Shown here piece after piece: positions 1 to 64,000 of a DNA stretch of 64,000 nt. A model generated the notes under the pieces. That model ran no database searches, was not told where the DNA came from, and worked only from the letters and a program-made list of their open reading frames with translations. How positions within the stretch are numbered: position 1 is the first letter of the stretch; each line of letters opens with the position of its first letter. Source of the DNA: Promicromonospora sp. MEB111 (lineage in GTDB: Bacteria; Actinomycetota; Actinomycetes; Actinomycetales; Cellulomonadaceae); contig NZ_JARVSD010000019.1 of assembly GCF_030209445.1 (NCBI RefSeq), forward strand, positions 1 to 64,000, read 5' to 3'. Made by a program: the position numbers and the translations under genes.

Positions 1-40
1 TGACGGGGTGGGAGAGTAGGACGCCGCCGGACAACCATTC

Positions 41-110
41 CCGACAGGGGGTGGGGTTCCGAGATAGTCGACCAGCTGGTCGACTATCTCGGAACCCCAC
101 CCCCTTTCGG
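41..110. terminator. 70-bp near-perfect palindrome upstream of gatC
   Basis: Positions 47-75 are the exact reverse complement of 76-104 with no spacer, and pairing continues to 41 and 110 with one mismatch (45/106). The sequence is too long and exact to be chance. It lies between the end of whatever gene precedes the window (a TGA occupies positions 1-3, frame unknown) and the gatC promoter. A bidirectional terminator is the simplest reading; there is no long T-run. Confidence 0.6.
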
Positions 111-175
111 CATTCCCGGGGAAGATTTCACACGCGACGGGCGGGGATCCGGGCGAGCTGACGCCGTCCGGCGAC

Positions 176-189
176 TAGACTGGCGGCCA
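176..189 (+). promoter_or_regulatory. Candidate leaderless promoter of gatC
   Basis: A -10-like TAGACT at 176-181 lies 7 nt before the gatC ATG, which would put the transcription start at or next to the start codon. No Shine-Dalgarno sequence precedes the ATG, consistent with a leaderless mRNA. Confidence 0.5.
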
Positions 190-485
190 TGTCCACCATC
201 TCCCGCGACGAGGTCGCGCGCGTGGCTGCGCTGGCACGGATCGATCTGCGACAGGACGAGGTCGACCGCCTCGCCGGTGAGCTCGACGTGATCGTCGAGT
301 CCGTCGCTCGCATCAGCGAGGTCGCCACCGCAGACGTGCCCGCTACGAGCCACCCGCTCCCGCTGACGAACGTGTTCCGAGACGACGTACCCGAGGCCCC
401 GCTGCCGGTCGAGGACGTCCTGGCCGGAGCCCCGCAGCAGGAGAACGGCCGGTTCGCCGTCCCGCAGATCCTTGGCGAAGAGTGA
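189..485 (+). CDS. gatC: Asp-tRNA(Asn)/Glu-tRNA(Gln) amidotransferase subunit C
   Basis: GatC is the small subunit that wraps around GatA and stabilises the GatCAB complex, which converts mischarged Glu-tRNA(Gln) and/or Asp-tRNA(Asn) to the amidated forms in the cytosol. The 98-residue product has the family's usual length and its N-terminal helical pattern: [20 protein letters not shown], then a conserved Leu/Asp-rich segment and a C-terminal LR-D type tail ([12 protein letters not shown]). The stop is one base before the gatA ATG, and gatA and gatB follow, the canonical order. The start is set by the leaderless-looking promoter just upstream. Confidence 0.95.
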
Positions 486-486
486 G

Positions 487-2043
487 ATGGGTACCAGCGA
501 CATGACGAACGACATCACCCGGCTGAGCGCGTCCGACCTCGCGTCCGCGCTCGGTAGCAAGGACCTCACCAGCGTCGAGGCCACGCAGGCCCACCTGGAC
601 CGCATCGCGGCCGTCGACGGCGACCTGCACGCGTTCCTGCACGTCTCCTCCGCGGAGGCGCTGGCCACGGCCGCCGAGGTCGACGCGAAGCGCGCCGCCG
701 GCGAGGAGCTGCACCCGCTCGCCGGCGTGCCCATCGCGGTCAAGGACGTCGTGGTGACCAAGGGCCTGCCCACCACCGCGGGGTCGAAGATCCTCGAGGG
801 CTGGGTCCCGCCGTACGACGCGACCCTCGTGGAGCGCATCAAGGCCGCGGGCCTGCCGATCCTCGGCAAGACCAACATGGACGAGTTCGCCATGGGCTCC
901 TCGACGGAGCACTCGGCGTTCGGCAACACCAGGAACCCCTGGGACCTCGACCGGATCCCCGGCGGGTCCGGCGGTGGCTCCGCCGCGGCAGTGGCGGGCT
1001 TCGAGGCCCCCCTGGCGATCGGCACCGACACCGGCGGTTCCATCCGCCAGCCCGGCGCCGTCACCGGCACCGTCGGGGTCAAGCCCACCTACGGCGGCGT
1101 CTCCCGCTACGGCCTCATCGCCATGGCGTCGTCGCTCGACCAGGCCGGCCCCGTGACCCGTACCGTGCTCGACGCCGCGCTGCTGCACGAGCTGATCGGC
1201 GGGTACGACCACCACGACTCGACGTCGATCAACGAGCCGGTCCCCGGCGTCGTCGCCGCCGCAGAGCTGGGCGCCAAGGGCGACCTGAAGGGTCTGCGTG
1301 TCGGTGTCGTCAAGGAGCTCTCCGGCGAGGGCTACCAGGCGGGCGTGTCCGCGCGGTTCGAGGAGTCGCTCGACCAGCTGCGCGCGCTCGGCGCCGAGAT
1401 CGTCGAGGTCTCGTGCCCCAGCTTCACCTACGCGCTCGACGCGTACTACCTGATCATGCCCGCCGAGGCGTCCAGCAACCTGGCCAAGTTCGACGGCATG
1501 CGCTTCGGCCTGCGCGTCGAGCCGGCCGAGGGCCCGGTCACCGCGGAGCGCGTCATGGGCGCCACGCGCGGCGCCGGTTTCGGCGACGAGGTCAAGCGCC
1601 GCGTCATCCTCGGCACGTATGCCCTGTCCGCGGGCTACTACGACGCCTACTACGGCAGCGCGCAGAAGGTCCGCACGCTGATCCAGCGCGACTTCGCGGC
1701 CGCGTTCGAGCAGGCCGACGTGCTGGTCTCGCCCACGGCGCCGACCACGGCGTTCAAGTTCGGCGAGAAGCTCGACGACCCGCTGGCGATGTACCTCAAC
1801 GACGTCGCGACCATCCCGGCGAACCTCGCCGGCGTGCCCGGCATGTCGCTGCCGAACGGCCTGGCAGAGCCCGCCGGAGGGGGCGCCGGCCTGCCATCAG
1901 GTTTCCAGATCCTGGCCCCCGCCAAGGCGGACGACCGGCTGTACCGCGTGGGCGCCGCCCTCGAGGCGGCCCTCGAGAACGCCTGGGGCGGCCCCCTCCT
2001 GAACAAGGCACCCGAACTCAAGACCACGGAGCTCGCCCGATGA
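487..2043 (+). CDS. gatA: Asp-tRNA(Asn)/Glu-tRNA(Gln) amidotransferase subunit A
   Basis: GatA is the amidase-signature subunit that hydrolyses glutamine to supply ammonia to GatB. The Lys-cis-Ser-Ser triad is visible: Lys86 in GVPIAVKD, Ser161 in the GGSGGGS loop and nucleophile Ser185 in DTGGSIRQP. Spacing matches the family. Length (518 residues) is typical. I chose ATG 487, preceded by GAAGAG, one base after the gatC stop; a TTG at 472 would overlap gatC and an ATG at 502 lacks a ribosome site. The stop overlaps the gatB start by ATGA, indicating translational coupling. Confidence 0.96.
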
Positions 2044-3560
2044 CCGCACCGTCGACCGCCACGGCCACCAGCCTGGTCGCCTACGAGGACGCCGTCCGCC
2101 GCTACGACCCGGTGCTGGGCATCGAGGTGCACGTGGAGCTCGGCACGCTCACCAAGATGTTCTGCGCGGCCGAGGTCGAGTACGGCGGCGAGCCCAACAC
2201 CCAGGTGACCCCGGTCAGCCTCGGGCTGCCGGGCGCTCTGCCCGTGGTCAACGGCAAGGCCGTCGAGTACGCGATCCGCATCGGCCTCGCGCTCAACTGC
2301 AGCATCGCCGAGAGCTGCCGGTTCGCGCGCAAGAACTACTTCTACCCGGACGTCCCCAAGAACTTCCAGACGTCGCAGTACGACGAGCCGATCGCCTACG
2401 ACGGCTGGATCGACGTCGAGCTGGAGGACGGCGCGGTGTTCCGCGTCGAGATCGAGCGCGCGCACATGGAGGAGGACGCCGGCAAGAACACCCACGTGGG
2501 TGGCTCGACCGGCCGCATCCAGGGCGCCGAGTACTCGCTGGTGGACTACAACCGCGCCGGCATCCCGCTCGTGGAGATCGTCACGCGGCCCATCGAGGGC
2601 GTCGGCGACCGGGCCCCCGAGGTGGCCCGGGCCTACGTGCAGACGCTGCGCGACATCTTCCGCTCGCTGGGGGTCTCCGAGGCCCGCATGGAGCGGGGCA
2701 ACGTCCGCGCGGACGTGAACCTGTCGCTGCGGCCGACGCCCGAGTCGCCCCTGGGCACGCGCACCGAGACCAAGAACGTGAACTCGTTCCGCTCGGTCGA
2801 GCGCGCCGTGCGCTACGAGGTGTCCCGCCAGGCGGGCGTGCTCGACGCCGGCCTGCCGGTGATCCAGGAGACGCGGCACTTCCACGAGGAGGACGGCACC
2901 ACGTCGTCGGGCCGCGTGAAGTCGGACGCCGAGGACTACCGGTACTTCCCCGAGCCCGACCTGGTGCCCGTGGCCCCGAGCCGCGAGTGGGTCGAGGAGA
3001 TCCGGGCGACGCTCCCGGAGCTGCCGGTCGCGCGCCGGCGCCGGCTCCAGGGCGAGTGGGGGTACGCCGACGCCGAGATGCGCGACGTGGTCAACGCCGG
3101 CGCCATCGACCTCATCGAGGCGACGGTCGCCGCCGGCACGAGCGCCGCGGGCGCCCGCAAGTGGTGGATGGGCGAGCTGGCCCGCCGTGCCAAGCAGGAC
3201 GAGCTCTCGCTCGCGGACCTGTCCGTCACGCCGGCGCAGATCGCGCAGCTCCAGCAGCTCGTGGAGTCCGGCCGCATCAACGACAAGATCGCCCGCCAGG
3301 TGCTCGACGGCGTGCTCGCCGGCGAGGGTGACCCGGAGGCGGTCGTCGCGGCCCGCGGCCTCGAGGTCGTGTCCGACGACGGCGCGCTGCTCACCGCGAT
3401 CGACGAGGCGCTGGCGGCTCAGCCCGACATCGTCGAGAAGGTCCGTGGTGGCAACCAGGGTCCGGTCGGCGCGATCATCGGCGCCGTCATGAAGGCGACC
3501 AAGGGCCAGGCCGACGCCAAGCGGGTGCGGGAGCTGGTGCTGGATCGGATCGGGCAGTGA
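2040..3560 (+). CDS. gatB: Asp-tRNA(Asn)/Glu-tRNA(Gln) amidotransferase subunit B
   Basis: GatB phosphorylates the mischarged aminoacyl-tRNA and transfers the ammonia that arrives from GatA. The 506-residue product begins with the catalytic cradle ([13 protein letters not shown], then [11 protein letters not shown] and the [14 protein letters not shown] segment) and ends with the YqeY-like tRNA-binding tail domain (roughly residues 360-506, ending [12 protein letters not shown]). The ATG overlaps the gatA stop, so all three subunits come from one transcript. Nothing is truncated. Confidence 0.96.
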
Positions 3561-3603
3561 CGTCGCGAGCCGCGGTGACGTCCCGGGGTGCGAGGCCGGG
3601 CCG

Positions 3604-4188
3604 GTGACCCGCGGACCCCACCTGCACGGCGACATGGTGCGGTTGCGGCCGATCGAGGCACGCGACTCGGAGCGTCTGTGGGAGGCGGTCCAGGACCCGG
3701 AGGGCACCCGCCTGACCGGTACCACCGCCGTCTTCACGCGCGACCAGATCGACGAGTGGGCGCGTACCGTCAGCGACCGGCCCGGCCGGTACGACTGGGC
3801 GATCTGCCCGGCCGCGATGCGGGACGGCAAGCCGATCAGCGACGACATGATCGGCGAGATCGTGCTGAACGACCTCGACGAGACCGTCGGCTCGGCGAAC
3901 CTGCGGCTCCAGCTCCTGCCGAACTACCGGGGGCGCGGGTACGGCCGCGAAGCCATCCAGGAGGTGCTGCACTTTGCGTTCGACGGCGTCGAGGACGCAC
4001 CGGGCCCGCGACTGCACCGGGTGAGCCTGGACGTGCTCAGCATCAACCCGCGCGCCCAGACCCTCTACGAGTCGCTCGGCTTCCGCGAGGAGGGCCGCCT
4101 GCGGGACATCTACCGTGACGGCGACACGTGGGCGGACGCCATCGTGATGAGCATCCTCGAGGACGAGTACCGGGCGCTGCACGACTGA
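3604..4188 (+). CDS. GNAT-family N-acetyltransferase (RimJ/RimL-like)
   Basis: This is a 194-residue acetyl-CoA-dependent acetyltransferase. The acetyl-CoA loop is seen as YRGRGYGREAI (about residues 110-120), followed by the family's HRVSLDVLSINPRAQTLYESLGFREEGRLRD segment, split here only for description: the Asn-x-x-A-x-x-x-Y motif and the SLGF(x)EEG turn. It acts on a small molecule or protein amine that cannot be told from sequence. It lies 43 bp after gatB and may be co-transcribed. GTG 3604 is used; an in-frame ATG at 3634 is an alternative start. Confidence 0.85.
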   Translation: MTRGPHLHGDMVRLRPIEARDSERLWEAVQDPEGTRLTGTTAVFTRDQIDEWARTVSDRPGRYDWAICPAAMRDGKPISDDMIGEIVLNDLDETVGSANLRLQLLPNYRGRGYGREAIQEVLHFAFDGVEDAPGPRLHRVSLDVLSINPRAQTLYESLGFREEGRLRDIYRDGDTWADAIVMSILEDEYRALHD

Positions 4189-4220
4189 GTCGCCCGGGAC
4201 CGGATTCCCGGACGGCGCCC

Positions 4221-4257
4221 CGGCGGCCCCTGACCGCTCGACGGTCAGGGGCCGCCG
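4221..4257. terminator. Bidirectional terminator hairpin
   Basis: A perfect 16-bp stem (4221-4236 with 4242-4257) and 5-nt loop lie between two convergent genes. The right arm includes the last codons and stop of the CBS-domain gene, so the hairpin is partly coding on that strand. Confidence 0.75.
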
Positions 4258-4679
4258 GTGATGTAGGCGGTGAGCTGGTCCCGCTCGGCCTGCACCTCGG
4301 CGATCCGGTGCTTGACCACGTCGCCGATGCTCACGATCCCCGTGAGCCGGGCGTCCACGAGCACCGGCACGTGCCGCACCCGGTGCTCCGTCATCACGGG
4401 CATGAGCTCGTCGAGCGTGGCGTCGGGGCCGCAGGTGTGCACGGCGACCGTCATGATCGCCTCGACGGTGCCGTCCAGGATGTCGTCCCCGTCCGAGTGC
4501 AGCCTGCGCACGACGTCGCGCTCGCTGACGATGCCGTCGACGGTGACGCCGTCGTCGGACACCACGACCGCGCCGATACGGTGCTCGGCGAGGAGGGCGA
4601 GCAGGTCGCGCACGCTCCGGTCCTTGGAGATGGTGACCACGGAGCCACCCTTGCGGCGCAGTGCCTCTGTCACTCGCAT
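4245..4679 (-). CDS. Tandem CBS-domain protein
   Basis: The 144-residue protein is essentially two CBS motifs (about residues 8-60 and 73-128), each with the characteristic G-I-V-S-x-x-D-V-V signature (DGIVSERDVVRR and TGIVSIGDVVKHR). Such stand-alone Bateman modules bind adenosine nucleotides in the cytosol and usually act as energy sensors; the partner is unknown. The ATG is preceded by a good ribosome site (GGAGG, spacing 8). It diverges from ilvD across a 249-bp gap. There is no link to branched-chain synthesis beyond that position. Confidence 0.88.
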   Translation of the reverse strand: MRVTEALRRKGGSVVTISKDRSVRDLLALLAEHRIGAVVVSDDGVTVDGIVSERDVVRRLHSDGDDILDGTVEAIMTVAVHTCGPDATLDELMPVMTEHRVRHVPVLVDARLTGIVSIGDVVKHRIAEVQAERDQLTAYITGGP

Positions 4680-4928
4680 CGGGATACCTCCATCGAGTGC
4701 ACGGCGGAGACCGCCTCCTTGCGGCCTCCTGCTACGACGGTACGGCACCGGGCGAATTTTCCCCAGGGGTGAGAGTCCCGCGTCCCGGCCCTCTGGGACG
4801 GGGTGCACGACCGTGAGGGGGTCACCCTGTGGACGCCGCCTGTCGGTCCCGGCGGACCGGAGGTAGCGTGACGAGGCCGTTCGCCCGCATCGCGCACGGC
4901 CACCCAGCATCGAAGGAGCTGAACAGTC
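4680..4928. promoter_or_regulatory. Divergent promoter region between the CBS-domain gene and ilvD
   Basis: The 249-bp gap carries outward promoters. Toward ilvD a TAGCGT -10-like box at 4864-4869 would give a leader of about 50 nt ending in AAGGAG. I see no leader peptide or terminator hairpin here, unlike ilvB and cimA. A relatively AT-rich patch (GCGAATTTTCCCC) lies near 4751-4763. Confidence 0.35.
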
Positions 4929-6791
4929 ATGAGTCGTCCCCTGCGCTCCCGGACGTCCACCCACGGCCGCAACATGGCCGGAGCCCGCGCGCTCTGGCGC
5001 GCCACCGGCATGGGTTCCGAGGACTTCGGGAAGCCGATCATCGCGATCGCGAACTCGTACACGCAGTTCGTACCGGGGCACGTACACCTCAAGGACATGG
5101 GCGACCTCGTGGCCTCGGCCATCCGCGAGGCCGGCGGCGTCGCGAAGGAGTTCAACACCATCGCCGTCGACGACGGCATCGCGATGGGCCACGCCGGCAT
5201 GCTCTACTCCCTGCCGAGCCGCGACCTGATCGCGGACTCCGTGGAGTACATGGTCCAGGCACACACCGCCGACGCCCTCGTCTGCATCTCCAACTGCGAC
5301 AAGATCACGCCGGGCATGCTCAACGCCGCGCTGCGGCTGAACATCCCGGTGATCTTCGTGTCGGGCGGCCCCATGGAGGCCGGCAAGGCGGTGGTGGCGA
5401 ACGGCGTCGCGAAGACGCCGCTGAACCTCATCAACGCGATCAACTACTCGGCGGACGAGAACGTGGACGACGCCGCGCTCGGCCTGGTCGAGGAGAACGC
5501 GTGCCCCACGTGCGGCTCGTGCTCCGGCATGTTCACCGCGAACTCGATGAACTGCCTCACCGAGGCGCTGGGGCTGTCCCTGCCCGGCAACGGCTCGACG
5601 CTGGCGACGCACGCCGCTCGCAAGGAGCTGTTCCTGGAGGCCGGCCGCACCATCGTGGACCTGGCCCGCCGGTACTACGAGGACGAGGACGACTCCGCGG
5701 CGCCCCGCGGGATCGCCACCAAGGCGGCGTTCGCGAACGCGATGGCGCTCGACGTGGCCATGGGCGGCTCCACCAACACGGTGCTGCACGTCCTCGCCGC
5801 CGCCCAGGAGGCCGAGGTCGACTTCACGCTCGCCGACATCGAGGACATCAGCCGCCGGGTGCCGTGCCTGTCCAAGGTGGCGCCCAACCACCCGGACTAC
5901 CACATGGAGGACGTCCACCGGGCGGGCGGCATCCCCGCGCTGCTGGGCGAGCTCGACCGCGGCGGCCTGCTGGACCACGACGTCACCTCGGTGCACACGC
6001 CCACGCTGCGCGCCTGGCTCGACGACTGGGACGTCCGCGGCGGCAAGGCCACCGACCGGGCGCTCGGCCTGTTCCACGCGGCGCCGGGCGGCGTGCGCAC
6101 CACCAAGGCGTTCTCCACGAACAACCAGTGGGAGACGCTCGACACCGACGGCGCGGGCGGCTGCATCCGCGACATCGAGCACGCGTACACCGTCGAGGGC
6201 GGGCTGGCCGTGCTGCGCGGCAACCTCGCCGAGGACGGCGCCGTGTTCAAGACGGCGGGCGTCGACCCCGACGTCTTCCACTTCGTGGGCAAGGCGCTCG
6301 TCTGCGAGTCGCAGGACGAGGCCGTCGAGAAGATCCTGACCAAGCAGGTCGAGCCGGGCCACGTCGTCGTCGTGCGCTACGAGGGGCCGTCCGGCGGGCC
6401 GGGCATGCAGGAGATGCTCTACCCGACCTCGTACATCAAGGGCCGCGGGCTGGGCAAGGTGGTCGCCCTCATCACGGACGGCCGGTTCTCCGGCGGGTCC
6501 AGCGGCATCTCCGTGGGGCACGTCTCGCCGGAGGCCGCGGCGGGCGGCACCATCGGCCTGGTCGAGGACGGCGACGAGATCGAGATCGACGTCGACACCC
6601 GGATGATCCGCATCAACGTGCCGGACGAGGTGCTCGCCGAGCGGCGCGCCAAGATGGAGTCGTCCGAGCGGCCGTGGCAGCCCGTCGCCCGCGACCGGTA
6701 CGTGTCCCCGGCGCTGCAGGCCTACGCGGCCCTGGCGACGTCGGCCGACCGCGGGGCCGTGCGCGACGTCGCGCGCCTGCGGCGCGGCTGA
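4929..6791 (+). CDS. ilvD: Dihydroxy-acid dehydratase
   Basis: IlvD dehydrates 2,3-dihydroxy-isovalerate and 2,3-dihydroxy-3-methylvalerate to the 2-oxo acids that precede valine, leucine and isoleucine. It is a cytosolic Fe-S enzyme. Length (620 residues) matches the E. coli-type subfamily. Iron-sulphur cysteines are visible at Cys123 ([10 protein letters not shown]) and Cys195 ([11 protein letters not shown]), with [13 protein letters not shown] at the N-terminus. The substrate-loop segment GGSTNTVLH and C-terminal [10 protein letters not shown] are intact. The start has AAGGAG 9 nt upstream. It is a single-gene unit closed by a hairpin. Confidence 0.96.
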
Positions 6792-6794
6792 CGC

Positions 6795-6839
6795 CGTCGC
6801 CTGACGGCGGACCCGCGCCGGGTCCGCCGTCGGGCGACG
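6795..6839 (+). terminator. Terminator after ilvD
   Basis: A stem of about 20 bp (6795-6814 with 6820-6839, one G-U pair) around a 5-nt loop begins 3 bases after the ilvD stop codon. There is no T-run, typical of high-GC terminators. Confidence 0.65.
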
Positions 6840-6938
6840 CACTGACGAGCGGCGACGCCGAGGGCCTGTCGGGTGTCGGAGTCTCGTGCCATGGTGGTGG
6901 GACCCGGACGACTGGACGTACGAGGGAAGGCACTACCC

Positions 6939-7610
6939 ATGAGCGACGCGATCACCGCTGCCGAGTTCACCGCGGCAGAAGGCACGGACGACTGGCGGGT
7001 GCTCCACGACGCGGCGCTCGCGCGCTTCACCACCGGTTCGTTCGCCACCGGGCTGGTGCTGGTCGCCCGCATCGGTGAGCTCGCCGAGTCCGCCAACCAC
7101 CATCCCGACGTCGACCTGCGCTACGGGAGCGTGACGGTGCGGACCTGGTCGCACGACATCGGCGGGCTGTCCGAGCGGGACCTCGCGCTGGCGCGGGCGA
7201 TCTCGGCCGCGGCCCGCAACGTCGGCGTCGCGGCGGACGTGTCCGGGCTGCGCGAGGTGGCGATCGCGATCGACGCCGTGGTCGGGCCCGCCGCCCAGGC
7301 CTTCTGGCAGGCGGTGCTGGGTCACGAGGCGCAGCCGTACCGCGGTGGGAACACCGCGGCCGGTCGGCTGCTCGACCGGGACGGACGCCAGCCGATGTTC
7401 TGGTTCCAGCAGACCGACGAGCACCGGGAGCAGCGCAACCGCATCCACGTGGACGTCTGGGTGCCGCACGACCTGGCCGAGGCGCGGGTGGCGGAGGCGG
7501 TCGCTGCCGGCGGGCGGCTCGTCACGGACAAGTACGCCCCGTCGTGGTGGGTGCTGGCCGACGCCGAGGGCAACGAGGCCTGCGTCTGCACCTGGCAGGG
7601 CGAGTTCTGA
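6939..7610 (+). CDS. Pterin-4a-carbinolamine dehydratase-like / VOC fusion protein
   Basis: The 223-residue protein joins two domains. Residues about 5-95 resemble 4a-hydroxytetrahydrobiopterin dehydratase: the conserved ANHHPDVDLRYGSVTVRTWSH segment carries the paired histidines of the active site and is followed by GLSERDLALARAIS. Residues about 105-223 form a glyoxalase/VOC fold (FWQAVLG, then RIHVDVWVPHD, ending DAEGNEACVCTWQ). The VOC metal ligands are not all obvious. The fusion occurs in other actinobacteria but the reaction is not established. ATG 6939 follows AGGGAAGG; an in-frame ATG at 6873 lacks such a site. Confidence 0.8.
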   Translation: MSDAITAAEFTAAEGTDDWRVLHDAALARFTTGSFATGLVLVARIGELAESANHHPDVDLRYGSVTVRTWSHDIGGLSERDLALARAISAAARNVGVAADVSGLREVAIAIDAVVGPAAQAFWQAVLGHEAQPYRGGNTAAGRLLDRDGRQPMFWFQQTDEHREQRNRIHVDVWVPHDLAEARVAEAVAAGGRLVTDKYAPSWWVLADAEGNEACVCTWQGEF

Positions 7611-7678
7611 CACACCCGAGGAATGCACCCGGAAAAGAGGATGAACTCCGGCTCGGGAATGGGTAACGTCTCGCGCTT

Positions 7679-8497
7679 GTGCGCCCGCTCACCCCACCCG
7701 CCCGGAACCCCTACTGGCGGTTCCTCCTGGCGGGCTTCCGCGGGCAGTCGGCCTACCCGCTCGCGACTCTCGCCGGCCTGGTCGCCAACGCGACGTTCGG
7801 CGTGCTCAAGGGCTCGATCATGGGGGCCGCGGTCGAGAGCTCGGGCGGTGAGCTGGCCGGGTACACGGCGGGCAGCATGGCCGCGTTCGTCTGGCTGGGG
7901 CAGGGGCTGCTCGGGTCGGTGAACCTGTGGGGCGGCAGCGACCTGCAGACCCGGATCAAGTCCGGCGACGTCGCCGTCGACTTCCTGCGGCCCGTGAGCG
8001 TCCAGGCCTCCCACGTGCTGACCGACGTCGGCAAGGGGCTGTTCGGCCTGCTGCCGCGAGGGCTGCCGAGCGTGCTGATCGGGGTCGCGATCGGCGGCAT
8101 GGTGCTGCCGTCCGACCCGAGCGCGTACGCGCTCGGCCTGATCAGCCTGCTGCTCGGCATCGCCGTCTCGCACGCCTGCATCTACGCCGTGGGGACGTCG
8201 GGCTTCTGGCTCGTGGAGTCCCGCGGCGTCGCCGTGTTCTACCTGTCGTTCTCGGGGCTGTTCGCCGGCCTCTACACGCCGATCTACCTCTTCCCGGACT
8301 GGCTGCTGACCCTCGCGCTGCTCACGCCGTTCCCGTCGATGATGCAGCTCCCGGTCGACGTGCTCTCCGGCCAGGTCACCGGTGTGGCGGCCTGGCAGCA
8401 CCTCGGCGTGCAGGCGCTGTGGCTCGCGATCGTGCTCGCCGTCGGGCACCTGAGCACGCGGGCCGGACGCCGCAGGCTGGAGGTGCAGGGTGGCTGA
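7679..8497 (+). CDS. ABC-2 type transporter permease, subunit 1
   Basis: A 272-residue integral membrane protein with about six hydrophobic segments, resembling the uncharacterised ABC-2 permeases that occur in pairs beside a single ATPase (COG4587/COG3694 type). It would form half of an export channel in the cytoplasmic membrane. The substrate is unknown. GTG 7679 is the first start in frame, with a TAACGT box 10 nt before it. It overlaps the next permease by 8 bases. Confidence 0.8.
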   Translation: MRPLTPPARNPYWRFLLAGFRGQSAYPLATLAGLVANATFGVLKGSIMGAAVESSGGELAGYTAGSMAAFVWLGQGLLGSVNLWGGSDLQTRIKSGDVAVDFLRPVSVQASHVLTDVGKGLFGLLPRGLPSVLIGVAIGGMVLPSDPSAYALGLISLLLGIAVSHACIYAVGTSGFWLVESRGVAVFYLSFSGLFAGLYTPIYLFPDWLLTLALLTPFPSMMQLPVDVLSGQVTGVAAWQHLGVQALWLAIVLAVGHLSTRAGRRRLEVQGG

Positions 8498-9293
8498 GGC
8501 ACTTCGCGCCTACCGGGCCGTCGTGGCCAGCCGGGCGCGCTCGCAGGCGAGCCACCGCGCGAGCTTTCGCATGGACCTCGTCGGCGCACTACTCGTCGGC
8601 ATCATCGAGTTCGGCGAGATCTGGGTGCTCTACTCGGCGACGGACCAGATCGGCGGGTTCACGCTCGCGCAGATCATGCTCGTGTTCGGCCTGTCCGACC
8701 TCGCCTTCTCCCTCGCCGACCTGGTGGCCGGGCACTGCGACAACCTGCCGCTGTACGTCCGCGCGGGCACGCTCGACGTGTTCTTCCTGCGCCCGCAGCC
8801 GGTGCTGGCGCAGCTCGTCACGAGCGACCTCAGCCTGCGCCGCATCGGGCGCTGCCTGGTGGGCGCCACGTCGCTCACGGTCGGCCTGGTGCTCAACGAC
8901 ATCGAGTGGACCGCGGGCGCGGTCGGTCTGGTGGTCCTGGCGCTGGTCTGCGGGTTCGTCATCTTCACCGCGCAGTTCGTCACCGCGGCCGGGCTGCAGT
9001 TCTTCCTCGTCAACGGCGCCGAGATGACCAACGCGTTCGTGTACGGCGGCCGGTACGCGGCCACGCAGCCCACGAGCGTGTGGCCGCGCAGCCTGCTGGT
9101 GGTCTTCGGCGCCGTCTTCCCCGTGGCGTTCGCGGCGTTCCTGCCGGTCTCCACGCTGCTCGGCGTGCCGGGCGTCGCGGGTCTGCCGGTCTGGCTGGGC
9201 TGGTGCGCACCGGTCGCCGCGGTCTGGGCGGTCGTCGTCGCGGGGCTGTCCTGGCGCTGGGGCCTTCGTCACTACCGAGGAGCGGGCGGATGA
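8490..9293 (+). CDS. ABC-2 type transporter permease, subunit 2
   Basis: The second 267-residue membrane subunit begins with a cytosolic amphipathic N-terminus rich in Arg (RAYRAVVASRARSQASHRAS), then about six hydrophobic segments. The segment LPLYVRAGTLDVFFLRPQPVLAQL matches the permease-type DVFLLRPL motif family: the cytoplasmic coupling region of COG3694 proteins. It starts with GTG inside the end of the previous gene and its stop overlaps the ATPase start (ATGA), so all three subunits should be made in step. Confidence 0.8.
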   Translation: MAEALRAYRAVVASRARSQASHRASFRMDLVGALLVGIIEFGEIWVLYSATDQIGGFTLAQIMLVFGLSDLAFSLADLVAGHCDNLPLYVRAGTLDVFFLRPQPVLAQLVTSDLSLRRIGRCLVGATSLTVGLVLNDIEWTAGAVGLVVLALVCGFVIFTAQFVTAAGLQFFLVNGAEMTNAFVYGGRYAATQPTSVWPRSLLVVFGAVFPVAFAAFLPVSTLLGVPGVAGLPVWLGWCAPVAAVWAVVVAGLSWRWGLRHYRGAGG

Positions 9294-10255
9294 ACGTCAT
9301 CGAGACCGAGGGCCTGACCCGGGTGTTCACCGGGCGGCCGGACCGGGGGAACCGGCTGCGGCGCTCGCGGCACGTCGCCGTCGACGGTCTCGACCTGACC
9401 GTCGAGGCGGGCGAGTCCGTGGGCTACATCGGCGCGAACGGGGCCGGGAAGTCGACCACGATCAAGATGCTCGTCGGCATCCTGGTGCCCACGAGCGGCA
9501 CCGTGACGACCATGGGGCTGCACCCGTTGAAGCAGCGGCGCGCGCTCGCCCGCCGGATCGGCGTGGTGTTCGGGCAGCGCTCGCAGCTCTGGTGGGACCT
9601 GCCGGTGCGGGAGTCGTTCTCGATCCTGGCCGCGATCCATTCCCTGACCGCGGCCGACGAGCGCGCCCGCACCGCCGAGCTGGTGGACATGCTGGAGATG
9701 GAGGAGTTCCTGGCGACGCCCGTGCGGCAGCTCTCGCTGGGGCAGCGTATGCGGGCCGAGGTCGCGGCCGCGCTGCTGCACCGCCCGGACCTGGTGATCC
9801 TCGACGAGCCGACGATCGGCCTCGACGTGCTGTCCAAGCAGCGCCTGCGCGAGTTCCTCGTGGCGCAGCGGAGGGAGCACGGCACCACGCTGCTGCTCAC
9901 GACGCACGACATGGGCGACGTCGAGCGGCTCTGCGAGCGGATCCTGGTCGTGGACCACGGCCGCCTGGCGTTCGACGGCACGCTGGACGGGCTGGCGCGT
10001 ACGGTCGGCGCGCGGCGGGAGCTCGTCGTCGACCTCGCCGTCGCGACCCCCGACCTCACCGACGTGGCGGGCGCGGAGCACGTCCGGAGCGACTCGGACG
10101 GCCTGCGGCAGCGGTTCGCGTTCGACCCGCAGCGCATGACGGCGGCGCGGGTGCTCGCCGCGATCTCCGAGCGGGCCGAGGTGCTGGACCTGTCGATCGC
10201 CGAGCCCGACATCGAGGACGTGGTGCGCGAGATCTACCGCGCCACGCGGCGGTAG
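9290..10255 (+). CDS. ABC exporter ATP-binding protein
   Basis: This 321-residue ATPase powers the two preceding permeases. It has a complete catalytic set: Walker A GANGAGKSTT (about residues 47-56), Q-loop GVVFGQRSQLWWDL, signature LSLGQRMRAE, Walker B DLVILDEPTIGLD and switch His in TTHDMGDVERL. The N-terminus carries a basic insertion (GRPDRGNRLRRSRH) before the core, and a C-terminal accessory domain of about 80 residues follows, as in COG4586 ATPases. Substrate unknown. Confidence 0.88.
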   Translation: MNVIETEGLTRVFTGRPDRGNRLRRSRHVAVDGLDLTVEAGESVGYIGANGAGKSTTIKMLVGILVPTSGTVTTMGLHPLKQRRALARRIGVVFGQRSQLWWDLPVRESFSILAAIHSLTAADERARTAELVDMLEMEEFLATPVRQLSLGQRMRAEVAAALLHRPDLVILDEPTIGLDVLSKQRLREFLVAQRREHGTTLLLTTHDMGDVERLCERILVVDHGRLAFDGTLDGLARTVGARRELVVDLAVATPDLTDVAGAEHVRSDSDGLRQRFAFDPQRMTAARVLAAISERAEVLDLSIAEPDIEDVVREIYRATRR

Positions 10256-10284
10256 GCGGCACCCGGCGGTAGCGGGGGAGCGGC

Positions 10285-10860
10285 TCAGCCGTACAGTGAC
10301 TGGACGTCGAGCTCGATCGGGAACGGCAGGTCGACCTTGAGCGTCTCGCGGTAGATGCCGGTCGGCACGTAGGTCCTGGTGTGGTCGTCGAGCTCGTAGA
10401 CATGGACTGTCGTCGCCCCGTTGCCGTCGGCGTCCTCGACGCGCCAGAAGTGGCGGATGCCTGCCTCGGCGTACTTGTGGGGGATGACGGCCTTGTCGCG
10501 GTGCTCGGACTCTGGCGAGACCACCTCGATCGCGAGCACGATGTCCTTGGCGTCGTACCAGGTCGCGTCTCCGTCGATCGCCGCCGTCGACGCGATCACG
10601 TCGGGTTCGGGCCGGTTGTGCTTGTCCAGCAGGACGGTCATCTCGCTGTCGATGACGGTTCCCTCGGGCGCCTGGCTGGTCAGGCCGGACCGGAGAGCGA
10701 AGATGACGCTGCTGTGCCAGCGACGTCGTGGGGACATCATGAAGACGAGGGCTCCGTCGATCAGCTCGGTGTGGCGGGGAGCGTCCGGCAGAATGTCCAG
10801 GTCCTCGGCGAGCCAGCCCTCCGGGCGCGGCGGGCGCATCCAGTCGGGGAGCTGAGTCAT
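10285..10860 (-). CDS. Uma2-family (DUF820) endonuclease-like protein
   Basis: The 191-residue protein has the PD-(D/E)xK nuclease pattern of the Uma2 family: RPEPDVI, then LAIEVVSPES and the KYAEAGIRHFWRVED segment, with an N-terminal ELIDGALV strand. The family is abundant in cyanobacteria and actinobacteria and its role is not settled. The start ATG 10860 lies 6 nt after a TACCGT box on the minus strand, suggesting a leaderless transcript. It diverges from the ketoacyl synthase operon; there is no evidence the two are functionally linked. Confidence 0.82.
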   Translation of the reverse strand: MTQLPDWMRPPRPEGWLAEDLDILPDAPRHTELIDGALVFMMSPRRRWHSSVIFALRSGLTSQAPEGTVIDSEMTVLLDKHNRPEPDVIASTAAIDGDATWYDAKDIVLAIEVVSPESEHRDKAVIPHKYAEAGIRHFWRVEDADGNGATTVHVYELDDHTRTYVPTGIYRETLKVDLPFPIELDVQSLYG

Positions 10861-10925
10861 GGGAACACGGTAACAACGGGCAGCCGTGGTGCCATGGCTC
10901 ATCGCTGCTCCTGTCGATCGCATGC

Positions 10926-10945
10926 CTAGACGTTCATACGTCTAG
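10926..10945. promoter_or_regulatory. Palindromic operator candidate (CTAGACGT-TCAT-ACGTCTAG)
   Basis: Two perfect 8-bp arms flank a 4-nt centre in the 125-bp gap between the Uma2-like gene and the ole-like operon. It sits about 40-60 bp upstream of the predicted start of the ketoacyl synthase transcript. The size and symmetry suit a TetR- or MarR-type dimer. No such regulator is adjacent in this window. Confidence 0.45.
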
Positions 10946-10972
10946 CCCTCCTCCGCGCGAGATGGGTGCCGC

Positions 10973-10986
10973 TAACGTGTGCCGGG
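10973..10986 (+). promoter_or_regulatory. Candidate leaderless promoter of the ole-like operon
   Basis: TAACGT at 10973-10978 lies 7 nt before GTG 10986. This is the same -10 hexamer and spacing as the ilvB leader peptide at 20275-20288, and it decides the start chosen for the first gene. Confidence 0.45.
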
Positions 10987-12149
10987 TGCTTCCCGAACCA
11001 GCCGCCGTGCTGAGCCCGGTTCCCGCCCGATCCGCCGAGCCCGCGCCGTCGACCCCGCGGTCGCCCCGGCCGGTCCCGCACCCCGTCGCCCGGATCGCCG
11101 AGGTGGCGGTCCACCTGCCCGAACGCACCCGCGACGTGGCCGAGGCCGAGCGCGACCTGCACCGCAGGAACCCCAGGGTCGCGCCGCGACTGCCGATGGT
11201 GTCGCGCCTGACCGGCGTGCGCCGGACCCACGTGGCCGACGCCGACCAGCAGGCCTCGGACCTCGCCGTCGCCGCCTCCCGCACCCTCCTCGACCGGGCG
11301 GGCCTCGGGCCGCAGGACGTGGACCTTTTGATCTTCGCCTCGGCCACGCAGGACATGATCGAGCCCGCCACCAGTCACATCACCGCGGCCAAGCTCGGCG
11401 TGCGGGCGCCGGTGATGGACGTCAAGAACGCCTGCAACTCCGTGCTCAACGGGATCGAGGTGGCCGAGGCCCTCATCGGGACCGGCCGGTACCGCCGCGT
11501 GCTGGTCGCGTCCGGCGAGATGCCGACGCGCGGCGTCCGGTGGGACGTGCCCGACCGGTCGACGTACGCCCTGTCCGCGGCCGGCTACACGATGTCCGAC
11601 GCCGGGGCGGCGGTGCTCGTCGAGGCGACCGAGGCGCCGTCGGGCTTCGAGGACGAGCTGGCCGCCGAGCTCGCCGGCCTGGTCGAGCCCGCGGTCCGGC
11701 CGTCCGGCATCCTCGGCTCGGCGTTCACCGCGGAGTCGCAGCACTGGGACGTGGGCATGCTGCCGGGCGGCGGGACGTTCAACCCGCGCGACCCCGAGCG
11801 CAGCTACTTCGAGATCGACGGGTCGCGCCTGCGCGAGGCGTTCCTCGCGCTCGGACCGGGCCCGGTCGACGAGGCGCTGGAGCGGGCCGGCGTGACGATG
11901 GACGAGGTCGCGCTCGTCGCGGTGCACCAGGTCGCGGTCGGCTACCTCGCCGACGTGCACGCGGCGCTCGGCGTGCCGACCGACCGCACGATTGTCACCG
12001 TGGCCGACCACGGCAACCTGGCCTCGGCGACCCTGCCGCTGCAGCTCGTGACGGCGCTGGAGTCCGGCCGGCTGCGCCGGGGCGACGTGGTGCTGCTCCT
12101 CGGGCTCGCGGGCGGGATCAGCATGGGGGCGATGGTGGTCCGGTGGTGA
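10986..12149 (+). CDS. Ketoacyl-ACP synthase III / OleA-like condensing enzyme
   Basis: A thiolase-fold enzyme of 387 residues with all three condensing residues: Cys150 in VKNACNSVLNG, His in VAVHQVAVGY and Asn in DHGNLASATLP. In FabH these condense acyl-CoA with malonyl-ACP; in OleA they join two acyl-CoAs head to head. Glu126 in the segment DMIEPATS sits 24 residues before Cys150, near where OleA has the glutamate (Glu117) it uses as base; this alignment is by eye. It heads an overlapping operon with OleC- and OleD-like genes, favouring an OleA-type role. ATG 10962 would add 8 residues but has no ribosome site. Confidence 0.78.
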   Translation: MLPEPAAVLSPVPARSAEPAPSTPRSPRPVPHPVARIAEVAVHLPERTRDVAEAERDLHRRNPRVAPRLPMVSRLTGVRRTHVADADQQASDLAVAASRTLLDRAGLGPQDVDLLIFASATQDMIEPATSHITAAKLGVRAPVMDVKNACNSVLNGIEVAEALIGTGRYRRVLVASGEMPTRGVRWDVPDRSTYALSAAGYTMSDAGAAVLVEATEAPSGFEDELAAELAGLVEPAVRPSGILGSAFTAESQHWDVGMLPGGGTFNPRDPERSYFEIDGSRLREAFLALGPGPVDEALERAGVTMDEVALVAVHQVAVGYLADVHAALGVPTDRTIVTVADHGNLASATLPLQLVTALESGRLRRGDVVLLLGLAGGISMGAMVVRW

Positions 12150-12940
12150 CGGAGCGCAGCGAAGGCGCGGCAGAGAGCAGAGCCCGCCTCGCCGTCGTCG
12201 TGCCCGCGCTGAACGAGGCGCACGAGCACGGGATCCTGCGCACCCTCGCGGCGCTGCACGCCCAGGAGGACGACGACTTCGACCTCGTGGTGGTGGACAA
12301 CGGGTCCACCGACGGCACGCCGGACGTGGTGCGCAAGGCGATCGCGGACTGGGGGCGCCTGCGGTGGCAGGTCGTCACGGAGCCCGAGAAGGGGACCGGC
12401 GCCGCGGCGGACACCGGGATGCGGGCCGCCATCGCCCTCGGGGCCGAGCTGCTGGCCCGGACCGACGCCGACTGCCTGCCGCCCCCGGGATGGACGCGGG
12501 CGGTGCGTCAGGCGTTCGCGTCGGGCGACGAGCTGGTCGCCGGGCGGCTGCTGCCGCGCACCGACGACCTGCCGGTCTCCCGGGTCCAGCAGGGTGTGCT
12601 GTCGTTCGCGCTGTGGGCGTCCAGCACGTTCGGCAAGGTGCGCCCCGGCAACCGGGACGACGGGTACCTGGGGCCGTACGTGATGACGCCCGGCTGCAAC
12701 ATGGCGATCACGGCGTCCCTGTACGAGCGGGCCGGCGGGTTCCCGCGCACCCGGATCGAGGACGTGCACGAGGACCGGGCCCTGGTGAACGCCGTGCGCC
12801 GGCTGACCACCCGGTACGCGGAGCACCGCGAGGTCTGGGTGCGCGCCTCGACGCGCCGCGTGCACGCGTGGGGACTGGTGCGCACCCTCGGCTGGTACGC
12901 CGACCACCGCTACCGGCCCGCGGTCGTGGACATCCGATGA
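12146..12940 (+). CDS. Glycosyltransferase family 2
   Basis: The 264-residue cytosolic GT-A enzyme begins LAVVVPALNEAHE and continues with VVVDNGSTDGTPD, the nucleotide-sugar site; the DxD metal motif is in ARTDADCLPP (about residue 110) and an acceptor-side ED pair in RIEDVHEDRALV. There are no clear membrane spans, so it would work on a soluble or membrane-surface acceptor. It starts at GTG overlapping the preceding stop and ends overlapping the P450 start. Its presence suggests the operon product is glycosylated, but the acceptor and sugar are unknown. Confidence 0.82.
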   Translation: MTERSEGAAESRARLAVVVPALNEAHEHGILRTLAALHAQEDDDFDLVVVDNGSTDGTPDVVRKAIADWGRLRWQVVTEPEKGTGAAADTGMRAAIALGAELLARTDADCLPPPGWTRAVRQAFASGDELVAGRLLPRTDDLPVSRVQQGVLSFALWASSTFGKVRPGNRDDGYLGPYVMTPGCNMAITASLYERAGGFPRTRIEDVHEDRALVNAVRRLTTRYAEHREVWVRASTRRVHAWGLVRTLGWYADHRYRPAVVDIR

Positions 12941-14139
12941 CGGCCGTCGCGCCCGAGGCGCCCTGGGAGGAGCGGGTGCAGCGGGCCGCGCACCCGCTCG
13001 CCTACCCGGCGCTCCGGTCCGCGCGGCACCGGCCCGTGGTGCGCGTCCCGCGCATCGGCGTGGTGGTGAGCGACGCAGCGGTCGCGCGCGAGGTGCTGCT
13101 CGACCTGGACCACTTCTCGAAGGTGGGCCCGGGGGCGCCGTCGGACCTGTGGACGCCGGTCCTCGGGCCGTCCGTGCTGCTCAACATGGAGGGGGCGGAG
13201 CACGCCGCGCTGCGGCGCGCGCTGGGGCCGCTGTTCGCGCCCCGCGCAGTGCGGGAGCTGGTGTCCGGGGCCGCGGACGGCGGCGGCGTGCTGCCGGACC
13301 TGACGCGGCGGCTGGCCGCGGGGGAGACCGTCGACCTCGCCGCCGCGGTGACGGCGCAGGCCGGCGCGGTGATCTGCGGGATGGTGGGGCTGCCGCCGAC
13401 GGACGACGCCGTGCGCTCCGCGATGTCGGCCGCCCGGACGATCACCGGGATGGTGCGGCTGCACCGGCACGGCCTCACGCGGTCCCAGGTCGCGCGGGCC
13501 CGGGCGGTGCTGGAGCGGCTGACGGCGCCCGCCCGCGCCGCCTACGACGACGGCGACCCGGCGACGGTGCCCGGGCGGATGCGCGACCTGGGGCTGTCCC
13601 AGCGCGAGGCGATGGGCGCCGTCGGGGCGTTCGTGCTCACGGGGACGGAGACCGTCCAGTCGTTCGTGCCGCGGCTCCTGGCGATCGCGCACGACACCGG
13701 GTGGACCGGGCGGCTGCTGGCCGACGACGCCCAGGTGCGGCGGCGCGCCGTCGAGGAAGGGCTGCGCGTCACCGTGCCGACGCCGGCGATGCTGCGCGCG
13801 GTGCGGGCCAACGCGTCGGTGGGCGGGGTGCCCGTCGCCGCCGGCGAGCGCGTGGTGATCGCCACGGTCAACTGCTGCCGGGCCGCCGGCGGCTTCGATC
13901 CCGGCCGGCCGGTCGACCCCGCCGTGCGGCACCTGTGGTTCGGTGCGGGGCCGCACTTCTGCCTCGGCATGCCGCTGGCGATCGCCCAGGTGGACGCCGT
14001 CCTGGACGCGCTCGCTGCCGCGTCGGCCGACGGCCGGGTGCCCGTCGTCGGCCGGCGCCGGGCCGCGCGCGGCGTGCTGGTCCCGGCGTACCGGTCGCTG
14101 GAGCTGCGCCTGGGATCGCCCGGGAAGGAGACGACATGA
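12937..14139 (+). CDS. Cytochrome P450
   Basis: This 400-residue soluble bacterial P450 carries the I-helix LTGTETVQS, the ExxR pair in EEGLRVTVP and the heme-thiolate loop FGAGPHFCLGMPLA with its cysteine near residue 346. It would hydroxylate or desaturate a substrate with electrons from ferredoxin; no ferredoxin or reductase gene is adjacent. Length is normal. Both ends overlap neighbours by ATGA, so it is part of the ole-like operon and probably tailors the lipid or lactone made there. It is not close to fatty-acid decarboxylating OleT by anything I can see. Confidence 0.85.
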   Translation: MTAVAPEAPWEERVQRAAHPLAYPALRSARHRPVVRVPRIGVVVSDAAVAREVLLDLDHFSKVGPGAPSDLWTPVLGPSVLLNMEGAEHAALRRALGPLFAPRAVRELVSGAADGGGVLPDLTRRLAAGETVDLAAAVTAQAGAVICGMVGLPPTDDAVRSAMSAARTITGMVRLHRHGLTRSQVARARAVLERLTAPARAAYDDGDPATVPGRMRDLGLSQREAMGAVGAFVLTGTETVQSFVPRLLAIAHDTGWTGRLLADDAQVRRRAVEEGLRVTVPTPAMLRAVRANASVGGVPVAAGERVVIATVNCCRAAGGFDPGRPVDPAVRHLWFGAGPHFCLGMPLAIAQVDAVLDALAAASADGRVPVVGRRRAARGVLVPAYRSLELRLGSPGKETT

Positions 14140-15938
14140 CCCACTTCCTGGAGCGCCTGCCCGTCCTGGCGCGGGACACGCCCGACGCCGTGGCGCTGCG
14201 CTGGTTCGGCGGCCGGGGCGGCGTTCGTGTGCGTGAGGAGGTCACGTTCCGCGACCTCGCCGAGCGCGTCGAGCGGACGGCGTCCGGCCTGCGGGCGCAG
14301 GGCTTGCGGCCCGGTGACCGGGTGCTGTTCAGCGTCCGGCCCCGGCCCGAGGGCGTGGTCCTGTGCCTCGCGATCCTGCGCGCGGGCGGCTCCGTCGTCT
14401 TCGTGGACCCGGGCTCGACACCGGAGCTGTTCGCCGCCCGGATCGCGGCGGCGGGGCCGCGGTGGGCCGCGACGGAGGCGCTGCTGTACGCGGCGTCGTC
14501 GGGGCCGCTGCGCGGGATCGCGCGGTCGCGCGGGCTGCTGCTCCCGGACTACGGCCGGCTGCCCGTGCGGCACCTGTACACCGGGCGGTGGCTGCCCGGG
14601 GTGCCGCGCGGGGCGCGGCGGGCGGCGGTACGGAGACCGGTGCCAAGGCTGGAGCCGACGCCGGGGTCGGAACCGGCGTCGACGCCGGAGCCGGCGCCGC
14701 GGCCCGGGTGGGTCGCGGCCGATCCCGAGGCGCTGGTCGTCTTCACGTCCGGGACCACCGCCGAGCCCAAGGCCGTGGTGCACACCGCGGGCACGCTCGG
14801 CGGCATGCTGGGCCTGTTCGCGGAGGTCGGTGCGCTGCGGGCCGGTCAGCGAGCGCACACCGACCAGATGTTCCTCGGGCTCCCGGCGATGCTCGCGGGC
14901 GGCACGTGGGAGATCCCGGCGAGCACGCCCAAGGACGACCCGGCGGCGTTCGCGCGCGGCGTCGCGGGCGCCGACTCGTCGTTCCTGGTGCCCGCCGACG
15001 TCACGGCGCTGCTCGACGTCCTGGAGGCCTGGGCTGCGGCCGGCGGCGCGGTACCCGCCGTCGGCCCCGCGGTGCTGGCGGTCGGGGCGGCACCGGTCAC
15101 CGTCGCGCTGCTGGAGCGGGGCCGCCGAGTGCTGCCGGGCACGCGCTGGATCGCCGTGTACGGGGCCACCGAGATCCTGCCCGCCGCGATGACCGAGGCG
15201 GACGAGAAGATCGCGGCGGCCGGGGGTGTGGCGAGTGCCGGGGGTGCTGCGAGCGCCGGGGGCGCGGCGGGCGCCGGGGGCACGGCGGGCGCCGGTGCCG
15301 GCGGCGCGCGGGGCGACCTCGTGGGTCGTCCGTTGGAGGGGATCGGCGTCCGCATCGACACCGGCGTCGTCGGCCTGGACGAGGCGTCAGGTACGTCCGG
15401 GGGCGAACCCGGTGACGGGCCGGCGGTGGGCGAGCTGGTGCTGACCGGGCCGTCCCTGATGGCGGGCTACCTGTCCGACCTCGACGCCGGCAAGCCGCGG
15501 GCCGCCGAGCACCGTACCGGCGACCTCGCCTACCGGGACGCGGAGGACCGGATCGTGCTGGTCGGCCGCAACCGGGACATGATCATCCGTGGCACGGTGA
15601 ACATCTACCCGGGCCTGTTCGAGCCCCGGCTGCGGGACCTGCCGGGGGTGGCCGACGCCGTGATGGTCGGCGTCCCGATGCCGGACGGCGACGAACGGGT
15701 GGTGCTCGTCGTGACCCCCGAGGGCGCGGTGCCCGGTACGGGAACGCCCACGGTCCGGGCGGACACCGAGCTCGCCCGGGCCGTCGCCGACCAGGTCGGA
15801 CGGGTCCTGGACCACGGCGCCCTGCCCGACCTGGTGGTCGAGGCATCGCACGTCCCGCTCGCGGGCCGGTCCCGGAAACCGGACCGTCATGCCCTGGTCG
15901 ACCTGGTTTCACCTCTCGCGGGTACAGTGCGCGCATGA
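14136..15938 (+). CDS. AMP-dependent ligase, OleC/beta-lactone-synthetase-like
   Basis: A 600-residue adenylate-forming enzyme. The phosphate loop is VVFTSGTTAEPKAV (about residues 203-216), the adenine motif is VYGATEILP (OleC enzymes carry the closely similar YGATEALP), the A7-A8 region is TGDLAYRD and GRNRDMIIRG, and the catalytic lysine lies in GRSRKPDRHAL. OleC closes a beta-hydroxy acid to a beta-lactone; ordinary acyl-CoA ligases share the fold. Two low-complexity insertions occur: a Pro/Glu linker (about residues 168-187) and a Gly/Ala stretch from four 18-bp repeats. The start has GGAAGGAG upstream and ATGA overlap. Confidence 0.75.
   Translation: MTHFLERLPVLARDTPDAVALRWFGGRGGVRVREEVTFRDLAERVERTASGLRAQGLRPGDRVLFSVRPRPEGVVLCLAILRAGGSVVFVDPGSTPELFAARIAAAGPRWAATEALLYAASSGPLRGIARSRGLLLPDYGRLPVRHLYTGRWLPGVPRGARRAAVRRPVPRLEPTPGSEPASTPEPAPRPGWVAADPEALVVFTSGTTAEPKAVVHTAGTLGGMLGLFAEVGALRAGQRAHTDQMFLGLPAMLAGGTWEIPASTPKDDPAAFARGVAGADSSFLVPADVTALLDVLEAWAAAGGAVPAVGPAVLAVGAAPVTVALLERGRRVLPGTRWIAVYGATEILPAAMTEADEKIAAAGGVASAGGAASAGGAAGAGGTAGAGAGGARGDLVGRPLEGIGVRIDTGVVGLDEASGTSGGEPGDGPAVGELVLTGPSLMAGYLSDLDAGKPRAAEHRTGDLAYRDAEDRIVLVGRNRDMIIRGTVNIYPGLFEPRLRDLPGVADAVMVGVPMPDGDERVVLVVTPEGAVPGTGTPTVRADTELARAVADQVGRVLDHGALPDLVVEASHVPLAGRSRKPDRHALVDLVSPLAGTVRA
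15222..15293 (+). repeat. Four 18-bp tandem repeats inside the AMP-ligase gene
   Basis: Units at 15222, 15240, 15258 and 15276 encode GGVASA, GGAASA, GGAAGA and GGTAGA. They are in frame, lie between the adenine motif and the A7 region, and would form a flexible surface loop. Copy number could vary between strains by slippage without breaking the frame. Confidence 0.8.
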
Positions 15939-16909
15939 GGGTGGCTGTGACCGGTTCGTCTGGGTTTGTTGGCGGGGCTGTGGTGCGGGACCTCGCCGTG
16001 CACGGGCACGAGGTGATCGCGTTCTCGCGCCGGGTCCCGCGCGTACCCGCCGAGCTGCTCGACAAGGTCTCCCACCAGTTCTGGGACCTGCGGGACGGCC
16101 CGCTGGCGAAGGAGGACCGGCCCGAGGACGTCGACGTCGTGGTGCACTGCGGCGCGTCCGTCGGGGACGGCGGCAGCCATGCCCGGGCCTGGGTGGTCAA
16201 CGTCGAGGGCACCCGCGCGGTCCGCGAGACCTTCCCCGACGCACGGTTCGTCCACCTGTCGTCGGGCAGCGTCTACGACCCCCGGACGCCGAGCGTCGCG
16301 GCCACCGAGGCGGAGGCGCCCGCCCGCGGGTACGTGAACCCCTACGGCTCCACCAAGGCCGCTGCCGAGCAGTACCTCGCGGCCGACGCCGCGCGCGAGG
16401 ACCGCGGCCCCGTCGTCGTGCTGCGGCCGCACGCGGTCTACGGGCCGGGCGACACCACGCTGCTGCCGCGGCTGGAGTCCGCGGCGATCGGCGCCTGGCT
16501 GCCGCTGCCGGGCGGCGGCAAGGTGCGGCAGCACCTCACGCACGTCGACACGCTGGCCCGTGCGGTGCGGGCCGCCCTGGACGCCGACGTCGAGCCCGAG
16601 ATCGCCGCCGGGCGGCCGCTCGTGGCCAACGTGGCCGACGCCAGCCCGGTCGACCTCGACGAGACGCTCGAGCTGCTGATGTTCGCCCGGTTCCGGCCGG
16701 TCCAGGTGGTGGGGATCCCGCTGCGGCTGGCGCACGCCCTGGCCTGGGTGGGGGAGCGACTGGCGCGGTGGACCGGCCGCGAGCCGCGCCTGTCGCGCTA
16801 CGCCATCAGCCACCTCGCGATGGAGCGCACCTACGACCTCACGGTGCTGCGGGAACGCCTCGGCGTGGACCCGGCGCCGACGTCGCTGCACGGCGCCATG
16901 AGCTGGTAG
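15935..16909 (+). CDS. NAD(P)-dependent epimerase/reductase, OleD-like
   Basis: The 324-residue extended short-chain dehydrogenase starts with the dinucleotide loop VTGSSGFVGGAVVRDL and has the catalytic Tyr-Lys pair in NPYGSTKAAAEQY (about residues 133-145), with Ser in HLSSGSVYD. In olefin/beta-lactone pathways OleD reduces the 2-alkyl-3-ketoacid made by OleA to the beta-hydroxy acid that OleC uses. This gene is last in the operon, overlapping the ligase by ATGA, which fits that order of reactions. A nucleotide-sugar epimerase role, given the neighbouring glycosyltransferase, cannot be excluded. Confidence 0.78.
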   Translation: MRVAVTGSSGFVGGAVVRDLAVHGHEVIAFSRRVPRVPAELLDKVSHQFWDLRDGPLAKEDRPEDVDVVVHCGASVGDGGSHARAWVVNVEGTRAVRETFPDARFVHLSSGSVYDPRTPSVAATEAEAPARGYVNPYGSTKAAAEQYLAADAAREDRGPVVVLRPHAVYGPGDTTLLPRLESAAIGAWLPLPGGGKVRQHLTHVDTLARAVRAALDADVEPEIAAGRPLVANVADASPVDLDETLELLMFARFRPVQVVGIPLRLAHALAWVGERLARWTGREPRLSRYAISHLAMERTYDLTVLRERLGVDPAPTSLHGAMSW

Positions 16910-16914
16910 CCCCC

Positions 16915-16963
16915 GTGTCAGACGTACAGGTCCCTCCCGTGACCTGTGCACCTGATACATCGG
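16915..16963 (+). terminator. Imperfect hairpin after the ole-like operon
   Basis: The left arm 16915-16932 (GTGTCAGACGTACAGGTC) faces GACCTGTGCACCTGATACA at 16941-16959, pairing well near the loop with mismatches toward the base. The same 18-nt left arm forms a perfect hairpin at 59371. Probably a decayed copy of the same terminator type. Confidence 0.55.
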
Positions 16964-16976
16964 GAGGCTGTCCGGA

Positions 16977-19403
16977 ATGCCCTACCCTGTGCGGGTGATT
17001 CCAGGGAGCGACGTCGCGATCGAGACGCTCGGGCTGCGCAAGGCGTACCGGTCGGTGCGCGGACGCGCCGTGGGCGTGGACGGCCTCGACCTGCGCGTAC
17101 CGGCCGGCGGCGTGCACGCGCTCCTCGGCCTCGCGGGCTCGGGCAAGACCACCACGCTGCGCCTGCTCACCGGCCTCGCCCACGCGGACGGCGGCGCCAT
17201 GAAGATCTTCGGCACCCATGTCCCGGACGGCCTGCCCGACCTCGCCGGCCGCATCGGCGCCGTCGTCGGCGACCCCGGGTTCCACGGCCGGCTGAGCGGA
17301 CGCCGCAACCTCGCCCTCCTCGCGAGCGCGGCCTCCGTGCCGCGCGCCCGCGTGGACGAGGTGCTCACCCGCGTGGTCCTCGCAGACCGGGCCAGGGCCG
17401 CCTACGCCACCTACTCGCCCGACGAGGAACGCCGGCTGGCGCTCGCGGCGGCGCTGCTGCGCGATCCCGACCTCCTCGTCGTCGACGACCCGAGCGCCGG
17501 GCTCGACGCCGTCGGCACACGCGAGATCCGTCAGGCCCTGCGGCGGCTGGCGGACCAGGGCAAGACCGTCCTGATCGCGACCGGCGTGCTCACCGAGGCG
17601 CAGCAGATCGCGGACACGGTCACGGTGCTCGACGGCGGCCGCATCCTCGCGCAGGGGAGCACCGCCGAGCTCCTGGGCGACGCCAGGGTGAGCGTCCGCG
17701 TGGGCGTCGACGAGCCGGGCAAGGCCGCCACGGCCCTGCGGGCCGCGGGGTTCAGGGTCCGGGCCGACGGCGACACGCTCCACGTCGACGACGTCGCCGA
17801 GCCCGCCGAGATCTCGCGGGCGCTCGCCAAGCAGAAGCTCTTCGCGGGCGAGCTGGTGCCGCAGCGGGAGGACCTGGCCGCCGTCGTCGGACGGCTGCGT
17901 CCCGTGGTGCCGCCGGCGCCCGTACCGCCGAGCCGCGCCGAGGAGCGAGCGGCCCGCAAGGCCGCGGAGCGGAAGGCGGCGGAGCGGAAGAAGGCCGCCG
18001 ACCAGCGCAAGGCGGACAAGGAGGCGGCCGCGAAGCAGGCGGCGGACGAGGCGAGGGCGACCGAGGAGGCCGCGGTGAAGCAGGCGGCGATCGACGCGCG
18101 GGCCGCGGCCAAGGAGGCCGCACGCGCGGAGCGGGCGGCCGCGAAGGAGAACCGGAGGTCGGCGGGACGGTCGGCCGGGCCGGAGGCGGTAAGTGCCGGG
18201 GACGCGGCTGCCGGGCAGGGGGACGGCACGGTGAAGGCGGTCGCGCAGGTGAGTGCCTCGGTGTCGGGCACCTCGGCGTCGGTCTCGACACAGGCGGGCG
18301 CCTCGAAGACCGGCGCCTCGAAGACGAACGCTCCCAAGCCGGGTGTCCCGAAGCCCGGTGTGTCGAAGCCTGCTGCGTCGAAGGCGACCGGCTCGAAGGC
18401 GACCGGCTCGAAGCCCGGCGCGGAGGCGACCGGCTCGGAGGTCGCCGTCCCGAAGCCGTCCGGTTCTCGGCCGGCCGCGCCGAAGCCGGCCGCGCCGAAG
18501 TCCTCCGCCGCCAAGCCCTCCGCCACACCAGGGACGGCCGCGGCCACCGCGGAGGCGCCCGCGGACGCCGACGCGCCGCCCAAGCAGTCGAGGTTCGCTC
18601 AGCGGCGGGCGGAGTTCGACGCCAAGGTGGCCGAGAAGCAGGCGGCGGCCGAGGCGCGGCTCGCGGAGCGCCAGGCGGCCGCCGACGCGAAGGCCGCGGA
18701 GAAGCAGGCCGCGGCGGAGGCCAGGGCGGCCGCGAAGCAGGACAAGGCCGATGCCAGGCAGGACAAGGCGGACGCGCGGCAGGCGAGGATCGACGACCGG
18801 GCCGCGCAGAAGCAGGCGGAGCTCGACGCCAAGGAGGCCGCGGCGCGGCAGAGGGCGGCCGAGAAGGCCGCGGCGGAGCAGGCGCGCGTCGACGCGAAGC
18901 AGGTCGCCCTCGACGAGAAGGCCACCCGGAAGCAGGAGGCCGCCGACGCCAGGACGGCCCGGCTCGCGAGCCGCACGGAGGGCGCCAAGGCGCTCCTGGG
19001 CCGGCGCGCGGCGGAGACGTCCGGCGGCCGGGACGGGGGCCTTGAGCTTGACGACCGGGAGGCGGAGGATCTGGAACCCGACGACCTCGAGCTGAAGCGG
19101 CTCGAGGCGGAGGATCTGGAACCCGACGACCTCGAGCTGAAGCGGCTCGAGGCGGAGGATCTGGAACCCGACGACCTCGAGCTCGACGACCTCGCACCGG
19201 ACACCGCCGAGCCGGCTGAACCCGAGCCGGACGACACCGAGCCGGGCGACGCCGAGACCGACGACGACGCACCGGACGCCGCCGAGCCGGACGGCGCCGC
19301 CGCGCCGAGGCCGGGCCCGCGCACCGACGCGGGGACGGGGCGGCCCCGCCCCGGGCAGCAGGGACCAGGCCGGAGCAAGAAGCGTTCGAAGGGAAGGCGA
19401 TGA
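16977..19403 (+). CDS. Degenerate ABC ATPase with long Ala/Lys-rich tail
   Basis: Residues 1-300 form an ABC ATPase with Walker A GLAGSGKTTT. The other catalytic motifs are altered: the LSGGQ signature reads YSPDEERR, Walker B ends VVDDPSAGLD so the catalytic Glu is Asp, and the switch His is replaced (ATGVLTEAQQ). About 500 further residues are low complexity: charged Ala/Lys/Glu helices (about 325-395 and 540-680), a Ser/Lys/Pro repeat stretch between them, and an acidic repeat tail. It overlaps a permease gene. ATG 16977 has GGGAGG 9 nt upstream; a leaderless GTG at 16995, behind TACCCT, is an alternative start. Confidence 0.75.
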   Translation: MPYPVRVIPGSDVAIETLGLRKAYRSVRGRAVGVDGLDLRVPAGGVHALLGLAGSGKTTTLRLLTGLAHADGGAMKIFGTHVPDGLPDLAGRIGAVVGDPGFHGRLSGRRNLALLASAASVPRARVDEVLTRVVLADRARAAYATYSPDEERRLALAAALLRDPDLLVVDDPSAGLDAVGTREIRQALRRLADQGKTVLIATGVLTEAQQIADTVTVLDGGRILAQGSTAELLGDARVSVRVGVDEPGKAATALRAAGFRVRADGDTLHVDDVAEPAEISRALAKQKLFAGELVPQREDLAAVVGRLRPVVPPAPVPPSRAEERAARKAAERKAAERKKAADQRKADKEAAAKQAADEARATEEAAVKQAAIDARAAAKEAARAERAAAKENRRSAGRSAGPEAVSAGDAAAGQGDGTVKAVAQVSASVSGTSASVSTQAGASKTGASKTNAPKPGVPKPGVSKPAASKATGSKATGSKPGAEATGSEVAVPKPSGSRPAAPKPAAPKSSAAKPSATPGTAAATAEAPADADAPPKQSRFAQRRAEFDAKVAEKQAAAEARLAERQAAADAKAAEKQAAAEARAAAKQDKADARQDKADARQARIDDRAAQKQAELDAKEAAARQRAAEKAAAEQARVDAKQVALDEKATRKQEAADARTARLASRTEGAKALLGRRAAETSGGRDGGLELDDREAEDLEPDDLELKRLEAEDLEPDDLELKRLEAEDLEPDDLELDDLAPDTAEPAEPEPDDTEPGDAETDDDAPDAAEPDGAAAPRPGPRTDAGTGRPRPGQQGPGRSKKRSKGRR
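19059..19184 (+). repeat. 45-bp tandem repeat in the ABC ATPase tail
   Basis: Two identical 45-bp copies (19059-19103, 19104-19148) and a 35-36-bp third copy encode an acidic 15-residue unit of the pattern EAEDLEPDDLELKRL. Identity at third positions indicates recent duplication. Confidence 0.88.
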
Positions 19404-20164
19404 TGGGCCTGCTGTGGGCCGAGCTGCGCAGGTTCGCCGTGCGGCCGGCGATCCGGTGGATCGCCGTGGCGATGCTCGCGCACGTGGCGCTGGCGGTCGC
19501 GGTGACGGCGTTCGAGCCGGAGGCGTTCACGCTCGCGGCGATGCTCGACCAGGGCCAGATCTCGTTCTACGCGATGACGTCGGTGTTCCTCGCCTACGTG
19601 GCGGGCGTGCTGCTGGTGACCGGGCCCGCGGCGCAGGGCGGTACGCGCGCGCTGCTGACCGTCGAGCCCCGCCGCGGCCGCGTCTACTGGAGCAAGCTGG
19701 CGGCGGCCGGGCTGGCCGTGGTGCCCGGTATCGCGGCGGCCTGCGCGCTGCTGGGGTTCGGCATGTACTGGGCGCACGCGCGGGCCGGGGTGCTCGGCGG
19801 TCCGCCGTCGGACCTGGTGGAGGCGCTGACGTGGAGCGGCGTACGCGTGATCGCCCTCGCGGTGTTCGCCGCGGTCGGCGGCGCGGCGCTCGGGGTGCTC
19901 GTGCGGCGCTGGTGGGTGGCGGTCGGGCTCGCGGCGGTGTGGTTCGTGGCCGAGGAGCAGGTGGCGCTGAGCGCGTCGTCCGCCGTCCGGGACTGGCTGC
20001 CGTTCACCAACGCGGACTCGTGGGTCCGCGGCACGCGGACCGTGCTCGCCGGCGACGGGGTCCTGGCGGCCCCGTACGTGCACAGCGGTCTCCTGCTGCT
20101 CGGCATCACGGTGGCGCTGGCCGTGCTCGGCTCGGTGGTGTTCCGGCACCGCGACGTACGCTGA
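19400..20164 (+). CDS. ABC-2-like membrane permease partner
   Basis: A 254-residue protein with about six hydrophobic segments and the layout of ABC-2 permeases: an early segment after RWIAVAML, a cytosolic stretch TRALLTVEPRRGRVYWSKL that resembles the coupling helix region, then further spans ending VVFRHRDVR. It starts by ATGATG overlapping the stop of the degenerate ATPase, so the two very likely form one membrane complex. Substrate unknown. If the ATPase is inactive, the permease may be anchored or regulated rather than powered by it. Confidence 0.75.
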   Translation: MMGLLWAELRRFAVRPAIRWIAVAMLAHVALAVAVTAFEPEAFTLAAMLDQGQISFYAMTSVFLAYVAGVLLVTGPAAQGGTRALLTVEPRRGRVYWSKLAAAGLAVVPGIAAACALLGFGMYWAHARAGVLGGPPSDLVEALTWSGVRVIALAVFAAVGGAALGVLVRRWWVAVGLAAVWFVAEEQVALSASSAVRDWLPFTNADSWVRGTRTVLAGDGVLAAPYVHSGLLLLGITVALAVLGSVVFRHRDVR

Positions 20165-20252
20165 GCGCGGCGGACCGGTTCCTCGGGAGGCCCGGGATCC
20201 TGCGGGCCGGACGACCTCGTGTCTCGGATCGTGGGACCTTTGGCCCGCTGAG

Positions 20253-20401
20253 TGACACCGGCGACTTTTCGGCGTAACGTGCGTGACGTGCAGACGATCA
20301 TTCTTGTAGTACTTCCTGAGCGCGCGGCCTAAGCCCCAGCACAGGCATCGTCCGCGCGCTCACCCTGGCAGTCCTTTCACCAAAGGACCCGGGGTTTTTT
20401 T
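20253..20401 (+). promoter_or_regulatory. ilvB promoter and translational attenuator
   Basis: A TGACAC/TAACGT promoter (20253-20258, 20275-20280, 16-bp spacer) is followed 7 nt later by a leader peptide. An 11-bp hairpin (20317-20327 with 20352-20362) overlaps the end of the leader reading frame. A terminator follows: stem 20363-20377/20382-20394 with a 2-nt bulge, then seven T (20395-20401). Stalling on the Ile/Leu/Val codons would alter which structure forms and so control ilvBNC. Confidence 0.85.
20288..20332 (+). CDS. ilvB leader peptide
   Basis: A 14-residue reading frame, [14 protein letters not shown] with GTG as start, contains six branched-chain residues in a row (Ile-Ile-Leu-Val-Val-Leu). 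It begins 7 nt after the -10 box, so it is probably translated from a leaderless mRNA. Its last codons form the left arm of the first attenuator hairpin, so a ribosome reaching the TAA would open that hairpin. An in-frame GTG at 20279 overlaps the -10 box and is unlikely. Confidence 0.85.
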
Positions 20402-20457
20402 GTTGTCACGAACGCTCGCTTTCGCCCCACGACGGGGCGCGACGGCAGGAGAACCGC

Positions 20458-22335
20458 ATGACCGGCACACCGACACCCGCACAGATCGCCGCGCGCGCCG
20501 AGGCGCGTGACCAGGTGCGCACCGAGCTTCGGTCCCGCGTAGGCGGCAAGGCCGAGCTCGAGAACGCCGCACCGCGCGTCGGGCCGGAGGAGGTGACGGG
20601 CGCGCAGTCGATCGTCCGCTCGCTCGAGGAGGTCGGGGCGGAGGTCGTCTTCGGCATTCCCGGCGGCGCGATCCTGCCCACCTACGACCCGCTGATGGAC
20701 TCCGCGAAGCTCCGGCACATCCTCGTGCGGCACGAGCAGGGCGGTGGCCACGCGGCCTCGGGCTACGCCCACGCGACGGGCCGGGTCGGCGTCACCATGG
20801 CGACGTCGGGCCCCGGCGCCACCAACCTGGTGACGCCCATCGCGGACGCCAACATGGACTCGATCCCGCTCGTGGCGATCACCGGCCAGGTGGGCGCCTC
20901 CGCGATCGGGACCGACGCGTTCCAGGAGGCGGACATCGTCGGCATCACGATGCCGATCACCAAGCACTCGTACCTGGTCACGGACCCGGCCGAGATCCCG
21001 CGCACCATCGCGGAGGCGTTCCACATCGCCTCCACCGGGCGCCCGGGGCCGGTGCTCGTGGACATCGCGAAGTCGGCGATGCAGTCGCGCACCACGTTCT
21101 CGTGGCCGCAGGAGCTGAACCTGCCCGGCTACCACCCCGTGACCAAGCCGCACTCGAAGCAGATCCGCGAGGCCGCGAAGCTGCTGGCCACGGCCCGCCG
21201 GCCGGTCCTGTACGTCGGCGGCGGCGTGATCCGCGCCGGCGCCTCGGACCTCCTGCGCCAGCTCGTGGACCTGTCCGGCGCGCCCGTGGTGACCACGCTG
21301 ATGGCCCGCGGCGCAGTGCCGGACAGCCACCCGCAGCACCTGGGCATGCCCGGCATGCACGGCACGGTGCCCGCCGTGGCCGCGCTGCAGAAGGCGGACC
21401 TCGTGTTCGCGCTCGGCGCCCGCTTCGACGACCGCGTGACCGGCAAGCTGTCGAGCTTCGCCCCGCTGGCCGCGATCATCCACGCGGACATCGACCCCGC
21501 CGAGATCGGCAAGAACCGCGAGGCGGACGTCCCGATCGTGGGTGACCTCCGCGAGGTGATCGGCGACCTGCTGCCCGAGCTGGCCAAGGAGCACGAGACC
21601 CACGGCAAGCCCGACGTCGAGGGCTGGTGGCGTCAGCTCGACGAGTGGCGCCGTACCTACCCCCGCGGCTACTCCCAGCCGGAGGACGGCCACCTGTCAC
21701 CGCAGCACGTGATCCAGCGCCTGGGCGAGCTGACCGGGCCGGACGCGATCTACGTCGCGGGCGTGGGGCAGCACCAGATGTGGGCCGCGCAGTTCATCAG
21801 CTACGAGCGGCCCAACACCTGGATCAACTCCGGCGGCCTCGGGACGATGGGCTACTCCATCCCGGCCGCGATGGGCGCCAAGGTCGGCGAGCCGGACCGG
21901 ACCGTGTGGGCCGTGGACGGCGACGGCTGCTTCCAGATGACCAACCAGGAGCTGGCCACCTGCACGATCAACGACATCCCCATCAAGGTGGCGTTGATCA
22001 ACAACAGCTCGCTGGGCATGGTGCGGCAGTGGCAGACGCTCTTCTACGAGTCGCGCTACTCCAACACCGACCTGCACACCGGCCACGGCACCATGCGCGT
22101 GCCCGACTTCGTCAAGCTCGCCGACGCGTACGGCTGCGAGGGCATCCGCGTGGAGCGGGCCTCCGACGTCGACGCCGCGATCAAGCGGGCCAACGAGATC
22201 GACGACCGGCCCGTGGTCGTGGACTTCACCGTCTCGCGTGACGCGATGGTGTGGCCCATGGTCGCCGCCGGCGTGAGCAACGACGACATCCAGTACGCAC
22301 GCGGCATCTCGCCGGCGTGGGACCGAGAAGACTGA
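20458..22335 (+). CDS. ilvB: Acetolactate synthase, large (catalytic) subunit
   Basis: IlvB uses thiamine diphosphate and FAD to condense pyruvate with pyruvate or 2-oxobutyrate, the first shared step of valine, leucine and isoleucine synthesis. The 625-residue protein has the activating Glu in [13 protein letters not shown], the FAD-region segment and the thiamine-binding GDG...NN motif ([12 protein letters not shown] to ALINNSS, about residues 483-515). A 45-residue N-terminal extension (Ala/Arg-rich) precedes the core. AGGAGA lies 7 nt before the ATG. Expression is under the attenuator just upstream; ilvN follows after 15 bp. Confidence 0.97.
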
Positions 22336-22350
22336 GCGAGGACCGTCCCC

Positions 22351-22875
22351 ATGTCGAGGCACACCCTGTCCGTGCTCGTGGAGAACAAGCCCGGCGTGCT
22401 CACGCGCGTCGCCGGCCTGTTCGCCCGTCGCGCGTTCAACATCCACTCCCTGGCCGTCGGCCCCACGGAGCACGAGGAGATCTCGCGCATCACCGTGGTG
22501 GTCGACGTCGAGGAACACCCCCTGGAACAGGTCACGAAGCAGCTCAACAAGCTCATCCACGTGATCAAGATCGTCGAGCTCGAACCCGAGTCGTCAGTGC
22601 ACCGCGAGCTGCTGCTCGTCAAGGTGCGGGCCGACGCCGCCACCCGAACCGGGGTGCTGGAAGTCGTCGAGATGTTCCGGGCGCGCGTGGTCGACGTCGT
22701 GCCGGACTCCGTGGTCATCGAGGCCACCGGACCGGCCGCGAAGCTCGACTCGCTCCTCGCGGCGCTGGAACCGTACGGCGTCCGTGAGATCGTCAAGTCC
22801 GGCACACTGGCCATCGGCCGGGGCGCCCGGTCCATCACCGACCGCGCGTTCGAGCGCGCGGTGCGATCCGCCTGA
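22351..22875 (+). CDS. ilvN: Acetolactate synthase, small (regulatory) subunit
   Basis: IlvN binds IlvB and confers valine feedback inhibition. The 174-residue product has an N-terminal ACT domain (about residues 4-78) beginning HTLSVLVENKPGVLTRVAGLF and including RRAFNIHSLAVG, the effector-binding loop, then the ALS_ss_C domain (about 85-160) with LLLVKVRA and the VDVVPDSVVIEATG segment. Length is normal. It lies 15 bp after ilvB in the same transcript. Confidence 0.96.
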   Translation: MSRHTLSVLVENKPGVLTRVAGLFARRAFNIHSLAVGPTEHEEISRITVVVDVEEHPLEQVTKQLNKLIHVIKIVELEPESSVHRELLLVKVRADAATRTGVLEVVEMFRARVVDVVPDSVVIEATGPAAKLDSLLAALEPYGVREIVKSGTLAIGRGARSITDRAFERAVRSA

Positions 22876-22892
22876 GACCAGACTGACGTGGA

Positions 22893-22923
22893 GGGTGGGG
22901 ACCGAGGAACGAGGTTCCCACCC
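22893..22923 (+). terminator. Hairpin between ilvN and ilvC
   Basis: An 11-bp stem (22893-22903 with 22913-22923, one G-U pair) and 9-nt loop sit in the 131-bp gap. It lacks a T-run, so it may be a partial terminator or a processing/stability element that sets the ilvC:ilvBN ratio. The rest of the gap includes an AT-rich stretch (22967-22992) that could hold an ilvC promoter. Confidence 0.45.
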
Positions 22924-22994
22924 GAAACGGAACGCCGGTCTCGGGCGGCGACAAACCCCGCCTGATCTTCTTTCACACCGATATACCCAACTGA

Positions 22995-24035
<1,041 letters not shown>

Positions 24036-24056
24036 CCACACCCCGCTGAGTGCTGA

Positions 24057-24094
24057 ACCCTCGCCTCGACCGACCCGTTCGGCGAGGCGAGGGT
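24057..24094 (+). terminator. Terminator after ilvC
   Basis: A 12-bp perfect stem (24057-24068 with 24083-24094) with an additional 4-bp inner stem lies 22 bp after the ilvC stop. Confidence 0.65.
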
Positions 24095-24154
24095 CCGGCA
24101 ACGGGCGGGGCAGGCCATCTTCTGGGGATGGTCCGGTGGTGGCAGGATGTCCCC

Positions 24155-24745
24155 GTGACCCACGACGTGAACCCGCAGGCCGCGGACGACGACGAGCCGA
24201 CCTTCGACCCCTCGACCTTCGACCCCGAGCTGGTGCCCGTGGAGGACGAGGAGCTCGCCGCCGAGGTCCTCGACTTCTGGGCGGCCACCCGGCAGTACGC
24301 GGGGATGGCGAAGGCGAGCATCGTCGTCGGCCACACGGTGAGCGAGACCGTGCCGCCGCAGGCCTGGTCGTTCGGCGACGAGCCGGAGCTCGCGCAGACG
24401 CTCCTCGCGGCGGTCCTGGCGGGGGACAAGACGGCGACGTCGTCCGCCCTGTGGGACTACGACGACGAGGGCGTGCCGCTGCCCGTCGTCGGCGAGCTGT
24501 CGATCCTGCTGGACGGCGAGCGCCACCCGCGCGCGCTGATCCGCACCACGAGTGTGGAGACCACCACGTTCGACGAGGTCGACGACGACTTCGCGGCCGC
24601 GGAGGGCGAGGACGACCGCACGCTGGAGTCGTGGCGGGCGGGGCACGAGGCGTACTTCCGCCGGACCCTGGGCGAGGGGCGCGAGTTCGCGACGGACATG
24701 CCGATCGTGTGCGAGCGGTTCGAGCTCCTGTACCCGAAGCCCTGA
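24155..24745 (+). CDS. ASCH-domain protein
   Basis: A 196-residue cytosolic protein. After an acidic N-terminus (DDDEPTFDPSTFDPE), residues about 85-190 form an ASCH domain: LAGDKTATSSALWDYDDEG is the conserved G-x-K-x-x-T loop of the fold, followed by VVGELSILLDGERHPRALIRTTSVE and a Trp-rich RNA-like pocket (TLESWRAGHEAYF). ASCH folds are PUA-like and thought to bind RNA or modified nucleotides; some hydrolyse N4-acetylcytidine. The role here is not known. GTG 24155 lies 6 nt after CAGGAT, suggesting leaderless expression. Confidence 0.75.
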   Translation: MTHDVNPQAADDDEPTFDPSTFDPELVPVEDEELAAEVLDFWAATRQYAGMAKASIVVGHTVSETVPPQAWSFGDEPELAQTLLAAVLAGDKTATSSALWDYDDEGVPLPVVGELSILLDGERHPRALIRTTSVETTTFDEVDDDFAAAEGEDDRTLESWRAGHEAYFRRTLGEGREFATDMPIVCERFELLYPKP

Positions 24746-24825
24746 GCGGCGCGGGGGCCTGAGCGAGGCCGGCCCACGGCCCGGCGCGTGCTCCGGCGCG
24801 CGGGGCGCGGGGCGCGGGCCGGAGG

Positions 24826-25332
24826 TCAGGCGTCCACGGCCAGACGGCGGTCGATGCCGGTCCCGCGCTCCGGGTCGCTCCCGCGCACGTGGATCTCGGT
24901 GCTGGTCACCGTGGCGCGGTAGAGGCGCAGCTCGGCGTCGCCGCTGAGCTCGTCGACGCCGTAGGCCCGTACGCCGCTGCGCACCGACGAGAAGGCGGCG
25001 GTCACGGCGGCGGGGAGCTCGGCGTCGGGCACCTGGGCCGCCGTGGCGCCGAGGTAGACGGCGGCCGTGTCGGGGCCCGGGTCGGCCTGGGAGTTGTAGA
25101 TGACGATCTCGACCCGGGGCTGCGCGGCGACGTTGCGTGAGTGCTGCGCGTCGGGCGACGAGATCCAGTAGAAGTCGCGGTAGGCGGCGTGGTTGTAGAA
25201 GACGGGCGAGACGCGCGGTGTGCCGTCCGGCTGGGCCGTGCCGAGGACCATGAAGTGGTTGTCGTCGATGACGCGGTGCGCGATGTCGATGGGCTCCATG
25301 GCCGGTGGACGGCCTGCGGGCGGGAAAGTCAT
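24826..25332 (-). CDS. Pyridoxamine 5'-phosphate oxidase-like flavin protein
   Basis: A 168-residue split-barrel flavin or F420-binding protein. The flavin-binding strand pattern is seen in MVLGTAQPDGTPRVSPVFYNH and in FYWISSPDAQHSRNVAAQP, where a Ser/Lys-type loop contacts the cofactor phosphate. The family includes F420-dependent reductases, heme oxygenase-like and general stress proteins, so substrate cannot be assigned. It is convergent with the ASCH gene. ATG 25332 follows GAGGT; an internal ATG at 25299 is an alternative start. Confidence 0.75.
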   Translation of the reverse strand: MTFPPAGRPPAMEPIDIAHRVIDDNHFMVLGTAQPDGTPRVSPVFYNHAAYRDFYWISSPDAQHSRNVAAQPRVEIVIYNSQADPGPDTAAVYLGATAAQVPDAELPAAVTAAFSSVRSGVRAYGVDELSGDAELRLYRATVTSTEIHVRGSDPERGTGIDRRLAVDA

Positions 25333-25421
25333 CGCGAGCGACCTCGTCGTCGGCGGCGTCGCCCGGGTGTCAGTGGCTCGTCCTACGGTGTGGGCACAGG
25401 TCCTGACGAGAGGTGAAGGCG

Positions 25422-25820
25422 ATGGCGCTGCGCTGGTACTCGACCGTGGTGGAGTCCACGGACCACAAGAAGCTGGCCCGCTGGTGGGCCGAGGCCCTGG
25501 GCTGGGAGGTCATCTTCGAGCTCGACTCCGAGGCGGTCCTCGTGCCGCCGTGGGCGCTCGAGCTCTCCGACCAGCTCGACTTCCACCAGGTGCCGCCGGG
25601 CATGGTGTTCGTCCCCGTCGAGCACCGGAAGACGAGCAAGAACCGTCTGCACTGGGACTTCGCGCCGCACACGAGCGACGACCGGGACGCCGAGATCGCG
25701 CGGCTCGTCGAGCTCGGCGCGACGGTGATCGACGTCGGGCAGCCCGCGGACGCGACCTGGACCGTGCTGGCGGACCCGGACGGCAACGAGTTCTGCGTGC
25801 TGTCGGCGCGGGACCGGTAG
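25422..25820 (+). CDS. VOC-family (glyoxalase-like) protein
   Basis: The 132-residue single-domain VOC protein contains two beta-alpha-beta halves: LRWYSTVVESTDHKKLARWWAEALG, split across the first half, and RLHWDFAPHTSDDRDAEI in the second, ending VLADPDGNEFCVL, the family's typical last strand. Possible metal ligands are the His in HWDFAP and the Glu in NEFCV. Members include glyoxalases, dioxygenases and antibiotic-binding proteins. The reaction is unknown. ATG 25422 is chosen for the GAGAGGTGAAGG upstream. Confidence 0.75.
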   Translation: MALRWYSTVVESTDHKKLARWWAEALGWEVIFELDSEAVLVPPWALELSDQLDFHQVPPGMVFVPVEHRKTSKNRLHWDFAPHTSDDRDAEIARLVELGATVIDVGQPADATWTVLADPDGNEFCVLSARDR

Positions 25821-25878
25821 CCCGGGGCGTGCCGGGGACGGCCGATGAGTTCCCGTCCGCGGAGTCGTCCACCGAGGT

Positions 25879-26409
25879 ATGAAGACGAAGAATCTCGCGG
25901 AACTCTACGACCTCCCGACCCTGGACTGGGCGCCGGTCGCGGCCGACCTGGTCGGGCTCACGCAGGCGCCGGGTACGGGCGGACCGGACCGGCACTCGCA
26001 CTGGCTCACCACCGTCAACGCGGACGGCAGCCCGCACGTCACCGGTATCGGCGCCATCTGGTTCGACGACGCCTTCTGGGTGGTGTCGGGCCGTTCGGCG
26101 CTCAAGGCCCGGAACCTGGAGCGCGAGCCGCGGTGCACCATCGCGGTGGCGACCGCCGACTACGACACGGTGGTCGACGGCACGGCCGAGCTGGTCACGG
26201 ACCCCGACGCCGTGGCGAGGGTCTCCCGGCAGCTCAACGACGGCGGCTGGCCGTGCGAGCCGGACGCGTCCGGCGCGGCGCTCACCGCCCCGTACAGCGC
26301 ACCGTCGGCCGGGCCCGCGCCCTGGCACGTGTACCGGGTGACGCCCACCCGGGCGACCGCGCTCTACGTGCGGGAGCAGGGCGGGGCGACGACCTGGACG
26401 TTCGACTGA
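25879..26409 (+). CDS. Pyridoxamine 5'-phosphate oxidase-like protein
   Basis: A second split-barrel flavin-type protein, 176 residues. The core strands are HWLTTVNADGSPHVTGIGAIWFDDAFWVVSG, broken by short turns, then ALKARNLEREPRCTIAVAT, where the Arg/Asn loop would hold the FMN or F420 phosphate. A C-terminal strand pair (PWHVYRVTPTRATALYVRE) completes the fold. It lies 58 bp after the VOC gene and could share its transcript. Substrate unknown. Confidence 0.75.
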   Translation: MKTKNLAELYDLPTLDWAPVAADLVGLTQAPGTGGPDRHSHWLTTVNADGSPHVTGIGAIWFDDAFWVVSGRSALKARNLEREPRCTIAVATADYDTVVDGTAELVTDPDAVARVSRQLNDGGWPCEPDASGAALTAPYSAPSAGPAPWHVYRVTPTRATALYVREQGGATTWTFD

Positions 26410-26436
26410 ACGAAGTTCAACAAGTCGTCCATTGGA

Positions 26437-26476
26437 TGAGACCCGCGTCTCAGCCCGGTGGTCGCACGCGTAGGCT
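26437..26476 (+). promoter_or_regulatory. leuB operator candidate and leaderless promoter
   Basis: A 16-bp palindrome TGAGAC-CCGC-GTCTCA (26437-26452) lies just upstream of TAGGCT (26471-26476), itself 6 nt from the leuB ATG. The palindrome covers the expected -35 area. In other actinobacteria leuB and leuCD are controlled by IclR-type regulators (LtbR/NdgR); assigning this site to such a protein is inference. Confidence 0.5.
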
Positions 26477-26482
26477 CCGGAC

Positions 26483-27541
26483 ATGGCACAGGTGGGTACG
26501 ACAGACGGCATCAACCTCGCGGTGGTCGCGGGTGACGGCATCGGTACCGAGGTCGTGGAGCAAGGTCTCTCCGTCCTCGAGGCGGCACTGGCGCCGTCGG
26601 GTACCAAGCTCTCCACCACCGAGTTCGATCTCGGTGCGCGGCGCTGGCACGCGACGGGCGAGACCCTCACCGACGAGGACCTCGAGCGGATCAAGGGGCA
26701 GGACGCGATCCTGCTGGGCGCGATCGGCGACCCGTCGGTCCCGAGCGGCGTGCTGGAGCGCGGGCTGCTGCTCAAGCTCCGCTTCGCGCTGGACCACTAC
26801 GTGAACCTGCGCCCGACCAAGCTCTACGAGGGTGTCTCCAGCCCGCTCGCCGACCCGGGCGAGATCGACTTCGTCGTGGTCCGCGAGGGCACCGAGGGTC
26901 CGTACGTCGGCAACGGCGGCGCGCTGCGTGTCGGCACGCCGCACGAGATCGCCACCGAGGTCAGCGTCAACACCGCGTTCGGCGTCGAGCGCGTGGTCCG
27001 GGACGCGTTCGCGCGCGCCGCCGCCCGCCCGCGCAAGCACCTCACGCTGGTGCACAAGCACAACGTGCTGGTGCACGCCGGCCACCTGTGGCGCCGTACG
27101 GTCGAGGCGGTGAACGCGGAGTTCCCCGACGTCACCACCGACTACGCGCACGTGGACGCCGCGACCATCTACCTCACCACGAACCCGAGCCGGTTCGACG
27201 TGATCGTCACGGACAACCTCTTCGGCGACATCCTCACCGACCAGGCCGCCGCGATCTCGGGCGGCATCGGGCTGGCCGCCTCGGCCAACATCAACCCGGA
27301 CCGCACCGCGCCGTCGATGTTCGAGCCGGTGCACGGCTCCGCGCCCGACATCGCCGGCCAGGGCAAGGCCGACCCCACCGCGACGATCCTGTCCGTCGCC
27401 CTGCTGCTCGACCACCTGGGTTTCGCGGCCGAGTCCGCGCGCGTCCAGGACGCCGTCGCCGCCGACCTCGCGTCGCGCGGTGACGTAGTACGCACGACCG
27501 ACCAGGTAGGCCGCGACATCGCGGCCCGCGTGATCGGGTAG
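26483..27541 (+). CDS. leuB: 3-Isopropylmalate dehydrogenase
   Basis: LeuB oxidises and decarboxylates 3-isopropylmalate with NAD+ in leucine synthesis. In organisms with citramalate synthase it also handles 3-methylmalate on the route to 2-oxobutyrate, so it may serve cimA in this window. The 352-residue protein has [14 protein letters not shown], the substrate/metal Asp segment [17 protein letters not shown] and the NAD-binding [20 protein letters not shown]. No leuA or leuCD lies in this window. The start is set by the leaderless promoter 6 nt upstream; a hairpin follows the stop. Confidence 0.96.
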
Positions 27542-27555
27542 CACGCCTCACGAAG

Positions 27556-27593
27556 GCGGCGCCCGGGTCTCGCAGACCGATCCCGGGCGCCGC
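27556..27593 (+). terminator. Terminator after leuB
   Basis: A 12-bp perfect stem (27556-27567 with 27582-27593) with a 14-nt loop begins 15 bp after the leuB stop. Confidence 0.65.
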
Positions 27594-27697
27594 TCTCGTA
27601 TGTCGGGAGCCGTCCGGGCAGACGTCCGGCTCGGATCGCTCCGCCGCCTTGCCGGGCGTGGAAGACTGACAGCAGCATTCCGGTGAAAGGCATCGAC

Positions 27698-28828
27698 ATG
27701 ACAACTACGACGGACCCCATCCTCCCGACCAGGCTCGAAGACCTGGTGGCACTCTTCGACGTGCGGCCCACCGACGCGCCGACGCCGGACGAGGAGCGCA
27801 TCGAGGCGCTCCGCGCCCCGAAGTTCGGGACCAAGTTCTCCGACCACATGGCACGCGTCTCCTGGAGCAGTGCCGACGGCTGGAAGGACCGGCGGATCGA
27901 GCAGTACGGCCCGCTCCAGCTCGACCCCGCCACGGCGGTGCTGCACTACGCGCAGGAGATCTTCGAGGGCCTCAAGGCCTACAAGCATGCCGACGGCTCG
28001 GTCTGGACGTTCCGCCCCGACCAGAACGCCGCGCGCTTTGCCCGCTCGGCGCACCGCCTCGCCCTGCCCGCCCTGAGCGTCGACGACTTCATCGGGTCGC
28101 TGGCCGCGCTGGTCCGCACCGACATCGACTGGGTGCCGGACGGCGAGGACTCGTCCCTCTACCTGCGGCCCTTCATGTACGCGTCGGAGGCGTTCCTGGG
28201 CGTGCGCCCGGCGCTCGAGGTCGAGTACCTGGTGATCGCCTCGCCGGTGGGCCCGTACTTCGCGGGCGGCGTGCGGCCCGTGTCGATCTATGTGTCCCAG
28301 GAGTACCACCGGGCCGGCCCGCCCGGAGGCACCGGCGACGCGAAGTTCGGCGGCAACTACGCCGCCAGCCTGCTGCCGCAGCTCGAGGCGCAGAAGGAGG
28401 GCTTCGACCAGGTGTGCTTCCTGGACGCCGCCACCAACACCTACCTCGAAGAGCTCGGCGGCATGAACGTCTTCCTCGTGACGGACGACGGCACGCTGCA
28501 CACCCCCGAGCTCGGCTCGATCCTGGAGGGGATCACGCGCAGCTCGGTGCTCCAGCTCGCCGCCGACCGCGGCTACGACGTGGTGGAGCGGCGCATCCCG
28601 CTCGCCGAGGTCGTGGCCGGGCTCGAGTCCGGAGCGGTCAAGGAGTTCTTCGCCTGCGGCACCGCCGCCGTCGTGACGCCCGTGGGGCGCCTCGCGGGCT
28701 CGACGTTCGACCACGAGGTCAACGGGGGTGAGCCGGGCGAGCTCACGATGTCGATCCGCCAGGAGCTCACCGACATCCAGTACGGCCGTGCCGAGGACCG
28801 GCACGGCTGGATGCGCCGGCTGGCCTGA
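27698..28828 (+). CDS. ilvE: Branched-chain amino acid aminotransferase
   Basis: IlvE performs the last step of leucine, isoleucine and valine synthesis, moving the amino group from glutamate with pyridoxal phosphate. The 376-residue product is the actinobacterial/eukaryotic class IV form. The PLP lysine is in GDAKFGGNYAAS (about residue 208); the substrate segments YAQEIFEGLKAYKHADG and LEELGGMNVFLV are conserved. ATG 27698 lies 7 nt after GAAAGG; the GTG at 27683 is less likely. It has its own 156-bp upstream region after the leuB terminator. Confidence 0.95.
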   Translation: MTTTTDPILPTRLEDLVALFDVRPTDAPTPDEERIEALRAPKFGTKFSDHMARVSWSSADGWKDRRIEQYGPLQLDPATAVLHYAQEIFEGLKAYKHADGSVWTFRPDQNAARFARSAHRLALPALSVDDFIGSLAALVRTDIDWVPDGEDSSLYLRPFMYASEAFLGVRPALEVEYLVIASPVGPYFAGGVRPVSIYVSQEYHRAGPPGGTGDAKFGGNYAASLLPQLEAQKEGFDQVCFLDAATNTYLEELGGMNVFLVTDDGTLHTPELGSILEGITRSSVLQLAADRGYDVVERRIPLAEVVAGLESGAVKEFFACGTAAVVTPVGRLAGSTFDHEVNGGEPGELTMSIRQELTDIQYGRAEDRHGWMRRLA

Positions 28829-28847
28829 CCACCGTCGACGCGGTCGG

Positions 28848-29678
28848 TCAGCCCCAGAGGCGACCGATCGCGTCCCTGGCCACCAGGAACCCCACGATGC
28901 CGACCACCCAGGCGGTGGTGCTCGCGGCGTTCCTGGTGAGCCAGCCGTCGAGCCGCCGCAGCGGACGCTCCACGAGCCGCGCGGCGAACAGGCGGGCCGC
29001 CGTGAGCACCAGCGCGGGTGCGATCATCACCACGCAGTAGCCCAGGATCCACAGTCCCGACACCGGCCAGTCCGGGCCCTGCGTGCCGATCAGGCCGAGC
29101 GCCGCCAGGTAGGGCAGCATCGTCGCGACCTCGACCAGCCCGGCCCCGACCGCCAGCCCGGCCAGCGCCGTACGGCTGCCCGACTCGCTGCCGAGCGCCC
29201 GCTCCCGCCAGCGGTTCAGCTTCCCCGGGCGGGGCATCGGGGCGTCCGTCGCCGGGGTCCCGTCCGGTGCCGCCCGGCCCGGCGCGCTCGTGCCCGGTGC
29301 TGCATCGGCGGTCACGGCCTCCGCGGTCTTGCTCTCCTTGGACGGCTCCAGCTTGAAGCTCCACGCGAACAGCCCGATGCCGACCAGGAGCTGCGCGACG
29401 AGGAACGGACGCGCGCCGGACAGGGAGGACAGCGTGTCGCCCAGCGCGCCGGCCCCGAGCAGGATCGCCAGCCCGACCAGGGCGTAGAAGCCGGCGATCG
29501 ACCCGAGGTAGACGACCATCCGGCCCAGCCGCACCCGGCCGGGCGCCATGAGCAGCCACACGGGGATCAGCAGGGTGCCGAAGCTCGTCGAGTCGATGAG
29601 CGCGAGCACGGCCAGCGCGCCGATCAGCGCGGCACCCGTGAGCTCGCCGGAGATGAGGTCCATGCCGACCAGCCTCAT
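28848..29678 (-). CDS. GAP/SfLAP-family six-span membrane protein
   Basis: A 276-residue cytoplasmic-membrane protein with three hydrophobic segments, a central hydrophilic linker rich in Pro/Ala (about residues 120-165) and three more segments. The N-terminal LIGALAVLALIDSTSFGTLLIPVWLLM resembles the first span of the GAP family, which includes mycobacterial Sap, needed for sulfolipid transport. No lipid locus is adjacent, so the substrate is unknown. It is convergent with ilvE and diverges from the histidine kinase. An internal ATG at 29663 could also be the start. Confidence 0.7.
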   Translation of the reverse strand: MRLVGMDLISGELTGAALIGALAVLALIDSTSFGTLLIPVWLLMAPGRVRLGRMVVYLGSIAGFYALVGLAILLGAGALGDTLSSLSGARPFLVAQLLVGIGLFAWSFKLEPSKESKTAEAVTADAAPGTSAPGRAAPDGTPATDAPMPRPGKLNRWRERALGSESGSRTALAGLAVGAGLVEVATMLPYLAALGLIGTQGPDWPVSGLWILGYCVVMIAPALVLTAARLFAARLVERPLRRLDGWLTRNAASTTAWVVGIVGFLVARDAIGRLWG

Positions 29679-29723
29679 GCCTGCCGTGCGCGAGCACATC
29701 CGCCGAACCGCCGAGACCCGATA

Positions 29724-29736
29724 CATCCTTCGGATG
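29724..29736. promoter_or_regulatory. Palindrome CATCC-TTC-GGATG upstream of the histidine kinase
   Basis: This 13-bp inverted repeat lies 36 bp before the kinase start and 46 bp before the divergent membrane-protein start. It could be the binding site of the LuxR-type response regulator encoded downstream (autoregulation) or of another regulator. Confidence 0.4.
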
Positions 29737-29771
29737 ACCCGTGGCGCGCGGCATCGTGCTGAGATGGACGC

Positions 29772-31241
29772 ATGTCCCGCCTGTCCGAGCTGATCGCACC
29801 CGTCGTCAAGGTCGTCACGGCCGAGGACCGGCGCGGCGACATGATCACGGCGGCGGGAATCCTCGTGACTGCGCTGGCGCTCGACGCGCTCGGTCTGATC
29901 CGGACGTCCTGGAGCGGCCTGCCGGACGTACCGTCGTGGTGGTTCGCGATCCCGGCCGCCATCGGTTGCACCGCGCTGATCTGGCGCCGGGTCCGCCCGC
30001 TGGCGGTGCTCGGCGTCGCCACCGTCGCCTTCGTCGTCGACGTGGTGCTCGGCGGCAGCGTCGGCCTCATCGTCGTCCTCTGGGAGGCGCTGTACGCCGT
30101 CCACCTGCACGGCAGCCGGGTCGCCCGGCACGTCAGCATCGTCGGGGTCGCGCTGCTGACCGCAGCCCTGACGATCGCCATCGCCGTCGTCACCGGGCAG
30201 CTCCGGCCCACGGTCCTCGTCGGGCTGCAGGCGGTCACCCTCCTGGTCATGCCCATGTGGTGGGGCACCAACGTGCGGCAGGGCCGCGAGCTCACCGCCG
30301 CCGCGCACGAACGGGAACGCCTCGAACGCGAGCGCGGCACCGTGCTCCTGCGCCTCGCCGAGTCGGCGCGGCACGACGCCGTCCGCGCCGAGCGCACCAC
30401 CGTCGCCCGCGACCTGCACGACGTCGTCGCCTCGCATCTCTCCGCCATCGCCATCACCTCCGGCGCGGCGCTCGCGGGGGCCGACGACCCCGAGCGCGAC
30501 CGCGCCGCACTGCGCAGCATCCGGGCGGAGAGCCTGGCCTCGCTGCAGGACATGCAGGCGATGATCCGGGTGCTGCGGACCGACACGGAGCCCGGCGGTG
30601 CGCGGCCGGAAGGCGCCGGGCCGGGCGACGCCGGGCAGGGTGGCACCGGGCGGGACGACGCCGTGCGGCAGATCGCCGGTCAGAACCGGGACACGAACGG
30701 CGCGGGCGGCACAGGGAGCGGAGCCGACCTCGTGGCTGCGTCGCGCGCCGCCCAGCTGGCCCCGGTGATCGAGCAGGCGCGGCTCGCCGGCCTGGACCTG
30801 GGCGTGTCCGACCCCGACGGCGTCCTGACGGGCGCGACGCCCCTGCCCGCCGCGGTGGACCACGCGGTGTACCGGGTGGTCCGGGAGGCGCTGACGAACG
30901 TCCACAAGCACGGCGGCGCACGGGCCGACCTGAGCTTCGCCGCCGACGGGCCGCTCGAGATCGAGGTGCACGACGTGGGGGCGGTGCACGCCCGGACGGC
31001 CCGTCCACGGGCGGACGTCGGCGAAGGCACCGGGATCGGACTGGTCTCGATGCGGGAGCGTGTCGAGTCCCTCGGCGGATCGTTCTGGGCGGGGCCGGGG
31101 GACGCCGGTACGCCGTCGGCTCACCGTCGGTCCGGGCCGACGACGGCGGGGTGGCTGGTCCGCGCCGTCCTGCCCCTGCCCGACCGGGCCGGCGCGGGCT
31201 CGGTCTCGCCGCAGCGTCCCGCGCCGGGCGTCACCGCATGA
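29772..31241 (+). CDS. Sensor histidine kinase (HisKA_3 / NarL-type)
   Basis: The 489-residue membrane kinase has about five to six hydrophobic segments (residues 25-165), a short coiled linker rich in Arg/Glu, the phosphorylated His216 in VARDLHDVVASHLSAIA and a C-terminal ATPase domain with YRVVREALTNVHKHG (N-box) and GTGIGLVSMRERV (G-box). A Gly-rich low-complexity insertion (about residues 275-320) separates the two kinase domains. The sensing part has no large extracytoplasmic loop, so it likely senses the membrane. It overlaps the response regulator gene by ATGA. Confidence 0.9.
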   Translation: MSRLSELIAPVVKVVTAEDRRGDMITAAGILVTALALDALGLIRTSWSGLPDVPSWWFAIPAAIGCTALIWRRVRPLAVLGVATVAFVVDVVLGGSVGLIVVLWEALYAVHLHGSRVARHVSIVGVALLTAALTIAIAVVTGQLRPTVLVGLQAVTLLVMPMWWGTNVRQGRELTAAAHERERLERERGTVLLRLAESARHDAVRAERTTVARDLHDVVASHLSAIAITSGAALAGADDPERDRAALRSIRAESLASLQDMQAMIRVLRTDTEPGGARPEGAGPGDAGQGGTGRDDAVRQIAGQNRDTNGAGGTGSGADLVAASRAAQLAPVIEQARLAGLDLGVSDPDGVLTGATPLPAAVDHAVYRVVREALTNVHKHGGARADLSFAADGPLEIEVHDVGAVHARTARPRADVGEGTGIGLVSMRERVESLGGSFWAGPGDAGTPSAHRRSGPTTAGWLVRAVLPLPDRAGAGSVSPQRPAPGVTA

Positions 31242-31897
31242 TCCGCGTCCTGCTCGCCGACGACCACGCGGCGATCCGCGCGGGTCTGCGCATGCTGCTC
31301 GCGAACGCCGGAGACATCGAGGTGGTCGGCGAGGCCGGCGACGGTGCGGCCGCCGTGACCAATGCCCGCGCACTGCGCCCCGACGTGGTGCTGATGGACG
31401 TTCGCATGCCCGGCACCGACGGCGTGACCGCGACCCGGCAGATCGTCGACGAGGGGCTGTCCGAGGTCCTCGTGCTCACGACCTTCGACCTCGACGAGTA
31501 CGTGTTCGGGGCGCTGCGCGCCGGGGCGGCCGGCTTCCTCCTCAAGACCGCGGAGGCGTCCGCCCTGGTCGACGCGGTGCGGCACGTCGCGGCCGGCGAC
31601 GGCGTGGTGGCGCCGGAGGTGACCCGGCGGCTCATCGCCGAGCTGTCCGCGCCGGCCCGCAACGGCGTCGGCCATCGGGGCGGGTCCGGGGCGGCGGCCC
31701 TGCCCGCCGACCTGACGCCGCGGGAGCGCGACGTCCTCGCGGGCCTGGGCTCCGGCCTGTCGAACGCGGAGCTCGCCGCCGAGCTGACCATCAGCGAGGC
31801 CACCGCCAAGACCCACGTGTCGCGCGTGCTCGCCAAGCTCGGCGTGACGTCCCGCGTCCAGGCGGCGATCGCGGCCCGCGACGCGGGGCTGGCGTGA
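31238..31897 (+). CDS. LuxR/NarL-type response regulator
   Basis: The 219-residue partner of the preceding kinase. Its receiver domain has the acidic pair Asp8-Asp9, the phosphorylated Asp54 in VVLMDVRMPG, Thr in LTTFDLDEYV and Lys in FLLKTAEA. The C-terminal helix-turn-helix (about residues 150-215) reads LTPRERDVLAGLGSGLSNAELA and ISEATAKTHVSRVLAKL. It probably binds near its own operon and that of membrane targets; none can be proved here. It is convergent with the FtsX-type permease gene. Confidence 0.92.
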   Translation: MIRVLLADDHAAIRAGLRMLLANAGDIEVVGEAGDGAAAVTNARALRPDVVLMDVRMPGTDGVTATRQIVDEGLSEVLVLTTFDLDEYVFGALRAGAAGFLLKTAEASALVDAVRHVAAGDGVVAPEVTRRLIAELSAPARNGVGHRGGSGAAALPADLTPRERDVLAGLGSGLSNAELAAELTISEATAKTHVSRVLAKLGVTSRVQAAIAARDAGLA

Positions 31898-31958
31898 GGC
31901 GGCGCCCTGCCCGGTGGGGACGCCACCCACCCCGACACCCGAGAGCTGGCCGTCACCG

Positions 31959-34682
31959 CTAACCCAGCCGTCGGGCCAGCAGGCGTCGTGGTCGCGCGGC
32001 CAGCCAGGCTGAGGCGATCGCGAGGACCGGGAGCGTCACCGCCAGCCCGAGGAGCCACAGCCACGGGACCTCGACGGCCCATGCCCCCGGGATGTCCGCG
32101 GGCACCCATGGCCGCTGGAGCTGGACGAGCGCCGCACCGAGGACTCCGCCCGCGCCGAGCCCGAGGACGGTGCCGACCACGGAGATCGCCCCCGCATGCG
32201 CCGCGACGATCTTGCGGCGCGTCCGGGGCGCTGCCCCGACTGCGTCGAGCGTGGCCAGGTCCGGCCGGGACTCCACCGCAGCCAGTCCGGCTGCGAGCCA
32301 CGTGACGACCAGTGCCACGAGCACCGCCAGCAGGGCGATGACCGGAGCGCCGATCGCATCGGCCCCGGGCTCGTAGCCGAGCTCGGTCCGGGCCGAGAGA
32401 TGTGTCCGGCTGTCGTCGTCCGATCCGGTCCCGTCCGCGAACGGATCGACTCCCGGCGGTATCGCGATGTCGCCGAGCCGGTGCGACAACGCCTGCGTCT
32501 GCGCTGCGGTGGGGATCGTGTCCGTCTCGACGACGAACCGTCCCACCCGGGGCTCGCCGGCCAGGGTGTCGAGCAGCGCCGGTGGCACGAGGGGGAGATT
32601 CGGAACGACCTCGGTACCGTCGCCGACCTCCGTGGCGGGAACCCGGACGGTGCGTTCCCTGGGGGGTGCGAACGCCACACCCTGACCGGTCAGGGTGTGG
32701 GCCTGGATCCTCAGCCGAGCGGTTCCGTCAGCATCCGTGCTGCCGTGAGGAACTACCGCCCTGCCGTCGCGGAGGGCCGTCACGGCAGTGTCGGCTGCCG
32801 TTCCGGTCAGGCCGAGCAGCGGCACGAGGTTGCCGTCGTCCACGACCGGCCCCGCGGGCTCGCCGCCGCCGGGCCACGATCGATCGGCTTCGGTGGTGAC
32901 GATGACCGTCGTCGGCCACCCGTCGGACGTCTCCGTGAGGACGGGGACCGGGGTGACCGCGGTGACATCCGGGAGCACGTCTCGCACCGTCGACTCGATC
33001 TCCGGGCGGAGCTCGGCGAGGTCCAGCGCGGTGTTCGCGTAGACGATCGTCGTGCCGGGCGTCGAGGCGGGTAGGTAAGCGCGCTCCTGGTACCGCGCCT
33101 CGGATGTCACGAAGACGAGCCCAGCGGTCGCGCCGGCGACGGCGACGAGAACCGCGGCGACGGCGGGCGACGTCCGCTGCCGGTGTCTGGCGGCGTCCCT
33201 GAGGGCGAAGCGGGCGGGCAGCGGGAGCCTGCCCGACAGCCTGGCGAGACCGGCGACGATGCCCCCGGTGGTCAGGACGAGCCCGATCTCCGCGACGACG
33301 ACGCACCAGGCAAGGAGGACGCCGCCGTCCCCGGCGGTCGCGGCGGCGACGGCGCCGGTCAGGCCGGCTCCTGCGAGGATCACCCCGAGCACGACGGACC
33401 AGCCCTTGACCCTGTGCTGTCTGCGCCGCCCGGTCAGCGTGGCGACGACGTCGAGCCGGGCGGCGGCCCGTGCCGGCAGCCACGCCGCCGCGACAGCCAC
33501 GACCGCACCGAGGAGCACCATCGCGCCGACCCGGGGCCATGGCACGACCACGACCGTGAACTCGAAGTACCGGAGCGGAACGGTGGCGACGGCGACCCCG
33601 GCGAGCGCCGCGATCACCGATGCCCCGAGCCCGACGGCGATCGCTGGGATCATCGCGAGTGCACGAAGCGCTCTGGGCGAGGCGCCCTGTGCCGCGGCGA
33701 CCGCGAGCGAGCGTTCCTGCCGCCGCGCGCTGACGGCGAAGGCTGGGCCGACGATCAGGATCCCTTCGAGCAGCGCGATGATCGTGATGGCCCCGCCGAG
33801 GGCGACTTCGTTCGCGTCCAGAGCCTCGTAGGGGTGGTCGAACGTCTCGGCCTCCGGCGGCGGAAGGTGGGTCAGCACCTCCTGGCTGATCACCGCAACG
33901 CCGTGCTCGTTGAGCCGCAGCGCGTCGTCCCACGTCACGGGGGTGGGCCCGGAGACGAACCAGCCGACCTCTCCCCAACCGGCGACGTCCACCAGCGAGG
34001 GGGACACGTCCTCGGGCGCCGTGTGCACCACTGCGCCGGAGTCCTTGGGCAGGTGTCGGCCGAGCAGCCCGGAGACCGTCAACGTCTCGGTGCTGCCGCT
34101 GTCCCGCATCTCGACCACGACGGTATCGCCGACGTCGACGCCGATCTGCGCGGCGACCTCACGTGAGATCGCGATCTCACCAGGTCCGGGGGCGATGCCC
34201 GCGCGGAGCTTGAAGGCCGCCGCGACGTCGGCGTCCCTCAGATCGGTCTGCGCCATCTTGCTGGTGAGCTGCGGCCCGGGGCCGTGGAGCACCACCTGGG
34301 CGGTCTCGACGGGGACGAGGCGGTCGCCCGGGGGGAGCGCCTCGGCCAGCACCTTCTCGTGCTCGGCTCGTGTCGGCGGCTCGTCGGATTCCGCATCGAG
34401 GCCCCAGGTGGCGTTCGTCGCGTCGAAGGTCTGCAGCACGCGCCCGGCGCCCAGGTAGTCGAGCGAGGCCTGCAGGTCGGGGCCCAGCGACTCGTCGCGG
34501 ACGGTCTCCGGGCTGTCCTTGCTCGACTCCAAGGCGGTGAACGCCGTGGTCCCGGCCAGGACCGGCACCGCCACCATCACGGCCACCAGCGCGGTTCGCC
34601 CGAGATGCCGGCGAGCGTCGCGCCGGGCAAGACGCAGCCCGATCCGCCAGCGGGCGACCACGCGGTTCAGCGCCTCGCTCAT
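31959..34682 (-). CDS. FtsX/MacB-type ABC permease
   Basis: A 907-residue membrane protein with an N-terminal span (about residues 24-45), a large extracytoplasmic domain to about residue 245, a first group of spans (about 250-400), further spans, a second extracytoplasmic domain (about 480-700) and a final FtsX group of three spans (about 745-900). The FtsX_permease motif recurs as ARRQERSLAVAAAQGASPRAL and SRPDLATLDAVGAAPRTRR, both cytosolic loops that meet the ATPase. Such systems move lipids, peptides or drugs across or out of the membrane. It overlaps the ATPase by ATGA. Confidence 0.85.
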   Translation of the reverse strand: MSEALNRVVARWRIGLRLARRDARRHLGRTALVAVMVAVPVLAGTTAFTALESSKDSPETVRDESLGPDLQASLDYLGAGRVLQTFDATNATWGLDAESDEPPTRAEHEKVLAEALPPGDRLVPVETAQVVLHGPGPQLTSKMAQTDLRDADVAAAFKLRAGIAPGPGEIAISREVAAQIGVDVGDTVVVEMRDSGSTETLTVSGLLGRHLPKDSGAVVHTAPEDVSPSLVDVAGWGEVGWFVSGPTPVTWDDALRLNEHGVAVISQEVLTHLPPPEAETFDHPYEALDANEVALGGAITIIALLEGILIVGPAFAVSARRQERSLAVAAAQGASPRALRALAMIPAIAVGLGASVIAALAGVAVATVPLRYFEFTVVVVPWPRVGAMVLLGAVVAVAAAWLPARAAARLDVVATLTGRRRQHRVKGWSVVLGVILAGAGLTGAVAAATAGDGGVLLAWCVVVAEIGLVLTTGGIVAGLARLSGRLPLPARFALRDAARHRQRTSPAVAAVLVAVAGATAGLVFVTSEARYQERAYLPASTPGTTIVYANTALDLAELRPEIESTVRDVLPDVTAVTPVPVLTETSDGWPTTVIVTTEADRSWPGGGEPAGPVVDDGNLVPLLGLTGTAADTAVTALRDGRAVVPHGSTDADGTARLRIQAHTLTGQGVAFAPPRERTVRVPATEVGDGTEVVPNLPLVPPALLDTLAGEPRVGRFVVETDTIPTAAQTQALSHRLGDIAIPPGVDPFADGTGSDDDSRTHLSARTELGYEPGADAIGAPVIALLAVLVALVVTWLAAGLAAVESRPDLATLDAVGAAPRTRRKIVAAHAGAISVVGTVLGLGAGGVLGAALVQLQRPWVPADIPGAWAVEVPWLWLLGLAVTLPVLAIASAWLAARPRRLLARRLG

Positions 34683-35416
34683 GCCTCCCACTCCATCAGG
34701 TCGGCGGGCTCGCCCAGCGGATCGGCGACACGGCCCCCGGCGTCCGTGCCGGTAACCACACCGTCACGGAGGTGGATCGTGCGGTCCGCCCACGCCGCGT
34801 AGCGCGCGTCGTGGGTGACCAGCAGGCCTGCCGCGCCGGAGTCGACCCGGTCGCGCAACAGGCGGAGCACGGCCTCCCCGGTGACGGAGTCGAGCGCGCC
34901 CGTGGGCTCGTCCGCGAGGACCAGCCGACGTGGGCCCACCAGGGCTCGCGCGATCGCGACCCGCTGCTGCTGGCCACCGGAGAGGTCCTCCGGGAACCGT
35001 CCGGGCGCGACGTCCAGCCCGACGGCCTCGAGCGCCGCCAGGGCGCTCGCCCGTGCCGTGCGTACGGCGACGCCGTCCAGCTCCAGCGGCAGCGCCACGT
35101 TCTCCAGCGCGGTCAGCGCGGGGATCAGGTTCAGGTCCTGGAACACGTAGCCGACGTCGCGCCGCCGCACCTCGGCGCGGCGGCGTGCGTTCATCGCGGT
35201 GACGTCCCGTCCGGCGACGAGCACCCGGCCCGACGTCGCCGAGTCGAGACCTCCAGCCACGTTGAGCAGTGTCGACTTGCCAGATCCTGACGGGCCCATC
35301 ACGGCGACGAGCTCACCCTCGCGGACCGCGAGGTCGACGCCGCCGAGCGCGTGGACCTGTGTGGGCCCGCGTCCGTGGACGCGCGTCACGTTCGTCAGCT
35401 CCAGTACCACGGTCAT
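34679..35416 (-). CDS. ABC transporter ATP-binding protein (LolD/MacB type)
   Basis: A 245-residue ATPase with a full motif set: Walker A GPSGSGKSTL (about residues 41-50), Q-loop VGYVFQDLNLIPALTALENV, signature LSGGQQQRVAIARAL, Walker B LVLADEPTGALD and switch His in LLVTHDARYA. It energises the large FtsX-type permease, with which its gene overlaps by ATGA. Its own start overlaps the PadR stop, so all three genes form one operon under PadR control. Confidence 0.93.
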   Translation of the reverse strand: MTVVLELTNVTRVHGRGPTQVHALGGVDLAVREGELVAVMGPSGSGKSTLLNVAGGLDSATSGRVLVAGRDVTAMNARRRAEVRRRDVGYVFQDLNLIPALTALENVALPLELDGVAVRTARASALAALEAVGLDVAPGRFPEDLSGGQQQRVAIARALVGPRRLVLADEPTGALDSVTGEAVLRLLRDRVDSGAAGLLVTHDARYAAWADRTIHLRDGVVTGTDAGGRVADPLGEPADLMEWEA

Positions 35417-35994
35417 CGTGTGTTCCTCTTCGGTCGTTCGGACTGAGGTGTGGCGGCGACCGTCGCCTCGACGTGGTCCAGCCAGCGCGTTTCTGCCTCG
35501 ATGGCAAAGATCTGGGCGTCCAGGATCAGGGCCCGTGCCCGGTCGGCCAGCGGATCCACATCGCGTTTCGCCCGGGTCAGCGCGCGCAGTGCGCGCATGG
35601 TCTCGGACCGCTGCTCGCGTACCACTGCGGCCACATCGATCCCGGGAACGGTCACGGCCAGTGCAATCTTGATCGCCAGCTCGTCGCGTTCCGCCTTGCC
35701 GCGGTGGACCGGTGTGGTCCACCAGCTCACGGCGGTCTCGCGGCCTGACTCCGTGAGGTGGAAGCGTTCGGCCGGGCGGTGGGAGGCGAGGACCGATGGT
35801 GGATCGCCGTCCGTCGCCTGGTCGTCGACCGTCTCGACGAGGCCGTCACGATGCAGCCGGTTGAGCGTGGTGTACGACTGGCCGATGTTGAGCGGCCAGG
35901 AGCCGCCGGTGCGGCGTTCGAACTCCTGGCGGAGCTGGTAGCCGTTCATCGGCTGTTCGCTGAGCAGGGCGAGGAAGCCCTGGCGGACGGACAC
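35413..35994 (-). CDS. PadR-family transcriptional regulator
   Basis: The 193-residue repressor has an N-terminal winged helix-turn-helix (LALLSEQPMNGYQLRQEFE, then LNIGQSYTTLNRLHRDGLVE, residues about 4-80) and a C-terminal dimerisation domain of coiled helices. PadR proteins usually repress an adjacent efflux gene and are released by a ligand. GTG 35994 follows GGAGG with 7-nt spacing, which fixes the start. An AT-rich operator lies immediately upstream, so it should control itself and the ABC pair behind it. Confidence 0.88.
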   Translation of the reverse strand: MSVRQGFLALLSEQPMNGYQLRQEFERRTGGSWPLNIGQSYTTLNRLHRDGLVETVDDQATDGDPPSVLASHRPAERFHLTESGRETAVSWWTTPVHRGKAERDELAIKIALAVTVPGIDVAAVVREQRSETMRALRALTRAKRDVDPLADRARALILDAQIFAIEAETRWLDHVEATVAATPQSERPKRNTR

Positions 35995-36015
35995 GCAACC
36001 TCCAGTGGTTACCGG

Positions 36016-36053
36016 GTAAGTATCTGCGGGCAATACTTACCCAGTAAGTATTG
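36016..36053 (-). promoter_or_regulatory. PadR operator candidate with three half-sites
   Basis: The palindrome CAATACTTAC-CCA-GTAAGTATTG (36031-36053) has 10-bp perfect arms, and a third copy of GTAAGTAT lies at 36016-36023. The block is strikingly AT-rich for this genome and lies 22-59 bp upstream of the padR start, overlapping the expected promoter. Confidence 0.8.
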
Positions 36054-36092
36054 CCGCGTCAACGAGTGGGCGGCATCCGGTCCTGGCATGCG

Positions 36093-36130
36093 TCAGGCCC
36101 CCGGATCGGTCGAGCGATCCGGGGGCCTGA
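36093..36130. terminator. Terminator hairpin after the four-span protein gene
   Basis: A 16-bp perfect stem (36093-36108 with 36115-36130) and 6-nt loop lie 11 bp past the stop of the minus-strand gene at 36142. Confidence 0.7.
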
Positions 36131-36141
36131 AGAGGGGGGCG

Positions 36142-36726
36142 TCAGCCGGCCGTGCGCCGCACCACCGTGCGGCTCAGGGTCCCCGTGAGCAGGGAGTACA
36201 CGGCGGAGCCGATGATGACCCAGACGATCGCGGCGAGGACCGCCGGCACGAGGTCGGCCTGGCCGGCGAACGGCACCATGGCGAGGATCACCGTGGCGAG
36301 CGCGACCACCCAGCCGAAGAACGCCCGGGGGCGCGGTGTGCTCAGGACCAGCAGGTAGAGCACGATCGCGGCCAGGAGCGCGAAGAGCGCGCCCGCCACG
36401 ACCCAGGCCATGAGGTCGGAGCCCGTGCTGAGCAGGTCGGCCTGCGGCTGGATCTCTAGGTTCAGCACCTCTTCGAGGATGAAGCTCGCGGCGAGCCCGA
36501 TGAGGGCGGCCACCAGCATCGTGGCCAGGGCGCCTGCCCAGTACCGGCCGACCTCCAGGCCGAGGCGCGGGTTCTCGGTGCCCGTCGTGACGGGCTGGGC
36601 CCGCGCGTCGGCGGGCGGCTGGCCCACGGGCTGCGTCGGCACCCCGGGCGTCTGGGCCGGCGGCGGGTAGGCCGGCGGCGGCTGCTCGCCGTAGTCGGGG
36701 TCGTAGGGGCGGTTCGGGTCGCTCAT
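36142..36726 (-). CDS. Four-span membrane protein of unknown function
   Basis: I do not recognise a characterised family, though DUF6069-like actinobacterial proteins look similar. The 194-residue product has a Pro/Gln/Tyr-rich cytosolic N-terminus (residues 1-60, with repeated PPA and YP motifs) followed by four hydrophobic segments (about 73-98, 115-138, 143-165 and 167-187) joined by short loops. There are no catalytic-looking residues. It forms its own unit, with a hairpin after the stop. The start, ATG 36726, has GGGAGGTAA upstream. Confidence 0.7.
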   Translation of the reverse strand: MSDPNRPYDPDYGEQPPPAYPPPAQTPGVPTQPVGQPPADARAQPVTTGTENPRLGLEVGRYWAGALATMLVAALIGLAASFILEEVLNLEIQPQADLLSTGSDLMAWVVAGALFALLAAIVLYLLVLSTPRPRAFFGWVVALATVILAMVPFAGQADLVPAVLAAIVWVIIGSAVYSLLTGTLSRTVVRRTAG

Positions 36727-36797
36727 CGCGTTACCTCCCGGTTTGTGTAGCCCTATCTCCACTAGACCACGGATCGGTCGAGACCGCACGGCGCACG

Positions 36798-36839
36798 TGT
36801 CAGGCCCTCAGGTCACCGGGGTGACCTGAGGGCCTGACA
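36798..36839. terminator. Terminator of the Ebo-like operon
   Basis: A 19-bp perfect stem (36798-36816 with 36821-36839) with a 4-nt loop begins 9 bp past the stop of the last gene at 36849. Its outer TGTCAG/CTGACA and inner CAGGTCA/TGACCTG blocks also occur in the hairpins at 16915 and 59367. Confidence 0.75.
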
Positions 36840-36848
36840 GAGCACGGG

Positions 36849-38249
36849 TCAGCGCACCCCCTGCAGATCCAGGACCAGGCCCTTGACCGCCGACGCCGGC
36901 ACCTGGCCCGCGTCGGCCTCCACCCAGTGGGACACCGCCTCGGGGATCCGCGTGTCCGAGCACAGGACGAGCGGGGTGTCCTCGGCCGAGTCGGGCAGCC
37001 GGCCGTGCGTGCCGCGCACGTACGAGGCGTCCAGCGGCGTGGTGCCCATCGCGTACCGCAGGCCCAGCTTCTTCCGCACGAGGTTCAGGCCCGCCTTGGT
37101 CTTGGCCAGCGGGTCGGCCGGGTCGAAGAACAGCTCGGCGGGGTCGTAGCCGGGCTTGCGGTGGATGTCGACGCCGCGTGCGTACTCGGGCGCGCGGTCG
37201 TCGTCGAGCCAGAAGTAGTAGGTGAACCAGGCGCCCGGTTCCGCCACGACCACCAGCTCGCCCGCCCGCTCGTGGTCCAGGCCGTACTTGGCCTGCGCCT
37301 CGCGGTCGAGCACCTCGTCGACGCCGGGTACCTCGCGCAGCAGGGCCGCGACCCGGGCCAGGTCGGCGGGGTCGTCCACGTAGACGTGCGCCACCTGGTG
37401 GTCCGCGACGGCGAACGCGCGCGACGTCCACGGGTCGAGCTGCTCCCGGCCGTCCTGCACGTAGACCTCCAGGAGGCCCTCGCGGCGCAGCACCCGGTTG
37501 ATGTCCACCGGCCGGTTGGCCGGGGAGATGCCGTACTCCGACACGGCGACGACGGTGACGCCGGCGGCCTCGGCGTCGTCCAGCAGGGGCGCGAGGGCCG
37601 CGTCGAGCTCGGCCGCGGCGCGGTCCGCCTCGGGCGAGCGCGGGCCGAACCGCTGCAGGTCGTAGTCGAGGTGCGGCAGGTAGGCCGTCGTCAGGTGGGA
37701 CGACCTGGTGCGCAGGAGGTGCCGGGTCACGTCGACGATCCACCGCGTCGAGGCGATCGATGCCGTGGGGCCCCAGTACTGGAACAGCGGGAAGTCCCCG
37801 AACCGGCCCACGAGCTCGTCGTGCAGCTCCGCGGGCCGCACGTACCCGTCGGCGGACTTGCGGCCGTCGGCGTGGTAGATCGGGCGCGGGGTGACCGTGA
37901 CGTCCGTGGACATGCCCATCGCGTACCACCAGCACACGTTGTCGGCGCGGTAGCCCGGGTCGTGCCGGCGGCCCGCCTCCCACAGCTTCTCGCCGTCCAC
38001 CAGCTTGTTGTGCTGCCGCCACAGGTACACGTCGCCCAGCTCGCGGAAGTACCAGCCGTTGCCGACGATCCCGTGCTGCGCCGGCATCAGCCCCGTGAGC
38101 ATCGTCGACTGCACGCTGCAGGTCACGGCGGGCAGCACGGTGGCCAGCTCGGACTGCCAGCCGGACGTCGCGAGCCGGCTCAGCCGCGGCATGTGGGACA
38201 GGGCGCGGGCGGTCAGACCGACGACGTCGAGCAGCAGGACGGGCTTCAT
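36849..38249 (-). CDS. Alkaline phosphatase-superfamily phosphodiesterase, EboF-like
   Basis: The 466-residue protein belongs to the nucleotide pyrophosphatase/phosphodiesterase branch. The N-terminal metal Asp is in LLLDVVGLT and the nucleophilic Thr in AVTCSVQSTMLTG (about residue 43), with further metal ligands in TAYLPHLDYDLQRFGP and VAVSEYGISP. No signal peptide is evident. In ebo clusters EboF is the last gene and is thought to process a phosphorylated intermediate; the substrate is unproven. The start overlaps the EboE-like stop by ATGA. Confidence 0.82.
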   Translation of the reverse strand: MKPVLLLDVVGLTARALSHMPRLSRLATSGWQSELATVLPAVTCSVQSTMLTGLMPAQHGIVGNGWYFRELGDVYLWRQHNKLVDGEKLWEAGRRHDPGYRADNVCWWYAMGMSTDVTVTPRPIYHADGRKSADGYVRPAELHDELVGRFGDFPLFQYWGPTASIASTRWIVDVTRHLLRTRSSHLTTAYLPHLDYDLQRFGPRSPEADRAAAELDAALAPLLDDAEAAGVTVVAVSEYGISPANRPVDINRVLRREGLLEVYVQDGREQLDPWTSRAFAVADHQVAHVYVDDPADLARVAALLREVPGVDEVLDREAQAKYGLDHERAGELVVVAEPGAWFTYYFWLDDDRAPEYARGVDIHRKPGYDPAELFFDPADPLAKTKAGLNLVRKKLGLRYAMGTTPLDASYVRGTHGRLPDSAEDTPLVLCSDTRIPEAVSHWVEADAGQVPASAVKGLVLDLQGVR

Positions 38250-39451
38250 GCGTCCACTCCTTCGGTAGCTGTAGCGGCGGCGACGGGCGCCGTGAGCAGG
38301 TGCTTGCCGGCCCAGCGCAGCTCGGCCGCGATCCCGGCGACGAGCTCGTCCGCGCCGTCGGGCAGGGTGTCGGGCGGCAGCACCGACCAGGTGTACGTCT
38401 CGACGTCGAGGTGCGCGTCGGCGCCGTGCGGCGCCTCGCGCACCGCGGCGACGGCGTCGCGCAGCACGTCGGTGGTCGCGACCAGCGGCGCCGCGGGCTC
38501 GTGGTGCAACGGCACGTGGAAGTGCACCCGCCACGGCCCGTCGCCCGGCAGGCCGGGCCGCCGCTGCTCGTTCCCGAGCGCCACGGGCAGGTCGTCGGAG
38601 GCCAGCACGTCGCCGGCCGCCGTGAGCTCGCGCACCTGGTGCAGGTAGCGCTGCTCCACGAACCGCCCGACGGCGTCCCGCGCACCGGGCGCGGACGGGT
38701 CGGCGACCTCCAGGGCGGCCGAGGCCTGCACCTTGACCACACGAAGGCCCGCGTCCGTGATGCGGCGGACAGCGCCGGCCGGGTCCGCGAACGAGACCGC
38801 CAGGTGGCAGGTGTCCAGGCAGACACCGACGTGCTCGGGATCGATGCGCCGGTCGTCCGGGTACTCGGAGCCGGTGCGCGGGGCGAGCCACGCGACGACG
38901 TCCTCCACCGTGTCGAGCACGCACCCCGGCTCCGGCTCGACGGCGACCCGCACCGTGCGGCCGGTGCGCCGAGCGAGCTCGCGCAGCTCGGCCGACAGCG
39001 TGGCGAAGGCCCGGGTGGCCTCGTCGTCGTCGGCGCGCGTCCAGGGCGCGCGCCAGGCCAGCGGCAGGGTCGAGATCGAGCCGTCGGTGCCCTCGGGCAG
39101 CAGGTCGGCCAGCACCCGGGCGCAGGCGAGCACGTAGTCCAGCCGGGCTCGTTCCGCCCACGTGGGGGAGTACACCGCGAGCTTGACCACCTCGCGGTGG
39201 AACCCGCCGTAGGGGAAGGCGTTGAGGGTGTGCACCTGGAGCCGGTGCTCGGCGAGCGCCGCGCGCAGGCGGTCGCGGTCCGCCGGGGACGTGTCCAGGC
39301 GGTGCGCGAGCTCGGCGGGCAGCCACAGGCCCACGCCGAGCGTGTCGAGGCCCGCGGCTTCGCGCACCGGTCCGGCGTACCGGGTGAGCTGGTCGATCAC
39401 GCCGTCGAGGTCCTCGGCGGGGTGCACGTTGGTGCAGTAGGAGAGCAGCAT
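38246..39451 (-). CDS. Metabolite traffic protein EboE-like (TIM barrel)
   Basis: A 401-residue sugar-phosphate-isomerase-like TIM barrel. The opening LLSYCTNVHPAEDLDGV is the hallmark of EboE proteins. Metal and substrate residues appear as VAVEPEPGCVLDTV, GVCLDTCHLAV and VHFHVPLHHEP, then DVETYTW near the C-terminus. EboE is one of six Ebo proteins needed in Nostoc to move a scytonemin precursor to the periplasm; its reaction is not known. It lies 12 bp after the TatD-like gene and overlaps the phosphatase gene. Confidence 0.85.
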   Translation of the reverse strand: MLLSYCTNVHPAEDLDGVIDQLTRYAGPVREAAGLDTLGVGLWLPAELAHRLDTSPADRDRLRAALAEHRLQVHTLNAFPYGGFHREVVKLAVYSPTWAERARLDYVLACARVLADLLPEGTDGSISTLPLAWRAPWTRADDDEATRAFATLSAELRELARRTGRTVRVAVEPEPGCVLDTVEDVVAWLAPRTGSEYPDDRRIDPEHVGVCLDTCHLAVSFADPAGAVRRITDAGLRVVKVQASAALEVADPSAPGARDAVGRFVEQRYLHQVRELTAAGDVLASDDLPVALGNEQRRPGLPGDGPWRVHFHVPLHHEPAAPLVATTDVLRDAVAAVREAPHGADAHLDVETYTWSVLPPDTLPDGADELVAGIAAELRWAGKHLLTAPVAAATATEGVDA

Positions 39452-39463
39452 CTGGGTGTCCCT

Positions 39464-40348
39464 TCAGGCCCGCGCGCCGCGCAGCACGGACGATCCCTCG
39501 AACTCGACGCCGGGCGTCGGCGGCTCGCCCGCGCTGAACCCGGGGACCGGGTCGAGCACGAGGTTGCCCGACTGCTCGTAGAAGGCGACCGGATTGCGCC
39601 ACAGCACCTGGTCGACGTCGTCCTCCGAGAAGCCGGCGGCCAGCATCGCCTCGCCGGTCCGGACGGTCTTGAGCGGGTCGGATCGCCCCCAGTCCGCGGC
39701 GGAGTTCACGATCATCCGCTCGGTCCCGTACTCCTGCAGCAGCGCGACCATGCGGTGCTCATCCATCTTGGTGTCGGGGTAGATCGAGAACCCGGCCCAC
39801 GCTCCGGCGTCGCGCACGAGGGCGACGTTGGTCTCGTTGAGGTGGTCCACCAGCACCCGCTCCGGCGCCAGCCCGGACTCGCGCACGACGTCGAGCGTGC
39901 GGCGCGTGCCGGCGAGCTTGTCGCGGTGCGGCGTGTGCACCAGGACGGGCAGCCCGGCCTCCTCGGCCATCCCGAGCTGGGCGGCGAACACCTCGTCCTC
40001 CTCGGGCGTCATCGAGTCGTAGCCCACCTCGCCCACGGCCACGACGCCGTCCTTGAGCAGGTAGCGGGGGATCTCGGCGAGCACCTCGCGGCAGCGGGGG
40101 TCGTTCGCCTCCTTGGGGTTGAGGGCGATCGTCGCGTGGTGCCGCACGCCGAACTGGGCGGCCCGGAACCTCTCCCAGCCCAGCAGGGAGTCGAAGTAGT
40201 CGGTGAACGAGCCCACGCTGGTGCGGGGCTGACCCAGCCAGAACGCGGGTTCGACGACGGCGCGCACGCCCGCGGCGTACAGGGCCTCGTAGTCGTCGGT
40301 GGTGCGGCTCGTCATGTGGATGTGCGGGTCGAGGATGCGCAACGTCAC
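39464..40348 (-). CDS. TatD-family metal hydrolase, EboB-like
   Basis: A 294-residue amidohydrolase-fold protein. The first metal site is LDPHIHMTSRT (His-x-His), the Glu ligand is in VAVGEVGYDSM, further His ligands occur in VLVHTPHRDK and LVDHLNETN, and the last Asp is in IVNSAADWGRSD. TatD relatives are DNases or lactonase-like hydrolases; in ebo clusters the substrate is unknown. GTG 40348 overlaps the EboA-like stop and has GAAGGA upstream. Confidence 0.83.
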   Translation of the reverse strand: MTLRILDPHIHMTSRTTDDYEALYAAGVRAVVEPAFWLGQPRTSVGSFTDYFDSLLGWERFRAAQFGVRHHATIALNPKEANDPRCREVLAEIPRYLLKDGVVAVGEVGYDSMTPEEDEVFAAQLGMAEEAGLPVLVHTPHRDKLAGTRRTLDVVRESGLAPERVLVDHLNETNVALVRDAGAWAGFSIYPDTKMDEHRMVALLQEYGTERMIVNSAADWGRSDPLKTVRTGEAMLAAGFSEDDVDQVLWRNPVAFYEQSGNLVLDPVPGFSAGEPPTPGVEFEGSSVLRGARA

Positions 40349-41088
40349 TCCTTCGTGCTGCTGAGCCGGTCGTTCGTGGGCTGGTCGTTCGTGAGACGTG
40401 TGTTCGTGAGCCGGTCCAGGTCGGCCGGGACGGACCGTCCGGCCGCCCGGCGTTCCGCGGCGAAGTCGCGGGCCATGCGGCCCAGCTCGTCGTCGGCACG
40501 GCGGTCCAGGTCGCTCGCGGCCGTCAGGCTCACGCCCTGGAAGACGAGCTTGAGGATCGCGTGCCGCCACGTGTGCTGGTCCAGGTGCCGTGCCCCGAAC
40601 GGGCCGACGGCGGCCGCGACCAGGCTGGGGTCGTTGGCCCGCAGGGCGTCGGCGGCGAGCTCGAGGCCTGCCGTGACGAGCGCGGTGGGCTCGCCGACCG
40701 GGCCCAGGTCGCCTCGTTCCGTCAGCGCGTCGAACCCCCGCAGCACGCCGCGCCGCTCGGCGCCGTCGCCCTGCCGGTACAGGAGCACCAGGCGGTCCGC
40801 GCAGTCCTTGTCCGCGTCCGCGCCGACGCAGGTACCCATGCCCATGCCCACGCCCACGGCGTCGGCCAGCGCGACGACGAGGGCGGCGCGCGCGGCGTCG
40901 TCCACCGTCCCGTGCACGACGCCGCCCGGGTCGGTGTCCGGACGCAGCGGGGCACGCCCCACCCTGCGGGCCGCGAACGCGAACGCGCGGGTCACGCTGT
41001 CGGGATCACGCGCGACCCCGGCGAGCGCCTCGTCGAGCCAGACGGCGCCGGGTGTCCCGGCAGGTATACCCGTGGTGACAGTGTTCAT
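40345..41088 (-). CDS. EboA-like protein
   Basis: A 247-residue, helix-rich soluble protein that matches EboA by neighbourhood and general pattern: an N-terminal WLDEALAGVARDPDSVTRAFAFAAR segment, a central LVLLYRQGDGAERRGVLRGF stretch and a C-terminal helix with RHAILKLVFQGVSL. EboA's biochemical role is unknown. The last 25 residues are a Thr/Asn/Asp-rich low-complexity tail (LTNTRLTNDQPTNDRLS). Both ends overlap neighbours (ATGA, GTGA). Confidence 0.75.
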   Translation of the reverse strand: MNTVTTGIPAGTPGAVWLDEALAGVARDPDSVTRAFAFAARRVGRAPLRPDTDPGGVVHGTVDDAARAALVVALADAVGVGMGMGTCVGADADKDCADRLVLLYRQGDGAERRGVLRGFDALTERGDLGPVGEPTALVTAGLELAADALRANDPSLVAAAVGPFGARHLDQHTWRHAILKLVFQGVSLTAASDLDRRADDELGRMARDFAAERRAAGRSVPADLDRLTNTRLTNDQPTNDRLSSTKE

Positions 41089-41996
41089 GACAGGGCCCCT
41101 TCGCTGCTGGTCGTGGCGGTGCGAGCTCGGGCGCGGGCGCCGGTGACGTCCGCCCACGCCCGCATGAGGGCGGCCCGGCTGTCGCGGGCGAGCCGGGGCG
41201 CGTCGTGGGAGTGGCGGGGCAGCTCGACGGCGGCGACCCCCGTGTAGCCGATGTCGGCGAGCGTCGCGAGCACGAGCGGCAGGTCGAGGTCGCCCTGGCC
41301 GAACGGGCGGTGCTCGTGGTGCGTGCCCGGCATGTCGTCGAGCTGCACGTTGCTGAGGTACGGCGCCGCGGCGCGCAGCGCGCCCTCGACGCCGTCCGGC
41401 TCGACCACCAGGCAGTGCCCGACGTCGACGGTGATCCCCAGCTCGGGCGGCGTACCCAGGTCCGCCAGGAGCCGCAGCGCGTCGCCGACCGTCTCGACGA
41501 GCATCCCCGGCTCGGGTTCGAGCGAGAGGTGCACCCCGCGCTCCCCGGCGTACTCGACCAGGGCGCCGACGCGCTCGTGGAGGCGGGCCCAGCCGTCGGC
41601 GGCGCTCGCGTCGTCCGGCAGGATGCCGGAGAAGAACGAGACGCACCGGGCGTCGAGGTCCGCCGCGATCTCGACCGCGCGCTCGAGGTACCGCATCCGC
41701 AGGGCGGCGTCCCGGTCCACGAGGGTGGGCCGGTGCTTGTGGAGGGGGTCGAGCAGGTACCGCGTGCCGGTCTCGACGACCGCCGCGGCCCCGGTGCCCC
41801 CGCGCATCCGCCGCAGGTGGGCACGCAGGGCCCGGACGTCGTCGCCGGCCAGCGGCGCGAACGGGTCGAGGTGCGGAAAGCCGAGCGTGACCGCGACGGC
41901 GGCGTAGCCCACGTCGTCGAGCACGTCGAGGGCCACCCGCAGGGGGTGGTCGCCGAAGCCGTTGGTGCCGTAGCCCAGCAGGAACGGCGGTGTCAC
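41085..41996 (-). CDS. Sugar phosphate isomerase/epimerase (TIM barrel)
   Basis: A 303-residue xylose-isomerase-like TIM barrel, the second such protein in this operon. It starts LLGYGTNGFGDHPLRVALDVL. Metal/acid residues are visible in HLSLEPEPGMLVET, ITVDVGHCLVVEPDG, NVQLDDMPGTHHEHRPFGQG and AAVELPRHSHDAP. The pattern suits an epimerase or isomerase for a sugar or cyclitol phosphate. This gene is not one of the classical six ebo genes, so it is a distinguishing feature of this variant. GTG 41996 overlaps the UbiA-like stop. Confidence 0.8.
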   Translation of the reverse strand: MTPPFLLGYGTNGFGDHPLRVALDVLDDVGYAAVAVTLGFPHLDPFAPLAGDDVRALRAHLRRMRGGTGAAAVVETGTRYLLDPLHKHRPTLVDRDAALRMRYLERAVEIAADLDARCVSFFSGILPDDASAADGWARLHERVGALVEYAGERGVHLSLEPEPGMLVETVGDALRLLADLGTPPELGITVDVGHCLVVEPDGVEGALRAAAPYLSNVQLDDMPGTHHEHRPFGQGDLDLPLVLATLADIGYTGVAAVELPRHSHDAPRLARDSRAALMRAWADVTGARARARTATTSSEGALS

Positions 41997-42940
41997 GTGA
42001 TGCTCACCCCGGCGCGGCCGCGTGCGCGAGCCAGCAGGCGCAGCCCCTGGCCCACGGCGGCGACGCCGGCCAGCAGCGCCGTCGTGCCCAGGCTCCCCGA
42101 GCGGGCCGCCCAGGCGGCCTGCAGCGGGACCATCGCCTGGATCCCGGCCCGCGTGGCGGTGCGCGCGTTGGCGGCGGTGGGCCGCGCCGCCGCGCGCACC
42201 TGCCCGGGCAGGGCGGCCGCGGCGTAGGCGGTCGCCGCGGCGACGGTGGTCCAGCGTGCGACCGGCCGACCCGCCGTGGCGGTTGCCGGGACCGCGGCGG
42301 CGGCGACGGCGCCCGCGACCGTCCCGGCGGCGACACCGCTCGCGACCCGCGTCGACGTACCGTGCACCTCGCCGCGCGAGAGCACGGTGACGCCCAGCGT
42401 GTGCGCGGTCAGCCCCGCGGCCGCCGGGAGCGCCGAGCGCAGGCGCCCGGGCGTGGCGCCGAGCAGCACGTCGAGCCCGCGGCACGCCGCCATGACGAAC
42501 GGCCCGGCGGGGCGGTCCTTGGCCACCAGGTCGTAGGTCCAGACGCAGGCGGCCAGCGGCAGGGCGACGCCGAGCGCGCGCCGTCCGCCCGCGATGCCCG
42601 CGGCGGCCACGCCGCCCGCGGTGAGCGCCCCGCCGATCGCGAGCGCGGCCCGCGGCGTCACCCGGCCGGACGGGATCGGCCGTTCGGGCCGCTCGACGGC
42701 GTCGACGTGCCGGTCGGCGTAGTCGTTCAGCGCCATGCCGCCCAGGTACAGGCAGGCGGAGGCGACGGGCAGCAGGAGGTGGCGGGCGCGCAGCGGCGTC
42801 GGCGCGCCGTCGCGGGTGCCGGCGCGTGCGGCGGCCAGCCCGGCCAGCGTGTCGCCCACGACGCTCAGGGCCGCGGGGGCCCGGACCAGCTCGGCGACGT
42901 CGGCGAGGCCGGGCGGCCGCACCGTCAGCCGGGGCCTCAT
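41993..42940 (-). CDS. UbiA-family prenyltransferase, EboC-like
   Basis: A 315-residue integral membrane prenyltransferase with seven to nine hydrophobic segments. The first prenyl-diphosphate/Mg motif is LNDYADRHVDAVERPERP (NDxxDxxxD, about residues 72-80). The second Asp-rich motif is weaker: TYDLVAKDRPAG and CRGLDVLLG. It would attach a prenyl chain to a polar acceptor at the membrane; with inositol-phosphate synthase next door a cyclitol acceptor is plausible but unproven. I recall a Streptomyces coelicolor relative near SCO3242 in a similar gene set; this should be checked. It overlaps both neighbours. Confidence 0.8.
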   Translation of the reverse strand: MRPRLTVRPPGLADVAELVRAPAALSVVGDTLAGLAAARAGTRDGAPTPLRARHLLLPVASACLYLGGMALNDYADRHVDAVERPERPIPSGRVTPRAALAIGGALTAGGVAAAGIAGGRRALGVALPLAACVWTYDLVAKDRPAGPFVMAACRGLDVLLGATPGRLRSALPAAAGLTAHTLGVTVLSRGEVHGTSTRVASGVAAGTVAGAVAAAAVPATATAGRPVARWTTVAAATAYAAAALPGQVRAAARPTAANARTATRAGIQAMVPLQAAWAARSGSLGTTALLAGVAAVGQGLRLLARARGRAGVSIT

Positions 42941-44157
42941 CGTCCGGCCCGTGCCGAGGTGGCGCGCACCCAGTCCTCCACTGCGCGGGCCTGGTCGGCG
43001 GCGTCGTGCACGTCCGAGCCCCACGGGTCCTTGAAGAAGAAGCCCAGCTCCGGCACGGGCCCGCTGATCCCGGCGGCGTGCGCCAGCGCGAGCAGGCGGG
43101 CCAGGTCGAGCACGAGCGGGGCGGCGAGCATCGAGTCGTGCGCGCTCCACGTGGTCTGCAGCGTGAGCCGCGACCCGAGGAAGCCCTCGACGTGCACGTG
43201 GTCCCAGGCGACCTTGGTGTCGCCCAGGTCGGGCACGTTGTCGATGTGCAGGGGAGTGGTGTCGCTGCCGGTCAGCGCGGTCAGCCCGCGGTTCTTGCTG
43301 GCGAGCTTGCTGCGCACGGCGTCGGGGTCCGCGAGGGTGGCGCCGTCGCCGCCGCCCAGCAGGTTGGTGCCGGCCCACGACAGCACCTTGAGGCCGCGCG
43401 CGGCGAACGCCGGTGCCAGCACGGTGCGCAGCCACGTCTGCCCGGTCTTGCCGTCCTGCCCTGCCACGGGGATGCCGCGCTGCCGGGCGAGCCGGGTCAG
43501 CGCGGGCAGGCCCATGCCCGCCGACGGCGTGAAGGCGGCGTACGCGGCTCCGGCAAGGATCGCCGCGTACGCCGAGACGGAGGACGCGGGAAGCACCGCG
43601 CGCGCCGGGTCGGCCAGGGCCGTGAGGAGGGCGTCGACGTCGTCGTGCTCGGGCGCGGGGTCGACGGGCGGCTCGGTCGAGGACAGGTCGATCACGACGA
43701 CCCGCGCCAGGTCGTGCCGCTCCTGGAACGACGTGATGTCGGCGGCGAGCCGCTCGGCGACCGCCTGCTGGGAGAGGCCCGCGCCGTCGTCCGTGTCCGT
43801 GTGCGCCGCGTGCGGGTCGTACCCGGGGCGTACCTCGGCGTCCGCCCGCTCCAGGGCGTCGTGCGTGGCGGCGAACAGCCGCGGCCCGATCATGCCCGTC
43901 TCGACGAGGCACTCCGCGCGCTTGGTCATGGTGACCGACGAGATGTCGTGCCCGCCGACCACCAGGTCGGCGAACGCGGGGAGGCCCGCCGAGGCGAAGG
44001 GCTCCCGCGCGGTGACGCAGCCCGTCGGTGGGGCCTGCCCCTCGGCGATGGCCGCGAGGCCCACCGTGGCCGTACTGGCCACGGAGCCGCGGGCCCCGAC
44101 GAACCAGATACCGGTCCGCGCAGAGGCATGGTGGCGTGCAGAGGCGTGGTGCATCAT
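42937..44157 (-). CDS. myo-Inositol-1-phosphate synthase-like cyclase
   Basis: This 406-residue NAD-dependent cyclase family converts glucose 6-phosphate to inositol phosphate. Visible are the dinucleotide loop GIWFVGARGSVASTATVG, the conserved GQDGKTGQTWLRTVLAP, TNLLGGGDGATL and SKLASKNR, and the DHVHVEGFLG segment. It heads the Ebo-like operon in place of EboD, a dehydroquinate-synthase-type cyclase. ATG 44157 and ATG 44154 are adjacent; GGGGAG lies 2 and 5 nt before them, so the second may be used. The start encodes a His/Ala/Ser duplication (HHASARHHASAR). Confidence 0.85.
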   Translation of the reverse strand: MMHHASARHHASARTGIWFVGARGSVASTATVGLAAIAEGQAPPTGCVTAREPFASAGLPAFADLVVGGHDISSVTMTKRAECLVETGMIGPRLFAATHDALERADAEVRPGYDPHAAHTDTDDGAGLSQQAVAERLAADITSFQERHDLARVVVIDLSSTEPPVDPAPEHDDVDALLTALADPARAVLPASSVSAYAAILAGAAYAAFTPSAGMGLPALTRLARQRGIPVAGQDGKTGQTWLRTVLAPAFAARGLKVLSWAGTNLLGGGDGATLADPDAVRSKLASKNRGLTALTGSDTTPLHIDNVPDLGDTKVAWDHVHVEGFLGSRLTLQTTWSAHDSMLAAPLVLDLARLLALAHAAGISGPVPELGFFFKDPWGSDVHDAADQARAVEDWVRATSARAGR

Positions 44158-44388
44158 CGCTCCCCAGTCCGACGACGTCGTCGCGAGCACGCTAGTCCCA
44201 CTTATGGCGATTGGCAAACAAAAGTTCTGAGATCGTCGGGAGAAGAGAGATTTCCGACAAGGCCGCAGTTACCGGGCCAGCCGCCACGGGTGCCACGTGC
44301 CTGGCCGCCGACGCCGCCGCCGACGCCGCTGCCGACCCGCTCCTGACTCCGCTTCTGGACACCACTTCCGCGTGCCGCCGCGCTGTGG

Positions 44389-44517
44389 CACTATGACCCG
44401 CATGACTGAGTGCCTCACCCCGAGCTCCACCCTGCGACAGGTGATCATCATTTCGTAGCGCGTCCGGCGACACCCCACCGGACGCGCAGACCTTCCACAC
44501 CCGGAGGGTCTTTTTTT
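44389..44517 (+). promoter_or_regulatory. cimA promoter and translational attenuator
   Basis: CACTAT (44389-44394) lies 7 nt before a leader-peptide ATG. A perfect 10-bp hairpin (44458-44467 with 44478-44487) starts at the last base of the leader stop codon. It abuts a terminator: a 9-bp stem (44488-44496 with 44503-44511, one G-U) with a 6-nt loop, then T at 44511-44517. Ribosome stalling at the Val-Ile-Ile-Ile codons should change termination; the exact antiterminator pairing is not clear by eye. Confidence 0.82.
44402..44458 (+). CDS. cimA leader peptide
   Basis: An 18-residue frame, MTECLTPSSTLRQVIIIS, ends in one Val and three consecutive Ile codons just before its TAG. Its position (start 7 nt after the -10 box, stop touching a hairpin, intrinsic terminator 30-50 nt on) mirrors classical amino-acid leader peptides and matches isoleucine as the end product of the CimA route. 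It is too short to be a structural gene. Confidence 0.82.
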   Translation: MTECLTPSSTLRQVIIIS

Positions 44518-44586
44518 GTTGGTCCGACCGTCTGGCTTCGTGCCGGGTTGTCGGACACATCGCCAGACACATCGTTGGGAGCATCG

Positions 44587-46218
44587 ATGACCACCGCCTC
44601 GTTCCAGGTGTACGACACGACGCTGCGCGACGGCGCGCAGCAGGAGGGCATGAACCTCTCCGTCTCCGACAAGCTCGCGATCGCCGCGCTGCTCGACGAG
44701 CTCGGCGTGGGCTACATCGAGGGCGGCTGGCCGGGGGCGGTACCCAAGGACACCGACTTCTTCGCCCGTGCCGCCGCCGAGCTGACCCTGAAGAACGCGG
44801 TGCTCGCGGCCTTCGGCGCCACCCGCCGGGCCGGCGTCCGCGCGGGCGACGACCCGCAGGTGCGTGCCCTGCTCGACGCGAGCACCCCCGTGGTCACGCT
44901 CGTGGCCAAGTCGGACGTGCGGCACGTCGAGCGCGCCCTGCGGACGACCCGCGCCGAGAACCTCGCGATGATCGCCGACACCGTCTCCTTCCTCGTGGCC
45001 GAGGGGCGCCGGGTGGTGCTGGACGCCGAGCACTTCTTCGACGGCTACCGGTACGACGCGCAGTACGCGACCAGCGCCGTCCACACGGCGTTCGAGGCCG
45101 GCGCCGAGGTGGTCACCCTTTGCGACACCAACGGCGGCATGCTGCCCACCTGGGTCGGCGAGATCGTGGCCGAGCTGCGGGCGGGCACCGTGGTCGGGCC
45201 GGAGCAGCGGTTCGGCGTGCACGCGCACAACGACACCGGGTGCGCGGTGGCCAACTCGCTCGCCGCCGTCGAGGCGGGGGCCACCCACGTGCAGGGCACG
45301 GTCAACGGGTACGGCGAGCGCACGGGCAACGCCGACCTGGTCACGGTCGTGGCCAACCTGGAGCTCAAGCGCGGCATGTCCCTCCTGGCGGACGGCGGCC
45401 TGCGGGAGGCGGCCCGGATCTCGCACGCCATCAGCGAGCTCACGAACATCTCGCCGTTCGCCCGGCAGCCCTACGTGGGGGCGAGCGCGTTCGCCCACAA
45501 GGGCGGCCTGCACGCCAGCGCCATCCGCGTGGACCCCGACATGTACCAGCACACCGACCCCACGCTGGTGGGCAACGACATGCGCATGCTCGTGTCGGAC
45601 ATGGCGGGCCGGGCCTCGATCGAGCTCAAGGGCCGCGAGCTGGGCTTCGACCTCGCCGGCCAGGGCGAGCTGCTCTCCCGGGTCACGAACCGCGTCAAGG
45701 ACGACGAGGCCGCGGGCTACACCTTCGAGGCGGCCGACGCCTCCTTCGAGCTGCTGCTGCTGTCCGAGCTGGGGCAGCGGCCCGACTTCTTCACCGTCGA
45801 GTCGTGGCGCACCATCGTGGAGACCGTTCCCGCGGGCGCGGCCCCGCCGTCGGTCCACGCCCCCGACGCCGTCGCGGTGGCCGAGGCGACCGTCAAGATC
45901 CGGGCGGGTGGCGAGCGGATCGTGACGACGGGAGAGGGCAACGGCCCGGTCAACGCGCTGGACCAGGCGCTGCGCACCGCGCTGTCCCGGGTCTACCCGG
46001 AGCTCGCGCGGTTCGAGCTCATCGACTTCAAGGTGCGCATCCTCGACACCGAGCTCGGCACCGACGCGATCACGCGGGTGCTGATCGACACCAGCGACGG
46101 CGAGCGGTCCTGGTCGACGGTCGGCGTCGGCCCCAACGTGGTCGAGGCCGCGTGGGAGGCGGTCACGGAGGCCTACGTCTACGGCCTCCTCAAGTCAGAC
46201 GTGGAGCCGCGTCCCTGA
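44587..46218 (+). CDS. cimA: Citramalate synthase
   Basis: CimA condenses pyruvate and acetyl-CoA to (R)-citramalate, giving 2-oxobutyrate for isoleucine without threonine. The 543-residue protein has an N-terminal TIM barrel (about 1-280) with VYDTTLRDGAQQEG, GVHAHNDTGCAVANSLAAVEAG and VNGYGERTGNADL, then AHKGGLHASAI and a C-terminal LeuA-type regulatory domain (about 395-535). The length and opening sequence favour citramalate over isopropylmalate synthase, though only assay would settle it. ATG 44587 has GGGAG 6 nt upstream. Control is by the Ile/Val-type attenuator before it. Confidence 0.92.
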   Translation: MTTASFQVYDTTLRDGAQQEGMNLSVSDKLAIAALLDELGVGYIEGGWPGAVPKDTDFFARAAAELTLKNAVLAAFGATRRAGVRAGDDPQVRALLDASTPVVTLVAKSDVRHVERALRTTRAENLAMIADTVSFLVAEGRRVVLDAEHFFDGYRYDAQYATSAVHTAFEAGAEVVTLCDTNGGMLPTWVGEIVAELRAGTVVGPEQRFGVHAHNDTGCAVANSLAAVEAGATHVQGTVNGYGERTGNADLVTVVANLELKRGMSLLADGGLREAARISHAISELTNISPFARQPYVGASAFAHKGGLHASAIRVDPDMYQHTDPTLVGNDMRMLVSDMAGRASIELKGRELGFDLAGQGELLSRVTNRVKDDEAAGYTFEAADASFELLLLSELGQRPDFFTVESWRTIVETVPAGAAPPSVHAPDAVAVAEATVKIRAGGERIVTTGEGNGPVNALDQALRTALSRVYPELARFELIDFKVRILDTELGTDAITRVLIDTSDGERSWSTVGVGPNVVEAAWEAVTEAYVYGLLKSDVEPRP

Positions 46219-46226
46219 CGCCAAGA

Positions 46227-46290
46227 CGTCGAGTGCGGGGTGTCTGTGGGACCAACGGCCGTCGGTCCCACAGACACCCCGCACTCGACG
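46227..46290. terminator. Bidirectional terminator between cimA and the RpiR gene
   Basis: A 27-bp perfect stem (46227-46253 with 46264-46290) with a 10-nt loop separates two convergent genes, starting 9 bp after the cimA stop and ending 14 bp before the regulator's stop. It would end transcription in both directions. Confidence 0.8.
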
Positions 46291-46304
46291 AGGTGGAGAA
46301 GTGG

Positions 46305-47222
46305 TCAGGCGACCGGCGCGGCGGGGGCCGCCGACCGGTCCACCTTGGTGGTCCCGAAGTCGAGGCGCTGGTCGCGCACCGCGTCGTACGTCGCCTTGAT
46401 GGCGATGGACGAGCGGTCGTAGGTGCGCTGCGCGACGCGGACGAACAGGTAGTCCACGACGGTGAGCTGCGCGATGCGGCTCGACATGGCACCCACCCGG
46501 AACTGCGTCTCGCGGGCCGTGGTGGCCAGCACGACGTCGGACACGAGACCGATCGGCGCGTCGGGGAAGTTCGTGATCGCCGCCGTGAGGGCGCCACGCT
46601 TGCGCGCGATCTCCAGGGCCTGGTTGGTCTCGCGCGTCTGACCGGAGTGCGAGACCGCCACGGCCACGTTGCCCGGCTCGAGCAGCGCCGAGGAGGCGAG
46701 CTGCTGGTGCGGGTCGGGCGAGCTGAACACGAAGACGCCGATGCGCTGCAGCTTCATCGCGAGGTCGGCGGCGGCGAGGTTGGACGATCCGACGCCGTAG
46801 ACGTCGACCCGCTTGGCCTCGGAGATCGCCACCGCCACGCGCTCGATCGCGTCCGTGTCGATCATGCGGGCGGTCTCTTCGATGGTGCGCGCCTCGTGGA
46901 ACGCGATCTTGGAGACGACGGCCTCGATGTCGTCGGTCTGGTTGATCTCGCCCTCGGCGATGCCGGACCGTTCCATCTCGACCTCGCGGCGGCTGGTCGC
47001 CTGTGCCAGGTCGATCCGGAACTCGGGGTAACCGGCGTAGCCGACGGCACGGCAGAACCGCACCACGGTGGCCTGTGACGTGTCCGCGTGCCCGGCGAGC
47101 TCGGTGATGGTCGAGGCGACGACGGTGTTCGGGTCGTCGAGGACCGTCTGCGCCACTCTCGCCTCCGCTGGCCGCAGCGTCGGTAGTGCGCGCCTGAGTC
47201 GGACGAGGACGTCACCTGTCAT
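46305..47222 (-). CDS. MurR/RpiR-family regulator
   Basis: A 305-residue regulator with an N-terminal helix-turn-helix (about residues 5-80; STITELAGHADTSQATVVRFCRAVGYAGYPEFR, conserved in RpiR proteins) and a C-terminal sugar-phosphate-binding SIS domain (about 125-265; YGVGSSNLAAADLAMKLQRIG, then VSHSGQTRETNQALEIARKRG). These proteins respond to sugar phosphates, MurNAc-6-phosphate in the case of MurR. It is encoded 109 bp behind the sugar kinase and near murQ, so it probably controls this locus. GGGAGA precedes ATG 47222. Confidence 0.88.
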   Translation of the reverse strand: MTGDVLVRLRRALPTLRPAEARVAQTVLDDPNTVVASTITELAGHADTSQATVVRFCRAVGYAGYPEFRIDLAQATSRREVEMERSGIAEGEINQTDDIEAVVSKIAFHEARTIEETARMIDTDAIERVAVAISEAKRVDVYGVGSSNLAAADLAMKLQRIGVFVFSSPDPHQQLASSALLEPGNVAVAVSHSGQTRETNQALEIARKRGALTAAITNFPDAPIGLVSDVVLATTARETQFRVGAMSSRIAQLTVVDYLFVRVAQRTYDRSSIAIKATYDAVRDQRLDFGTTKVDRSAAPAAPVA

Positions 47223-47331
47223 GTCGCATCTCCCGGGATGGTGTGGTGAGGCTGGGTCGAGAACATACACCCGTACCGGGGATCCGGGCACAGCACGTCA
47301 GTGAAGGACCACGCGGGTGAACTGCCGTCGT

Positions 47332-48471
47332 TCACTGAAGCTCGTCACCAGGCAGGTCGGTCGCCGAGAGCTGAGCGGTGAGGATGTCGGTGCCGCCCAC
47401 GTCCTCCGGGGTGTCGCGGCTGGTGTGGTGGCCGTCGACGCGGATGGTGAGCCACGGCCGGAACCCCGTCACGGAGTGGGGCGCCTCGCGCAGCCGGCGG
47501 GCCAGGTGGAGCGCACCGTCCAGCGGGGAGCCTCCGCTCGGTACGAGCGAGACGTCGGGACGGTCCTCCGAGAGGTGCTTGGTGAGCGACACCGTGAGCG
47601 GCGACTCCTCCTGGACCAGGCGACCGGTCGTGGAGGCCAGCGGCGGGATGTCACGGCCGAGCGCGCTCGCCAGCGTGTCGGCGAGGTGCCGCCCGGCCTC
47701 CTCGAGGATCCGGATCGACGTGGGGTCGCCCTCGGCGGCGGCAATCATCACCTCGGGCGCCATCGACGCGAGCTGCTTGGCGCGCTCCGCGTTCTTGTAG
47801 AACTGGTTGGGCCAGCTCTCGATGAGGCCGAACTTGGCGACGGCCGCCTCGAGCAGGCGCTTCGACGCACCACGGCTCGCGCCGTCGTGGTAGCGGCCCG
47901 CGGCGCGCAGCGCCTCGCCGCCGACCCAGACGCCCGCGCCCAGGTCGCCGAGCAGGTGTCCCCAGCCGTCCGCGCGGCGCCAGCGGTTCACGCCGTCGTA
48001 GCCGAACGCCACGGCGCCCGTGCCGACCGACAGCACGGCTCCGGCGCGCCCGCGCAGGGCGCCGAGGTGTGCGGTGAGTGCGTCACCCGCCACGGCGGTG
48101 CGGTTGGTCCGCAGCTCGCGGGCGAGGATGTCGTGGATCTCGAGCGGCTTCTCGACCAGCGAGGTCAGGCCGGTGATGCCGACCGCCGCGGAGGAGACGG
48201 GTGCGGTGCTGCCGTCGCTCATGCCGTGGTGGCCCATCCGGGCGGCCCACGCGTTGAACGACTGGCACAGGGAGGCGACGACGGCCGAGGCGTCGCTGCC
48301 GTGGTGGTTGACCTTGACGGCGCGGCCGCTGAGGCTGATCCGCTCGGGGTTCACGGAGTTGCCGAACTCTGCGACCAGGCGCGAGCCACTGCCGCCTACG
48401 TCGAGAGCGACGACCCAGGCATCAAAGCCCTCGACCGCCACTCCATCAAATCCCTGTGAGTGTTCCGACAC
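47332..48471 (-). CDS. BadF/BadG-type N-acetyl sugar kinase
   Basis: An ASKHA-fold kinase of about 379 residues. The phosphate-1 loop is VVALDVGGSGSRLVAEF, followed by AVGITGLTSL, the phosphate-2 region LSVGTGAVAFGY and the adenosine loop LVPSGGSPLDGALHLA. BadF-type kinases include N-acetylglucosamine and N-acetylmuramic acid kinases (MurK-like). With MurQ and a NagZ-like enzyme nearby, phosphorylation of MurNAc and/or GlcNAc is the likely job. The start is uncertain: GTG 48471 is used, GTG 48441 would remove 10 residues. It is the first gene of a minus-strand unit with the RpiR regulator. Confidence 0.8.
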   Translation of the reverse strand: MSEHSQGFDGVAVEGFDAWVVALDVGGSGSRLVAEFGNSVNPERISLSGRAVKVNHHGSDASAVVASLCQSFNAWAARMGHHGMSDGSTAPVSSAAVGITGLTSLVEKPLEIHDILARELRTNRTAVAGDALTAHLGALRGRAGAVLSVGTGAVAFGYDGVNRWRRADGWGHLLGDLGAGVWVGGEALRAAGRYHDGASRGASKRLLEAAVAKFGLIESWPNQFYKNAERAKQLASMAPEVMIAAAEGDPTSIRILEEAGRHLADTLASALGRDIPPLASTTGRLVQEESPLTVSLTKHLSEDRPDVSLVPSGGSPLDGALHLARRLREAPHSVTGFRPWLTIRVDGHHTSRDTPEDVGGTDILTAQLSATDLPGDELQ

Positions 48472-48510
48472 CAGGTCATTCTGACACGAAACCAGGGCAA
48501 GGTTGTCTAA

Positions 48511-48533
48511 AGAGAAGAGGAAATTCTGGTCTG
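48511..48533. promoter_or_regulatory. AT-rich purine block between sugar kinase and lipoate-ligase-like gene
   Basis: AGAGAAGAGGAAATTCTGG at 48511-48529 stands out in this GC-rich genome and lies about 40 bp upstream of the kinase start. The GGAAATTCTG part resembles half of an RpiR-type inverted repeat. It is a weak candidate operator only. Confidence 0.25.
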
Positions 48534-48648
48534 TTCTGACGCCTCTTCTCGCCAAATATCGGACGTGCCCGACGTCGGACCTCACCTTCCGTACCCAAGG
48601 CTCGCTCCGACGTCGGACACCACAGGCACCGTCGCCTACTGTGAACAC

Positions 48649-49710
48649 GTGCGAGGAGAGTTCAAGGTTCCACTCGGAAAGCTGGTTCGTGTCGAGACCG
48701 AGGTGGACGGGGCGGCGGGTCCGCCGGGCCGCCTGACGGGCACCAGGGTGAGCGGGGACTTCTTCCTCGAGCCCGACGAGGCGCTGGAGGCCATGGGCGC
48801 GGCCCTCGACGGGATGCCCGCCGACGCGTCGAAGGCGCAGCTCGCCGAGGCGGTGCGCGGCGCCCTGGACGGCGCCACCGCCGTGGGCTTCGACGCCGAC
48901 GCCGTGGCCGTCGCCACCCGGCGCGCGCTCGGCCACGCGACGGCCTGGGACGACCACGAGTTCCAGGTGATCCGCACCCCCGCGGTCTCGCCCCTGCTCA
49001 ACGTCGCGCTCGACCAGGTCCTCACCGAGGAGCTGGGCGCCGGACGGCGCGGGCCGACCCTGCGGTTCTGGGAGTGGGACGAGTCCGCGGTGATCATCGG
49101 ATCGTTCCAGTCGCTGCGCAACGAGGTCGACTCCGAGGGTGCCGCACGGCACGGCGCCCGCGTGATCAGGCGGATCTCGGGTGGTGGCGCCATGTTCATG
49201 GAGCCCGGCAACACCATCTCCTACTCCCTGTACGTGCCGGGCTCGCTCGTCGACGGGCTGAGCTTCGAACGGTCCTACGCGTTCCTCGACGACTGGGTGA
49301 TCGGCGCCCTGCACGGCCTCGGCATCGAGGCCTCGTACGTGCCGCTCAACGACATCGCGTCGCCCGCCGGCAAGATCGCCGGCGCCGCCCAGAAGCGGCT
49401 CGCCGGGGGCGCCGTGCTGCACCACGCGACCATGGCGTACGACATGGACGCCGACAAGATGACCGACGTGCTGCGCATCGGGCGCGAGAAGCTCAGCGAC
49501 AAGGGCACCCGCAGCGCCAACAAGCGCGTGGACCCGCTGCGCTCGCAGACGGGGCTCAGCCGCGCCGAGGTGATCGACGCGCTCGAGGCGTCGTTCCGCG
49601 AGCGGTACCGCACCGTGCCGGGCGAGGTCACGCCCGACGAGTGGGCGCTGGCGCGAGCTCTGGTCGAGTCGAAGTTCGGTACTCCGGAATGGACCGCGCG
49701 CGTGCCTTAG
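48649..49710 (+). CDS. Lipoate-protein ligase A-like protein with N-terminal accessory domain
   Basis: The 353-residue protein has a biotin/lipoate-ligase catalytic domain (about residues 105-320): RRISGGGAMFMEPGNTISYSLY is the lipoyl-AMP loop and GKIAGAAQKRLAGGAVLHHATM holds the catalytic lysine. The first 100 residues look like the small LplA accessory domain, normally C-terminal or a separate protein, so the domain order is reversed. It would attach lipoate (or octanoate) to E2/GcvH subunits. Its position inside an amino-sugar locus is unexplained. GTG 48649 lies 6 nt after TACTGT, suggesting leaderless expression. Confidence 0.82.
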   Translation: MRGEFKVPLGKLVRVETEVDGAAGPPGRLTGTRVSGDFFLEPDEALEAMGAALDGMPADASKAQLAEAVRGALDGATAVGFDADAVAVATRRALGHATAWDDHEFQVIRTPAVSPLLNVALDQVLTEELGAGRRGPTLRFWEWDESAVIIGSFQSLRNEVDSEGAARHGARVIRRISGGGAMFMEPGNTISYSLYVPGSLVDGLSFERSYAFLDDWVIGALHGLGIEASYVPLNDIASPAGKIAGAAQKRLAGGAVLHHATMAYDMDADKMTDVLRIGREKLSDKGTRSANKRVDPLRSQTGLSRAEVIDALEASFRERYRTVPGEVTPDEWALARALVESKFGTPEWTARVP

Positions 49711-49821
49711 CCGCGGGTGAAAGGTGCCATGCCATGATGGGCAATCACGGTTTGGTAACACCCCTAGCATGCACTTCACCCGGTCAGTAATCTCCACGCA
49801 ATGCCGCGTATTGGGAAGTTC

Positions 49822-49834
49822 ATTTCTCAGAAAT
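49822..49834. promoter_or_regulatory. Palindrome ATTTCT-C-AGAAAT upstream of the sugar importer
   Basis: A 13-bp perfect palindrome made mainly of A and T lies 57 bp before the lipoprotein start, in a 180-bp gap that should hold the promoter of the importer/nagZ/murQ operon. It is a candidate operator for the RpiR-type regulator encoded at 46305-47222. Confidence 0.45.
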
Positions 49835-49890
49835 ACCATCTGGCTACTCTCGCGGCGCCCGGCGCAGGACCAGCGGAAGGAAGCCGAAGG

Positions 49891-51183
49891 ATGACTCGAG
49901 CGATGCGACGGCCCGTGGCGGCAGCCACCGGAGCCCTGCTTCTCGCGGCCACGACGGCCGCCTGCGGCGGTGGTGGCGGCGGCGACAGCGAGGGTGACGG
50001 CACCCTCAGCGTGTGGATCATGCAGGGCACCAACCCGGACGCCGAGGACTTCTTCGCCGACGTCTCGACCGCGTTCGAGGAGGAGACCGGCGCGACGCTC
50101 GACGTCGAGTTCGTCGAGTGGGGCGACGCCCACGACCGGTTCGTCACCTCCATCGCCGGCGGGACCACCCCCGACGTCGCCGAGACCGGCACCACCTGGA
50201 CCCCCGAGTTCGCCGACGCCGGCGCGCTCGCCCCCCTGGACGAGTACGTGGACGCGGCCGGGGTCAGCGACGACCTCGTCGAGGGCCTGGTCGACGCCGG
50301 CACCTACGACGAGCAGCTCTACGGCATGCCCTGGTACGCCGGCGTGCGCTCGCTGGTCTACAACACGGAGCTGTTCGAGCAGGCCGGCGTCGAGCCGCCC
50401 ACGACGTGGGCCGAGATCGAGGACGCCGCGGCCGCGCTCAAGAAGGAGTTCCCCGACAAGATCGCCGTCGCCGTGCCCGGCGACGCCGAGTTCACCGTCT
50501 ACCCGTGGGTGTGGGGCGCGGGCGGCGAGGTCGCCACGCTCGACGGCGACACCTGGACCTCGGGCCTCGACAGCCCCGAGGCGCAGGAGGGCATCGGGTT
50601 CTGGACCGGGCTGGCCACGGAGGGCGGCTACTCGTCGGCCGGCGCCACCACGTGGCGCGAGACCGACGTGCTCGACTCCTTCGCCGCGGGCGACGTGGGG
50701 ATGGCGGTCATGGGCTCCTGGACGCCGGGCGCGATCGTCGAGGCCAACGCGGACATGGAGGGCAAGTTCGCCGCCGTGCCGATCCCGGGCCAGGACGGCG
50801 GCATCGCGCCGTCGGTCCTGGGCGGCTCGCACCTGAGCGTCTTCGAGACGGCCGACGACAAGGACCTGGCCTGGACGTTCGTCGAGATGATGACCACCGG
50901 CGAGTTCGCGCAGCAGTGGGCCGAGCAGTCCGGGTACTTCCCGGGCCAGGTGTCGCTGCTCGACGAGACGCTGGAGAGCACCGACCCGCTGGTCGCGCCG
51001 TTCGCCGAGCAGTTCGTGGACGGCGGCGCCTCGGTGCCGGCCGCGCCCACCTACGGCTCGGTGCAGGCCAAGGCCACCACGAGCACGATGATGCAGTCGA
51101 TCCTCTCCGGGGACTCGGACGTCGCCGGAGCGAGCACGGCCGCCGCCGAGGAGATGACCGGCCTGCTGAACGGTTCCGAGTGA
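49891..51183 (+). CDS. Sugar ABC transporter substrate-binding lipoprotein
   Basis: A 430-residue family-1 (maltose-type) solute-binding protein. The signal peptide runs MTRAMRRPVAAATGALLLAA and ends in the lipobox TTAAC, so the mature protein is lipid-anchored outside the membrane at Cys, followed by a Gly-rich linker. TLSVWIMQGTNPDAEDFF and PDVAETGTTW are typical of the sugar-binding family. Its neighbours suggest uptake of cell-wall amino sugars or muropeptide fragments; the sequence does not fix the ligand. ATG 49891 is chosen because it begins the signal peptide. Confidence 0.9.
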   Translation: MTRAMRRPVAAATGALLLAATTAACGGGGGGDSEGDGTLSVWIMQGTNPDAEDFFADVSTAFEEETGATLDVEFVEWGDAHDRFVTSIAGGTTPDVAETGTTWTPEFADAGALAPLDEYVDAAGVSDDLVEGLVDAGTYDEQLYGMPWYAGVRSLVYNTELFEQAGVEPPTTWAEIEDAAAALKKEFPDKIAVAVPGDAEFTVYPWVWGAGGEVATLDGDTWTSGLDSPEAQEGIGFWTGLATEGGYSSAGATTWRETDVLDSFAAGDVGMAVMGSWTPGAIVEANADMEGKFAAVPIPGQDGGIAPSVLGGSHLSVFETADDKDLAWTFVEMMTTGEFAQQWAEQSGYFPGQVSLLDETLESTDPLVAPFAEQFVDGGASVPAAPTYGSVQAKATTSTMMQSILSGDSDVAGASTAAAEEMTGLLNGSE

Positions 51184-51186
51184 CCC

Positions 51187-52122
51187 TTGGCTGACTCCCT
51201 GGCGACAGCCACCGTTCCCCGCCTGGGCAGGGCCAGGGCCGCCGTCGTGCGGCCCTGGCTGCTGCTCGCCCCCGCCCTGGCCGTCCTGGCGGTGCTGCTG
51301 CTGTGGCCCCTGGTGCGGGTGTTCCTCTTCTCGCTGCAGGACTACGGCCTGCGGGAGATCACGACCGGCGAGCCGAACTGGATCGGCCTGGAGAACTTCC
51401 GCGAGATCCTGGCGACGCCCGAGCTGTGGACGGTGGTGCTGCCCAACACCGTCGGGTTCGCCGTGCTGTCCGTGGTGGGCACCGTCGCGTTCGGCACGGC
51501 CGTCGCCGTGCTGCTCGCCTCGCTGGGCACCTTCTGGCGCACCGTCACCTCCAGCGCGATCATGGCCGCCTGGGCCATGCCCGCCGTCACCGGCACGTAC
51601 GTGTGGGTGTGGATCTTCGACGCCGACCGCGGGGTCTTCAACGACGTCCTGATGAGCCTCGGCCTGCTCGACGACCCGACCAACTGGTTCACCAACCGGT
51701 GGACGTTCTACGCGATCGTGCTGCTCAACGTGATCCACCACGGCTTCCCGTTCGTCGCGGTGACCGTGCTGGCGGGGCTGCTCGGCGTGCCCAAGGAGAT
51801 GCTGGAGGCCGCCGAGATGGACGGGGCCGGGTCGTTCCGCCGGTTCTTCTCGATCGTCGTACCGCAGCTGCGCCAGGTGTTCGCCGTCGTGATCATCCTG
51901 TCGACCATCTGGGACTTCAAGGTGTTCGCGCAGGTCTACCTGATGCCCGGCGGCGCCGGGTCCAACCGGTCGGTGCTCAACCTGGGCGTGTGGTCGTACG
52001 TCGAGTCGTTCGGGCAGAACCGGTACGGCTTCGGCTCGGCGATCGCGGTGCTGCTGACGGTGCTGCTGCTCGTCATCACCGCCGTCTACGTGCGCACCGT
52101 CCTGGCGGAGGAGGAACGATGA
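51187..52122 (+). CDS. Sugar ABC transporter permease (MalF type)
   Basis: A 311-residue membrane subunit with about six spans. The EAA loop that docks the ATPase is EAAEMDGAGSFRRFFSIVVPQL (about residues 214-235, split by G). The start appears to be TTG 51187, 3 bp after the lipoprotein stop, with no strong ribosome site, so translation may depend on coupling. No ATPase gene is in the operon; these importers often share a general MsiK-type ATPase encoded elsewhere in actinobacteria. Confidence 0.88.
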   Translation: MADSLATATVPRLGRARAAVVRPWLLLAPALAVLAVLLLWPLVRVFLFSLQDYGLREITTGEPNWIGLENFREILATPELWTVVLPNTVGFAVLSVVGTVAFGTAVAVLLASLGTFWRTVTSSAIMAAWAMPAVTGTYVWVWIFDADRGVFNDVLMSLGLLDDPTNWFTNRWTFYAIVLLNVIHHGFPFVAVTVLAGLLGVPKEMLEAAEMDGAGSFRRFFSIVVPQLRQVFAVVIILSTIWDFKVFAQVYLMPGGAGSNRSVLNLGVWSYVESFGQNRYGFGSAIAVLLTVLLLVITAVYVRTVLAEEER

Positions 52123-53018
52123 CCACCATCCGTCAGGCCCCGGCCGCCAGGGGCGCGCTCGCCCGGCCGGCCCGCCGTCCGCTGCGCCGCACCGCGCGCC
52201 GGTCGCCCCTGCGGCAGCTCGGCAAGGGCGTGCTCGTGGCCCTGCTGCTCGTGTTCACGCTGTTCCCCGTCTACTGGATGCTGAACAGCTCGCTCGACGC
52301 GCAGGCCGGGCACACCAGCAGCTTCTGGCCCGCCGAGCCCACGCTCGACCACTACGTGTTCGTGCTGACGGAGGGCGGGTTCGGCACGTTCCTGCGCAAC
52401 TCGCTGCTCGTCGCGCTCGGCACCGTCCTGATCTCCTCGGCGCTCGCGCTGCTGGCGTCCGTCGCGGTGGCCCGCTTCCGGTTCCGGATGCGCACGCAGA
52501 TCCTGATGCTGGTGCTCGTCGTGCAGATGGTGCCGCTCGAGGCGCTCGTCATCCCGCTGTTCGTGCAGGTCCGCGATCTCCAGCTCCTGGAGACCCTGAC
52601 GGGCCTGATCGTGGTGTACGTCGCCCTCGCCCTGCCGTTCGGGATCTGGATGCTGCGCGGTTTCGTCGCCGCGGTCCCGGTCGAGCTGGAGGAGGCGGCC
52701 TACCTCGACGGCGCGAGCTGGGGCCGCATGTTCTGGTCCGTCCTGCTGCCGCTGGTGGCGCCCGGCCTGGTCGCCACCAGCATCTTCGGCTTCATCACGG
52801 CGTGGAACGAGTTCATCTTCGCGATGACGATGCTCGGCGGGGCGACCGAGAACTACACGGTGGCGATCGGCCTGCGGTCGTTCTTCGGCATCCACTCCAA
52901 CGACTGGGGCGCCATCATGGCCGCCTCCACCATCATCACCGTGCCCGTGATGGTCTTCTTCGTCCTGGTCCAGCGTCGGCTCGCCGCGGGGCTGACGGCG
53001 GGGGCCGTGAAGGAATGA
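52119..53018 (+). CDS. Sugar ABC transporter permease (MalG type)
   Basis: The 299-residue second permease begins with an Arg-rich cytosolic tail, then about six spans; its EAA loop reads ELEEAAYLDGASWGRMFWSV (about residues 190-209). It pairs with the MalF-type subunit to form the import channel. It overlaps the preceding gene by ATGA and the following glycosidase gene by ATGA, showing that import and hydrolysis are coordinated. Confidence 0.9.
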   Translation: MTTIRQAPAARGALARPARRPLRRTARRSPLRQLGKGVLVALLLVFTLFPVYWMLNSSLDAQAGHTSSFWPAEPTLDHYVFVLTEGGFGTFLRNSLLVALGTVLISSALALLASVAVARFRFRMRTQILMLVLVVQMVPLEALVIPLFVQVRDLQLLETLTGLIVVYVALALPFGIWMLRGFVAAVPVELEEAAYLDGASWGRMFWSVLLPLVAPGLVATSIFGFITAWNEFIFAMTMLGGATENYTVAIGLRSFFGIHSNDWGAIMAASTIITVPVMVFFVLVQRRLAAGLTAGAVKE

Positions 53019-54913
53019 CCGACGCACCGAAGGAGGGGCCGGAGCCGGGGCCGCAAGCCGGTCCCGAGGCTGGTCGGCCCGAAGCCGGTCGTACCGAGCG
53101 CGCCGTCAACGGGATGCTCCTGCCGGGGTTCGAGAACGCCGTCGGGCCGGACGGCGACGGTGTGCCCGCCTGGCTGGCCGACGCCGCCCGCGCCGGCCTG
53201 GCCGGCGTCGTCTACTTCGCGCGCAACACGCCCGACGTCGCCACCACGGCCGCGCTGTCCGCGGCGTTGCACGCGATCTCGCCCGACCTGCTGATCGCCG
53301 TCGACGAGGAGGGCGGCGACGTGTCGCGGCTGGAGGCCACCGACGGCTCCTCCCTGCCCGGGGCCGCGGCGCTCGGCGTGCTGCCGGGCGGCGCGATCTC
53401 GCTGGACGCCGGCCGGGCGCTGGGCCGCGTGCTGGCCGCGACGGGCATCGACCTGCTGCTGGGCCCGGTGCTCGACGTCGTCTCCGAACCCGACAACCCC
53501 GTGATCGGCGTGCGCGCCTTCGGCACCACGCCCGACGACGTCGCCCGGCACGGCATCGCGTTCGCCCGCGGTGTGCGCAGCGCGGGCGTGGGTGTGTGCG
53601 GCAAGCACTTCCCCGGCCACGGCGCCACCACCGTGGACTCCCACGTGGGCCTGCCGGTCGTCGACGAGCCGCTCGACGTCGTCCGGGCCCGCGACCTCGT
53701 CCCGTTCGCGCGAGCCCTGTGCCCCGAGGGGCGGCTCGGTGCGGAGCCGTCCGGGCTCGACGCGTCGCGGCGCGACCAGTCCCGGCTCGACGCCGTCATG
53801 ACCGCGCACGTGCTGTTCCCCGCCGTCGGACCGGCGCCCGCGTCGATCGAGCCGGCGGCGACGCGCCTGCTGCGGGAGCTCGGCCACGACGGACCGGTCA
53901 TCACCGACGCGCTCGACATGGGCGCCCTGCGCGAGCTCACCGGCTCGGTGGGCGAGGCCGCCGTCCGCGCCGTCGAGGCCGGCGCGGACCTCCTCTGCCT
54001 CGGCCTCGACCCCGCCCTCTACACCGAGTCCTACGACGCGCTCACCGAGGCGGTCGCCTCCGGGCGCGTGAGCGTCGAGCGGCTCGAGGAGTCCGGGGCA
54101 CGGACGCGCGCGCTCGTGGCCGCAGTCCACGACCGGCGGGCCGCCGTGGGCGCCGTGACCGACGCCGACGCCGCGCGGCGGGCGCTCGCGGACCTGGCCC
54201 AGCTGGGCGCGGGCATCGCGGACGCCGTGGTGCGGGTGCGGGGCGCGCGCCTGGTGCCGTTCGGGCGGGACGCCCGGCCTGACGTGGTGGACCTGCGCGT
54301 CCGGCTCGACCACGCCGCCGGACGCAAGGCCCGGCACGTCCAGACGGCGATCGCCGACGTCTGGCCGGGGGTGCGGGAGTGGCCCGGCCCGGAGGCGCCC
54401 GACGCGCTGCCCGAAGGTTCGCCCGAAGCTCGCCCCGGAACCCTGCCCGAGCCCCTGTCGAAGGGGCTCGGACTGGACGATGATGGACTTGGAGTGCTTA
54501 TTGCCCGATTCACCCGGTACGGTGTATCGGCGGATCTCGACAGAACCGGTACCGAACGTGGCGCAGAATTTCCTGAGGGCGCTCCACGTCGGGCCGAACC
54601 GCTCGTCGTGATCACCCGCGAACCCGTCCCGGGTTCGGCCGAACGGGGCCGGCTGGAGCGGCTCTGGGCGGTGCGCCCGGATCTGGTGGTGGTGCACACG
54701 GGACTTCCCGGGCCGGTCGGTGACTGGTTCGGGACGCTGAGCGGTGGTGGCCCGGCGGTGGTGGTGGCGTGCGGGACCGGTCGGGCGAACGCGGCAGCGG
54801 CCGTCGAGCGCCTGCGGGGCGTGGGACCGCGGAACGAGATCGAGCAGCACGAGCAGTACGAGCACGAAGTCCAAGAGCACAGAGCAAGCAGAACGAAGGG
54901 GGCTCGCCGATGA
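53015..54913 (+). CDS. Family 3 glycoside hydrolase, NagZ-like beta-N-acetylglucosaminidase
   Basis: A 632-residue GH3 enzyme without signal peptide, hence cytosolic. The NagZ hallmark KHFPGHGATTVDSHVGLP supplies the His-Asp acid/base pair (about residues 197-214) and the nucleophile Asp is in VITDALDMGAL. NagZ cleaves GlcNAc from GlcNAc-anhMurNAc or GlcNAc-MurNAc disaccharides. About 240 residues beyond the barrel form a C-terminal GH3 domain, interrupted by a Pro/Glu linker and an AT-richer patch (54475-54590). The final 25 residues are His/Glu/Gln-rich. It overlaps murQ. Confidence 0.85.
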   Translation: MTDAPKEGPEPGPQAGPEAGRPEAGRTERAVNGMLLPGFENAVGPDGDGVPAWLADAARAGLAGVVYFARNTPDVATTAALSAALHAISPDLLIAVDEEGGDVSRLEATDGSSLPGAAALGVLPGGAISLDAGRALGRVLAATGIDLLLGPVLDVVSEPDNPVIGVRAFGTTPDDVARHGIAFARGVRSAGVGVCGKHFPGHGATTVDSHVGLPVVDEPLDVVRARDLVPFARALCPEGRLGAEPSGLDASRRDQSRLDAVMTAHVLFPAVGPAPASIEPAATRLLRELGHDGPVITDALDMGALRELTGSVGEAAVRAVEAGADLLCLGLDPALYTESYDALTEAVASGRVSVERLEESGARTRALVAAVHDRRAAVGAVTDADAARRALADLAQLGAGIADAVVRVRGARLVPFGRDARPDVVDLRVRLDHAAGRKARHVQTAIADVWPGVREWPGPEAPDALPEGSPEARPGTLPEPLSKGLGLDDDGLGVLIARFTRYGVSADLDRTGTERGAEFPEGAPRRAEPLVVITREPVPGSAERGRLERLWAVRPDLVVVHTGLPGPVGDWFGTLSGGGPAVVVACGTGRANAAAAVERLRGVGPRNEIEQHEQYEHEVQEHRASRTKGARR

Positions 54914-55869
54914 TCGCGGAGGCGGGATTCGAACGGCACGCACAGTCGGCGCCGCGCCCGGTCTCACCCACCGAGGAGCGCAACCCGCGCACCCGTGACA
55001 TCGACGTGGTCTCCACGGCGGACATGGTGCGCATGATCACCGACGAGGACGCCGCCGTCATCGCCGCGGTACGCGCGGCGCACCCGCGCATCGTGGAGGC
55101 GATCGACCTGGCGGTGGACGGCATCCGCGCCGGCGGCCGGGTGCACTACGTGGGCTCGGGCACGTCCGGCCGCATGGGCCTGCTGGACGCCGCGGAGCTG
55201 CTGCCCACGTACGGCGTGGGCGAGGAGATGTTCGTGCCGCACCTGGCCGGCGGCCTGGGCGCCTTCAAGAAGGCGGCCGAGGGCGCGGAGGACGACGTCG
55301 AGGCCGGCGCCGCGCTCGTGTCCGACGTCGGGCCGGCGGACGTCGTGTTCGGCATCGCCGCCAGCGGCAACACCCCGTACGTCGGGGGAGCGCTCGACAT
55401 GGGCCGTGCCCGCGGGGCGCGGACCGTGCTGCTCGCGTCGAACCCGTTCGCCGCCCTGGCGCCCAAGGCCGACGTGCCCATCCTGGTGAACACCGGGCCG
55501 GAGGCCATCACGGGCTCCACCCGCATGAAGGCGGGCACCGCCCAGAAGATGGTGCTGAACACCTTCTCGACGGCGGTCATGGTGCGGCTCGGCAAGACCT
55601 ACTCGAACCTCATGGTCGAGGTGCTCGCGACCAACGAGAAGCTGCGCAAGCGCCTGGTGCGCCTGCTCACGCAGGCCACGGACCTGGAGTCCGACGTGTG
55701 CGCGAACGCGCTCGCGGCGACCGACGGCGACCTCCGGGCCGCCCTCGTGATGCTCGTGGCGGGCGTGGACCGGTCGGCGGCGATGACGGCGCTGGCCGTC
55801 GAGCCGGGACGGTTCAGCGGGCCGTCGGTGCGCGAGGCGCTGGCGCGGCTGGGGATCGAGCCGGCGTAG
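54910..55869 (+). CDS. murQ: N-acetylmuramic acid 6-phosphate etherase
   Basis: MurQ removes lactate from MurNAc-6-phosphate to give GlcNAc-6-phosphate in the cytosol, allowing cell-wall sugars to be reused. The 319-residue SIS-domain protein has NPRTRDIDVVSTADMVRMI at the N-terminus, GRVHYVGSGTSGRMGLLDAAEL (sugar-phosphate loop and catalytic Glu, split here) and the conserved ITGSTRMKAGTAQKMVLN. Length is normal. It is the last gene of the importer/glycosidase operon; the kinase that would supply its substrate is encoded on the other strand at 47332-48471. Confidence 0.95.
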   Translation: MIAEAGFERHAQSAPRPVSPTEERNPRTRDIDVVSTADMVRMITDEDAAVIAAVRAAHPRIVEAIDLAVDGIRAGGRVHYVGSGTSGRMGLLDAAELLPTYGVGEEMFVPHLAGGLGAFKKAAEGAEDDVEAGAALVSDVGPADVVFGIAASGNTPYVGGALDMGRARGARTVLLASNPFAALAPKADVPILVNTGPEAITGSTRMKAGTAQKMVLNTFSTAVMVRLGKTYSNLMVEVLATNEKLRKRLVRLLTQATDLESDVCANALAATDGDLRAALVMLVAGVDRSAAMTALAVEPGRFSGPSVREALARLGIEPA

Positions 55870-55877
55870 CCGGGTGG

Positions 55878-55914
55878 TCCCGGCGTCCGGTCAGGCCGCG
55901 ACCGGACGCCGGGA
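55878..55914. terminator. Bidirectional terminator after murQ
   Basis: A 15-bp perfect stem (55878-55892 with 55900-55914) with a 7-nt loop lies between convergent genes and overlaps the last codons of the acetyltransferase on the minus strand. Confidence 0.7.
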
Positions 55915-56430
55915 ACCCGCGGTGCGGACGTCGGCCGCGAGCTTGGCGACCAGCACGTCGCCGCCCTTGGTGAGCTGCTGACCGCGCTCCGAGAACCCGA
56001 GGCGGCCGTGGAAGCGCATCGACCCGGGGTTCGGCGGGTTCAGGTTGACCTCGCAGGTGACGACGTCGTGGCCGGCGGTCCGGGCGGCGTCGAACACGGC
56101 GTCGTAGAAGAGCTGGCCGATCCCGCGGCCGCGGGCGCCCTCACCCACCACGATGCGGTCCACGTACAGGTGGTCCAGGCCGCGCTCCTCGAACCAGGCG
56201 TAGTTCTCGCCCTCCCAGTCCTCGCCGCCGTCGAGCGCCACGACGAAGCCGAGCGGCTCCGCGGGCGCCTGCGGGTCGACGGCGACCAGGGCGAGCGACG
56301 ACGCGTCGAGCAGCTCGGTCATGTCGTCGGCCGGGGTGTCCGGGACGGCGGGGATCGAGGCGTTGTTCAGACTCACCAGGTGAGAGATGTCGGCGTCGGT
56401 GGCGGGCCGCAGCACGGTGACGGTGGACAT
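55891..56430 (-). CDS. GNAT-family N-acetyltransferase
   Basis: A 179-residue acetyltransferase. The acetyl-CoA loop is VVGEGARGRGIGQLFYDAV (about residues 97-115), following DHLYVDRIVV, and the C-terminal strand carries EVNLNPPNPGSMRFHGRLGF, with the Asn/Pro segment typical of small-molecule acetyltransferases. The N-terminus (VLRPATDADISHLVSLNNASIPAV) resembles proteins annotated as predicted GNAT superfamily enzymes without known substrate. ATG 56430 follows AAGGAG in reverse orientation. Confidence 0.85.
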   Translation of the reverse strand: MSTVTVLRPATDADISHLVSLNNASIPAVPDTPADDMTELLDASSLALVAVDPQAPAEPLGFVVALDGGEDWEGENYAWFEERGLDHLYVDRIVVGEGARGRGIGQLFYDAVFDAARTAGHDVVTCEVNLNPPNPGSMRFHGRLGFSERGQQLTKGGDVLVAKLAADVRTAGSRRPVAA

Positions 56431-56567
56431 GGCTCTATCACTCCAAGGAGTCGGCGGGGGGACCCCAAGACGGTAGCCGCCGAGGCGGCGGCGCGTCTGT
56501 GACCTGGGTCAAAGAGTGGTGGCGGTCACGACGGCGGTCCGGTTGCCGGCGCCTGCGCCGGTGCCGG

Positions 56568-57386
56568 TCAGGGTGCTGGGCGCGGGCCGAAGACCGCCGT
56601 ACCCACCCGTACGATCGTCGCGCCCTCCGCGATCGCGAGCTCCAGGTCGCCGGTCATGCCCATCGACAGCTCCGTCGCCGAACCCGTCCCCGGTGCCCCC
56701 GACGCGAGCACCTCGTCGCGGATCGCACGCAGCCGGGCGAACCCCGCGCGGACGGTCTGCTCCGAGGATCCCTCCAGGCGCGCGCCGATGGTCATGAACC
56801 CGGTCAGGCGCAGGCCGGGCAGGGCGGCGACGGCGGTGGCGAGCGCTCCGGCGTCCTCCGGCCCGACACCGGACTTGCTGTCCTCGCCGGTCACGTTGAC
56901 CTGCACCATCACGTCCAGGGCGGTGTCGCCGGTGCGGCCGTCGCGCACGCAGCGGTCCGAGATCGCCCGCGCCAGGTCGAGCGAGTCGAGCGTCTCCAGG
57001 CCCGTGGCGGTGGCCAGCACCTGGTTGATCTTGTTGCGCTGCAGGTGGCCGATCATGTGCACCTGGAGCGTGCCGTCCGCCAGCCGGCCGGCCACGGCCG
57101 GTGCCTTCGCGACGAGCTCCTGCACCCGGTTCTCGCCGATCAGGTCGACGCCCGCGGCCAGCGCCTCGAGCACGGCGTCCGCCGTCTGCGTCTTGGTCGC
57201 GACCAGCAGCCGCACCTCCTCCGGGCCACGCCCGGCGGCGTCGGCGGCCGCGGCGATGCGGCCCCGGACGGTCGCGAGCCGGTCGGCGACCGTGCCGGGT
57301 GCGGGCTGAGGCTGCACTGCCGGGGGCTCCGCTGCCGAAGGCTGTGCTGACGAGGGCGGAGTGGCGGGCTGGGGCTGGTCGGGCAC
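56568..57386 (-). CDS. YggS/PLPBP-family pyridoxal phosphate homeostasis protein
   Basis: A 272-residue single-domain PLP-binding TIM barrel. The PLP lysine is in LLVATKTQT (about residue 65), with IGENRVQEL, HMIGHLQRNKIN and the phosphate-binding SMGMTGDLELAIAEGATIVRVG near the end. The family controls free PLP levels rather than catalysing a known reaction. The first 30 residues are a Pro/Gln/Ala-rich extension, and a later start is possible; GTG 57386 is the longest. In many actinobacteria it sits near ftsZ, which is not the case here. Confidence 0.9.
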   Translation of the reverse strand: MPDQPQPATPPSSAQPSAAEPPAVQPQPAPGTVADRLATVRGRIAAAADAAGRGPEEVRLLVATKTQTADAVLEALAAGVDLIGENRVQELVAKAPAVAGRLADGTLQVHMIGHLQRNKINQVLATATGLETLDSLDLARAISDRCVRDGRTGDTALDVMVQVNVTGEDSKSGVGPEDAGALATAVAALPGLRLTGFMTIGARLEGSSEQTVRAGFARLRAIRDEVLASGAPGTGSATELSMGMTGDLELAIAEGATIVRVGTAVFGPRPAP

Positions 57387-57549
57387 GGGGCGAGTCTATT
57401 TCGGGGTGCCGGGGCAGGCGGACGTCGGCAGACTGGACCGGAGGCCGCGTGCGGGCCCGGCGCCGTCGCCGATCACGCCGGGACGCTCAGGGTCGGATCA
57501 GGGAGGTGCCTGGTTCCGTGACCTGCTGCTCTACGGAAGGATGGGTCCC

Positions 57550-57963
57550 ATGAGAACTCTGCTGAACATCATCTGGGTCATCTTCGCGGGGTTCGGGCTG
57601 TGGCTCGGGTACATGCTCGCGGGGATCATCTGCTGCCTGCTCATCGTCACCATCCCGTTCGGCGTCGCGTCCTTCCGCATCGCGGGATACGCCCTGTGGC
57701 CGTTCGGGCGTGAGGTCATCGAGAGCCCGCGCTCCGGCATCTTCTCCCTGATCGGCAACGTCATCTGGGTGATCGTCGCCGGCTGGTGGCTCGCGCTGGG
57801 GCACGTCCTCACCGCGATCCCGCTGGTGATCTCGATCATCGGCATCCCGATGGCCTGGGCCAACCTCAAGCTCATCCCGGTCTCGCTCATGCCGCTCGGC
57901 AAGCAGATCGTCCCCAGCGACGCGCTGCTGCCGACCTACCGCAAGCAGGCCGCGGCGGCCTGA
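57550..57963 (+). CDS. YccF-family inner membrane protein
   Basis: A 137-residue protein made of two YccF repeats: each has a hydrophobic segment followed by an amphipathic GIPMAWANLKLIPVSLMPLG-like stretch (second repeat, about 100-120), the first being TIPFGVASFRIAGYALWPFG. Function is unknown across the family. ATG 57550 is preferred to 57541 because GGAAGGA is then 9 nt upstream. Confidence 0.85.
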   Translation: MRTLLNIIWVIFAGFGLWLGYMLAGIICCLLIVTIPFGVASFRIAGYALWPFGREVIESPRSGIFSLIGNVIWVIVAGWWLALGHVLTAIPLVISIIGIPMAWANLKLIPVSLMPLGKQIVPSDALLPTYRKQAAAA

Positions 57964-57972
57964 GCCTCCGGC

Positions 57973-58479
57973 TCAGTCGCGCGCGATCGGGGCCGTCGTC
58001 CCGTTCGTGAGCGTCAGCAGGTCGGCCGGCGCGAGGCCGACGTCGAGCCCGCGCCGGCCGCCGGACACGTAGACGACGTCGAACGCCTCGGCGGACTCGT
58101 CCAGCACCGTGGTGTGCCGGGTCTTCTGCCCCAGCGGCGAGATGCCGCCCACCACGTACCCGGTGGCCCGCTCGGCCGCCGCGGGATCGGCCATCGCGGC
58201 CTTCTTGCCGCCGGCCGCGCGGGCCAGCGCCTTGAGGTCCAGCTTGCGGTCCACGGGCACGATGCCCACCACGAGCTTCCCGTCGACGTCGGCCAGCAGG
58301 GTCTTGAACACCTGCGGCGCGTCGACGCCGATCGCCTCCGCGGCCTCCATGCCGTAGCCGATGTCGCTCGTCGGGTCGTGCTCGTAGGGGTGCAGCGTGT
58401 GCGGCACGCCCGACTTCTCCAGGGTCACGACGGCGGGCGTCCCGTGGCTGGCGCGGGCGGACTTCGAGTTCTTGGCCAC
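57973..58479 (-). CDS. ybaK: Cys-tRNA(Pro)/Cys-tRNA(Cys) deacylase YbaK
   Basis: YbaK is a trans-editing factor that hydrolyses Cys mistakenly attached to tRNA(Pro). The 168-residue protein matches the INS fold: VFKTLLADVDGKLVVGIVP with the conserved Lys, then KKAAMADPAAAERATGYVVGGISPLGQ, whose GG-ISP-GQ part is the family signature, and VYVSGGRRGLDVGLAPADL. GTG 58479 lies 6 nt after CACAAT on the minus strand, suggesting a leaderless mRNA. Convergent with the YccF gene. Confidence 0.9.
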   Translation of the reverse strand: MAKNSKSARASHGTPAVVTLEKSGVPHTLHPYEHDPTSDIGYGMEAAEAIGVDAPQVFKTLLADVDGKLVVGIVPVDRKLDLKALARAAGGKKAAMADPAAAERATGYVVGGISPLGQKTRHTTVLDESAEAFDVVYVSGGRRGLDVGLAPADLLTLTNGTTAPIARD

Positions 58480-58603
58480 GACGCGATTGTGCCGTGCGGG
58501 CCGCGCGCCGGCGCAACGGTTTTGCGGTACGGACGCCGCCGTCGGCCCGGGGCCCCCAATCCCCTGGAGTCCGGTCGGAAACTACGTGGCTAGCGTAGGG
58601 GGC

Positions 58604-59356
58604 GTGCTCGCCCTCCTCGTCCTCGCCATCCTCGTCGGGGGCTCCCTGCAGCGCGTCGCGGGAATGGGCTTCGGGCTCGTCGCCGGGCCGTTCATCGTGC
58701 TCCTCATCGGCCCGATCGAGGGCGTCCTGTTCGTCAACCTCGTGGGCGCGGTGATGGCCCTGCTCGTGCTCGGGCGCACCATCCGCCGCGTGAACTGGCG
58801 CCGCTACGGCTGGCTGGTGAGCGCCTCGGTCGCCATGAGCGTGCCGGCGGCCCTGGTCATCCGGGACGCGAGCGCGTCCGCCCTGGAGATCGGCGTGGGC
58901 GCCGTGGTCGTGGTCGCCATGACGCTCGCGCTGGTGACCTCGCGCCTGCGCGGCGCGGAGCGGCCCTTCGCACCGGAGGCCCGGCTCCCGCTCCTCGTCA
59001 CGGGTGCGGCTGCGGGGTTCGGCAGCGTCGCCGCCGGGATCGGGGGACCGCCCATCGCCGTCTACTCCGTGCTCGACCGCTGGGACCCGCGCGACTTCGC
59101 GGCCACCGCCCAGCCGATCTTCCTCACCAACGCGGTCGCCGCGATGACGGCGAAGCTCCTCTTCGCCGAGGCCACGTTCCCCTCCTTCGCGGCCTGGGAG
59201 TGGGCGACCGTCGGCGTCGCGCTCCTGGCCTCCGTCGGGCTGGGCGAGCTGCTCGTCGGGCGCATCTCGGCGAGTGCCACGCGCAAGGTGCTCGTGACGC
59301 TCGCCTACATCGGCGGTCTCGCGACCCTCGGCCGCGGACTGCTGGACCTGCTCTGA
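58604..59356 (+). CDS. TSUP-family (TauE/SafE) membrane exporter
   Basis: A 250-residue membrane protein with seven to eight hydrophobic segments in two related halves. The first half contains QRVAGMGFGLVAGPFIVLL and the second GFGSVAAGIGGPPIAVYS; the Gly-Gly-Pro-Pro motif is characteristic of TSUP transporters, which move sulfite, sulfoacetate or other organosulfur anions. The substrate cannot be read from sequence. GTG 58604 lies 7 nt after TAGCGT (leaderless); an in-frame GTG at 58586 lies before that box. Confidence 0.85.
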   Translation: MLALLVLAILVGGSLQRVAGMGFGLVAGPFIVLLIGPIEGVLFVNLVGAVMALLVLGRTIRRVNWRRYGWLVSASVAMSVPAALVIRDASASALEIGVGAVVVVAMTLALVTSRLRGAERPFAPEARLPLLVTGAAAGFGSVAAGIGGPPIAVYSVLDRWDPRDFAATAQPIFLTNAVAAMTAKLLFAEATFPSFAAWEWATVGVALLASVGLGELLVGRISASATRKVLVTLAYIGGLATLGRGLLDLL

Positions 59357-59366
59357 CCCCCGCCTG

Positions 59367-59418
59367 GGAGGTGTCAGACGTACAGGTCATCCCGGTGACC
59401 TGTACGTCTGACACCTCC
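59367..59418. terminator. Bidirectional terminator after the TSUP gene
   Basis: A 23-bp perfect stem (59367-59389 with 59396-59418) with a 6-nt loop lies between convergent genes. Its left arm contains the same 18 bases, GTGTCAGACGTACAGGTC, as the hairpin at 16915. Confidence 0.8.
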
Positions 59419-59431
59419 GGAGCGGAGCGGG

Positions 59432-60715
59432 TCAGCGGAGCGACATGACCGGTTCGCCCGTCGGGCTCAGCTTCGCCGTGCCGAGATTGCCGACCGTGCA
59501 GCTTCCGCTGCGCGGGTTGCCGGCGTTCCAGACCTGGCGCAGGCAGTTGCGCATCGCGAGCTGCCCCCAGTAGCTGGGGTGCAGCGACTCCTGGACGTAG
59601 TAGGGCGAGTCGCCGATCGTGCTGACCGTCCGGATCTGGTTGACCCACTCGGTCCGGTCGACCGCGCCGGGCGACTGCCAGCTCGGCAGGCCTACCTCCT
59701 CGTAGAGACCGACCCCGGTCTCGCACAACCGCTTGCCGTCGAACGCGTGCGTCATGTCGAGGGTGCGGACGTTCGGCAGCCCGACGTCGGAGGCGGCGCC
59801 CAGCAGCGCGCCGTTGATGGTGGGCAGGGCCGTGGAGTTGGCCCAGTCGGCGTCCTGGTTCCAGAGGCCGCACCCGCCGGTGGACTGGCGCGTGTACCCC
59901 GACTCCGAGTAGCGGATCCCGGAGCCGTTCGGCACGGGCGACGGGTAGGTCTGGACCACGAGGGTCCACTGGCCGGTGCTGTACCCGGCGTTGCTCATCG
60001 CGGTCGCGACGTTGCGGAGCGCGCCCGCCACCCGGGCCCGGATCGTGGCGACGTTCGAGGCGGTGAAGCTGGCCGTGACCGAGCTGTCGTCGTGGCAGTA
60101 GTTCTTCCACCAGGTCGGCGAGGTGAGGAAGTTGACCACGCAGCTCTGGACGACGCTCGCGAACTGGAAGTCGTTCCCGCCGATCGAGACGACGACCATG
60201 CGGACGTTCCTGGTGGCGGCTGCCTCCTGGAGCATGCGGGCCTGGCCCTTCCCGGCGGAGCCCTCGTAGAAGTCGATGCCCGGCTTGAAGTACGTGCCGG
60301 TCGAGGTGGCGGTCGTGGCCCCGCTGCAGGCGAGGTTGAGGCCGTTCACGCCGCCGCCGATGTGTGCCTCGGCGGAGGAGGCACGGTGGCAGCGCGCGAT
60401 GGTCTCGCCCGTCCCGCCGGCGTTGTCGTAGTAGGCGGTCGGCCCCAGGGCGTCGGCCCGGTCGGAGTCGCTGTTGGAGCTGCCGGCCCAGCGGCCGGCC
60501 TCGCCGGAGATGTAGGAGTCCCCGAGGGTCACGACCCACGGGGTGCCGACGCCGGGGCCGTCGGCGGTCAGGGGAGCCGCGGCCGCCGGCCCCGCCGCCG
60601 CGACGGCCGTGGCGGCGGCGAGGCAGGTCGAGACGAGCAGGCCGAGGGCCCGGCGGGCGGACGGGTGTCGGTTGCGGTGGCTGGAGCGGTCGGGAGAGGG
60701 CAGGTGCGTCGTCAT
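59432..60715 (-). CDS. Secreted SGNH/GDSL hydrolase
   Basis: A 427-residue esterase or lipase. A signal peptide (Arg/His-rich start, hydrophobic LGLLVSTCLAAATAVAAA, cleavage near AAAA-PL) predicts secretion. SGNH blocks are visible: GDSYISGEAGRW (nucleophile Ser), Gly in the LACSGATTA loop, GGNDF (Asn) and QESLHPSYWGQ (catalytic His). The many cysteines could form disulphides, as in Streptomyces secreted esterases. ATG 60715 follows AGGAG; a start 18 residues earlier would spoil the signal peptide. The substrate, lipid or acetylated polysaccharide, is unknown. Confidence 0.85.
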   Translation of the reverse strand: MTTHLPSPDRSSHRNRHPSARRALGLLVSTCLAAATAVAAAGPAAAAPLTADGPGVGTPWVVTLGDSYISGEAGRWAGSSNSDSDRADALGPTAYYDNAGGTGETIARCHRASSAEAHIGGGVNGLNLACSGATTATSTGTYFKPGIDFYEGSAGKGQARMLQEAAATRNVRMVVVSIGGNDFQFASVVQSCVVNFLTSPTWWKNYCHDDSSVTASFTASNVATIRARVAGALRNVATAMSNAGYSTGQWTLVVQTYPSPVPNGSGIRYSESGYTRQSTGGCGLWNQDADWANSTALPTINGALLGAASDVGLPNVRTLDMTHAFDGKRLCETGVGLYEEVGLPSWQSPGAVDRTEWVNQIRTVSTIGDSPYYVQESLHPSYWGQLAMRNCLRQVWNAGNPRSGSCTVGNLGTAKLSPTGEPVMSLR

Positions 60716-60841
60716 TGGCACTCCTGTGTCCAGGCAGTGCCGGTGCGGCACTGCTGACCGGATCTTCAATACCGGAGTTTATGCCACGGCCGAACTTGGG
60801 TAAATAGACGGTAAATCGCCCGGGAAATCTTCCCGCGGCGC
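60716..60841 (-). promoter_or_regulatory. Promoter region of the GDSL hydrolase gene
   Basis: The 126-bp gap downstream of the helicase gene contains AT-rich blocks (GTAAATAGACGGTAAATC at 60800-60817 and TTCAATACCGGAGTTTAT at 60764-60781) unlike the flanking genes, consistent with a regulated minus-strand promoter. No clear hairpin terminator for the helicase gene is seen. Confidence 0.35.
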
Positions 60842-63631
60842 CTAGATCTGGCCGACGGCGACCACCGTCAGCACGACCTCGCCGGCCTCGTCGCTCGCCG
60901 CCAGGTCGACCCGCGCGGTGATGGCCCAGTCGCGGTTGCGGTCGGCGTCGTCGAGCACCTGCCGCACCCACCAGGTGCCGGGCTCGACGCGGCCGGTCTC
61001 TCCGTCCGGCCCGCCCGGGCCCGCGCTGCTGGTCGGCAGCTCCGCGCCAGGTTCGAGGATCGTGAGCAGGGCGGCCGAGCGGGCCTCCGGGCCGATGCCG
61101 ACGGCGTCGTCGCCCTGCTCCTCGAACAGCGGGTCCAGGGCGTCGCCCCAGGCGTCGGCGTCCCAGCCCTGGTCGAGCGCGGCCAGCGCCGGGTAGGCCT
61201 CGCGGGCGACGAGCTCGACGCGCCGGAACATCGCGTTGCGGACCAGGCGCCGGAACGCGCGCGGGTTGCCGGTGACGGGCCGGGCGGGCGCCTCGGCGCC
61301 GGCGTCGGCCAGCTCGCCGTCCGTCACGAGGTCGGCGTCGTCGTCCACAGGGTTGGCCAAGCGCTCCCACTCGTCGAGCAAGGAGGAGTCCACGCCGCGC
61401 ACGAGCTCGCCGAGCCACTCGATGATCTCCTGCACCTCCTCGGTGCGGTGCTCGTCGGGGACCACCTGGCGCACGGCCCGGAACGCGTCGGCGAGGTAGC
61501 GCAGCACCACGCCTTCGGTGCGCTCCAGCCCGTACACGCTGACGATCTCGGCGAACGTCATGGCCTTCTCGACCATGTCGCGCACCACGGACTTGGGCGA
61601 CAGCTCGGCGTCGGCGACCCACGGGTTGGTGCGGCGGTAGGTCTGGAACGCCGGCTCCAGGAGGTCGGCCAGCGGCTTGGGCCACGTGACCTCCTCCAGC
61701 AGCTCCATGCGTTCCTCGTACTCGAGCCCCTCGGCCTTCATGGCGGCGACCGCCTCGCCGCGTGCCCGGTTCTGTTGGCCCATGAGCACCTGGCGCGGGT
61801 CGTCGAGGGTCGCCTCGATGACGGAGACGACGTCGAGCGCGTGCGTCGGGCTCTCGACGTCGAGCAGGTCCATGGCCGCCAGGGCGAACGGGGACAGCGG
61901 CTGGTTCAGCGCGAAGTCGCGGGGGAGGTCCACCATGAGGCGGGCCGACGGGCGGAGCCGGCCGTCGCCGTCGGGCACCCGGACCTTCTCCACGACGCCC
62001 GCGAGCCGCAGCGAGCGGTAGATGCGGAACGCCTGCCGCACGTGCTCGGCCTGCTGCGTCTCCGAGTCGTGGTTGGCGGTCAGGAGGTGGCGCATGGCGT
62101 CCACGGGGTCACCCGCGTCGCCGCCCGAGCGCGCCGAGGCGCGGGCCAGCACGTTGAGCACCATCGCGTGGTTCACGCGGAACTGGGAGACCAGGGGCTC
62201 GGGATCGGCGTCGCGCAGGCGCTCGAACGTGGCGTCGGTCCAGTTCACGGAGCCCGACGGCGCCTTCTTGCGCACGATCTTCTTGAGCTTCTTCGGGTCG
62301 TCGCCGGCCTTGGCCAGGATCTTCCGGTTCTCGATGACGTGCTCGGGCGCCATGACGAGCACCTCGCCCACGGTGTCGTACCCGGCGCGGCCCGCACGGC
62401 CCGCGATCTGGTGGAACTCACGGGCGCTGAGGTGGCGCATGCGCTCGCCGTCGAACTTGACGAGGCTGGTCAGGAGCACGGTGCGGATCGGCACGTTGAT
62501 GCCGACGCCGAGGGTGTCGGTACCGCACACGACCTTGAGCAGGCCCTTCTGAGTGAGGCGCTCCACGAGGCGGCGGTACTTGGGCAGCATGCCCGCGTGG
62601 TGCACGCCCACGCCGTGCCGCAGGAACTTGCTGAGGATCTTGCCGAACCCGGTGCCGAACCGGAAGGCGCCCATCTCCGCGATGATCGCCTCCTTCTCGG
62701 ACTTGCTGGAGACGTTCATCGACAGCAGCGACTGTGCCCGGTCGACGGCGTCCTTCTGCGTGAAGTGCACGACGTACACCGGGGCACGGTGCGTGGTCAC
62801 CAGCTCCTGGATCACCTCGGTGAGCGGCTCCACCACGTAGGAGAAGGTGAGCGGCACGGGGCGCTCGGCGCCCGCGACCTCCGCGACGGGCCGCCCGGTG
62901 CGCTCCTCGAGGTCCTCGCGCAGGCGGGTGGTGTCACCGAGGGTGGCGCTCATCAGGATGAACTGCGTGTTCGTGAGCTCCAGCAGCGGCACCTGCCAGG
63001 CCCAGCCGCGCTGCGGGTCGCCGTAGTAGTGGAACTCGTCCATGACGACCTGCGCGATGGCGTCGTCGTCCGCGGCGGTGTCGGTCTCGTCCGCGGCGTC
63101 GCCGCGGCGCAGCGCGAGATTCGCGAGGATCTCCGCGGTGCAGCAGATGATCGGGGCGTCCGGGTTGACGGCGGAGTCGCCCGTCATCATGCCGACGTTC
63201 TTGGAGCCGAAGGCGGCGACCAGGTCGAAGAACTTCTCGCTCACCAGCGCCTTGAGCGGAGCCGTGTAGTACGTACGGCCGCCGCGCCCGGACCGGTGGG
63301 CGGCCAGGGCGGCGAACTGCGCGCCCATCGCGACCATCGACTTGCCGGAGCCCGTGGGCGTCGCGAGGACCACGTGGGACCCCGTCATGACCTCCAGGAG
63401 GGCCTCCTCCTGGTGCGGGTAGAGCGCGCGCCCGCCCGCCGCGGCCCACTCGCCGAAGCTCTCGAACAGGACGTCCGGGTCGGGGTCCTTGCCCGTGGGC
63501 GCGGGCAGGTAGGGGATCAGGGTCCCCGCGGGCTTCGGGGCGCCCGACGACGAGGCGGGCCGGTCGGTGGCGGAGGGGGCGGTCGAGGTTGTCGACGTTG
63601 TCGAGGAGGGCGCGGTCATGGTGCTGCCCAT
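60842..63631 (-). CDS. DEAD/DEAH-box RNA helicase with DUF3516
   Basis: A 929-residue superfamily 2 helicase. Motifs in order: Walker A ATPTGSGKS (about residue 95), Ia TAPLKALVSEKF, DEFH in VVMDEFHYYGD, SAT in LMSATLGDTTRL, the strand-separating HHAGMLPKYRRLVE, then TDTLGVGINVPIR and VI FHQIAGRAGRAGYD. About 450 C-terminal residues form DUF3516, an actinobacterial domain of unknown role. A Ser/Thr-rich N-terminus of about 30 residues precedes the core. Likely RNA processing or decay. ATG 63631 is used; ATG 63619 is equally possible. Confidence 0.9.
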   Translation of the reverse strand: MGSTMTAPSSTTSTTSTAPSATDRPASSSGAPKPAGTLIPYLPAPTGKDPDPDVLFESFGEWAAAGGRALYPHQEEALLEVMTGSHVVLATPTGSGKSMVAMGAQFAALAAHRSGRGGRTYYTAPLKALVSEKFFDLVAAFGSKNVGMMTGDSAVNPDAPIICCTAEILANLALRRGDAADETDTAADDDAIAQVVMDEFHYYGDPQRGWAWQVPLLELTNTQFILMSATLGDTTRLREDLEERTGRPVAEVAGAERPVPLTFSYVVEPLTEVIQELVTTHRAPVYVVHFTQKDAVDRAQSLLSMNVSSKSEKEAIIAEMGAFRFGTGFGKILSKFLRHGVGVHHAGMLPKYRRLVERLTQKGLLKVVCGTDTLGVGINVPIRTVLLTSLVKFDGERMRHLSAREFHQIAGRAGRAGYDTVGEVLVMAPEHVIENRKILAKAGDDPKKLKKIVRKKAPSGSVNWTDATFERLRDADPEPLVSQFRVNHAMVLNVLARASARSGGDAGDPVDAMRHLLTANHDSETQQAEHVRQAFRIYRSLRLAGVVEKVRVPDGDGRLRPSARLMVDLPRDFALNQPLSPFALAAMDLLDVESPTHALDVVSVIEATLDDPRQVLMGQQNRARGEAVAAMKAEGLEYEERMELLEEVTWPKPLADLLEPAFQTYRRTNPWVADAELSPKSVVRDMVEKAMTFAEIVSVYGLERTEGVVLRYLADAFRAVRQVVPDEHRTEEVQEIIEWLGELVRGVDSSLLDEWERLANPVDDDADLVTDGELADAGAEAPARPVTGNPRAFRRLVRNAMFRRVELVAREAYPALAALDQGWDADAWGDALDPLFEEQGDDAVGIGPEARSAALLTILEPGAELPTSSAGPGGPDGETGRVEPGTWWVRQVLDDADRNRDWAITARVDLAASDEAGEVVLTVVAVGQI

Positions 63632-63678
63632 TCTTGCAGGCGGGTGAAGCGGGGCGGCGATGTCCGCCGGTCGTCCGG

Positions 63679-64000
63679 CTACGCGGGGGTCGTCCGGGCG
63701 ACGGCGTCCGGCTGGTCGTCCGCGGGGGCGGCGTCGACCCGCTTCTCGCCGGCCTGGACCGCGATCACGCCGGCGAGGATCAGCACGCCGCCCACGAGCT
63801 GGACCGGCTGCGGCAGCTCGCCGAGCAGCAGCCAGGCGAAGCCGATGGCGGAGACGACCTCGAAGAGCCCGACGAAGGAGGACAGCCGCGGGCCGAGGAG
63901 CCGGCCCGCCGCGATGCCGGCGACGTAGGCGAACGCGGCGGTGACGACGCCGAGGCCGAGCAGCGGCAGCCACCACGGCACCGCCGTGCCCGCGTAGACC
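63679..64000 (-). CDS. EamA/DMT-family transporter, C-terminal part (cut by window edge)
   Basis: The frame is open through the right edge (no stop to 64000), so only about 107 C-terminal residues are present. They contain three hydrophobic segments, with LGPRLSSFVGLFEVVSAIGFAWLLLGELP, split here by loops, and LVGGVLILAGVIAVQ, the signature end of the second EamA repeat. Such proteins export amino acids or other small metabolites. The last 22 residues are a cytosolic Ala/Asp-rich tail. The start lies outside the window. Confidence 0.8.
   Translation of the reverse strand, partial: VYAGTAVPWWLPLLGLGVVTAAFAYVAGIAAGRLLGPRLSSFVGLFEVVSAIGFAWLLLGELPQPVQLVGGVLILAGVIAVQAGEKRVDAAPADDQPDAVARTTPA

Follow-up and report, generated by a model that had tools for sequence, protein, structure and literature searches.

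A variant ebo operon of Promicromonospora sp. MEB111 with a myo-inositol-1-phosphate synthase in the place of EboD

Introduction

The closest described relatives of the operon presented here are the six-gene ebo clusters (EboABCDEF), known as EDB in Pseudomonas (PMC5133447, PMC6282210). In bacteria, this gene set is known for the transport or modification of small molecules at membranes. Deletion of ebo genes in Nostoc blocks the export of the scytonemin monomer. The Nostoc cluster proper lacks eboD, a homologue of which is located nearby (PMC6282210). A link to nematodes in Pseudomonas, mentioned in a preliminary description of our locus, agrees with a statement in the available text of the same paper. 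In Streptomyces coelicolor, SCO3242 and SCO3243 appear in a table of PMC3610822 as a putative transferase and a myo-inositol phosphate synthase, respectively; the literature found to name the two genes gives no function for them. Neither a description of an ebo cluster with an inositol-phosphate synthase (INO1) nor a product, enzyme assay or mutant of such a cluster was found in the open-access literature searched. The term myo-inositol does not occur in the available text of PMC5133447.

Results

The window analysed in this study is a stretch of 64,000 nucleotides from Promicromonospora sp. MEB111 (contig NZ_JARVSD010000019.1). Reading of its open frames places seven minus-strand genes at 44157-36849, connected by five 4-bp overlaps and, at the EboB/EboE junction, a 12-bp gap. 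These coordinates confirm the single non-overlapping junction described before, and profile matches bear out the proposed order of INO1, UbiA, TIM barrel, EboA, EboB, EboE and EboF. The operon shares EboA, EboB, an EboC-like protein, EboE, EboF and its tight organization with the six-gene ebo cluster. In contrast to the latter, it has no EboD, contains INO1 and an extra TIM barrel, and its EboC belongs to the separate SCO3242 family. The identical seven genes in identical order were found in all 17 INO1-type clusters from 396 Actinomycetota genomes, window included, indicating that the set is more than a chance assembly.

INO1 extends from 44157 or 44154 to 42937, and its start ATGATG is preceded by GGGGAG. 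Both Pfam domains of myo-inositol-1-phosphate synthase are present (PF07994, 178 bits; PF01658, 104 bits), whereas the score on the mycothiol equivalog TIGR03450 (36.5 bits) is below the cut-off of 638. The best PDB match is the Archaeoglobus fulgidus INO1 (1u1i, 213 bits), which is alike in class, length and catalytic N and K residues. N264, K283, K287, K314 and K375, placed by the residue numbers that we take to be catalytic in the A. fulgidus enzyme, do not vary among the 84 aligned ebo INO1s; changed residues of that enzyme are represented by the PDB variants 3qvw, 3qvx and 3qw2. Judged from its sequence, the operon INO1 is a myo-inositol-1-phosphate synthase of an archaeal-like class. A further PDB homologue (6k96, 37.5 bits) is a five-membered-cyclitol-phosphate synthase, so that a different cyclitol phosphate, e.g. 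one with a five-membered ring, might be considered as the product; with the A. fulgidus inositol synthase far closer and the asparagine and four lysines kept throughout, we regard this as improbable.

Unlike its A. fulgidus counterpart, the window INO1 resides in an ebo operon and in a genome with another INO1. PF07994 alone yielded one match in the genome and also missed the control Corynebacterium glutamicum; a TIGR03450 search then revealed a second, canonical mycothiol-type INO1 (704 bits, cut-off 638). Thus, the operon gene is not the only INO1 of the cell, and a role as sole inositol synthase, which the preliminary description had named as fatal to its proposal, is excluded. The other objection raised there, a separate EboD, was searched for with DHQS profiles: no EboD sugar-phosphate cyclase was detected in the operon or the genome, the one DHQS being AroB (TIGR01357, 350 bits, cut-off 305; NF004852, 169 bits, cut-off 333). 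The proposal of an ebo variant with INO1 where EboD would be expected therefore holds.

EboE is present in 19 of the 396 Actinomycetota genomes. In 17 of them, INO1 and EboE are 3.2-4.2 kb apart and the gene order is the same; of the other two, one has EboD instead and one has a fragmented cluster plus an INO1-TIMx pair elsewhere. At E<=1e-80, the EboD family NF004852 is found in 1/396 genomes, which is also the only EboE genome whose cluster includes a DHQS. The two cyclases, earlier suspected to be mutually exclusive, thus occur in 17 clusters and one cluster, respectively, and in none of the 19 EboE genomes together. As classed here, ebo-class INO1 was never found in genomes lacking EboE (Fisher p 6e-28, the species not being independent). 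The remaining 62 of 79 PF07994 genomes (G333 included) were assigned to the non-ebo class on the basis of score and the lack of a nearby EboE, and 19 loci among them were scored with local profiles. The INO1 classes are not sharply split, since the non-ebo loci L255-L259 reach 324-340 on the ebo INO1 profile versus 368-410 on that of the other class; low-scoring INO1 fragments (G433, G083) fit the non-ebo class.

The alternative that INO1 is in the operon by chance and supplies general inositol for mycothiol and phosphatidylinositol can draw on G322 and G372 (82% completeness), in which no other INO1 was detected and the ebo gene could be the sole source. Another INO1 exists in 15 of the 17 INO1-ebo genomes, that of the window included. 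Because of these spare genes, the linkage to EboE in 17/17 and the fixed gene order, to which the 4-bp overlaps in the window can be added, we rejected a housekeeping function as very unlikely.

Among named EboE loci (best 80 of at least 589), a list that favours the window type because it is ranked by likeness to the window EboE, INO1 was found in 53 and DHQS in none; the local DHQS profile recognises EboD in five clusters from Proteobacteria or Deinococcus, with scores of 317-369 bits. At the Saccharomonospora locus L120, INO1 is present and DHQS absent; EboD has been described in an operon compared between Flavobacteria and Saccharomonospora (available text of PMC9235831). No INO1 was present in the cluster in 14 of the 64 loci whose upstream sequence extends for 6 kb or more (again among the best 80 of at least 589); 13 TIMx-bearing full loci and L135 have no cyclase of either kind in place. 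Such loci, like a Haladaptatus cluster without cyclase in place and the Nostoc arrangement, would be expected if INO1 and EboD fed different pathways and the shared genes performed a cyclase-independent transport for which the cyclase is optional. We consider this rather unlikely: among 15 cyclase-less-cluster genomes tested (L144 included), 14 hold INO1 elsewhere and one has none, INO1 and EboD never co-occur in the 19 EboE genomes, and the type of EboC tracks that of the cyclase in a tree.

TIMx (41996-41085, GTG start) encodes a TIM barrel resembling sugar-phosphate isomerases/epimerases (PF01261, 125 bits). Plasmid records were inspected at 8 of 48 EboE records and, besides those, at the INO1 matches of 8 of 44 INO1 records. 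In 36 of 37 TIMx-bearing plasmid records TIMx is located within 5.5 kb of INO1, and four of them contain INO1 and TIMx without any ebo gene nearby. INO1 and TIMx therefore look like a unit that replaces EboD. That TIMx goes with INO1 and not with ebo is a point absent from the preliminary description. Local profiles revealed no ebo genes in the INO1 regions of Halomarina, Roseomonas, Hymenobacter and two Methylobacterium. TIMx and EboA are encoded by a shared open frame at 18 of the 103 loci. Actinobacterial TIM-EboA hybrid proteins were mentioned as data not shown in PMC5133447; in contrast to these, TIMx and EboA are separate overlapping genes in the window.

The EboC-like UbiA-family membrane prenyltransferase (42940-41993) exceeds the cut-off of the SCO3242 family (NF045897, 318 versus 260 bits) and stays below that of the canonical EboC family (NF035940, 155 versus 250 bits). 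SCO3242, after which the NCBI family of the window protein is named, is numbered beside SCO3243; of the S. coelicolor set mentioned in the preliminary description, SCO3237-SCO3243, it is these two genes that are backed by the family name and the available text of PMC3610822. The NDxxDxxxD positions are retained in 94 of 95 aligned sequences, with one gap. EboC type tracks cyclase type in one tree, which is not the case in the EboB and EboF trees. The profile scores do not allow a one-to-one assignment of EboC family to cyclase, and we dropped this idea in view of haloarchaeal EboC, which scores slightly higher on the EboD-type EboC family than on the SCO3242 family (178/170 and 197/161). Prenyltransferases linked to ebo genes from three genera favoured quinolines in vitro, according to the available text of PMC9235831; this preference was counted against a prenyl-cyclitol.

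The INO1 type reaches a Gemmatimonadota species and, in ebo-like form, haloarchaea, as the preliminary description did not yet report. Gemmatirosa shows the same exchange as the window, with INO1 and TIMx and no EboD. Its EboC falls outside the EboD-type clade (support 100/100), between the EboD-type and INO1-type groups, both splits being supported. Its EboB and EboF are nearer to those of EboD-type clusters, and AU tests disfavour placing them with the INO1 type (p 1.5e-6 for EboB, 0.004 for EboF); the EboB tree comes with a long-branch warning and splits the EboD-type rows even apart from Gemmatirosa. The EboE tree was rejected as evidence of separate histories, which it does not separate significantly (AU p 0.319). 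Three haloarchaeal plasmids encode INO1, EboB-, EboC- and EboF-like proteins and two TIM genes, and no DHQS.

The EboA-domain protein (41088-40345) scores 133 bits on NF035938 (cut-off 50) and 53 on the stricter EboA_family model (cut-off 320). Its structure model is all-helical (pLDDT 92.4) and has no PDB match at E<=0.001. EboB (40348-39464, TTG start) is a TatD-type metal-dependent hydrolase (TatD_DNase, PF01026, 46.5 bits, cut-off 27); among its putative ligands, H9 and H11 are kept in 112 of 114 sequences (two gaps) and E107, H138, H169 and D219 in all 114. EboE (39451-38246), a TIM-barrel metabolite traffic protein, exceeds the cut-off of its family (NF035939, 437 versus 250 bits). The EboB and EboF proteins of the window matched none of the curated models for these families; both are assigned by their identity to counterparts in six EboD-type clusters (39-59% and 47-55%, respectively). 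EboF (38249-36849) belongs to the alkaline-phosphatase superfamily (PF01663, 206 bits, cut-off 23). T43 and D195 are kept, with C or N instead of the first Asp ligand in 21 of the 112 aligned sequences. Compared with the two-metal ligands Asp, His, Asp, His, which we take to be those of phosphonoacetate hydrolase, the metal-ligand positions read Q199, E238 and Y239 in 112 of 112. The usual ligands of a two-metal alkaline phosphatase site are thus replaced, which argues against a simple phosphatase step and renders the dephosphorylation envisaged for EboF doubtful.

The neighbourhood of the clusters bears on yet another view, namely that the cluster is a sugar or inositol breakdown set, with TIM barrels and a TatD-type hydrolase that act on cyclitols or 3-keto sugars. 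Proteins of one similarity group, whose L057 member reads as a GSDH-ThuA-3-keto-disaccharide-hydrolase protein, are encoded within 7 kb in 41 of 115 loci, counted over 115 of 119 stretches (left out: L093, equal to L085; L094, equal to L075; L088; L092). The Halocatena and Natronococcus clusters adjoin ThuA or PQQ-sugar dehydrogenase and ABC transporter genes, and that of Haladaptatus a DUF1080 gene. The best PDB match of the EboE profile, although weak, is IolI (1.1e-4). INO1 and UbiA enzymes, however, are biosynthetic and not degradative. Moreover, 8 of 119 stretches have a polyprenyl synthase immediately next to the cluster, and some ebo copies are linked to NRPS parts or to a ScyD/ScyE gene, which in one case precedes a relative of the window type; near the other loci (window and L055-L172), an S. 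camelliae protein query retrieved no ScyE relatives (E 1e-10). Together with the failure of Nostoc ebo mutants to export a compound that is made (PMC6282210), this renders a breakdown function unlikely.

Discussion

We consider it probable that in the INO1-type ebo operon a cyclitol unit of INO1 and TIMx replaces EboD, and that a prenyl-cyclitol is made for metabolite traffic or maturation. All chemical steps are inferred. By homology and retained catalytic residues, INO1 would convert glucose-6-phosphate to myo-inositol-1-phosphate. TIMx, perhaps with EboE, might alter the cyclitol, as suggested by linkage and fold. The SCO3242-type EboC would then join an isoprenoid to the cyclitol at the membrane, probably via a hydroxyl, in the manner of archaeal ether-lipid synthases. 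EboA may serve as the scaffold suggested in the literature, EboB might hydrolyse some intermediate, and EboF could act at some point of the route. By analogy with the Nostoc scytonemin monomer mutants, the prenyl-cyclitol may take part in the traffic or maturation of metabolites across the membrane.

A tentative extension is that this pathway of INO1, TIM barrel and EboC is common to Actinobacteria, a Gemmatimonadota species and haloarchaea. It might yield a prenyl-inositol lipid, undescribed in the literature searched, as a membrane carrier or cofactor that moves metabolites, and EboD-type clusters might make a counterpart from another cyclitol.

In 2016, when the widespread ebo genes were named, the set was guessed to build a lipid-linked ring sugar. 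Our data support this guess: two unrelated cyclases alternating at one place, and a prenyltransferase changing along with them, constitute comparative evidence for its cyclitol part. The question of the ebo product now becomes testable, as inositol can be labelled and the spare INO1 in 15 of 17 genomes is available for mycothiol and other needs. The findings also point to archaeal clusters of ebo-like type and suggest that INO1 and TIMx form a two-gene unit that can be reused.

Results and Discussion

The window carries a tight operon of seven genes (44157-36849, minus strand) in the order INO1 (inositol-phosphate synthase), UbiA (SCO3242-family, EboC-like prenyltransferase), TIMx (TIM-barrel isomerase/epimerase-like), EboA, EboB, EboE and EboF, with families assigned from Pfam and NCBIfam. 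Neighbouring genes overlap by 4 bp at five of the six junctions, and the remaining junction is a 12-bp gap. Because AroB is the sole match to the dehydroquinate-synthase fold in the host genome (6.23 Mb, 99.4% complete), a search for this fold found no EboD, the DHQS-type (dehydroquinate-synthase-type) cyclase of the canonical ebo cluster. This supports the preliminary description, according to which INO1 stands in for EboD. The alternative raised there, that the ebo INO1 is the only inositol synthase of the cell, is answered by a second INO1 of the canonical mycothiol type (704 bits) on a different contig. The ebo INO1, scoring 36.9 bits on the mycothiol-type model, is not the ordinary inositol synthase. 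Its closest solved relative is the archaeal A. fulgidus enzyme (213 bits), and an asparagine and four lysines matching the A. fulgidus catalytic residues are invariant in all 84 aligned ebo INO1s.

A survey of 396 Actinomycetota genomes detected EboE in 19 (20 places) and PF07994 in 79. Of the 19 with EboE, 17 have an INO1 at a distance of 3.2 to 4.2 kb from it, and gene set and order are identical in all 17 INO1-type clusters (seven genes). The other 62 PF07994 genomes, G333 included, were classed as having other INO1s by score and the absence of a nearby EboE; 19 loci of these genomes were scored with profiles built during this analysis, five of them being intermediate. Exceptions are G435, with a DHQS and no INO1 inside the cluster, and G333, in which UbiA and EboE are fragmented and INO1 adjoins TIMx on a different contig. 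NF004852, the EboD-type family, is present at E<=1e-80 only in G435 (1/396), and the surroundings of all 17 INO1 clusters are free of DHQS matches, as expected if EboD and INO1 are mutually exclusive in ebo clusters. A separate full-length mycothiol-type INO1 accompanies 12 of the 17 (11 above the cut-off, G217 below it with 606 bits) and a second INO1 of the other class three more; among these 17 genomes, no further INO1 was found in G322 and G372 (82% complete). The INO1-type ebo operon is real and conserved. No description of it was found in the papers searched, and it provides a useful handle on the open ebo question.

The best 80 of at least 589 EboE loci, ranked by likeness to the window EboE and thus biased to its type, are all from Actinomycetota; 53 contain INO1 and none a DHQS. 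The 27 loci without INO1 comprise 13 incomplete stretches and 14 in which 6 kb or more of sequence precedes EboE. When these 14 genomes and that of L144, a cluster broken by a contig end, were checked, PF07994 INO1 was found elsewhere in 14 of the 15, and none in the S. alanosinicus genome. Within the 1.5 kb viewed, other ebo-type genes adjoin this INO1 in 10 of the 14, presumably as a second cluster, although in L144 it may be part of the same broken cluster. Since G183 moreover has INO1-type and INO1-less clusters on one contig, Streptomyces can have an additional ebo cluster that lacks INO1 (L056 13915-18779; also L134, L139, L140, L141, L145, L150 and L151). Upstream of it are genes for a CrtI/CrtO-like flavoprotein (8 loci), an inositol monophosphatase family protein (7) and a gamma-glutamyltranspeptidase (7), with domains read in L056.

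Distribution and gene trees

Eight of 48 plasmid records with EboE were examined. Annotation and local profile mark five of them (Deinococcus, Azospirillum, Ketogulonicigenium, Roseivivax, Mycetohabitans) as EboD-type, and two Streptomyces plasmids are INO1-type. Gemmatirosa kalamazoonensis (Gemmatimonadota; L237 1108-8188) has INO1, TIMx, EboB, EboE, EboF and UbiA in a different order; neither DHQS nor EboA was found in the cluster. Its EboB groups with that of two EboD-type clusters, L059 and L232, in which EboA was likewise not found, and the locus looks like a cyclase exchange within a pre-existing cluster. A search with the INO1 protein led to haloarchaeal clusters: on Halobaculum, Halocatena and Natronococcus plasmids, INO1 adjoins EboF-like, EboB-like and UbiA genes and two TIM genes, with no EboA, DHQS or true EboE in a six-frame profile search. 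Haladaptatus has this set without INO1, and no ebo genes lie within 8 kb of the Halomarina INO1. The available portions of PMC5133447 and PMC6282210 do not mention archaeal ebo clusters.

A 100/100 branch of the UbiA tree separates the six EboD-type rows from INO1-type Actinomycetota, Gemmatirosa and haloarchaea; the second side includes L119 and Haladaptatus, in whose clusters INO1 is missing. In this tree, EboC type tracks the cyclase. By profile score, haloarchaeal UbiA is nearer the EboD-type EboC family, which counts against a strict pairing, and in a tree minus haloarchaea Gemmatirosa falls between the INO1-type and EboD-type groups. In the EboF and EboB trees, EboD-type rows come together in 0% of bootstrap trees, and Gemmatirosa groups with some of them (100/98 and 100/100, respectively); in the EboB tree, which has long branches, they are split even besides Gemmatirosa. 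EboF (p 0.004) and EboB (p 1.5e-6) reject a constraint of Gemmatirosa to the INO1-type rows; EboE does not (p 0.319). The contrast between EboC and EboB/EboF depends on a single lineage, Gemmatirosa.

TIMx partners with INO1, as indicated by plasmid linkage, by ebo-free pairs and by G333, where the INO1-TIMx pair is separate from the ebo cluster. A TIMx search of 72,556 plasmids (E 1e-12) returned 37 records, with INO1 within 5.5 kb of TIMx in 36; Streptomyces, Embleya and Nonomuraea account for 28 of these records, and many are near-copies. Four records combine INO1 and an ebo-like TIMx (325-335 bits) and are free of ebo genes for 8 kb to either side of INO1: Roseomonas (L248 7971-17080), Hymenobacter (L249 7590-16291) and two Methylobacterium (L247, L251). 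They look like another INO1-based pathway, perhaps to a mycothiol-like compound. TIMx and EboA share one open frame in 18 of 103 loci, in line with the TIM-EboA hybrid proteins mentioned without data in PMC5133447. The two annotated ebo-free records also encode a Gfo/Idh oxidoreductase, YcaO and a PIG-L deacetylase, with a GT4 glycosyltransferase in Roseomonas.

Proposed pathway and genomic neighbours

Most likely, INO1 would form an inositol phosphate, TIMx (and EboE) would modify it, EboC would prenylate the product at the membrane and the resulting lipid would help to move or finish another metabolite, each chemical step being one that we infer. Among the scores of the window UbiA just below the two ebo models, the first is that of geranylgeranylglycerol-phosphate geranylgeranyltransferase. 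This enzyme attaches a prenyl group to a hydroxyl, which fits inositol as EboC acceptor. When EboF was aligned with phosphonoacetate hydrolase, the threonine and one aspartate were retained. Three positions, which we take to be metal ligands from the ligand list of that enzyme, are Gln, Glu and Tyr in all 112 sequences aligned, with L059 as the one EboD-type cluster of the six among them. Haloarchaeal EboF-like copies have Glu-Tyr in 3/3 and Gln in 1/3. With these positions altered, EboF may be something other than an ordinary phosphatase.

In PMC9235831, ebo-linked prenyltransferases assayed in vitro favour quinolines, a preference that either counts against an inositol acceptor or mirrors the substrates offered. 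An isoprenoid-cyclitol product of ebo was proposed in 2016 (PMC5133447), and a cyclitol lipid carrier was proposed for Nostoc, where scytonemin monomer builds up in ebo mutants (PMC6282210).

Of 119 stretches scanned, 8 have a polyprenyl synthase gene as an immediate neighbour of the cluster. Its orientation matches that of the cluster in L055, L067, L096, L127 and L136 and is opposite in L072, L116 and L152; these eight genomes and that of the window contain only 3 to 6 such genes each. L058 and the Streptomyces loci L115, L128 and L133 share NRPS parts upstream, a common protein just before INO1, and a 4'-phosphopantetheinyl transferase just after EboF followed by an FtsX exporter protein (domains read in L115, NRPS domains also in L128). 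Plasmid L238 has this arrangement, with no NRPS part in the stretch examined. The S. camelliae INO1 is preceded by a ScyD/ScyE-family gene, of which no relative was found near the other loci searched. In the window, a small membrane protein gene (36142-36789, minus strand) lies directly downstream of EboF; it had no match in an NCBIfam search, and 11 congeneric loci, one of them rearranged, have relatives of it close to the cluster. Upstream of INO1 is a divergent citramalate synthase gene (44410-46218; TIGR00977, 620 bits), which adjoins the cluster in 10 loci, window counted. One protein similarity group occurs within 7 kb of the cluster in 41 of 115 loci; its only member read (L057 15305-19000) has GSDH, ThuA and 3-keto-disaccharide hydrolase domains. 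Two haloarchaeal clusters likewise have PQQ-sugar dehydrogenase or ThuA genes beside them (Natronococcus L246 12568-15231; Halocatena L245 13783-14508).
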